Below, one piece after another: positions 1 through 31,325 of a stretch of 31,325 nt of DNA (the first letter of the stretch is position 1; every line of letters starts with the position of its first letter). The stretch is from a virus. The translations under genes and the position numbers were made by a program. The DNA is taken from positions 1 to 31,325 of the IMG/VR virus record IMGVR_UViG_3300042691_051927; one strand, given 5' to 3'. The notes under the pieces are model-generated. The model saw only the letters and a program-made list of their open reading frames with translations, did not search any database and was not told the DNA's origin.

Positions 1-2
1 AG

Positions 3-3000
3 AAGGCCCAGCTTGACGCTATGGCCGCAGCCATTGAGGCAGGCAAGCAAAGCACCGCGTATGTTGGGACTGGTCAGTATTACGATCAGCGAGCAAAGGC
101 GTTGGAGCTTGATCAGCAGGAACGCCAGCGACGGATGCAAGAGCGCATTGATGATTTGCTCAAGAAGATTCAAGAAGGAAAGATTACCAAGGCCAAGGCG
201 TCTACAGAGCTTAAGGACATCTTTGGCGACGTTGGCCTAGACCTTGACGTTGCCCAGGCGCAAGGATACTCCTTCATGGAGTCGTTCTCTTCTGGCTTCA
301 TGGATGCGTTGAACTCTAACATCAACGCTACATTTGCCAACATGCCAAAGGCCATTATGGCGGCCCTCAACGTTCTTGCGCAAAGCGCAGCGTACAAGAA
401 GGCTCAAGACGCTCTCAATAACATTATGAACCCATCAACCGATACGCGAACAATCAAGGGCCAGACCATGGTCGATTTGCTTGCGGCACGAATTTCGGAC
501 ACCAAGAACCTTCAGACAAAACTGCGTGAGTACTATGCCCTGATCAAGCCGGAAGTTGGCATGAATGACCCTGAGCGCGTAAAGCGGTTCAAGCAGATCG
601 GCGGATTCCTTGCCGAGCTTGAGCGCTTGAAGAACTTCTACACTCCTGGCGGAAAATACACCAGCGGACAATATGACGACCTTAACGTTGGGTTCATGGA
701 GAAGTTTGGCAGCCTGCTACAACTTGTGATGTCCAGCCTTGCCGGATACTATCCGGGCACTAAGGCAATGGGTGGCGGACTGTTCGGCGGAACACAATAC
801 ATGGTTGGCGAGCGCGGGCCGGAAATGCTCACCATGTTCAAGGGCGGCGGCGGATATGTCACGCCAAATCACAGGCTCCCATCGTCTCTCAGGTCTTCTG
901 CCGGAGCCCTTCGCGCCGGCGCATACGGCCGCGCGGTTGGCGGATACGTTGGATATGGCGGCCCAATTCGTGAAGACAGCGTCACAGTCCCAACCCCGGG
1001 CCCAACTCCAGAGCCGTCATGGATCCCATGGGAGCCATCGCCGACTCCGACGCCGACCCCTACCGGAACGCCAACCCCGACGCCGACACCAACAGCCGGT
1101 CCAGAGCCAAAACCAGAGGGCAGCCCATGGGGAATGTTCCCATTTAACTTTAGGATGTATACAAAGTGGATTAACTCGGTCATTCCAATGGGCGGAATTG
1201 GTCGAATTTACGGCGGCCCAAATGGAGAGTTTACTGGGTATAACAAGGGGACAACAATTCCATTTGAGGGCGATGACGGATTTGCTGTGGTTAAGCGACC
1301 AACTTGGTGGGATCGATTTAAGGACAGAATCAACGTTCGGAAGATTGCACCATTCGATTGGAAAGGCCCTGGAAACATTAAAACGTGGTCGCCAAAGAGC
1401 GGGTTTGTTCCTGGCGTACTAAAAGACCTGCCTAACGGAAAAGTAAAGCTGATTCCTGGCAACGCAATGACCAAGGCGGCCGCAACCACTATGGCCCAGG
1501 CGTTTAGGGGAACTGTAATCCTTAGCACCGGCCTAAGCGCTATTGACATTGCAACGGCCAGCGAGCGCGGAGAATCTCCTGCTCGTGCCTGGGTGCGCAA
1601 TATTGCCATGAATGTTGGCGCACTTGCCATGGCCGTTCCAAATATTGTAGGAGTAGTAGGCAGTGGTGGAACCGCTATTGCTGCTGTGCTTGCTGCAAAC
1701 GCTGTAGTGGCCACTGCCCTAGATGCCCTTGCCGGCGGTGCTTACGACCTTCTTTTTGGCAACGTATGGGACGGAAAGCAAACACAGCAGTCTATCGATA
1801 TGGGCCAAGAGAGGTCTTTGGGATTCTTTGGTGATATCTTTAATTACAATAAGGGCTTCAACCCTGCTCAAAGGCCAAGGCTAACACCAGGAAACGAGCT
1901 TCTGAATTTGCCAAGCCCAACCGTAATGCCAAAGCTAAGGTTTGGTGGCGGTCGAGCTGAGGGCGGGCCGGTTGACGTTGGCCGTGGGTATGATGGCACG
2001 CTAAGTTGGCTTGAAGACTACACAGACCCAGCAACCCGATTTATTCACCAGATCCTGCCACCAGGAAAGAGCAACAGCAATTTGGCTGGTATTGGCGGAT
2101 TTGTTGATATCTTGAGCTCCCTTTACAAAGCTGGGCTCTCATCAATTATGCCCGGACCCGATCTTGCCGACGCACTAGCAAGACTTGCTGGTAGCGGAAA
2201 GCTTCCTGGTCCGCTTGAGGCCCTTGCCCGCAATATGGCGGGGTTGTCTCAGCTCTCTAACGTATCGCGCCCAATGAGCCTTCGGGATATGTACGAGCTT
2301 GACCCGGCCTTTGATCTTGTTAAGCGCGGTATTTGGGATCGTGGATCACGACCTCTTGCTACGGGCGTTATCCGGTCTGTTGTTGGCGGACTGGACACAA
2401 ACTACGAACACCTGGGCGGCCTGCTCAGCGGACGCGCCGAAGACCTAGCCACGATGGGTGGTCCGTCTCCTATTACCTCCGTTGTAACGCGACGTGGATA
2501 TAAGCCGCCAAATGTTACTACCTCGTTCAATGACTTCCTTTCCGGTGACTATCACTTCCCATTCTTGGCAACTGATCCGGCATCGTTCCCGGAGAGCAAG
2601 CGAGTTGGCCTATCGTCTGCCTTGCCGCAGGGCGGAGTAAGTGCCTCAAAGATTGCTGAATTCCAAATTCCTGGCGGTATTCCTATTGATCAGATTGAAA
2701 CCATTCTTGGCCTGCCAACAATGGCTGACGAGAATAACCAATACCGTCCGTTTACCGATGCCGAACGAGCAGCAAGGGCCGCAAAGCTTGCAGAGATGGG
2801 CTTTACCGACCTTGGCAACATGGCTATCGCAACGGATGTATTGAATCAGCAAATTGCAGACTGGAGAAATTCTTCCGGCTCCCTTCCTGTTGATCCACAG
2901 GCCGTTGCAGAGATGCAAGCAAGGATTGTTGAAGCGGCAGCAACGGGCAGGATTTATGGTGGTCGAGAATCTCAGGCTGCACAACTTCTTAGGGCCGGCG

Positions 3001-5534
3001 TTCTTAGGAGCCCAGAAGAGGCCGCGCTGTATGCCGCAACGGCAGATGAGCATTTCAAGCGCGTTAGGGCAAGGCTGGTTGAGACCGAAGCTGAGCGAAC
3101 GCGAAATGCCAGAACTGTTGCCGGAAAGTCATTTGCCGATAGGGTTGCCGAGATTCGAGAGCGCCTGATCTTTACCCAGCCAGAGCTGTTTACAGATCTC
3201 CCCCCAGCAGTCACCGAAGACCTTGTCCTTAAGCTTGTAGACGCACCGGAAATCAAGCCGGTTGGCGGCGAACAGCTTGACCTTTTCAAATTAAAGTCGA
3301 ATAGCGGATTTGACGTGGAGGATATTGAAGGGGGTCGACGTGATTCTGTTCGGATGAGGCCGGGCGAAGGTTTGCGTGGCCGCCCAGTTCGAACCGGAAC
3401 AATCTTAAGGCAACCATCAAGCTTCCTTGGAAAGATTTTACACAATCTAGGAGTTTTTGGTCACGCAGGCACTACAGAGGTTGATAGCCTTGGAGCCGGC
3501 CCAGGGCGCGTGGCAATGGGCAAAGATTTCCCTGGATACCTAGCAGATACCATTAGTTTTGACTGGGGAGATCTGCGAATACCACATGATTATATGGATT
3601 ATGTAGACATGGCCTCCATTGATGCAATATCCAGCTCTGCTCGTCTAGCGTTGGCCGCCGCACCATTTGGCATGTTTGACCCTTCTGATCCAAGCAAGCG
3701 CCTACTGATTGATATCGTAGATCAAATCAGTGGAGAATCTTTTGCGGGAAGGGTTACCCGCTCAGATAGCAATTATATACAGTTGCGTAGGAGCGAGCTA
3801 AAAGGCGGCGCGCCGGACACAGTTATTCATGAGATTGGTCATCTTATGCATAATAACGCATTTGGCCCTCTTAAAGTCCTGCGCTCTCTCGTTGATCCCG
3901 AAGCTCGTAAACTTTTTTCTGCAAGATATAGAGAAGTGCTGGGCATTTTTGAACATAAGAAAAATCCAGATTACGATGATCAGGGAAGGCCCAAGAATCA
4001 CCCGGATTTTAATCCTAAGCCATACACGATTAAAGACACATTGTTTGGTCATGTAAGTGCCCTAAAATCAGCTTTCTATGAAGTTCAAGACCATTTGCAG
4101 AATGAGCAACTTATTCGAGCCTACGAACGCGCCCTTATCGCTCAGGGATTAAACCCGATCCAAGCTCGAGTTGAGGCTACAAGTCTGGCGCTTAACCATG
4201 GCTTGGGGAAGGGCTCCAAGGGATATCAGTACACCATGCCGAGGGATTTCCCGCGCCCAACCACGTATTCCGGGACAAACATCCACGAACATTTTGCTGA
4301 AATTTTCGCGGGACACACCATGGAATCTTTGCCAGATGATATGTTCACGTTCCGAAACCCATTAAGTCAAAACCTTTCTGGAAGGAGTCCAACACATAAC
4401 TGGCGAACCTCGCCACCCGAGCTCCAGGCGGAGCAAGGCGTACTGCAATCTGCTGGGCAAATGCTTGACCTTGAATACACGAGGGGTGTAGCCGACATAG
4501 CATCTGGTGCACTGCCCGACCCAAATGGGTTTGTGGAACGCGCTTTTGCAGCCAGATCTCAATACCCAAGAGAATTGGCAAGGGAATATGGTTTTAGGGC
4601 AATTACAGACCCTGGTGCGGTTGCTGCGGGGCTTATGCCGGAGCTATACACCCCTAAATCTCGTAGAGTCCCAGTACCGTTTACTGGCGGCAAGCTAAGC
4701 CTCAAGGGAATGCAGGCCTGGACCCCAGACCAGGGCGGGTTTAAGGGTACGGCCGCAAAGGCAGATAGTTTTGTCGGTACCAAAAAGGGTAACTTCCTTT
4801 CAGGATTCCTTGCAGATGTTGGAATGATGGCTGCCAGTGGCAACTGGGACTTCGCCCAGCTCATCCCGTCCCTAGCGTTTAACCTCCTTAGCATCCTTCC
4901 AAAGATTGGCGGACCGGCAGCCATGATTGCAGGGCTTCTGACGACGGGGGCCACCGGCGGCGATATGGGGCGAGCGGCGGCCGGAACCGTCGGCTCGCTG
5001 GTTGGCGGCCTCCTTGGCAATTTGATTCCAATCCCATTCATCGGCGGCATGGTCGGCAGCATCCTTGGCGGAATGCTTGGCGACTTTATTTATACAAACT
5101 TTATCAACCCAGAGTCGGCAAATCAGGGAACCCAGATGATCCAGGCCGGTGGTGGGGCGGTGTATAACGTTGGACCGAATGCCCCGTTCCCATTCAATAG
5201 CCGGTCAAATGTTCCGTTCTCTGGTGAGCCAACCCGCAAGATTGGCGGGCGGGCCTTTGGTGGTGCCGTTCGGCCAAACTTGGGATACATGGTTGGCGAG
5301 CGTGGCCCAGAGCTCCTTGTTCCTGGCGGCCTTGGAGGCAGCATCATCCCGAATCACAAGTTGCGGGCTCCGTCAGGGGTATCCCCGGTTGCTGGCGGCC
5401 AAACCGTCAACGCCTCTGTAGTAATCAACAATCCAAACGTCTCTAACGCCGGCGATATTGATAAACTTGCCAAGAAGGTTGCGGAGGCGCAGACGCGCGC
5501 TCTGCGTTCAGCTGGATATGTAAGGCCCAAGTAA
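3..5534 (+). CDS. Tape-measure-like tail protein with embedded metallopeptidase motif (5' truncated)
   Basis: The reading frame is open to the left edge, so the N-terminus is missing; residue numbers here count from the ATG at 21. Tape-measure proteins set tail length and leave the tail with the DNA. Two copies of the motif MVGERGPE, typical of tape-measure C-termini, lie at about residues 261 and 1757. Between them are a Pro-Thr-Pro linker (about 324-368), a hydrophobic stretch (about 492-574), an HEIGH zinc-peptidase motif (1270-1274) with a possible third-ligand helix HEHFAE (1422-1427), and a Gly-rich hydrophobic segment (about 1622-1694). The motifs, the length and the position directly before baseplate genes support the role. 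The protease activity is inferred from the motif only. The long cargo between the duplicated motifs is unusual. The next gene starts 3 nt downstream with only a weak ribosome site. Confidence 0.75.
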   Translation, partial: KAQLDAMAAAIEAGKQSTAYVGTGQYYDQRAKALELDQQERQRRMQERIDDLLKKIQEGKITKAKASTELKDIFGDVGLDLDVAQAQGYSFMESFSSGFMDALNSNINATFANMPKAIMAALNVLAQSAAYKKAQDALNNIMNPSTDTRTIKGQTMVDLLAARISDTKNLQTKLREYYALIKPEVGMNDPERVKRFKQIGGFLAELERLKNFYTPGGKYTSGQYDDLNVGFMEKFGSLLQLVMSSLAGYYPGTKAMGGGLFGGTQYMVGERGPEMLTMFKGGGGYVTPNHRLPSSLRSSAGALRAGAYGRAVGGYVGYGGPIREDSVTVPTPGPTPEPSWIPWEPSPTPTPTPTGTPTPTPTPTAGPEPKPEGSPWGMFPFNFRMYTKWINSVIPMGGIGRIYGGPNGEFTGYNKGTTIPFEGDDGFAVVKRPTWWDRFKDRINVRKIAPFDWKGPGNIKTWSPKSGFVPGVLKDLPNGKVKLIPGNAMTKAAATTMAQAFRGTVILSTGLSAIDIATASERGESPARAWVRNIAMNVGALAMAVPNIVGVVGSGGTAIAAVLAANAVVATALDALAGGAYDLLFGNVWDGKQTQQSIDMGQERSLGFFGDIFNYNKGFNPAQRPRLTPGNELLNLPSPTVMPKLRFGGGRAEGGPVDVGRGYDGTLSWLEDYTDPATRFIHQILPPGKSNSNLAGIGGFVDILSSLYKAGLSSIMPGPDLADALARLAGSGKLPGPLEALARNMAGLSQLSNVSRPMSLRDMYELDPAFDLVKRGIWDRGSRPLATGVIRSVVGGLDTNYEHLGGLLSGRAEDLATMGGPSPITSVVTRRGYKPPNVTTSFNDFLSGDYHFPFLATDPASFPESKRVGLSSALPQGGVSASKIAEFQIPGGIPIDQIETILGLPTMADENNQYRPFTDAERAARAAKLAEMGFTDLGNMAIATDVLNQQIADWRNSSGSLPVDPQAVAEMQARIVEAAATGRIYGGRESQAAQLLRAGVLRSPEEAALYAATADEHFKRVRARLVETEAERTRNARTVAGKSFADRVAEIRERLIFTQPELFTDLPPAVTEDLVLKLVDAPEIKPVGGEQLDLFKLKSNSGFDVEDIEGGRRDSVRMRPGEGLRGRPVRTGTILRQPSSFLGKILHNLGVFGHAGTTEVDSLGAGPGRVAMGKDFPGYLADTISFDWGDLRIPHDYMDYVDMASIDAISSSARLALAAAPFGMFDPSDPSKRLLIDIVDQISGESFAGRVTRSDSNYIQLRRSELKGGAPDTVIHEIGHLMHNNAFGPLKVLRSLVDPEARKLFSARYREVLGIFEHKKNPDYDDQGRPKNHPDFNPKPYTIKDTLFGHVSALKSAFYEVQDHLQNEQLIRAYERALIAQGLNPIQARVEATSLALNHGLGKGSKGYQYTMPRDFPRPTTYSGTNIHEHFAEIFAGHTMESLPDDMFTFRNPLSQNLSGRSPTHNWRTSPPELQAEQGVLQSAGQMLDLEYTRGVADIASGALPDPNGFVERAFAARSQYPRELAREYGFRAITDPGAVAAGLMPELYTPKSRRVPVPFTGGKLSLKGMQAWTPDQGGFKGTAAKADSFVGTKKGNFLSGFLADVGMMAASGNWDFAQLIPSLAFNLLSILPKIGGPAAMIAGLLTTGATGGDMGRAAAGTVGSLVGGLLGNLIPIPFIGGMVGSILGGMLGDFIYTNFINPESANQGTQMIQAGGGAVYNVGPNAPFPFNSRSNVPFSGEPTRKIGGRAFGGAVRPNLGYMVGERGPELLVPGGLGGSIIPNHKLRAPSGVSPVAGGQTVNASVVINNPNVSNAGDIDKLAKKVAEAQTRALRSAGYVRPK

Positions 5535-5537
5535 CCC

Positions 5538-8500
5538 ATGGACTATACCGGAACAATAACCATAAAAATAAAACCAAAGCTGCTAAACCATACCCCCCTG
5601 GGCGATGGTTTCTTTAGCATTACCAGTCGTGTTAGTTTTTCTGAGGGCGGCTCGGATAGCGCATTTACGTTTACGGAGAGCTCAGACGGGTCGCTTGGAG
5701 AGGCGCAGTTCTCAATGTTTACCATGTTCCCCCACTCAATTACAAGCTGGTCTGGCTACTCTGGGGCCTCCGTAGATGACCAAGTACAAGCTGCCCTTAA
5801 TGACCCGACGTACGACTTTGAGATTCCGGCTCGCACAGAAGTACAGATCTATGAAGACAACACACTCATTTTTGGTGGAATTGTTACTGAGGTGTCGCGG
5901 GTCCGTGAGGGCGGCTCTATCACAACAAAAATCAAGTGCGCCGACTACACCGCACTTCTTGACGAAGTGGTTATTGACCGGTACAAAGCGCCCTATGAAA
6001 CGTACGATTATCAGCTGATTCGTGGTGGCTACCTAACCGACAAGGAAAAAAACGGCGTTAAGGTGACCAAAATCGTCAATGGCAGCAGCGGTGGCGGCAG
6101 CCCAAAGCGCTTAATTACCGTTACCCTTGACGACTCGCATGATGTGATTGTCGGGCAGAAGGTAGAAATTGACCGAACGACAAACTACAACGGTACTTAC
6201 ACCGTTGCCTCAATTCTCTCACTTGTCTCCTACACAGCGCTTAGCACTTCTTCTTACACCGTTCTTGCAGATGAGACGTCTGGGCGCAGTACCCCATACA
6301 CCATCTCTTTTTTTGAGGACATCAATAAGACCGACCCATATACCGGATCATCCATCTCCAACGCTATCGATTACGACAACCCTCTTACCACCGCAACGAA
6401 CTATGTCGTGACGGGCGGAAGTGATTGGCGCTTTAGCCCAATCACGTATGTTCCAGACGCCTCATACCCAGAAAAACTTGGGGCCAAAATCCTTTTGCCG
6501 CTTTCCGAGGGAAAGTCTGATGACGGCAGATCCGCAGTCGATCCGAAGGCCCTAGACTCGGACGAGCGGTTGCGTCTATATCGAATTGAGAATGCCATTA
6601 CGGAGCGCTACATTGTTAGCCAAATTGGCGCATACAATGCCGCAAGCAACTATATCGACATTACTACAATTTCAGATCACAATTTTCAAACTGGTCAGTA
6701 TTTGAATCTGGGCAACGTAGATACAAATCGACCGGGTGATTACACTGCCGGATTCCGTGGCGACCGTCAGTCTTCAAAGGTACTGCGAATTACCACCGAC
6801 ATCGACCCTGGCTTTTCGGTTCAATCGGCAACTATTACTGGCGCAACTTGCGACGGAATCTATACAACCTACACGGCAAACAATACGCTTAAAGTCGGCT
6901 CTCCTGTGGGAATTACAGGAATAACGCACTCTGGGGCCGGAACTGAGGGAAGCTACAACGTTGACTTTTCAATTATTGAAGAAGCAACGGCAACTACGTT
7001 TAAAATTCGCAATGTCACCACAAGAACCTACGCTTCTGGCGGCACTGCTTATTCGTCATTTGTTCTGCTAAACGAACTTCAAACAATATCCGCAGCAGAA
7101 AAACGCCTTAAAATTATTGCAGCACAACGAATTGCTGACATTACTACAGTATGGTACGACAGCGCTACAAAATATTTTAATGTTGGGGATGTCATCACAA
7201 TTAACGGAGATGCGACATTCGACGGTCGGTTTACTGTTACCGAAAGTGGCGCTGCAGAAGGAAATTCCGGCTTACCGCTTAGGGTCTCCTATGTTGGGAG
7301 AACAAACAACGTTGCCCAGATTATTATTTCAAAGAATGCGAGCGGCTACCCAGAATTTAACGCGCACCCGTTCAATAAAGGCGACGTCGTGGACGTCACT
7401 TTACCAACTGGATATACCTCTGCAAATGCAACTGCAGTCACCATTCTGGGGGAGGGGTCGGCAACCGGAAGTGGCACTTCTGCAGTGTTGTATTACCCAA
7501 GCACCGGAAGTAATATTAAGTTTACAAAGAAATTTACTAACGCTCAAATTGCCACAACATCGGTAACTTTTTCAACTAAGACGCTGTCGTACATTAAGTT
7601 TTCCGACGAGCGGGCGGACACCGTTAAGGCAGCAAGGGCGGTCAAGGCCGGGGCGTACATTTCTCTTCCATACTACGCTTGGGACGCGGTTGCCAGCGGT
7701 TCTCGCTCAGCCGCAACCCCAAGCGCCTCTTTTGTAACCATGCCGAATGACTCGATTGTTTACCTTGGGGGGCGGCAAAGCGTCGACTTTGAATCATCGG
7801 AATACATGGGGCTTAGCACAAGGCAGTCTGCTGAGATTGCCTTTGTTGAGCGAGCATCGGATATTGTTACTATTTACACAAAGGCTCCTCACTCATTTGC
7901 CGAGGGTCAGAGCGTCACGATAGCCGCAGATTCTCCATATACCGGCCTCAATGGTACTTATGGCATAGACAATGTTACCAAGGGCACGTTTAAATTCTCC
8001 TTAGCCGGATCGACAATTGCAAAAAATGCTGCGACCGGCAGCTGTTCATCTGACGGACTTGGGTTCTATGCAGCCGGAGGAATGATGAGCTCGATCTGCG
8101 TTATTAGGCCAGAATCCTTGCCATCATCCGGCCAGTATCAAACAATTTGGCATCACGGATCAACCGGCACCGGCCAGCGCCGAGAGCTGCAAATCAACGA
8201 CTCTGGCGCATTGTGCTTCATGACCATTAACAATTCCGGCTCCACTGAGCGGTTTGTCAGCACGCTGACTGTTGCTGCGGATGAGACGGCAATTGTCTAT
8301 GTTTCCTATAACCCAACCGGATCGCATATGTATCCTGCAGAAAGCGGCGACGAAACCTATGGAACATCTGGAAAGCTGACAATTCAAAAAAACGATGAAA
8401 CCCCGCAGACAAACACACCCTCAACCAGGGCGGTCACCAATCGCGGAAACTTTACTGTTGGCTACGGATACACTAATTCTGGAACTGCCACCTCGTTCTT

Positions 8501-10688
8501 TGACGGCTTGATTGGCAACATTTATGTATTTGATCGAGTTTTGCGAAACACCGAGCGAGAGCAAATTGTGTCGTGGATGGCGCATTATTTCACCCTGTCC
8601 GATCTTCTCTCTGAGACAAATGACTATCGCTATCTTGCAGATCACCCAGGAAAAGACGAAGCAAATCGGGCAAAAGAACCGTTTAACGGCATGACGCTTC
8701 GTCAGGCTATGGACTACATTTCCAAAAAGACTGGATCGCAGTATTGGGTAGATGCGAACAAGAAGCTGCACTACCAGCGTAGGAATGTTAAAAACCTTGT
8801 ACAAAATCCAACCTTTGAGGATAAGTTTGGCGGATCAAGCGCCAAGGACTGGACGCTTGGCTCGTTTACAATTAGCAGCCGCTCTTCCGGGCCGTATGGG
8901 TACGGATTCTCCGCAGCAGCCACTGGATCGTCAGAGCTTATTGCCCGCTCTGCATTCTTCCCAGTTGCTGCCAATCAAGTCTACTTTGCCTCAGCAATGA
9001 TAAAAACATCTGACGCTGCAAAGTCACTAATAAAGATTCGTTTTTACGATGCAAGCGGAACGCAGGTTGGCGCAGAAAAACCTATCGGTTCCGGAGTTTC
9101 TGCAAACAATTCTTGGGAGAAGATGTGGGGCATGGTTAAGGTTCCGACGACCGCAGGAATTACCCAGGCTGCGCTTATCTTCCACCACACCAGTCACACT
9201 AATTCTTATGATGATTATTACGCAGATCCAAAAGTTGTAAAAATTACATCGGCATTTGGCTTTGCAGACTACGGTATTGCACCAGGATCAAGCACAGAAA
9301 TGCTTTTTGACACAGACCTTAACGAAATTCTGCCGTTTAGGACGTTTGAGTCTCCAGAAAATATCTCGCAACAGGGGACACAGGCAAATCGCCTATACTT
9401 GTACGGCAAAGCTACGACTGTTGACTCTAGCAACAACATTATCACCCCATATGTTGTTACTGGACAAGTCATCAAGTATACGTTTGACTACGTCCAGGGG
9501 GTCTGGAACACCCACGGAAAAATCATTGAGGCGTCTAAGACCGACTCCAACCCAGAAACCATTGAGGACGCAGCGCTTGCTGCCAGCTCTTTCTGGGCAG
9601 AGAATGGGCAAAGCATCGAGTCGTATGATTTTGCGCATCCAAACAACGGCTCATCTGGAAGGCTGACCGTCGGTTCGATTATTCCGTATTTCTGGTCTGA
9701 GGTTGGAATCATCGAGCCGCTGGTTGTAAAGAGCCAGACAACCACCGTTTTGGGCGGGGAAATGTACTACAACGTCACCCTTGCCGGGGAGCCTGCGTTC
9801 CAGAAAAATGCAATTATCCTCGTGCAAAAGCAGCTGCTTACAGAAAATCTTGGGAGTGGCTCCGTAAAGTACATGACGCCCAGCAAGGTAACAAACTTCT
9901 TGGTGCAATCATTTGATAACGACGGCAAAGTTACCACTACCGGACAAAATGTTGTGTTGACTTGGAGCATTGATCGAACAGACCCTCGAAATAAAAAAGT
10001 TACCCATTTTGAAATTGCGCAAAAAAAGCAAAAACTTAAGCAAGGCCGAAGAAGCACTGCAAACATGACAGATGCATTGGTTAGTAGCACAAATTTTGCC
10101 GTGAAACGATCTGCCGCATCCGCCGGTGGGATTGCGGTAGTTACGCTGAAATATACGGCAAGCACTGGCCTAAAAGTTGGATCATATATTACCGTCGCTG
10201 GCGGGCAGATTGGCAAAAAGGCAACTAACAATCCGCCTATCTCTGGTGAGTATGAGGTTACCAGCGTTTCTTCTGATGGAAGAACAATCACCTACAACCA
10301 ATTTGCCCCAGCTACGTCTGGAATTATTGCTATCTCAGCAAAGCGGCGCAGGGATCTCCCAAGCATTGTAGTCACATGGTATGAAGAGGTTGGGTCAGAT
10401 ACCGCGTCAAGATGGGATCGCCTTGCAATCTCGACTTCAACTTCGTACACTGATGACGGCGATACCGATGCATCCAAAGTTGCCGGCAAGGGAGTTGACA
10501 TTAAATACCGGTATCAGTATCGAGTACGAGCTGTTGCCAAGGACATTGCAACCGGAGTCGAACTATTTGGTCCATGGTCATATGTTCCAGCGGGCTATCT
10601 TAACACCTCCAGCGATACGGGATGGATTTACATTAGCGATAATCTTTTCCTTGCCGGAGTGCCAGACCTACAGGAGCCAAATACATGA
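5538..10688 (+). CDS. Large modular tail/baseplate protein with lectin-like domains
   Basis: This 1716-aa protein follows the tape-measure gene and overlaps the next gene by ATGA. The first ~170 residues resemble the hub/baseplate minor tail proteins that follow the tape measure in siphophages. Then come several degenerate beta modules of the type 'hGhxxGdxVxi.g...nGtyxV' (for example around nt 6130, 6670, 7170, 7870 and 10140). A LamG/concanavalin-like region spans about residues 747-1018, and a jelly-roll carbohydrate-binding-like region spans about 1084-1236, opening with NLVQNPTFE. Fn3-like sequence lies at about 1465-1500 and near the C-terminus. The likely role is distal tail structure plus binding of host surface glycans. 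Domain names are from recognised sequence style, not a database search. Confidence 0.75.
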   Translation: MDYTGTITIKIKPKLLNHTPLGDGFFSITSRVSFSEGGSDSAFTFTESSDGSLGEAQFSMFTMFPHSITSWSGYSGASVDDQVQAALNDPTYDFEIPARTEVQIYEDNTLIFGGIVTEVSRVREGGSITTKIKCADYTALLDEVVIDRYKAPYETYDYQLIRGGYLTDKEKNGVKVTKIVNGSSGGGSPKRLITVTLDDSHDVIVGQKVEIDRTTNYNGTYTVASILSLVSYTALSTSSYTVLADETSGRSTPYTISFFEDINKTDPYTGSSISNAIDYDNPLTTATNYVVTGGSDWRFSPITYVPDASYPEKLGAKILLPLSEGKSDDGRSAVDPKALDSDERLRLYRIENAITERYIVSQIGAYNAASNYIDITTISDHNFQTGQYLNLGNVDTNRPGDYTAGFRGDRQSSKVLRITTDIDPGFSVQSATITGATCDGIYTTYTANNTLKVGSPVGITGITHSGAGTEGSYNVDFSIIEEATATTFKIRNVTTRTYASGGTAYSSFVLLNELQTISAAEKRLKIIAAQRIADITTVWYDSATKYFNVGDVITINGDATFDGRFTVTESGAAEGNSGLPLRVSYVGRTNNVAQIIISKNASGYPEFNAHPFNKGDVVDVTLPTGYTSANATAVTILGEGSATGSGTSAVLYYPSTGSNIKFTKKFTNAQIATTSVTFSTKTLSYIKFSDERADTVKAARAVKAGAYISLPYYAWDAVASGSRSAATPSASFVTMPNDSIVYLGGRQSVDFESSEYMGLSTRQSAEIAFVERASDIVTIYTKAPHSFAEGQSVTIAADSPYTGLNGTYGIDNVTKGTFKFSLAGSTIAKNAATGSCSSDGLGFYAAGGMMSSICVIRPESLPSSGQYQTIWHHGSTGTGQRRELQINDSGALCFMTINNSGSTERFVSTLTVAADETAIVYVSYNPTGSHMYPAESGDETYGTSGKLTIQKNDETPQTNTPSTRAVTNRGNFTVGYGYTNSGTATSFFDGLIGNIYVFDRVLRNTEREQIVSWMAHYFTLSDLLSETNDYRYLADHPGKDEANRAKEPFNGMTLRQAMDYISKKTGSQYWVDANKKLHYQRRNVKNLVQNPTFEDKFGGSSAKDWTLGSFTISSRSSGPYGYGFSAAATGSSELIARSAFFPVAANQVYFASAMIKTSDAAKSLIKIRFYDASGTQVGAEKPIGSGVSANNSWEKMWGMVKVPTTAGITQAALIFHHTSHTNSYDDYYADPKVVKITSAFGFADYGIAPGSSTEMLFDTDLNEILPFRTFESPENISQQGTQANRLYLYGKATTVDSSNNIITPYVVTGQVIKYTFDYVQGVWNTHGKIIEASKTDSNPETIEDAALAASSFWAENGQSIESYDFAHPNNGSSGRLTVGSIIPYFWSEVGIIEPLVVKSQTTTVLGGEMYYNVTLAGEPAFQKNAIILVQKQLLTENLGSGSVKYMTPSKVTNFLVQSFDNDGKVTTTGQNVVLTWSIDRTDPRNKKVTHFEIAQKKQKLKQGRRSTANMTDALVSSTNFAVKRSAASAGGIAVVTLKYTASTGLKVGSYITVAGGQIGKKATNNPPISGEYEVTSVSSDGRTITYNQFAPATSGIIAISAKRRRDLPSIVVTWYEEVGSDTASRWDRLAISTSTSYTDDGDTDASKVAGKGVDIKYRYQYRVRAVAKDIATGVELFGPWSYVPAGYLNTSSDTGWIYISDNLFLAGVPDLQEPNT

Positions 10689-13264
10689 TTCTTGATAAAA
10701 TATCTAGCGGCAAGATTAACAGTAACTCTGGCAGCTCGTTTTCTGCTGTTGAGATCAATGGCGACGGCCTTACAATTGTCAACTCGCAGGATGAGCGCGA
10801 TTCTTCTGGCATCCAAGTTCTTGCTGGAAGCGAGACTGTTCTCTCTTCTAGCCGGGCAACGGGCACTACGATCAATGCTAACTACATCAAGTCAGGCGTC
10901 ATCGACGCCAACCTCATGCGCGCCGGGCTTATCCAAACAGTCCCATCCTGGAACACCAAGTGGTACGGAGCCCCAGAAGATCATGCCGCTGTGCAAATAG
11001 GCTTTACTGGTGGCTCTATTGCCGCAACAGCCGTCTCAACCAGCACCGGCACCGTAAGCCTAACGCTTCCAGGTGGGCACGGCCTCATCACCGGCGATTA
11101 CGTTCGTGTATCGGGGCTCTACTTCACCACCGGCACCCTGCTTGGCAGCGTTGGTCTCAACCTCCCGACCAACGGTCCGGTCGACTACGCATCTGCCACC
11201 GTCTCAACAAATACGCTGACCTACAGCAAGGGCGACATTACCAGCGGGCTGACTGCGTCCACCGCCTCTACCGTGTATGTCGGCAAAGCATTCACAGTAA
11301 CTGCGGTAACTCGCTCGTACGACGACCCCGATAACCCCGCAGAGCTAAGCACGGTCACTGTTACCACTAGCGCGGCTCACGGCTTTTCTGTCGGAGACTA
11401 CATCGAGCTTGCTGGGATTGGAGAGACCATTGACGGTGTCGCTTACGTTACCGATGCACCAACGAGCACAACATTTACTTTTAAGCAGCGCTTTGGCAAC
11501 GACATTGAGCTTGACCTATCTGCGGCGGACATTACGCTACCAACACTTGGCGCACCAGTTGCAATCAAGGTTCTTAAGTCCTACACCCAGAATGCTGATG
11601 GATCTATTCACATTACCTCCGGCACAGTTGCCTCTACGCTCATCGTCGGCGAGATTGCAGCCACAGAAATTACGATTGGCTCAGGGGAAGGCGTTGTGCG
11701 CGTTGGCAGCTACCCAGACGCTATCACCCCAACCTTCCAGGGCATCTGGGCAGGAAGCGCTACCCCATCCACGGCTGAGTTCTCAGTGAACACAGCCGGC
11801 GTCCTTGCTGCCACAAGCGGCTCTATTGGCGGATTTACTCTAAGCTCAACGTCCCTTACTGCGGGAACTGGAGCATCTGCGGTTGGACTGCTTCCTGGAA
11901 CATTCCCATTCTTTGCTGGAAACAGCACTGCATCTTCTGCGCCGTTCCGCGTTGCAAGCACAGGCGACCTTACAGCAACTAACGTTACAATTATTGGAAC
12001 AGATACAACAATTAACACTACGAACACAGGAAAGTTAACTCTTCAACCGAGCCTTTCCCAGGGTGCATCCCTGATTCTCACCGATGGCACCCTTGTAAAG
12101 AGCGCTGGTTATACCGCAACAAGAAATACAACAACTGGAAACGTTGTAGTGACATACACGGGAACAGACATTCTTGTTGGAATGTTTATTACCACAGCGA
12201 CTACCCCTGCAAATTTTTATGTTCTTAACGCAAAAGTCACTGCTGTCACACCAGGGGTAAGTTTCACTTATCAAATGCCTACAGGTACAACAGCGAGCGG
12301 CACGATAACAAGTTTTACGGCGTACAAGAGCCTGCAATTCCTTGGCGGTGGACTTACTCGATTCCAGCAAACAACAGGGGACGCAGGAGCAGTCGCAGCG
12401 GGCTCATTGATTCTTGGAAACAATGCCGGTCTTAATAATATTGGCACAGCGAGCCTCGTTATCCCCGCAGACGGTGAGTTAGTATTTAATACCGTTCTAG
12501 ATAGCTCAACAGCCGCATTGACACCAAAATATATTGGCGGCGGAAACCTTTTCCAAAGCGCAACAAACGTTCTTGAAACTAGCGGTGATCTGACTGTTGA
12601 TGGGGTACTAACCGCAAGCAGCGTAACTACAACCCTTGTTTCAAGCTCCGGAGATATCAGCATTCAGGCGGCCGGAGGAGACCTCATCGTTCGGCACGGC
12701 ACATCGGGCACAACACCAAGGATTTTACTTAGGCGAGGAGACGCGACGTACAACGCAGGAATTCAATCAGATGCTGTGGGAGACATTAACTTCTATAGCG
12801 GAAGCGGAACATCAACTTACGCAGATCTATACATGGATCAACTTCTTCCCAATTTTGGCATCCCAATGTCTGCAATTTCTGGGATGACCACTGTTTCTGA
12901 CGCAATCAGCTCTAGCGCTCGTTGGCACCAGCCCGCCTCTGGCGCTCGTTGGGAATTAAAGCGCTCATCGTCAAGCCAGCGTTATAAGAATACAATTCAG
13001 TACCCGGAAGATGAATTCTTAAGCATTGCAAGGAATATTCGACCAAGGTTCTTTAAGCGAAACGATGAAACTGCAGGGAGAAGGCACCTTGGGTTTATTG
13101 CCGAAGAGGTTCACGCTGCTGGATTGCTTGAGGCGGTAACGTATTGGGACGATGGCGCAGGGATAATGATTGACGGCATTGAGCCAACGGCTATTCTTGC
13201 AACCGCCCTTCTGCGAATTAAGGACCTTGAGGACCGCCTCGCAGAACTCGAAGGCAATGCCTAA
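10685..13264 (+). CDS. Tail fibre/spike with C-terminal S74 intramolecular chaperone
   Basis: This 859-aa protein is Ser/Thr/Gly-rich and beta-repetitive. Its start overlaps the previous stop by ATGA and has an AGGAG site 8 nt upstream. The last ~110 residues match the peptidase S74 chaperone of endosialidase-type fibres. The SSQRYKNTI segment carries the Ser764-Lys768 dyad expected for self-cleavage, GFIAEEV begins at about 803, and a C-terminal helix (IKDLEDRLAELEG) would form a trimeric coiled coil. Two 'HGhxxGDYhxhxG' modules near nt 11077 and 11380 are shared with the preceding gene. Fibre repeats such as 'NVLETSGDLTVDG' lie before the chaperone. The inferred role is a trimeric receptor-binding fibre whose chaperone is released after folding. 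Confidence 0.85.
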   Translation: MILDKISSGKINSNSGSSFSAVEINGDGLTIVNSQDERDSSGIQVLAGSETVLSSSRATGTTINANYIKSGVIDANLMRAGLIQTVPSWNTKWYGAPEDHAAVQIGFTGGSIAATAVSTSTGTVSLTLPGGHGLITGDYVRVSGLYFTTGTLLGSVGLNLPTNGPVDYASATVSTNTLTYSKGDITSGLTASTASTVYVGKAFTVTAVTRSYDDPDNPAELSTVTVTTSAAHGFSVGDYIELAGIGETIDGVAYVTDAPTSTTFTFKQRFGNDIELDLSAADITLPTLGAPVAIKVLKSYTQNADGSIHITSGTVASTLIVGEIAATEITIGSGEGVVRVGSYPDAITPTFQGIWAGSATPSTAEFSVNTAGVLAATSGSIGGFTLSSTSLTAGTGASAVGLLPGTFPFFAGNSTASSAPFRVASTGDLTATNVTIIGTDTTINTTNTGKLTLQPSLSQGASLILTDGTLVKSAGYTATRNTTTGNVVVTYTGTDILVGMFITTATTPANFYVLNAKVTAVTPGVSFTYQMPTGTTASGTITSFTAYKSLQFLGGGLTRFQQTTGDAGAVAAGSLILGNNAGLNNIGTASLVIPADGELVFNTVLDSSTAALTPKYIGGGNLFQSATNVLETSGDLTVDGVLTASSVTTTLVSSSGDISIQAAGGDLIVRHGTSGTTPRILLRRGDATYNAGIQSDAVGDINFYSGSGTSTYADLYMDQLLPNFGIPMSAISGMTTVSDAISSSARWHQPASGARWELKRSSSSQRYKNTIQYPEDEFLSIARNIRPRFFKRNDETAGRRHLGFIAEEVHAAGLLEAVTYWDDGAGIMIDGIEPTAILATALLRIKDLEDRLAELEGNA

Positions 13265-13323
13265 CCTTGCCCTATTCCGTATGATGTGATAGCCGAGAGG
13301 CACATATATGAAAGGGGTACCCC

Positions 13324-14058
13324 ATGAAATTTAAGGTTAAGTCCCAGCTTGATCACGAGGAAAAAGGTGGGATTCTCGACGATTGCGGCCCGTCTTCTAT
13401 GGCTGCAGCAGTTTCTTGGGCGTTTAAGTACGCTCCGGGCAAAGATTTTTCCGCCGCAGACGGCATTGCCGCCAAGGCAAAGGCTACCGGCTTTGTTGAA
13501 AAGCAAGGCGTTAGCGACAACGGTTCAACGCTTGCGGACCTTATTAAAACCGCACGGGTTCTTGGTGCCGAAGCTCGCTGGGCAACGGACTGGAACGACG
13601 TCATCAACTCCGCCAAGGCCGGTGCGGCTCTGGGCGTGTGGGTTGAGCAGCCTGCTGGCTATCCTAAGGACCTTGAAGTGTCCGCGTGGCATGCCAAGTG
13701 GCAGCGCTGGTGGTGGGTCAAGCAGAAGCAGCCTACTCGAACGTACGGCCACATGACTGCGGCTGTCTACGACCCAATTGATGGCTGGCAGTGGGCGTGC
13801 CCAACGCGTTCCGGCAAGGGTGCCGAGCAGTTTGGCGTAAAGATTGACGAGGCAACCCTCAAGATCCTTGCCGACTCTAAGCGCGTAAGCAAGAAGCACG
13901 TTGCGCCACCACACAAGCATGTTATTATCATTTCAGCACCAAAGGGTTGGGTCGCGCCCAAGCCTGCGGCAGCTCCTGTAGCCCCAGCGGCACCAGTAGC
14001 ACCAGCGCCCGCAAAGGCGCCCGTCAGTCCGGCAAAGTGCCCGACTTGCGGTAAGTAA
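13324..14058 (+). CDS. Endolysin, C39-like cysteine peptidase
   Basis: This 244-aa protein is preceded by AAAGGGG 6 nt before the ATG. DCGPSSMA at residues 20-27 gives the nucleophile Cys21. YGHMTAAVYD at 141-150 gives His143, with Asp150 as the likely third residue, the order seen in papain-fold C39/NlpC-like peptidases. A Pro-Ala linker (about 213-237) leads to a C-terminal CPTCGK, which may bind zinc or just form a knuckle. Its position right after the fibre gene and before a holin supports a peptidoglycan cross-link peptidase that lyses the host. C39-type endolysin domains are common in phages of Actinobacteria. No amidase or glycosidase domain is visible, so this is a single-domain lysin. 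A weak -10 (TATGAT at 13280) without a clear -35 lies upstream. Confidence 0.7.
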   Translation: MKFKVKSQLDHEEKGGILDDCGPSSMAAAVSWAFKYAPGKDFSAADGIAAKAKATGFVEKQGVSDNGSTLADLIKTARVLGAEARWATDWNDVINSAKAGAALGVWVEQPAGYPKDLEVSAWHAKWQRWWWVKQKQPTRTYGHMTAAVYDPIDGWQWACPTRSGKGAEQFGVKIDEATLKILADSKRVSKKHVAPPHKHVIIISAPKGWVAPKPAAAPVAPAAPVAPAPAKAPVSPAKCPTCGK

Positions 14059-14072
14059 TAGAAGGAGTACAC

Positions 14073-14468
14073 ATGAGCGCCATTAAGAACGCAGTTCTAT
14101 GGATCATGGCTAACACGGGCATTGACGAGATGCTCTTGGAGGCCGCACGCGCCTTTATCGCAACGTCGATTGCCGTTGCGCTCGGTCTTGGTATTCCGCT
14201 GCTTGATATTTCAGGCGAAGATTTCCGAGTCGTAATCTCTGCCGGTCTGGCCGCCTGCTTGCAGGTTGTCGTCCGCGCCCTGAACCCTGAGGATGCCAAG
14301 TTTGGCGTCGGCAAGGCAAAGGTCGCCAAGGCTGAGGAGAAGGCAGCTGCCGAGAGCACGGCTCACATTACCGGTAGCGCAATTGACACTGACGGAGATG
14401 GAATCGCAGACGAGCTTGCTGGCAGCCTTGCCGGTGAGAACTTTGAGGATGACAGCCGCCAGGGATAA
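14073..14468 (+). CDS. Holin with acidic calcium-motif tail
   Basis: This 131-aa protein starts after a strong AGAAGGAG site, 14 nt behind the endolysin. Two hydrophobic segments (about 25-45 and 51-70) are followed by NPEDAKFGVG, the arrangement seen in small actinophage/r1t-type holins. The holin would form inner-membrane lesions that release the endolysin. The tail after residue 80 is charged and Ala/Lys/Glu-rich, then contains DTDGDGIADEL at 105-115. That is a thrombospondin-3/dockerin-like calcium-loop signature, which is unusual for a holin. The gene is the last of the plus-strand structural operon and is followed directly by a strong terminator. Confidence 0.65.
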   Translation: MSAIKNAVLWIMANTGIDEMLLEAARAFIATSIAVALGLGIPLLDISGEDFRVVISAGLAACLQVVVRALNPEDAKFGVGKAKVAKAEEKAAAESTAHITGSAIDTDGDGIADELAGSLAGENFEDDSRQG

Positions 14469-14488
14469 TCGTTATAGGGTAAAATAAA

Positions 14489-14525
14489 AGAGGAGGGGCC
14501 CCGTGAGGCCCCTCCTCTTTTTGTT
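14489..14525 (+). terminator. Rho-independent terminator, probably bidirectional
   Basis: A 12-bp perfect stem (AGAGGAGGGGCC at 14489-14500 with GGCCCCTCCTCT at 14507-14518) and a 6-nt loop are followed by TTTTTGTTT on the plus strand. On the minus strand the same stem is followed by TTTTATTTT. It therefore ends the plus-strand tail/lysis operon and the convergent minus-strand cassette whose last gene stops at 14539. Confidence 0.93.
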
Positions 14526-14538
14526 TGCTAGGAACTAC

Positions 14539-14715
14539 TTAGTCGTCTTCGCGCCAGCGAAGCGGACCGGTAATAAGCCAGGCGCCAGAAAGCGCCAAGA
14601 GGATCGAGCCCACTACGTCGCGGGTCTCGCCCTCCGGAAGCACGGCCCAGGCGATAGCCAAACCAAAGATGGTCCATCCCCCAGCAATAACATCGTTGAT
14701 TGCGTTTTTAAGCAT
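14539..14715 (-). CDS. Small two-helix membrane protein (holin-like candidate)
   Basis: This 58-aa protein has an ATG at 14715, 2 nt after the stop of the upstream surface-protein gene, and a GGGGGAG site inside that gene's end. Two hydrophobic segments (about 8-26 and 36-51) are separated by an acidic turn (PEGETRDVV), and the tail ends in RWREDD. The size, double hairpin topology and nearness to the endolysin/holin locus suggest a holin, antiholin or other membrane protein. The family is not recognised. The convergent terminator lies 14 nt past the stop. Confidence 0.6.
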   Translation of the reverse strand: MLKNAINDVIAGGWTIFGLAIAWAVLPEGETRDVVGSILLALSGAWLITGPLRWREDD

Positions 14716-14717
14716 GT

Positions 14718-16193
14718 TTAGTTTCTCCCCCTTTTTCCACTAGAAGACGAGCCACTTGCGCCGCCTCCACCTGAGATTCCCGCGCTTGCGGCTGCCGCAG
14801 CTGCGGCTGCAGCTTGGGCTACTTGCGTCACCACGACTGCTGCGACCACGACTGGGGCAGCCTTCTCCTTTTCCTCTGGCGAAAGGTCCTTGCCGAGATT
14901 GGTAATTGCGGTGACGGCTTTACCAACGTTTTCTACACTATCACCAATTGTGTTTGCAATAGCTTCGGCAGCTTCCCCAATAGCCTCTGTCACAGCCCCC
15001 ACAGCAGCGCCTGGATCAATTGGTCCAGGTGTGTCAGTAGGTACAGGGCTGGGATCAACAGAAGGGGTCGGAGATTCCGTAGGGGTGGCCGTTGGCTCGG
15101 GCGTCGGCTCGGGTGTGGCAGACGGGGTCGGTTCATGTGTTACCTCCGGGCTAGGGCTGGGACGTGGCGTCGGAGACGGCGTCACAGAAGGCTCTGGCGT
15201 GGGGGTAGGAGCCACGCTAGGGCTTGGTGTTGGCGGTTCTGGTGTCGGAGTAGGGGTTGGCGTAGGCGTTGGCTCTGGGGTCGGCGTTGGGGTTGGCTCA
15301 GGTGTAGGGCTTGGGGTTGGCGGTGGCGGGGCCGGAACAAACACAGAAACCGTTGCCGAGATAGGCGAAAGAATGCCTAGCGTGTCGTTGTCAGCCCTGA
15401 CCCAAAATGTGTAGGTTTGATCAGTGCCGCCGGTAATGGCAAAGACGTTGCTGCTAATGCCCATATTGGTTTCGCTGGAAGCGGCAGCCCAGCCCGCAAG
15501 GTCCCCGGTGGTCCAGAACACTCCGTACCGCTCAATGTCGGTGCCGCTTGCTTCTGGGGCATTCCACGTTAGATAAACATTCCCATCAATGTAAACGGTC
15601 ACCATAAGACCGGTTGGCGCGTTTAGGTATGGGTCTGGCACGGGCGTTGGGGTTGGCTCAGGAGTTGGCGTAGGCGTTGGCTCAGGAGTTGGTGTGGGCG
15701 TAGGAGTCGGGGTAGGCGGTGGCGTTGGTGTCCACGTAGCCGATGGCGTTCCTGGTGCAAGCTCGGCCGCAAAGTTGCTGATCAAATAGTAGTGATTGCC
15801 ACCAAAGCGGTCAGCCGTTGGGTCACCGCAGCAGACGCCAGCTCGGACTCGATAATCGCCAGCGGGCAGGGAAATGCGAATCGTTGAAGCAAGTGAGTAT
15901 CCGCCCGTGTGCTCGGTAAACGAGTCGTCGTTGGCGGCAAGGAGCGATCCATTGCCATCGTAGAGCCAAAGCATAGAGTCAACCGTTCCAGGGCACCAAG
16001 GAGATGTGGTGTCATCGCACAGGTCCGTCCAAAGGTGAAGTTCGCCCTGCTCCGGCAGATTAATCCAGAAATCCTGTGTGCGATTAACGTAATTGTTTTG
16101 GCTTCCCGAGACCGGGCCGGCCACAACGCCATATACAAGCGTCGCCAGAATAAGCCAAGCAGTTGCGGCAACAGTAACAAGCTTAGTACTCAT
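14718..16193 (-). CDS. Secreted PPC-Fn3 surface protein with long Pro-Thr-Pro-Glu linkers
   Basis: The start at 16193 is chosen because it overlaps the upstream stop by ATGA and places the signal-like hydrophobic segment at the N-terminus (about residues 5-26). The domain order in 491 aa is: signal/anchor; a beta domain resembling the bacterial pre-peptidase C-terminal (PPC) fold (about 40-140, with NDDS and [11 protein letters not shown]); a PTPTPEP linker; an Fn3 domain (about 186-285); a long second Pro-rich linker (about 290-390); an Ala-rich helical region with AAAAAAAAA; and a Gly/Ser tail ending KRGRN. Such architecture is typical of bacterial exported surface proteins and rare in phages. 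It could decorate the virion, coat the infected host or act in exit. It lies between an XhlA-like gene and a small membrane protein. Function is not established. Confidence 0.65.
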
Positions 16194-16375
16194 TTGCCCT
16201 GCCCTGCCATCCAAGCCACAAAGCTGCTAATCCCGGTAAGACCAAGAATTCCAATAATGAATTTTGCAAGTCGATAGGCGCCGCGAGTTTCTGCCATTTC
16301 AACACGCATGGCAGAAATTTCTTCTTCGATCTTTTCGAGTCGCTCAACAATTTTGTCGACCTGGCTGGACGTCAC
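16190..16375 (-). CDS. XhlA-like coiled-coil plus transmembrane protein
   Basis: This 61-aa protein starts at a GTG at 16375, with GAGGTG 5 nt upstream. An amphipathic coiled coil (about residues 6-32, heptads [20 protein letters not shown]) precedes one transmembrane segment (about 38-57) and a short basic end. This is the layout of haemolysin XhlA-family proteins, which act with holins in phage-like lysis. It opens the three-gene minus-strand cassette and overlaps the surface-protein start by 4 nt. The role in lysis or membrane anchoring is inferred from layout and position. Confidence 0.55.
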
Positions 16376-16420
16376 ATCTGCACCTCATCATGTTATGCGC
16401 AAGTAGGGATTGACGTGCAC

Positions 16421-16449
16421 AATATACTTAATTAAAACTTAACGAACAA
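16421..16449 (-). promoter_or_regulatory. Sigma70-like promoter for the XhlA-like/surface-protein cassette
   Basis: On the minus strand TTGTTC (16449-16444) and TATATT (16426-16421) are 17 nt apart. Transcription would start near 16414, giving a leader of about 40 nt before the GTG at 16375. It lies just after the terminator of the upstream fibre operon, so the cassette would be an independent transcription unit. Confidence 0.55.
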
Positions 16450-16450
16450 C

Positions 16451-16484
16451 AAATAAAAAGTCTGCCGGAAAAAACCGACAGACT
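16451..16484 (-). terminator. Rho-independent terminator of the minus-strand fibre operon
   Basis: AGTCTG/CAGACT and CGG/CCG pairs with one mismatch form a stem across 16459-16484 with a six-base loop. On the minus strand it runs into TTTTATTT (16458-16451). It sits 25 nt past the last gene of the operon (stop at 16509). Confidence 0.75.
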
Positions 16485-16508
16485 CTTTAATACAAAACGA
16501 TTAACTAA

Positions 16509-16676
16509 TTAATCGCTGATGCTTCCAGTTGTTACTGGCTTAGCGTTTTGTTCCTTTTGCGTTGCGGCCGCAAGCTGCTGTTGTAGCTGCTCAATCTGCG
16601 CGCGCAAGATATCGTTTTCTAGTGTAAGTGCGCCGATTTTGTAAATCAGCTGCTCAGTTGTTACTCGTTGCTCCAT
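16509..16676 (-). CDS. Small coiled-coil protein
   Basis: This 55-aa protein has an AAAGGAG site 5 nt before the ATG at 16676, and it follows the upstream stop by 2 nt. Residues about 8-38 form a heptad pattern rich in Leu, Ile and Gln (ending QIEQLQQQLAAAT), followed by a short polar tail. The family is not recognised. As the last gene of the fibre operon it may be a trimerising accessory, assembly chaperone or regulator, but nothing in the sequence decides this. Confidence 0.6.
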   Translation of the reverse strand: MEQRVTTEQLIYKIGALTLENDILRAQIEQLQQQLAAATQKEQNAKPVTTGSISD

Positions 16677-16678
16677 GA

Positions 16679-16843
16679 TTACTCCTTTGGTGTCGCTGTG
16701 ATGTCTTCAATTGCATGTTGACACTGTCCGCAGTGTACCACAAAATCAACGCCGGATTCTTGCTCGTACACGTTTGGAATGCCGTTTGCCTCACACTCAG
16801 CTGTCCGGCAAATTGCAGTCATGATAAGAATAACGTCGCTCAT
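16679..16843 (-). CDS. Four-cysteine zinc-ribbon microprotein
   Basis: This 54-aa protein has AGGAGGAG immediately upstream of the ATG at 16843. Cysteines at 12, 17, 37 and 40 (ICRTAEC ... HCGQC) make a zinc-ribbon-like pair set. It lies 9 nt after the fibre-tip gene and 2 nt before the coiled-coil gene. Similar tiny Cys-pair proteins are scattered through this genome. Function unknown. Confidence 0.6.
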   Translation of the reverse strand: MSDVILIMTAICRTAECEANGIPNVYEQESGVDFVVHCGQCQHAIEDITATPKE

Positions 16844-16852
16844 ATCTCCTCC

Positions 16853-17512
16853 TTATGCTAGCGGTACGGCGTTGAGCCGGCCATAGTATGTGCTTACGGT
16901 AACGTTGGTTGAAGATTGCATTCGAACACCAACCGTCACGTTTACGGCGCTTGTGCCAACAGATGTGTAGACATCCATGCCGCTAACGTTAGTTGTGTAG
17001 TTAATTCCGCTCTCAATGTTGGCCGTTCTCGTGAAAAAAAGGCCGCTGCCAGCAACAAAAACTTGATAAATAATGTATTGGTCGGTGTTGTTATTTGTGT
17101 GTGATGATGCCGTGTAGGTAATCAACCACTTCTGACCAACATAGTTAGGCGTGATAGTTACCGTATGCCCAGAAATATCAGCATAATCAGTTCCAACGCC
17201 AGTAGTGTTGACTGCAGATCCGCCGCCGCTGTACCTTTGGGCTGTCATGCCGCTCTTGATGTAAGAACCAGCTTCAAATGCGTCATCGGTTTCAAGCAGG
17301 TTTGCCCCACCACGATACAAGTTTGTATCCTTGCCGGAGCCGAAGACAATCCCTCCGTTGGTAGCAGTTTGCTGTCCCTGAATACCAAGAGTATCTGCGG
17401 TATCTGCGTCAAAGATCAGCGCGTCGTCGCCCACATAAACGGCTGGGTCGGCATTGCCTGTGGCTGTTTTTACTGGCCCGTGAACAAGGACATCGCTAAC
17501 GAATTTTGGCAT
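16853..17512 (-). CDS. Tail fibre tip / receptor-binding-type protein
   Basis: This 219-aa Gly/Thr/Asn-rich protein lies directly downstream of the long repeat fibre with a 9-nt gap. The first half contains fibre-type repeat text (GKDTNLYRGGANLLETDD) seen in many phage fibres. The second half (about 110-219) is a predicted all-beta domain ending in VSTYYGRLNAVPLA, which looks like a C1q/TNF-like or other jelly-roll head. The order shaft then head suggests that this protein carries the terminal receptor-binding domain. No enzymatic motif is visible. The fold is inferred from composition and position. Confidence 0.6.
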   Translation of the reverse strand: MPKFVSDVLVHGPVKTATGNADPAVYVGDDALIFDADTADTLGIQGQQTATNGGIVFGSGKDTNLYRGGANLLETDDAFEAGSYIKSGMTAQRYSGGGSAVNTTGVGTDYADISGHTVTITPNYVGQKWLITYTASSHTNNNTDQYIIYQVFVAGSGLFFTRTANIESGINYTTNVSGMDVYTSVGTSAVNVTVGVRMQSSTNVTVSTYYGRLNAVPLA

Positions 17513-17521
17513 AGGGGTATC

Positions 17522-19492
17522 TTACCCTAGAACGACGACTCGATACGTCCCTGCAAGGCTGATGGTGACCGTCAGGGTGTTTGTCGTGGCCGTTACAATG
17601 TCGCAGAAAACCTCTGCATCTGTTGAGTCATAAACAGAAACGACAACTGCCTTGGTTCCAAGGCTGTGGGTAATCGTCTTGGCCTCTCCGGCGGTCCAGG
17701 TGGCGCTGGTGTTGTAGCGAAGCGCTCCGCCGCGAGTCGAGTCAATTGCCGTACCCTGCCACGTACCAGCAGAGATCGTGCCGACGGTTGTAATGCTGTC
17801 ATCGCCGCTGTATGTTCCGCCAGCTACTGCGGCCAGGGTTGCGTTGTATGCCTGAACGTCCGTGCCAATCGCAAGGCCAAGAGCCGTGCGGGCATCGCCG
17901 GCGCTGGTCGAACCAGTACCGCCGTTTGCAATGGCGATTGCGGTGCCGTTCCACACACCGGTGGCAATCGTGCCAACCGAAGTGAGGCTTGAGCCAGTAA
18001 CGCCTGAGCCAAGCGTGGTGCCGCTGAGGACTTCTGTGCCGTTGATATAGAACTTCTTGCCAGTAAGAAGGTTCAAGTGCTCAGACGAGGTCCACGAATC
18101 AGTTGCGTCAACCCAGTTAAAGGTCTTGTCCGTAGCGCCCTTAAGGGTAATACCGCCGCCATCAGCGCCAGCATCGGTTGGGCTTGCAGTTGAACCAAGC
18201 TCAATGTTCTTGTCGTCTACCGTGAGGGTAGTTGAGTTGATGGTGGTGGTTGTTCCGTTGACCGTAAGGTCACCAGAAAGCACAAGGCTTGTACCAGTTG
18301 CTGCGCCAATGTTTGGCGTAACAAGGGTTGGCGTGTTGGCAAAGACCAGTGCACCAGTTCCCGTCTCTCCGGTTACCGCCGCTGCTAGGTTTGCCGAAGA
18401 TGGAGTTGCAAGGAACGTTGCAACGCCAGTGCCAAGCCCGTCAACACCCGTGCTGATAGGAAGGCCCGTAGCATTTGTGAGCACGCCGCTTGCTGGAGTT
18501 CCAAGCGCTGGCGTGACCAGCGTTGGGCTGGTAGCAAATACCAACGCGCCAGAGCCAGTCTCGTCGGAGATGGTGTTCTTCAGTTCAAGAGAGGTTGTTG
18601 CAGCAAAGTCGCTCAACTTGTTTGCGGTCAAAGCAACCGTACCAGAAGCATCTGGCAAGTTAATTGACCTGTCGGCAGTTGGATCAACAACAGTAAGAGT
18701 CGTTTCAAACTCATTCGTTGTTGCGCCCTCAAAAACAATGTTGTGACCATCTGGGAGGTACACGCCGTGAATGCGTGGTGTTCCGCCAGTATTTGTGATC
18801 TCTGCACCATTAAGGACTGGGGAGTTAGCAAAAACTAGCGCGCCAGTTCCGGTCTCATCGGTAATAGCAGAAATCAGATTTGCAGAAGATGGTGTTGCAA
18901 GGAACGTGGCAACACCGGTTCCAAGGCCAGAAACACCAGTACTAATTGGAAGGCCGCTTGCATTTGTAAGGGTAGCGCTTGATGGCGTCCCAAGTGCAGG
19001 CGTAACGAGCGTTGGGCTGTTAGCAAACACCAGAGCGCCTGTGCCGGTCTCGTCAGAGATAACGCCAGCAAGCTCAGTAGAAGAGGTTGCTGCAAAATCA
19101 CTTAGCTTGTTTGAGGTGCTTGCCTTGCTTGCAGCGAGGTCGTAAGCAGACTTGACGGACGCTGGAACAGCAGCCGTGGTCGTTGAGGTGCTGGAGGTGG
19201 AGTTTTCAAGCTGTACGGCACCCTTTTGGCTGGTCGTGCCGTCCTGGATAGTAATGTTTGGCGTATTGCCGCCGGAAGAGGCAAGCGGACTGGATGCGGT
19301 TACCGAAGTAACTGTTCCGCCGCCGGTGGCCAATGTAATCCATGCGGCACCGTCGTAGACCTTGATGGCATCAGAAGCGGTGTTGTAATAAATCTGGCCC
19401 TGAACTGGCGATGCCGGATCGGTAGCAAGGTTTTGGATTGCCGCGTTCTGCAACTCATTTTTCTGGAGATCTAGGTTGGTTAGGAACTTCAC
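17522..19492 (-). CDS. Long repetitive tail fibre protein
   Basis: This 656-aa protein begins with a helix followed by a short module of the type 'GQIYYNTASDAIKVYDGAAW', common at the N-terminus of phage fibre proteins. The centre holds two long near-identical repeats built from ISDETGTGALVFANSP, TLVTPALGTPSS, LPISTGVSGLGTGVATFL and NKLSDFAAT units. After these come a 'GDLTVNGTTTTINSTTLTVDD' region and a C-terminal beta domain (SLAGTYRVVVLG). The repeats form an elongated triple-beta shaft in related fibres. It is the main gene of the minus-strand fibre operon. The pattern is strongly phage-specific; the receptor is unknown. Confidence 0.8.
   Translation of the reverse strand: MKFLTNLDLQKNELQNAAIQNLATDPASPVQGQIYYNTASDAIKVYDGAAWITLATGGGTVTSVTASSPLASSGGNTPNITIQDGTTSQKGAVQLENSTSSTSTTTAAVPASVKSAYDLAASKASTSNKLSDFAATSSTELAGVISDETGTGALVFANSPTLVTPALGTPSSATLTNASGLPISTGVSGLGTGVATFLATPSSANLISAITDETGTGALVFANSPVLNGAEITNTGGTPRIHGVYLPDGHNIVFEGATTNEFETTLTVVDPTADRSINLPDASGTVALTANKLSDFAATTSLELKNTISDETGSGALVFATSPTLVTPALGTPASGVLTNATGLPISTGVDGLGTGVATFLATPSSANLAAAVTGETGTGALVFANTPTLVTPNIGAATGTSLVLSGDLTVNGTTTTINSTTLTVDDKNIELGSTASPTDAGADGGGITLKGATDKTFNWVDATDSWTSSEHLNLLTGKKFYINGTEVLSGTTLGSGVTGSSLTSVGTIATGVWNGTAIAIANGGTGSTSAGDARTALGLAIGTDVQAYNATLAAVAGGTYSGDDSITTVGTISAGTWQGTAIDSTRGGALRYNTSATWTAGEAKTITHSLGTKAVVVSVYDSTDAEVFCDIVTATTNTLTVTISLAGTYRVVVLG
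18330..19112 (-). repeat. Two ~290-bp direct repeats inside the fibre gene
   Basis: The copies lie at about 18820-19112 and 18330-18624. Each encodes NKLSDFAAT, then ISDETG(T/S)GALVFA, LVTPALGTP, LPISTGV and ATFLATPSSANL, and a trailing (D/G)ETGTGALVFAN. They differ by scattered substitutions and are separated by a unique stretch of about 65 codons. They probably arose by duplication and could recombine. Confidence 0.75.
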
Positions 19493-19502
19493 GTCTTCCC
19501 CC

Positions 19503-19955
19503 TTAGTTCAGGTAGGCTTTCCCGCCAAAGGCGGCAACGAACGTCAGCCGCAGGCTATTGTTGTCAAGATACTCAATGTTGCCGTACACGACACTACCGG
19601 CAGAATCTACAACCATGACAGAGGGAAAACAGTTCAGATTGTGCGTAATTGTCCAGGTTGACGAGGAGACGTTCTGGTTATGCGTATAGGTTGTATGAGA
19701 TGCGCCAGTTCCCTGCGGGCCCTGGGGTCCAGTCTCACCCTGTGGCCCTTGTGGCCCCTGTGATCCGGCTGCTCCGGTTGATCCGGTTGATCCGGTGTCA
19801 CCCTTTGGCCCCTGAAGGCCGACAGAAGCAACCGTAACACTGCTTGTAGTTTGATTGGCGGTAATGGTGTTTGCAGACGGTGCAACCGTTACCGTGTTCT
19901 CTGCCTCTTCGGTAACGGTTAGGTTGATATCAACAATGCTTACATCTGGGCTCAT
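19503..19955 (-). CDS. Collagen-like fibre protein
   Basis: In this 150-aa protein, residues 1-45 are a beta segment, about 46-84 are Gly-X-Y collagen repeats ([10 protein letters not shown], then [10 protein letters not shown]), and about 86-150 form a C-terminal beta domain with [17 protein letters not shown], a motif common at fibre C-termini. Collagen triplets form trimeric shafts in phage fibres. The start overlaps the previous gene by ATGA and the stop lies 10 nt before the long fibre gene. It is probably a short fibre or adaptor. Confidence 0.75.
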
Positions 19956-20299
19956 CTGGTGACTTCTCCGGTGACAACAAAGTCCCCGGAGATCAGCCTG
20001 ACAACAACACCGGCTCCGGAGATAAGCTCAAGATCGTAAACGTAGTTACCGGCGGGTACGGCGGCGAGAGCTGCAGCAGAAATAGCTATGGCAACCGTTC
20101 CAGCTGCTCCACCAAGCGTAATGCCGGATGCGTTCGTTAATGAAAGGTAGGGGGCAGAAGAGCCGATAGTCTTGCGCACCTGCATGCGCGCGGTGTAACC
20201 GGTAAGGTTGATGAGCACGTTTGAGCTATCCCGATATGTCAGGGTGGCCGTGTAGTTTGCGCCCTGCTCAGCCGTAATGTCATACGTGGAACTTGCCAT
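19952..20299 (-). CDS. Baseplate/fibre attachment protein (BppU-like N-terminal domain)
   Basis: This 115-aa beta protein has the pattern 'YDITAEQGANYTATLTYRDSSN ... NLTGYTARMQVRK', seen in a widespread small phage protein family related to BppU N-terminal/immunoglobulin-like baseplate domains. It is the first gene of the fibre operon and overlaps the collagen-like gene by ATGA. The inferred role is docking fibres to the baseplate. Upstream, TAGGAT-N5-ATG can be read either as a weak ribosome site or as a leaderless -10 box; the sequence does not decide. Confidence 0.6.
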   Translation of the reverse strand: MASSTYDITAEQGANYTATLTYRDSSNVLINLTGYTARMQVRKTIGSSAPYLSLTNASGITLGGAAGTVAIAISAAALAAVPAGNYVYDLELISGAGVVVRLISGDFVVTGEVTR

Positions 20300-20319
20300 A
20301 ATGTATCCTATTGTTACAG

Positions 20320-20338
20320 AAAAACCGGGTTAGCCGGT
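20320..20338 (-). terminator. Weak terminator-like hairpin
   Basis: A 5-bp stem ACCGG/CCGGT (20324-20328 with 20334-20338) has a 5-nt loop containing the stop codon of the 20330-20671 gene. It is followed on the minus strand by four to five T. It may separate that gene from the fibre operon. Confidence 0.4.
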
Positions 20339-20671
20339 AAGGCCGGATCGAAGCCTTTTAAGGTTCTCTGCTGCATTTTCAAACGCCCGAACCTGATTGT
20401 CAATAGCTTCAAGCAATTTCTTATTGGCAATTTGAATTCCCACCATGGCCGTTGCCTCTTCTTGCTCCATCTGCATGAGTCGAGAACGGATCTTGTTATA
20501 GGCCTTGCTGCGCTTTGGCACGCCTGACGAGGCGTAGCATCTCATTGTTTCTGCGGTAAGGCCAAAATCTGGTCCAGCGGCCGCACAGGCATCCTTAATC
20601 GATTTAAACTCCGGGTAATCTCTGGCAAGTAGGCGCTGGAGATCTCCTCCGTCGATTGGGACACGATACAT
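20330..20671 (-). CDS. Small helical protein, possible HTH DNA-binding protein
   Basis: The ATG at 20671 is preferred because GAGGTG lies 3 nt upstream and the start clears the preceding gene, which stops at 20679. The product is 113 aa. Residues about 18-55 (FKSIKDACAAAGPDFGLTAETMRCY) look like a helix-turn-helix. The rest is a long charged helix with a probable coiled coil (about 60-110, EEATAMVGIQIANKKLLEAID). It could regulate the adjoining operons. No family is recognised. Confidence 0.55.
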   Translation of the reverse strand: MYRVPIDGGDLQRLLARDYPEFKSIKDACAAAGPDFGLTAETMRCYASSGVPKRSKAYNKIRSRLMQMEQEEATAMVGIQIANKKLLEAIDNQVRAFENAAENLKRLRSGLTG

Positions 20672-20678
20672 ATGCACC

Positions 20679-20915
20679 TCAATAATAGTCTGAGCAAGAG
20701 GCAAAATAGCCGCACTCGCAGATTAACTTGCACTTAAGCTCCTGCATGCGTGCGCCGCAATTGGCGCACTGCAGCACCACAAGCTCAGATGCCGCGTCAC
20801 AAGAATAGCAAAGTTCTTGATTAATCGGGTGGTTTTTACAGCGTTTAAACGTAGTTTTACATAGCCTGCAAGCACGTTGGGCGGTTATTTCGCAGGTGTC
20901 GCAAGTGCTGATCAT
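20679..20915 (-). CDS. Cysteine-rich multi-zinc-ribbon protein
   Basis: This 78-aa protein has its ATG at 20915 with AAAGGA 7 nt upstream; the longer frame to 21080 would overlap the terminase gene and is rejected. About a dozen cysteines in CxxC pairs (CDTC, CRLC, CYSC, CANC, CEC) suggest two to three zinc ribbons. It is divergent from the small terminase gene with only 27 bp between the starts. The role could be nucleic-acid binding or protein bridging. Not recognised. Confidence 0.6.
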   Translation of the reverse strand: MISTCDTCEITAQRACRLCKTTFKRCKNHPINQELCYSCDAASELVVLQCANCGARMQELKCKLICECGYFASCSDYY

Positions 20916-20927
20916 GCAAATTTCCTT

Positions 20928-20942
20928 TGGTATACTACAACT
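20928..20942 (+). promoter_or_regulatory. Extended -10 promoter, apparently leaderless, for the terminase genes
   Basis: TGG-TATACT at 20928-20936 is an extended -10 (TGN plus a near-consensus hexamer). Exactly 6 nt separate it from the ATG at 20943, so transcription would begin at or next to the start codon. No ribosome site precedes the ATG and no convincing -35 is present. The ribosome site of the divergent gene lies inside this same region. Confidence 0.55.
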
Positions 20943-21467
20943 ATGGCAAAGAGAGGGCGCGTTGGCGCCGAACAACTTACCGCGCTGCGAGAAAAGATTA
21001 AAGGTCTTCACCTGCAGGGTGTTCCGATGCCGGAAATCGCCACTGCCGTTGACCTTTCGCCGGAAACTGTCCGGAAACACATTTATGCTATCAGGAAGCA
21101 GTGGTCTGAAGAAGGGCCGGATGCTGCTGCAAGTCGATTAGAGTTAATCCAGCGAGCGAACTTAATTGGCAAAATGGCTGCTGGCGGTGCTGCCCGAGCA
21201 CGAGGATCTAAGGAAGAGGCAATTTTCCTGAAGTTACAGCTTGAGGTCGTGGATCGATTGGCGAAGCTGACCGGGGCGTATACGCCAGAAACAGCTGTTC
21301 GGGGCGGAAATACTAACGTTGCTATTCAAATTAATAATGTGCACGAAATCGATACACTTCCCCCGGCCGAGCTTGCAAAGCGCCTACAAATGTGGGCCAC
21401 AGAGGTTAGCGACAGCCTGAAAGTGATTGAAGGCTCCGCAGAAGAAGGGTCACGTGACGGTCAATAA
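20943..21467 (+). CDS. terS: Terminase small subunit
   Basis: This 174-aa protein lies immediately upstream of the large terminase, with overlapping ends. An N-terminal helix-turn-helix (about residues 26-50, MPEIATAVDLSPETVRKHIY) would recognise the packaging site. A central helical region (about 60-115) is the usual oligomerisation part. The C-terminus is acidic. The ATG at 20943 was chosen because of the extended -10 6 nt upstream and because the longer frame to 20877 has no start signal. It recognises viral DNA and hands it to the large subunit. Isolated from other plus-strand genes. Confidence 0.75.
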   Translation: MAKRGRVGAEQLTALREKIKGLHLQGVPMPEIATAVDLSPETVRKHIYAIRKQWSEEGPDAAASRLELIQRANLIGKMAAGGAARARGSKEEAIFLKLQLEVVDRLAKLTGAYTPETAVRGGNTNVAIQINNVHEIDTLPPAELAKRLQMWATEVSDSLKVIEGSAEEGSRDGQ

Positions 21468-22869
21468 TCAATACCGAGAGTGGCTGCGTGTTCGAGCGCA
21501 GACCTCAGACGCCGCGTTTGCCGAATACGTTAGTGGGCTTGTTTTCCCGCGACATCTTCGAGAGATGGAGCAGTTTCTTGACGAAAACGACCGTGGTCTT
21601 GTCCTTATGCCCCGTGGCCATGCCAAAACAACCCAGCTGATTCACCGGGCCGCAAGAATGATTGGTTTGACCAAAGGGAAGGTTCGCATTGGCGTATTGA
21701 CCGCAGTTATGTCTGACGCACTGGCTCGATCACGAGCAATTAAAACGTTGATCGAGTCTCCCTTTTTTGCAGAAATTTTTCCTTGGGCACAAGATGGGGT
21801 AATTGGATCAAAGTGGACTGACGAGGTTTGGACGGTTAAGGGAGCCAACCTTGGCAAAGACTCCACTTGTTTTGCAGACGGGCTTGGGTCAATTAAGCCT
21901 GGCGCTCGTCTCGATATCCTTTTTGCAGACGACATGGTGGGGATGAAAGAAAATGCCACTGCCGTTCAGCGACAAAAAGCCAGCGAAACGTACTGGCAGG
22001 TTGTTGATCCTATGCTTGTTCCAAAAGCTAAGCGTTGGTACATTGGAACAAGGTGGCATGAAGACGATTTCTACGCTGAACTTATAAAAAAGCACGTTCC
22101 GCACTACCAGCGTCGAGCCCTGGAAGACGATCAAGTTCTTTGGCCGGAGATGTATACCGTTGCAGACATGGAGCAAAAGAAGATGGAGCTTGGAACCCCA
22201 ATCTTCATGCTGCAGTTCCAAAACGACGTGACATCTATGGGCGGCAACATTTTCCGTTATGAAAACTTTCAACGGGTTGACCGCGTACCAGAGGGTTCTC
22301 GAAGAATTGGTGTTGACCTTGCATCTTCTGCCTCAGAGCGCAGCGACTACACCGCCGCCGTTGAGGTGGTCGTCGACGACCAGCACAACATCTATGTTGT
22401 TGGAAGCTGGAAGGCCCGGCTACAAGAGGGCCACAGGGCGTGGCTTACTGGAATTGACGGTGGCGGAAATCTTGATTACGACTCTGGGCCCAGAATTCTT
22501 TGGCCGCAACGGCTTGTTGGGATCAAAGGTCTAGACCCGGAGCTAGATGACCCTCGGTTTTTTGAGTCGGTTAACATTGAGGCTGTCCAGCATCAAAGCA
22601 CATTTGTTCGAGAGGTGCTCTCGACAACCTCTCTTCCCGCGCGGCCAGTGCGGCCAGACCGAGACAAGGTTACTCGGTCACGAGCGCTTGCAGCTCGGTA
22701 TGAAGCCGGAAAAGTATTTCACGTCAATGGTGCACCTGGGATCGACGACTTGGAAATGCAGCTCCTCGCCTTCCCAAACGGCTCGCACGACGACGTTGTT
22801 GACGCCCTTGTCTATGCGGCCGATTTGGGCGGCGACGGTTTTTATTTTACTGCTGCTAAACGTTACTAG
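21454..22869 (+). CDS. terL: Terminase large subunit (packaging ATPase and nuclease)
   Basis: The GTG at 21454 is preferred over the TTG at 21427 because AAGAAGGG lies just upstream; it overlaps the small-subunit stop by 14 nt. The product is 471 aa. The ATPase part shows Walker A PRGHAKTT (53-60), Walker B LDILFADD (153-160) and the motif GTRWHEDD (198-205). The RNase H-like nuclease part begins at about 284 with RIGVDLASS (Asp288). Near the C-terminus, GSHDDVVDAL supplies acidic residues. It pumps DNA into the prohead and cuts concatemers. The stop is shared with the convergent protease gene through a palindromic CTAG. No portal gene follows, which departs from usual phage order. Confidence 0.93.
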   Translation: MTVNNQYREWLRVRAQTSDAAFAEYVSGLVFPRHLREMEQFLDENDRGLVLMPRGHAKTTQLIHRAARMIGLTKGKVRIGVLTAVMSDALARSRAIKTLIESPFFAEIFPWAQDGVIGSKWTDEVWTVKGANLGKDSTCFADGLGSIKPGARLDILFADDMVGMKENATAVQRQKASETYWQVVDPMLVPKAKRWYIGTRWHEDDFYAELIKKHVPHYQRRALEDDQVLWPEMYTVADMEQKKMELGTPIFMLQFQNDVTSMGGNIFRYENFQRVDRVPEGSRRIGVDLASSASERSDYTAAVEVVVDDQHNIYVVGSWKARLQEGHRAWLTGIDGGGNLDYDSGPRILWPQRLVGIKGLDPELDDPRFFESVNIEAVQHQSTFVREVLSTTSLPARPVRPDRDKVTRSRALAARYEAGKVFHVNGAPGIDDLEMQLLAFPNGSHDDVVDALVYAADLGGDGFYFTAAKRY

Positions 22870-23828
22870 CAGAACCACCATTCACGAGCGCAAAGGTCTG
22901 GCGCGAATTCGTCTCCGGCAAACATCTGTAAAAGCGCGCTGGTGGTGTTAATCCTTTTTGCAATCGTCATGGTGTGCGATGTCGATTCCATAACCATCGC
23001 AAGCGCCTCTTCCGTTGTAACGCCGTATTCAGACGCATATGCAGCAATTGCCCCTGATACATATGGCGCAGCAAAAGAGGTTCCGGAAACAAGCTTCTCG
23101 TCTACCCGGCTCATAGCCAGAACATTGGCTCCCGGAGCGTATAGCCAGAGGCATTCTCCGTAGTTTGATCCGGTCCACGGAAGGTCAAGCCAAGTACTTG
23201 CTCCAACTGCAAGCATGAGGCCGTCTTCGCAACCCATGCGTGACGGTGAGTATTTTTTTGCATTTGCCCCATAATTACCTGCGGCAATAACAACCGGGAT
23301 ACCGAGGTCACTAAGGGCCTGAACGGCATTGTCTACCGCCTTGTCTGCCTTGCCGCCGAAGCTAATGTTAACTACGGATGTTTCAGGGTTGGCGTTTTGG
23401 GCGATCCAATTAAGCCCTGCCAAAATTGCCTTTCTGGTTCCGCCGCCAGTGCAATTCAGCACACGAACGGGAACTACGGTAGCGTTCTCGGCAACGCCGT
23501 AGCCGGAGCCGGCAATCAGCGATGCAACGGATGTTCCGTGGCCCCTGCCGCAATCAAGCGTGTTCTTCCCAAAGCTGTAGAAGCCGGGGGCAAGGTTTTC
23601 AATAAAACCGTTGTCTGCAATTCCTGTATCGACAACATAGACCGTGATACCGGAACCCTTACCTGAACCGTCCCAAACAAATCCGTCGCGCACATATCCG
23701 CCACGCCAGAAATCGTCTGGCTCAAGAATACGGTCACGAGCCCAGTCGTCTTCGGCCTGGGCGTAAAAATCAGGCTGCTGAGCGCAGGGAAAAATAATGA
23801 GCGATAGCGCCAAGACAAAATTCATCAT
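22866..23828 (-). CDS. Secreted subtilisin-like (S8, proteinase K-type) serine protease
   Basis: This 320-aa protein has a signal peptide (about 1-17) and all S8 catalytic motifs in order: Asp67 in VVDTGI, His97 in GRGHGTSVA, oxyanion Asn185 in AAGN, and Ser251 in GTSFAAP. The segment WARDRI at 29-34 matches the N-terminus of mature proteinase K-like enzymes, so there is no room for the usual inhibitor propeptide. Six cysteines after the signal (93, 126, 200, 225, 313, 320) could form disulfides, which suggests an extracellular enzyme. It is the last gene of the long minus-strand operon, 3 nt after the previous stop. A secreted subtilase is unusual in a phage. It may process virion, host surface or released proteins. 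Confidence 0.9.
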   Translation of the reverse strand: MMNFVLALSLIIFPCAQQPDFYAQAEDDWARDRILEPDDFWRGGYVRDGFVWDGSGKGSGITVYVVDTGIADNGFIENLAPGFYSFGKNTLDCGRGHGTSVASLIAGSGYGVAENATVVPVRVLNCTGGGTRKAILAGLNWIAQNANPETSVVNISFGGKADKAVDNAVQALSDLGIPVVIAAGNYGANAKKYSPSRMGCEDGLMLAVGASTWLDLPWTGSNYGECLWLYAPGANVLAMSRVDEKLVSGTSFAAPYVSGAIAAYASEYGVTTEEALAMVMESTSHTMTIAKRINTTSALLQMFAGDEFAPDLCAREWWFC

Positions 23829-23831
23829 GGC

Positions 23832-24176
23832 TTAGCACTGACCGCAGTCGCACGTGGCAACCTTCCCAAAATCTACCTGCTGATCAAACGTTGCAAACAC
23901 CGGCATACCAGGCTGCAGATACGCACCCTCTACGTTAAAGGAGATGTACTCATCGGCCTCAAGGTACGGGTCAAACCCCTCCTCCTGGTCCTGGTCGCGG
24001 TTGTTTTCCTGTTCAATAATTTCCTGCGCCATCCTCTTGACCATCTTGTCCCGGTCGTAAATGGCAACAATCTTCTGGCCATCTGTTCCATGAAAAATAT
24101 TTCCGTGGCCTACCAGGCAGTCGTCCCATCCGTCTGCATACAGGACGTCATCGATCTTTTGTACTACTGCGGACAT
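23832..24176 (-). CDS. Acidic protein of unknown function with C-terminal Cys motif
   Basis: The ATG at 24176 was chosen because AGGAG lies at the end of the upstream gene and only 1 nt separates the two; the longer frame to 24311 lies inside that gene. The product is 114 aa. A central charged helix (about 42-68, rich in Glu/Asp) is followed by a beta region and ends in CDCGQC, a possible metal site. It directly precedes the secreted protease and could be its partner. No recognised family. Confidence 0.6.
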   Translation of the reverse strand: MSAVVQKIDDVLYADGWDDCLVGHGNIFHGTDGQKIVAIYDRDKMVKRMAQEIIEQENNRDQDQEEGFDPYLEADEYISFNVEGAYLQPGMPVFATFDQQVDFGKVATCDCGQC

Positions 24177-24177
24177 A

Positions 24178-24540
24178 TTAGCTCCTAAATTCGAATACCT
24201 GCTTCTTTTTGCAGGTAATACAGTACGTTGTTGCATGTCGCTCTGACAACGTATTGGACTTGACCGAATCTTTAGCTTCAATCCTTCCACAGCGGCAGCA
24301 AATCCATCCACCCCTGATCGTGTTCTTATCTACAACTATAAGCTTATATTGCCAAGACTTGCGTTTTGGGTCTGGGTTTTGCTGATGCTCAATAACATGG
24401 CCAGCATTCCTCAGCTCTGCAATAAATGCACCAAAGCGCTCACCCTGTGGAATTTCTCCTTGGATCAGCTTAGCATCAACCCAAGTGTTTGGGTAGCGCT
24501 GCAAAATGCCCAGAATTGCCTTTGCGTTTTTGCTGTTCAC
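24178..24540 (-). CDS. Winged-helix-like protein with zinc ribbon
   Basis: This 120-aa protein starts at a GTG overlapping the upstream stop (GTGA). The first ~65 residues read like a winged helix (AKAILGILQRYPNTWVDAKL, a recognition-type helix FGAFIAELRNAGH, then a beta wing ending WQYKLIV). CxxC pairs at about 81-84 (CCRCG) and 107-110 (CITC) form a zinc ribbon. It is probably a sequence-specific DNA-binding regulator. The second cysteine pair near the end suggests a fold like small transcription factors. Confidence 0.55.
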   Translation of the reverse strand: MNSKNAKAILGILQRYPNTWVDAKLIQGEIPQGERFGAFIAELRNAGHVIEHQQNPDPKRKSWQYKLIVVDKNTIRGGWICCRCGRIEAKDSVKSNTLSERHATTYCITCKKKQVFEFRS

Positions 24541-24869
24541 TTTACCCCTGCCACCTTATTGATGATGGTGTGATTAGCCCAAGCGTGAACAAAGCGCTCA
24601 AGGTCCTCAGCATCACGACCCATATATGTTGTTGAAAGTCGGGCACCCGGAGTGTGCATCGCCATATGTGCGCGCATCTTCTGGGTCTTTTCATCGCGCC
24701 CAATGAAACAGAACCCCTCGTAGTCCTCATCCTTGCCGCCCAAAACCGGCGCAAGACGCTTCGATACAGTTGTCAGGTACTCAGCTAGTTCCTCCGAAAG
24801 GTCTAAAAGTATTGCGCGGTCAGACAGCGAAACAACATTTTTTGTTGTGCGTGTTGCCTTAAGACTCAT
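24537..24869 (-). CDS. Conserved-looking phage protein of unknown function
   Basis: This 110-aa protein is preceded by GGAGGTGA 3 nt before the ATG, the strongest ribosome site in the operon, and its start overlaps the upstream stop by ATGA. It is an alpha/beta protein: a helical N-terminal half (residues about 22-42, DLSEELAEYLTTVSKRL), a glycine turn GGKDEDYEGF, a strand-rich middle (MRAHMAMHT) and a helical end (DLERFVHAWANHTI). No catalytic or metal motif is recognised. Confidence 0.6.
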   Translation of the reverse strand: MSLKATRTTKNVVSLSDRAILLDLSEELAEYLTTVSKRLAPVLGGKDEDYEGFCFIGRDEKTQKMRAHMAMHTPGARLSTTYMGRDAEDLERFVHAWANHTIINKVAGVK

Positions 24870-25057
24870 TTGTCACCTCCGACTAACTGATTGACGAGTG
24901 CCTCGGCGTGCTCTGCCGCAGTATCGGTTTGATTTGAAAGCCCCTGGCCGATTACGATGCGATTTACTCGGTCGATTACGGCCCAGAATACCACGTTATG
25001 CTCTCGGTCGTTTTCCAAGACAATCCACAAATCTTCTCTATTCATGCGTCGATCCAT
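24866..25057 (-). CDS. Small hypothetical protein
   Basis: This 63-aa protein starts at the ATG at 25057, or 59 aa if the ATG at 25045 is used; both lie inside the end of the upstream gene. Pattern: beta strands (LWIVLENDREHNVVFWAVIDR), then IVIGQGLSNQTDTAAEHAEAL, a small alpha/beta fold. It overlaps its neighbours by 4 nt downstream and 8-20 nt upstream, so it is translationally coupled. Not recognised. Confidence 0.55.
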   Translation of the reverse strand: MDRRMNREDLWIVLENDREHNVVFWAVIDRVNRIVIGQGLSNQTDTAAEHAEALVNQLVGGDK

Positions 25058-25490
25058 CCTTTGCTGGGTATCGTGTAAATTCGACTAGCGGGCAAGAGCG
25101 GTCCCAGCAGAATCCACCCTCCTCAATTGTTGCTCCGGCACAATTAAGGCACATTGCATCAACTGCTTTGGTCATGCGCATAAGCATTTTGCTTTCGGCA
25201 AGTACAACACGCTTTGGTGACGTGGCGACTTCTGCAACGGAAAGCTTTTGCAGGAGCTCGTCCGCAGAGCGTCCGTGCTTAAGGGTGTAAAAGTCTAAAA
25301 ATCGCGCGATAAATTGCGGCACAATTCGTCGATGGCCGTACACGTAGGCGGCGATGGTTCGGTGGCTATATCCGCCCATTTCGCCAGCAAGCTTCTTTGA
25401 TGCCTCGCCACGATTTAGCCCCGGATACATTTTCTCTAACTCGTCTTCTAGCTGCCGGTAGTTCATCGAGACGGATTCCCGCAATGACAC
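25038..25490 (-). CDS. HTH regulator with C-terminal zinc motif
   Basis: This 150-aa protein starts at a GTG whose first base is shared with the upstream TAG stop (TAGTG). Residues about 25-60 form a Cro/C1-type helix-turn-helix (GEASKKLAGEMGGYSHRTIAAYVYGHRRI). A long linker helix follows. Cysteines at about 113-132 (CLNCAG ... FCWDRSCPL) give a four-cysteine zinc site. It is probably a phage transcription regulator. An alternative start at the ATG at 25466 would still keep the HTH. Confidence 0.6.
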   Translation of the reverse strand: MSLRESVSMNYRQLEDELEKMYPGLNRGEASKKLAGEMGGYSHRTIAAYVYGHRRIVPQFIARFLDFYTLKHGRSADELLQKLSVAEVATSPKRVVLAESKMLMRMTKAVDAMCLNCAGATIEEGGFCWDRSCPLVEFTRYPAKDGSTHE

Positions 25491-25885
25491 TAGCTGAGCT
25501 CCTTTTCTACAAGGCTATCCTCAAGAGGCTTTCCCCATGCGCCGCGCTGCAGGGCAATTGCAATTAGCGCATAGTTTGCGATATCAAGAAGCGTGTCTTC
25601 AAGTGACTCCTCAGTGCTGTGATCCATGTCGTCCAGAATAACTTTCCCGCTTACAACTTTGCCGTTCATAAACTTTAACGCCCGCGAAACTTTGTCAAAA
25701 GAAATGCGGCTGATCACTCCGTGAAGGCCAAGCTGCTCGATGTTGGAGTTTCCGTACCGGCGCTGTTTTTGCACTAGTAACGAAAAGGCTTCCGAGTAAA
25801 TCTTTTGAAATTCTGCCTCAAAGCTTCCCTCAACAAAAAGATCCGGCAAGACGGTAAGATCCTCAAAAATCTTGACTTCTTTCAC
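25490..25885 (-). CDS. Nmad1/DUF1599-like nucleotide-modification-associated protein
   Basis: This 131-aa helical protein starts at a GTG at 25885 with AGGAGA upstream, 1 nt after the epimerase stop. It shows the family layout: QKQRRYGNSN, GLHGVISRISFDKVSRALKFMNG, and STEESLEDTLLDIANYALIAIAL. The acidic residues in the last motif (EESLEDTLLD) resemble the metal-binding EExxE/ExxD sites of all-alpha MazG-like NTP pyrophosphatases. It may hydrolyse or handle nucleotides. Its place between a sugar epimerase and a regulator suggests either nucleotide metabolism or DNA modification. The family call is from pattern memory. Confidence 0.65.
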   Translation of the reverse strand: MKEVKIFEDLTVLPDLFVEGSFEAEFQKIYSEAFSLLVQKQRRYGNSNIEQLGLHGVISRISFDKVSRALKFMNGKVVSGKVILDDMDHSTEESLEDTLLDIANYALIAIALQRGAWGKPLEDSLVEKELS

Positions 25886-25886
25886 T

Positions 25887-26762
25887 CTATCTCCTTGCGC
25901 TCAAAGCGCGTTTAATGCCGGTCTCAAGATCAATTCTCGGTGTGTATACCTTCAGCATAGCAGAGATATCCGCTACTCTCCAGTTGACGCCTTCAGGTTT
26001 ATCGGTTAAAAACTGGAACTTCGGGAAGTACCCCTCGGCCTTAGCCACCATCTCCCCAAGCTGCTGGAAGCTTGTGGGGTGGCCCGTGCCGATATTGAGC
26101 GGTCCGCGATAGTCCTGCTTCACGGCAGCATCGACGCAGCCGATGACGTCGCTGATATGCACAAAATCGCGGGTTTGCGTGCCGTCGCCCCAGATTACAA
26201 ATGGGTTATCACGGTTTTGTCCGCGTTCGATAAACGATGGGAACGGATAGTCCAACGCCTGATCCTCACCGTACCCAGAGAACGGACGGAAGATATGGGT
26301 GCGAACCCCTTCGGCCTCCGCGAACTTGGCAAGGTACTCGCCCGTGAGCTTTGACCAGCCGTAGGTAAGGTCTGGGTTGCGGATGTCGTCCAGGTTGATG
26401 TCTGACTCTGTAAGCTTCTTGTGTGACTGCTTTGTTTGCAAGTGGATTGGGTACGCAGCAGAGGATGAGAAGTAAACTACCCGGGGCTGCTTGGTCCTGA
26501 TTGCCCACTGCCACATCTCTGCGTCAATGGAGAGGTCTACGGCGACGGATAGCGGGTTTCCCTCAATCTTTGCCCTTCCGCCAACTACTGCCGCAAGGTG
26601 AATAACCAGGTCAAATTTTGTGTGGTTGGCTAAAGAGAAAAATTTTCGCACATCCATTGAGTCGACGATATCAACACCCAGGATGGTGTGCCCTTGCTTT
26701 TCATAGAATTCTTGAAAGTGCCGACCAACAAACCCGCGATGGCCGGTGATGAGAATGTTCAC
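25887..26762 (-). CDS. NAD-dependent sugar-nucleotide epimerase/dehydratase (extended SDR)
   Basis: In this 291-aa protein the Rossmann motif TGHRGFVG gives G7-x2-G10-x2-G13. The catalytic Tyr134 and Lys138 occur in YGWSK, with the Ser triad member around 99-101 (FSSSAAY). HxAAxVGG (55-61) resembles GDP-L-fucose synthase-type SDRs, and RDFVHISDV is the usual substrate-domain motif. It makes or changes activated sugars such as GDP- or UDP-sugars. The start is a GTG sharing its first base with the upstream stop (TAGTG). It lies just downstream of two glycosyltransferases and so likely supplies their donor sugar. Confidence 0.85.
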   Translation of the reverse strand: MNILITGHRGFVGRHFQEFYEKQGHTILGVDIVDSMDVRKFFSLANHTKFDLVIHLAAVVGGRAKIEGNPLSVAVDLSIDAEMWQWAIRTKQPRVVYFSSSAAYPIHLQTKQSHKKLTESDINLDDIRNPDLTYGWSKLTGEYLAKFAEAEGVRTHIFRPFSGYGEDQALDYPFPSFIERGQNRDNPFVIWGDGTQTRDFVHISDVIGCVDAAVKQDYRGPLNIGTGHPTSFQQLGEMVAKAEGYFPKFQFLTDKPEGVNWRVADISAMLKVYTPRIDLETGIKRALSARR

Positions 26763-27511
26763 TAGTATGCCTCCAACAACTCAAGGTCATATTCAAACCT
26801 GCCGATTCCGCCATTTTTGACGGAAAGGCTTTCGTCTTCCCAGAAGACAAAATAATCGTTTTCGTCAAGCGCAGCTCCGACGTGATTAGCTGGATTTTCA
26901 AGCTCGACTGGAAACTTTTTGGTTACGCTGGGCTGCTGCACTTTTGTGTTGTGATACGTATCGTGCACCATGCAACTTTTTTGCACCTTTGGCCAAACTT
27001 TCTCCCTAAGAAAATGCTGGTCCGAAAGATAGTCGCTTCCTGTTGGGTTTTCCTGAAGGTATACCCCCATAAGCGTCGCCATGTTTCTAAGTTTTTCTGC
27101 GTACCCGCCCCACATCCCGGCGCCAATGGGCCATAGCCTATGGCCGATCTGATGATCTTTCATGATATGAAAATCAAGTCCGCTCTCATACCATTCGTCA
27201 TATGCTCGGCGCTCTCGCACTGTAAGGCGAGCATCTACGTCCCGCACTAAAACGATCTCGACCTCTCGGTCAGAAAACGCCAAAAACCTCCAGGCGTGCA
27301 TAAACCACTTGTTTGCTGGTGGGGTCTTTTTAATTTCGACATTTTTGAAATTTTTCAGTTCTTTCTCAACCCAACCGGGAACATCGTCGGCTAGATAAAA
27401 TCTTACTGTGAATTCTGGATAGATTTTTGCGGCTAAAACAACATTAATAAATGCGCCAACTAGGTAGCGTTGCTTGTTGCCGTAAAGAACAAAAGATATA
27501 ACGTTTTTCAC
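26762..27511 (-). CDS. Glycosyltransferase-like protein (GT-A, host-like)
   Basis: This 249-aa protein starts at a GTG overlapping the upstream stop (GTGA). RDVDARL at 90-96 contains a DxD metal/nucleotide-sugar motif after a strand-helix region (about residues 1-60) typical of GT-A folds. Later motifs are GAGMWGGYAEKL and DYLSDQHFL, with acidic and aromatic residues. The function is transfer of a sugar to an unknown acceptor (surface glycan, virion protein or DNA base). It is followed by the epimerase and preceded by a second glycosyltransferase, forming one pathway cassette. Confidence 0.7.
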   Translation of the reverse strand: MKNVISFVLYGNKQRYLVGAFINVVLAAKIYPEFTVRFYLADDVPGWVEKELKNFKNVEIKKTPPANKWFMHAWRFLAFSDREVEIVLVRDVDARLTVRERRAYDEWYESGLDFHIMKDHQIGHRLWPIGAGMWGGYAEKLRNMATLMGVYLQENPTGSDYLSDQHFLREKVWPKVQKSCMVHDTYHNTKVQQPSVTKKFPVELENPANHVGAALDENDYFVFWEDESLSVKNGGIGRFEYDLELLEAY

Positions 27512-28164
27512 TTGTTAAGAATTTTCTGCAAATCCTCTGGGTATCTAGTCCGAATGTACTGCTCAAAAGCTACTAAGTCTTTGCTGTACACCTCCGGGCT
27601 ATTGACTTCAGTGTATCCGGCGTCAACGTTTGCTTTTCCGGCAATCGGGTGTAGGTGCTCAATGATTACATCGTCTCGATACCGGAGATGATTCAGGTCG
27701 GTTCCAAGCATTTTCCAGAAATTGTCCATGTACATGTGGATTAATTCTGGCGGAGCCATGTAGCCAATTGCGCGAACGATAGAGGCAGACATCATTACGG
27801 CAGTTGGCAGGTTAGCTCGCTGCAACAAGTCATTGCCGTATGCAACACCATCTCGATCCCCGATTTCATTGGCAAGCTCAACATCCCATCCCTTTGTCAT
27901 TGGCCGGTGATCATCGCCCATAAACGCCAGGTATTCATAGTCGTTTGCATGTTTTGTTGCCAGAAGATTTAGCGTTCCACACATTCGAAGGCGAGGGTTT
28001 ATTGATGCAAGGGCCATAACCTCATCTGAGTATGGGGAGTAGTCGTCTTCATCAATGCCAAAGAGAATGTCGCAATCTTGTGAGGTTTCTCGAAACTGTC
28101 CCAGAAGTGCGTCGCAGGAATCTGGGCGGTGTCTTGTGGGGACAATAAGCAATGTTTTAGCCAT
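27508..28164 (-). CDS. Glycosyltransferase (GT-A, GT2-like)
   Basis: In this 218-aa protein the N-terminus MAKTLLIVPTRHRPD is a standard GT-A/GT2 opening. FGIDEDDYSPY (35-45) and FMGDDHRPM (81-89) carry acidic residues of the DxD type. AYGNDLLQRANLPTAVMMS fits the acceptor-side region. The start ATG at 28164 has AGGAG 6 nt upstream and lies inside the end of the first operon gene (8-nt overlap). It probably works with the next glycosyltransferase and epimerase. Confidence 0.75.
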   Translation of the reverse strand: MAKTLLIVPTRHRPDSCDALLGQFRETSQDCDILFGIDEDDYSPYSDEVMALASINPRLRMCGTLNLLATKHANDYEYLAFMGDDHRPMTKGWDVELANEIGDRDGVAYGNDLLQRANLPTAVMMSASIVRAIGYMAPPELIHMYMDNFWKMLGTDLNHLRYRDDVIIEHLHPIAGKANVDAGYTEVNSPEVYSKDLVAFEQYIRTRYPEDLQKILNK

Positions 28165-28378
28165 TCTTAGCTCCTGTTTTCATGCTAATAAGCCATTGTG
28201 CCTCTTCTTCGTTTAGCCGGACAAAATCTGTATGACCGTACGTCCCCGGGAAATGCACCTCATATGGGTCCAGGTCGCTTGACCATCGTGGCGCGTACGA
28301 CATGGCCATGTTGAACGACGAAGACCAGAGGTACCAGAGTGCCGCTGCCTTAGGGCTTGGCGGAGGTGTTTGATTCAT
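28157..28378 (-). CDS. Small hypothetical protein, first gene of the long minus operon
   Basis: This 73-aa protein has its ATG at 28378, 6 nt below an extended -10 box; the upstream in-frame ATG at 28399 is less likely because it would lie above that box. It is rich in Pro at the N-terminus (TPPPSPK) and in aromatics (LWYLWSSSF). No recognised family. It shares 8 nt with the glycosyltransferase that follows. Confidence 0.5.
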   Translation of the reverse strand: MNQTPPPSPKAAALWYLWSSSFNMAMSYAPRWSSDLDPYEVHFPGTYGHTDFVRLNEEEAQWLISMKTGAKNG

Positions 28379-28384
28379 GGGCGC

Positions 28385-28393
28385 ACTATAACA
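28385..28393 (-). promoter_or_regulatory. Extended -10 promoter, apparently leaderless, for the eleven-gene minus operon
   Basis: On the minus strand TGT-TATAGT (28393-28385) is an extended -10, and exactly 6 nt (GCGCCC) separate it from the ATG at 28378. No good ribosome site precedes the ATG. The architecture is the same as at the terminase gene start. Confidence 0.55.
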
Positions 28394-28417
28394 CACCATG
28401 AGTAGATTTTCACAGGA

Positions 28418-28447
28418 TTGCGTTTGTAGTCTTGTCGCCACTATCTT
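28418..28447 (+). promoter_or_regulatory. Sigma70-like promoter for the structured RNA and downstream genes
   Basis: TTGCGT (28418-28423) and TATCTT (28442-28447) are separated by 18 nt. The expected start, 6-8 nt downstream, falls at about 28453, right at the 5' edge of the first RNA hairpin (28450). The match is moderate, but the agreement with the RNA boundary supports it. Confidence 0.5.
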
Positions 28448-28449
28448 GT

Positions 28450-28563
28450 GTTACTGCCCCCCTTCCAACCGGGGCGTAACGTCTCTGGGCGTTTTCCCAG
28501 AGGTCGGTGGGGGTGGCCCGAGTTGGACGGGCCGGCATGTTTGATCGCGTGCCGGCCCCACCG
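28450..28563 (+). ncRNA. Structured RNA: two hairpins, three-way junction and loop-loop kissing pair
   Basis: H1: GTTAC(28450-54)/GTAAC(28476-80) and GCCCC/GGGGC, with one bulged T and a 10-nt loop. H2: CTCTGGG(28483-89)/CCCAGAG(28496-502), loop CGTTTT, extended by two wobble pairs. Outer stem: CGGTGGGG(28505-12)/CCCCACCG(28556-63). Inside it, H3 GGCCCG(28515-20)/CGGGCC(28528-33) and H4 GGCATG(28534-39)/CGTGCC(28548-53) abut with no gap. The H3 loop GTTGGA (28522-27) is fully complementary to TCCAAC (28464-69) in the H1 loop. All G·U pairs fit the plus strand. GC is far above the neighbours. It ends 20 nt before the next ATG. It may be a cis-regulatory leader or a stand-alone RNA. Confidence 0.75.
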
Positions 28564-28582
28564 CCGGAAGCATGGAGGCAAC

Positions 28583-28807
28583 ATGGCAGGGAAAGCAAAC
28601 GCAAAGCTGGCAGTTAAGTCTTCCCCTAAGCCGGCGCACCTTACCGGCATTATTTGCTATGTATGCAACAGTGCAATTATGTCAAATGACATCAGCACCT
28701 GGAAGCACATCTGGTTTCCGGAGGGGGCTGCTCGGCGTTCAGCGCTTCGCAAATATCACAAAAAGTGTGGCCCGGCCATTTCTGCAGACGCAGGTAAGAA
28801 GCGATGA
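28583..28807 (+). CDS. Small zinc-finger protein (C-x2-C-x30-H-x2-C)
   Basis: This 74-aa protein has GGAGG 4 nt before the ATG, 20 nt downstream of the structured RNA. After a basic N-terminus come CYVCNSAI (Cys25 and Cys28) and YHKKC (His59, Cys62). The spacing C-x2-C-x30-H-x2-C, with Ile four residues after the second Cys, matches the PARP-type zinc finger pattern. Treble-clef fingers in general are also possible. It probably binds nucleic acid. It overlaps the next gene by ATGA. Confidence 0.6.
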   Translation: MAGKANAKLAVKSSPKPAHLTGIICYVCNSAIMSNDISTWKHIWFPEGAARRSALRKYHKKCGPAISADAGKKR

Positions 28808-28977
28808 GCGAATTTATCAACCTTCTCCCTGAGGACGAGTCTATTGAGGAAGAGTGCGGAGATAGATGCGGCGTTGCACTTGCGGAACGGGCATGTGAGG
28901 CGTGCGACGAACAGTTTGTTGCATGCTACGACCACGAAACCTATGTGATGTTCTGCGAGAATTGCCGTGAGATCTAA
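28804..28977 (+). CDS. Acidic zinc-ribbon microprotein
   Basis: In this 57-aa protein an acidic N-terminus (residues 7-17) is followed by six cysteines: CGDRC (18-22), CEAC (31-34), and CENC (51-54) near the end, plus Cys41. This is a two-site or ribbon-like fold. It is translationally coupled at both ends (ATGA upstream, 11-nt overlap downstream). Not recognised. Confidence 0.55.
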   Translation: MSEFINLLPEDESIEEECGDRCGVALAERACEACDEQFVACYDHETYVMFCENCREI

Positions 28978-29434
28978 AAAGCAGGAGAGAAATGAAGAAA
29001 TCGGGCGCTTGTTCATGGATGGCTACACGGCCAACGAAATCGGAAGGATGCACGGCATCAGCAAGCAACGTGTCTCCTTTATCCTACACAACCTTGGAAT
29101 CAGAGCTGAAGAGTCGTTCACAACGGTTGTTCTTCCTGACCCCTACGTTGTTGCGCTGGATTTCGGCGATGTTGCCAGTCGGGTAATGCTTGATTGGTCT
29201 GCTGCAAAAATATTGCCAAAGTTTGATCGGGTAATTAAATCAACTCCAGAAACGGCACACGTTGACCTTCGGCAATTCAGCAGTAGGGAACATGTTCTTG
29301 CCTACGTGCCAAAGCTTGAGGGCTCAGATCTTTCTGGACGGGAAATACGATCAAACTGGCTTGTATATGCCTACCCGTTGGAAGAGTCTCGGTTCAATCC
29401 TTTTTGGGGGCAGGAACATATTTCAGCCGACTGA
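28967..29434 (+). CDS. HTH DNA-binding protein
   Basis: This 155-aa protein starts at a GTG at 28967. Residues 8-45 (ERNEEIGRLFMDGYTANEIGRMHGISKQRVSFIL) form a clear helix-turn-helix of the homeodomain/sigma-region-4 type. The remainder (about 50-155) is a mixed domain of unknown fold. It is the last of three small genes behind the structured RNA. Its stop overlaps the convergent glycosyltransferase gene by 41 nt. Probably a regulator of these early or accessory modules. Confidence 0.65.
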   Translation: MRSKKQERNEEIGRLFMDGYTANEIGRMHGISKQRVSFILHNLGIRAEESFTTVVLPDPYVVALDFGDVASRVMLDWSAAKILPKFDRVIKSTPETAHVDLRQFSSREHVLAYVPKLEGSDLSGREIRSNWLVYAYPLEESRFNPFWGQEHISAD

Positions 29435-30212
29435 CCGCTTGGGCGTCAAATCGATAATCAAAGAACCCAGCATGGCCGGTTCTGGCATCCATCTTTGCCT
29501 TAACTGCAACGCCCGAACGCTTAGCTAGGCGGCAGAATGACACGTCCTCGCCGTAATACCTGGTCCACGGCTTTCCGTCCTTCTCTTCAACAAGCGATTC
29601 GTATCGGAAGAACTGCTGTACCGGCTTTCCGTCGCACTCCACAAGATCCCCCGGGTTGGCTGCCACAATCTTGTCGAGTGCCTCCCGAGAAGTAAGCATC
29701 ACGCCGGTGCCAATCCATTCAACGTTTGCAAGGCCATAGTCATCGGTGCGCAAAATGCCACTTTCTGGAACAGCAAAGTTTGCATCTGCAAGGATTGCCG
29801 GAATGTCTTTTGCCGGATAGTCAGGATTATTTCGTACGGTCTCAGCAATGCGATCCCACTTAGCAAATTTCTTGCAGCAAGGCAGGCCAATCAGTGCATT
29901 TGAAGTGTGGGGAAGCGCTGCCAGAATGTCCTCTGGATAATAGCTAATATCCGAGTCCACCATCAACAGCCAATCAGCGCCGGATTCCATAAAACGATTA
30001 ACTAGGTAATTTCGCGCACCCGGCAAAATTGAGTTGCCGCTTAAAAAATCAACGTTGGTGTTAATTCGCTGCTGAAACAGCGCGGCTTTCAAGTTGTCGT
30101 AAGCTCGCATGTATTCCGTACCAACCCTGCCATCAAGCGTTGGTGTTGAAACCCAGAGCTTTGGAAACTTATTACCTGATGGCGGTGTTGATTGAATTCG
30201 TGGCTGTTGCAT
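29394..30212 (-). CDS. Glycosyltransferase-like protein A (GT-A)
   Basis: This 272-aa protein shows the widespread phage GT-A layout: KLWVSTPTLDGRVG, GNSILPGARNYLVNRFMESGA, MVDSDI (DxD at 86-88), GTGVMLTSREAL, and GEDVSFCRLAKRSG near the end. It is clearly paralogous to the gene at 30438-31256 (same length and same motif order). The start overlaps the upstream membrane-protein stop (TGATG). The sugar donor and acceptor are not evident. Convergent overlap with the HTH gene at its 3' end. Confidence 0.75.
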   Translation of the reverse strand: MQQPRIQSTPPSGNKFPKLWVSTPTLDGRVGTEYMRAYDNLKAALFQQRINTNVDFLSGNSILPGARNYLVNRFMESGADWLLMVDSDISYYPEDILAALPHTSNALIGLPCCKKFAKWDRIAETVRNNPDYPAKDIPAILADANFAVPESGILRTDDYGLANVEWIGTGVMLTSREALDKIVAANPGDLVECDGKPVQQFFRYESLVEEKDGKPWTRYYGEDVSFCRLAKRSGVAVKAKMDARTGHAGFFDYRFDAQAVSRLKYVPAPKKD

Positions 30213-30436
30213 CAGTGCGCCTTCTTTTTTGGTCCGGTCAGATCAGGCATGTTTCGCTTGGCATCTTCTGCGTGCCACTTTGCATGCTCGCGCTGCAGGC
30301 CGATGAAAACGCCAATAGCTTCAGTCCAAGCCTTGCGCTCGCCTTCGGCAACCTTCATTGACATGCCGCCGGCAAGCAACAAGGCACTTATAAAGAATCC
30401 AAGAATAAATCCAAGAGCTACTGCCAAAAGGTCCAT
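30212..30436 (-). CDS. Small single-pass membrane protein
   Basis: This 74-aa protein has GGGGAGAAATAAC upstream of the ATG at 30436, with the upstream stop included. One N-terminal transmembrane segment (about 3-24, with GFILGFFISALLLAGG) is followed by a charged helix (about 29-60, EGERKAWTEAIGVF ... HAKWHAEDAK) and a basic end. It lies between the two paralogous glycosyltransferases and could anchor them to the membrane. An Rz/spanin-like role is an alternative, but no lysis partner is nearby. Confidence 0.6.
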   Translation of the reverse strand: MDLLAVALGFILGFFISALLLAGGMSMKVAEGERKAWTEAIGVFIGLQREHAKWHAEDAKRNMPDLTGPKKKAH

Positions 30437-30437
30437 G

Positions 30438-31256
30438 TTATTTCTCCCCTTCTAGTGCGTGTAAGCCGGCAAGATCATACATCAAGCCAAGCGATGTTGA
30501 GTGTCGCGTTTGTCCGTCAACCTTAACCCAAATTTCTCCGCCGATTGCGCGAAACTCGTCGCAAAAGTTGTAATCTTCGCCAATAAAAAATCCGTCCCTG
30601 CGGCCATACCGGAAATACTCAAACGTCTTGACCTCTTCGTCGTTTGCGTGCTCTACGTAAAATCGATCCGGATGGGCTGCCTGGAATCGTTCAAAGGCTT
30701 TTCGCTGGACAATCATACACCCGGTTCCGGCGTGCGTGGCCTGCATTAGCCCAAGCTTGGCCTCAATCTCGTTTGGGTTTGGCGCATTTGTGTCGAGCAA
30801 GAAGTTTGGCTTACCCATGACCGTCTCAATATACCGAGCAGGAACCTCTGGCCTGGCGCGCATCAGCTCGACAGCGCGATCCCAGTCAACGCGGCGCTTA
30901 ATGCACGGCAGGGCGACAACCTCTTTGTCCGCGACAATTGCGGCCATGACGTCTTGCCAATTGACGGTGATGTCAGCATCAAGCATCAGCATGTGGGTTG
31001 CCGACGACTCCTCCATAAACTTCGCTACGCATCGATTGCGCGCTGCGGGCAGAATTGAGTTGCCGATCACAAAGCTCCAGTTGAAGTTTATGCCAACCTG
31101 CAAACAGGCCCGCTGAATATTCAACAGCGAGTGCGTATATCCGTGATCAACCTTCCCGTCAAGGATCGGCGTGATCGAAATCAGCGACATCTGCTCCGGC
31201 TGGGGGGCCGTTGCCTTCACAAAGTTTGCTCCTTTACGTAGCTTTTTCTTTCCCAT
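30438..31256 (-). CDS. Glycosyltransferase-like protein B (GT-A), paralogue of A
   Basis: The start at 31256 is preferred because GGAGGAG lies 6-7 nt upstream; the frame extends to 31286 without a better signal. The product is 272 aa. Motifs run in the same order as in A: SLISITPILDGKVDHGY, IGNSILPAARNRCVAKFMEES, MLDADI (DxD at 93-95), GTGCMIVQRKAFERF, and GEDYNFCDEF. Upstream (31257-31325) a TATGGT box is visible but no matching -35, so the promoter is uncertain. Confidence 0.8.
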   Translation of the reverse strand: MGKKKLRKGANFVKATAPQPEQMSLISITPILDGKVDHGYTHSLLNIQRACLQVGINFNWSFVIGNSILPAARNRCVAKFMEESSATHMLMLDADITVNWQDVMAAIVADKEVVALPCIKRRVDWDRAVELMRARPEVPARYIETVMGKPNFLLDTNAPNPNEIEAKLGLMQATHAGTGCMIVQRKAFERFQAAHPDRFYVEHANDEEVKTFEYFRYGRRDGFFIGEDYNFCDEFRAIGGEIWVKVDGQTRHSTSLGLMYDLAGLHALEGEK

Positions 31257-31325
31257 TGGTTCTCCTCCGTGGACGAAAGATACCATACTTTTGCGCCGTT
31301 TGGTGTGGTTTTTGGGGAAGGGGGG

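Follow-up and report, generated by a model that had tools for sequence, protein, structure and literature searches.

Genomic context of the leader element

The window, that is, the whole stretch of DNA analysed here, is the 31,325-base viral record IMGVR_UViG_3300042691_051927, which belongs to a tailed phage whose genes include those for terminase, tail fibre and glycosyltransferase. A leader element is located in it between divergent genes, with a small minus-strand gene on one side and, on the other, three small genes that form an operon on the plus strand (Table 1). The operon is about 850 nt long, contains no convincing internal terminator and runs into convergent genes.

The product of gene 1 has no Pfam match and its structure model is beta-rich at low confidence; residues C25, C28, H59 and C62 are invariant in 10 relatives. 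Only 30% identity is found between the gene 1 products of the two clades described below (types A and B), and the gene is retained in relatives without the leader element. The HTH protein of gene 3 is strongly conserved across all relatives compared. It shows a weak match to Sigma70_r4 (E 0.0014, below the cutoff), and its structure model is of modest confidence with no useful fold match. No relatives of this protein were found in 84,980 bacterial and archaeal genomes searched, and no named phage was matched by DNA similarity or by searches with the HTH protein.

Between the divergent promoters, the motif GTAGATT is followed after about 8 nt by the TTG of the plus-promoter -35 box (28403-28423 in the window), and it occupies the same place in L023, L048 and L050-L059. 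It stays conserved although the spacers diverge, and this site could be a candidate operator for the HTH protein encoded by the same operon.

Table 1 Coordinates of the leader element and of the neighbouring features in the window
Feature	Position	Strand	Description
Divergent small gene	28157-28380	-	ATG at 28380; own -10 TATAGT at 28385-28390
Promoter of leader	28418-28447	+	-35 TTGCGT 28418-28423, 18 nt, -10 TATCTT 28442-28447; predicted from sequence
H1, 5'-terminal hairpin	28453-28477	+	Arms 28453-28454 and 28456-28460 with 28471-28477; core GCCCC 28456-28460/GGGGC 28471-28475; U28455 bulged; loop 28461-28470
UCCAAC of H1 loop	28464-28469	+	Probable kissing partner of 28522-28527
AACG, 5' strand of probable H-type pseudoknot	28478-28481	+	Partner CGUU 28490-28493 in H2 loop
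H2, hairpin	28483-28502	+	CTCTGGG 28483-28489/CCCAGAG 28496-28502; loop CGUUUU 28490-28495
H5, closing helix of three-way junction	28506-28562	+	GGTGGGG 28506-28512/CCCCACC 28556-28562
H3	28515-28533	+	GGCCCG 28515-28520/CGGGCC 28528-28533; loop AGUUGGA 28521-28527
GUUGGA of H3 loop	28522-28527	+	Probable kissing partner of 28464-28469
H4, hairpin	28534-28553	+	GGCATG 28534-28539/CGTGCC 28548-28553; all pairs kept in L002 and L012
Shine-Dalgarno of gene 1	28574-28578	+	GGAGG; 4-6 nt upstream of ATG in every element-bearing leader
Gene 1	28583-28807	+	74-aa basic protein with CxxC and HxxC (zinc-ribbon-like); ATG 28583
Gene 2	28804-28977	+	57-aa cysteine-rich protein; ATG 28804; overlaps gene 1; as read in the sequence
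Gene 3	28967-29434	+	155-aa helix-turn-helix (HTH) protein; GTG 28967

Architecture of the leader element

When the plus strand was read directly, the five packed stems of the original prediction and the complementarity of two of its loops were all located at the expected coordinates. H3 and H4 adjoin without a gap inside a closed three-way junction, H5-H3-H4, which ends about 12 nt upstream of the Shine-Dalgarno sequence. H1 had been drawn with three further outermost pairs (28450-28452 with 28478-28480), and these are abandoned here: they precede the predicted +1 and clash with a probable pseudoknot. The best delimitation of H1 is therefore 28453-28477. The single-sequence fold is modestly better than chance (z -1.98, with 10 of 200 dinucleotide shuffles as good), and in a scan of the whole window the element had the second lowest energy among all 120-nt windows. 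Single-sequence stability alone is thus not decisive, whereas the evidence from comparison with relatives is strong.

Distribution and lineage history

About 25 contigs of uncultured phages were found to share this locus in searches with gene 1, the HTH gene and DNA patterns. Here the element occurs in ten distinct copies, which fall into two diverged clades and represent few independent lineages. Type A comprises the window, L002 and L012 (the element of L013 is identical to that of L012), and type B comprises L050, L051, L052, L054, L057, L058 and L059, the first two being the contigs also labelled L024 and L025. The element measures about 110-145 nt. In type B, a larger arm stands in place of H4 and holds an invariant 34-nt core, GGCCAAGGNNCGTCGACGGACGANCTGCCGGGCC (alignment columns 92-125, L050-L059), while the neighbouring stems vary freely. 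This core is absent from type A and looks like a putative binding site. The element is not coding sequence, because the type B leaders contain in-frame stops and are 151-153 nt long.

Other relatives carry reduced leaders. In L003-L011, H1 is retained and the remainder is replaced by a short GC-rich hairpin; in L023, L048, L107 and L108, the leaders are about 30 nt long with one small hairpin. In the HTH-protein tree, the short form is nested within type A, next to which the minimal form branches, apart from type B. The simplest history is therefore inferred to be one in which the common ancestor had the element and at least two losses followed. The operon persisted through at least two losses of the element, which is therefore not essential.

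Covariance-model and pattern searches found one copy of the element per record, always in the same leader. Several further matches were rejected. L028 and L029 matched the kissing-loop pattern by chance and are tandem tRNA genes, whereas the match of L109 to a loose pattern is an unrelated GC-rich hairpin. The type B core pattern had 26 matches in bacterial genomes, none of them with the flanking element.

Covariation and homology

MAFFT failed to align types A and B beyond H5, since H4 differs, and H3 and H5 were therefore aligned by hand on structure. Such an alignment leans towards structure, and the independent check is provided by a model and counts from type B only. In the hand alignment of the ten copies, standard pairs occupy 362 of 372 cells (97%). 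This value was never reached in 500 tree-aware null alignments, which preserve the number of changes of each column on the tree and in which the paired fraction did not exceed 93.5%; over the whole structure, 15 compensatory pairs were observed against a null maximum of 11. Compensatory changes affect five of the seven pairs of H1 between clades (98.6% of H1 cells being paired), five of seven in H2, whose paired fraction was unmatched in the 500 nulls, and three of six in H3, where the loop-closing pair shows three pair types. H5 has one such change in nine pairs, with all of its cells paired, and the kissing helix one in six. H1, H2 and H3 each find support when taken singly; significance is not reached in this way by H5, the kissing helix or the pseudoknot.

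For type B alone, 11 pairs change on both sides in a plain MAFFT alignment, and 500 shuffles never attained the paired fraction or the covariation score that were observed. When a covariance model was built from the type B copies alone, it matched the window with 38.2 bits (E 7e-7), L002 with 39.6 bits (3.5e-7) and L012 with 48.3 bits (3.6e-9), these E-values being rough; it gave no match in the short-leader relatives. Across the alignment, 30 cells hold G-U and one holds A-C, confirming the predicted assignment of the RNA to the plus strand. Related contigs thus supply the compensatory changes that the original prediction had named as its support, in H1 and H3 and once in the kissing pairs. 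The element is almost certainly a real, conserved structured RNA.

Probable kissing loop and pseudoknot

The segments TCCAAC (28464-28469) and GTTGGA (28522-28527) are complementary over all 6 nt. In type A, the H1 loop reads UCCAAC and the H3 loop GUUGGA; in type B, the former becomes UCCGAC or UCCGAA and the latter GUCGGA or GUCGGU, tracking the change in the H1 loop. Between the clades, both sides of one pair of the kissing helix have thereby changed, from A-U to G-C. Five or six contiguous pairs can form in each copy, and the four inner ones are kept in 10 of 10 copies. Short leaders without H3 provide a further comparison: there, the H1 stem stays and CCAAC is gone, the loop now being UUUAUCC (one event), as would be expected if loss of H3 had released the pairing constraint. 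The claim of an internal kissing loop holds as regards the complementarity, the compensatory pair and the joint loss with H3; it is weaker than that of the stems, and the contact, whether in cis or in trans, is best described as probable.

A second tertiary contact is suggested by the motif RRCG (AACG, AGCG or GGCG), which faces an invariant CGUU in all ten copies and each time lies one nucleotide before H2. The pairing has an ordinary H-type geometry and is in competition with the three pairs first drawn at the outer end of H1. The evidence is supportive rather than proof, because the only changes are from A to G opposite U, and an H-type pseudoknot between 28478-28481 and 28490-28493 is considered probable.

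Predicted promoter and 5' end

A common promoter pattern (TTGACC or TTGCGY, 17-18 nt, TAYYYT) precedes all 17 leaders compared, and its spacer is not conserved. With +1 placed at the seventh nucleotide downstream of the -10 hexamer, transcription in the window is predicted to start at about 28453/28454. In nearly every one of the 17 leaders, a stem starts at the predicted +1 or within 3 nt of it, and an early stem near this position is also found in leaders of 30-56 nt without the element. It has been reported that 5' secondary structure stabilises bacterial mRNA, since both RppH and RNase E require a 5' end that is single-stranded (PMC3997798). This known effect of paired 5' ends, together with the stem at the predicted +1, is the reason why 5'-end protection is preferred as the function. 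Comparisons of leader folding found no conserved switch involving the Shine-Dalgarno sequence. Its sequestration by the H1 loop (CUUCC with GGAGG) was also considered; this is possible on paper and was not consistently predicted.

Possible functions of the leader

The fixed place of the element, about 12 nt upstream of the ribosome site, favours action in cis, and it is quite likely that the leader RNA acts on the operon downstream. Control of the stability or translation of the three downstream genes would be the most likely role. The best single description, to which we give about even chances, is that of a new family of cis-acting 5'-terminal leader RNAs in uncultured tailed phages, which shields the 5' end and tunes the three-gene operon; that 5'-end protection is the main role may be proposed tentatively. 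With transcription starting at about 28453/28454, the nascent RNA would fold its own 5' end into H1, which would continue directly into the probable pseudoknot with the H2 loop, and the H1 loop would then dock onto the H3 loop of the three-way junction H5-H3-H4. Such a compact fold may lock the 5' end against 5'-end-dependent decay and keep structure away from the ribosome site, and the amount and lifetime of the mRNA for the zinc-ribbon-like, cysteine-rich and HTH proteins might thereby be set.

5'-terminal stabilising stem-loops, such as those of the ompA and papA leaders, place a stem at the first nucleotides of the transcript, where one is also predicted in the relatives. However, those leaders are simple hairpins, whereas in most of the present lineages, although not in all, the hairpin is part of a tertiary fold. 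Since a plain hairpin would suffice for 5'-end protection, the junction, the kissing loop and the invariant type B core suggest an additional binding function. A bolder version, which we consider rather unlikely, is an undescribed class of DNA-phage leaders in which pseudoknot and kissing loop together fix the 5' end to the three-way junction, as a module that resists nucleases or that binds RNA polymerase or the ribosome; in principle, it would be comparable to the exonuclease-resistant RNAs of eukaryotic viruses.

The strongest rival to the 5'-end-protecting leader is a ligand- or protein-binding translational operator, whose binding by a metabolite or a phage protein (in the simplest case, the zinc-ribbon-like product of 74 aa) would close or open the ribosome site. 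T4 gp32 acts in this way on its own leader: gene 32 is autoregulated via a pseudoknot 67 nt upstream of the start, which is bound by a zinc protein (PMC3014915). The phage leader resembles it in having a tertiary fold with a probable pseudoknot shortly upstream of the ribosome site of gene 1, which encodes a small basic CxxC/HxxC protein, here zinc-ribbon-like by sequence alone, and the invariant 34-nt core in the type B H4 arm would suit a binding site. Nevertheless, the T4 leader combines a single pseudoknot with an A+U-rich unstructured operator, whereas the present element is a GC-rich three-way junction with a kissing loop, for which protein binding is hypothetical. The core is missing from type A, gene 1 has diverged strongly between the clades and persists where the element is lost, and the folding comparisons gave no conserved switch with the Shine-Dalgarno sequence. 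Such an operator appears doubtful.

Antitermination has also been considered for structured RNA at the 5' end of a phage transcript. In HK022, the put RNA binds the zinc-binding domain of beta' and suppresses termination. A put-like leader would bind RNA polymerase while nascent and suppress downstream pausing or termination, and the resemblance extends to the position of a structured RNA at the start of the transcript near the promoter. The HK022 putL site lies just downstream of PL, and put RNAs, of about 70 nt, form two stem-loops (PMC9378689). In contrast to put, whose two stem-loops are accompanied by a triplex and which lacks a three-way junction and kissing loop, the present element spans 110-145 nt with H1, H2, the junction, the kissing loop and the pseudoknot. 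It is also followed by a short operon without a convincing internal terminator that soon meets convergent genes, and a put-like role is very unlikely.

It is similarly improbable that the element is a stand-alone RNA which acts in trans or forms oligomers. The phi29 pRNA uses intermolecular loop-loop pairing to form an oligomeric ring on the packaging motor, and it shares with the phage leader a three-way junction and two complementary loops. As these loops are not self-complementary and lie beside the junction, they would permit chains or rings. GOLLD and ROOL, which are phage-linked RNAs, also assemble by kissing loops (PMC12286853), and covarying kissing loops, probable in the present element, are a trait that it would share with them. 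However, GOLLD and ROOL are far larger stand-alone RNAs, whereas the present element always lies directly upstream of the same gene, with no convincing terminator in between. Packaging genes are not adjacent, and there is no Rfam match to pRNA, GOLLD or ROOL.

The original prediction had further envisaged a two-state switch, in which H3 competes with an 11-bp alternative of H4 (28529-28539 with 28548-28558). As an attenuator, this alternative would displace H3 and H5. All 11 pairs stay standard in the window, L002 and L012, including a C-G to U-A change in L002. Nevertheless, this covariation is also accounted for by H3 alone, and fixing the other stems puts the alternative at a disadvantage of about 12 kcal/mol (11.5 to 12.7 kcal/mol for the window, L002 and L012 when H1 and H2 are kept fixed), a gap of 1.4-3.3 kcal/mol remaining under free refolding. 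The type B arm differs and does not conserve the alternative. As regards riboswitch features, the clades share loop motifs only, and the alternative state, which type B lacks, is energetically unfavourable in type A. The switch is thus set aside as highly improbable. Finally, DNA-level inverted repeats (an operator, recombination or replication site) without RNA function would fit palindromic GC-rich DNA between divergent promoters, but the excess of G-U over A-C cells, the conserved loops and the start of the element at the predicted +1 leave them scarcely any likelihood.

Novelty and significance

No match in the window reached the gathering threshold in Rfam 15, as the original prediction of a previously unrecognised RNA would have it. 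With permissive settings, the best match at the element was mir-1228 (16.8 bits against a threshold of 88, E 4.2), and no match was obtained at the type A or B elements of L002, L012, L024 and L025 up to E 1. A literature search of partial coverage found no description of such a leader. With the compensatory changes in H1, H2 and H3 and the recovery of the window by the type-B-only model, the element is a new structured RNA, an uncatalogued family within a known kind, the structured cis-acting leaders.

Few cis-acting RNAs are known in DNA phages, and this one, whose structure is well supported, joins them with a loop-loop contact and a pseudoknot that are both probable. The operon behind it is small and conserved and belongs to phages never yet brought into culture. 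Leaders of full type A, full type B, hairpin-only and minimal form make up a natural series, which offers a ready experiment on the contribution of the 5' leader to phage gene expression.

Other features of the window

Elsewhere in the window, a perfect long hairpin (AAAAGAGGAGGGGCC ... GGCCCCUCCUCUUUU) at 14486-14524 lies between convergent gene groups and has the lowest z-score in the window; it is likely a bidirectional intrinsic terminator. Another terminator-like hairpin, with A- and T-rich flanks, lies at 16454-16490 between two minus-strand genes. Two giant open reading frames, at 3-5534 and 5538-10688, encode products of 1843 and 1716 aa. The latter has no PHROG match, and the 1843-aa product has a tape-measure match in its C-terminal part only.
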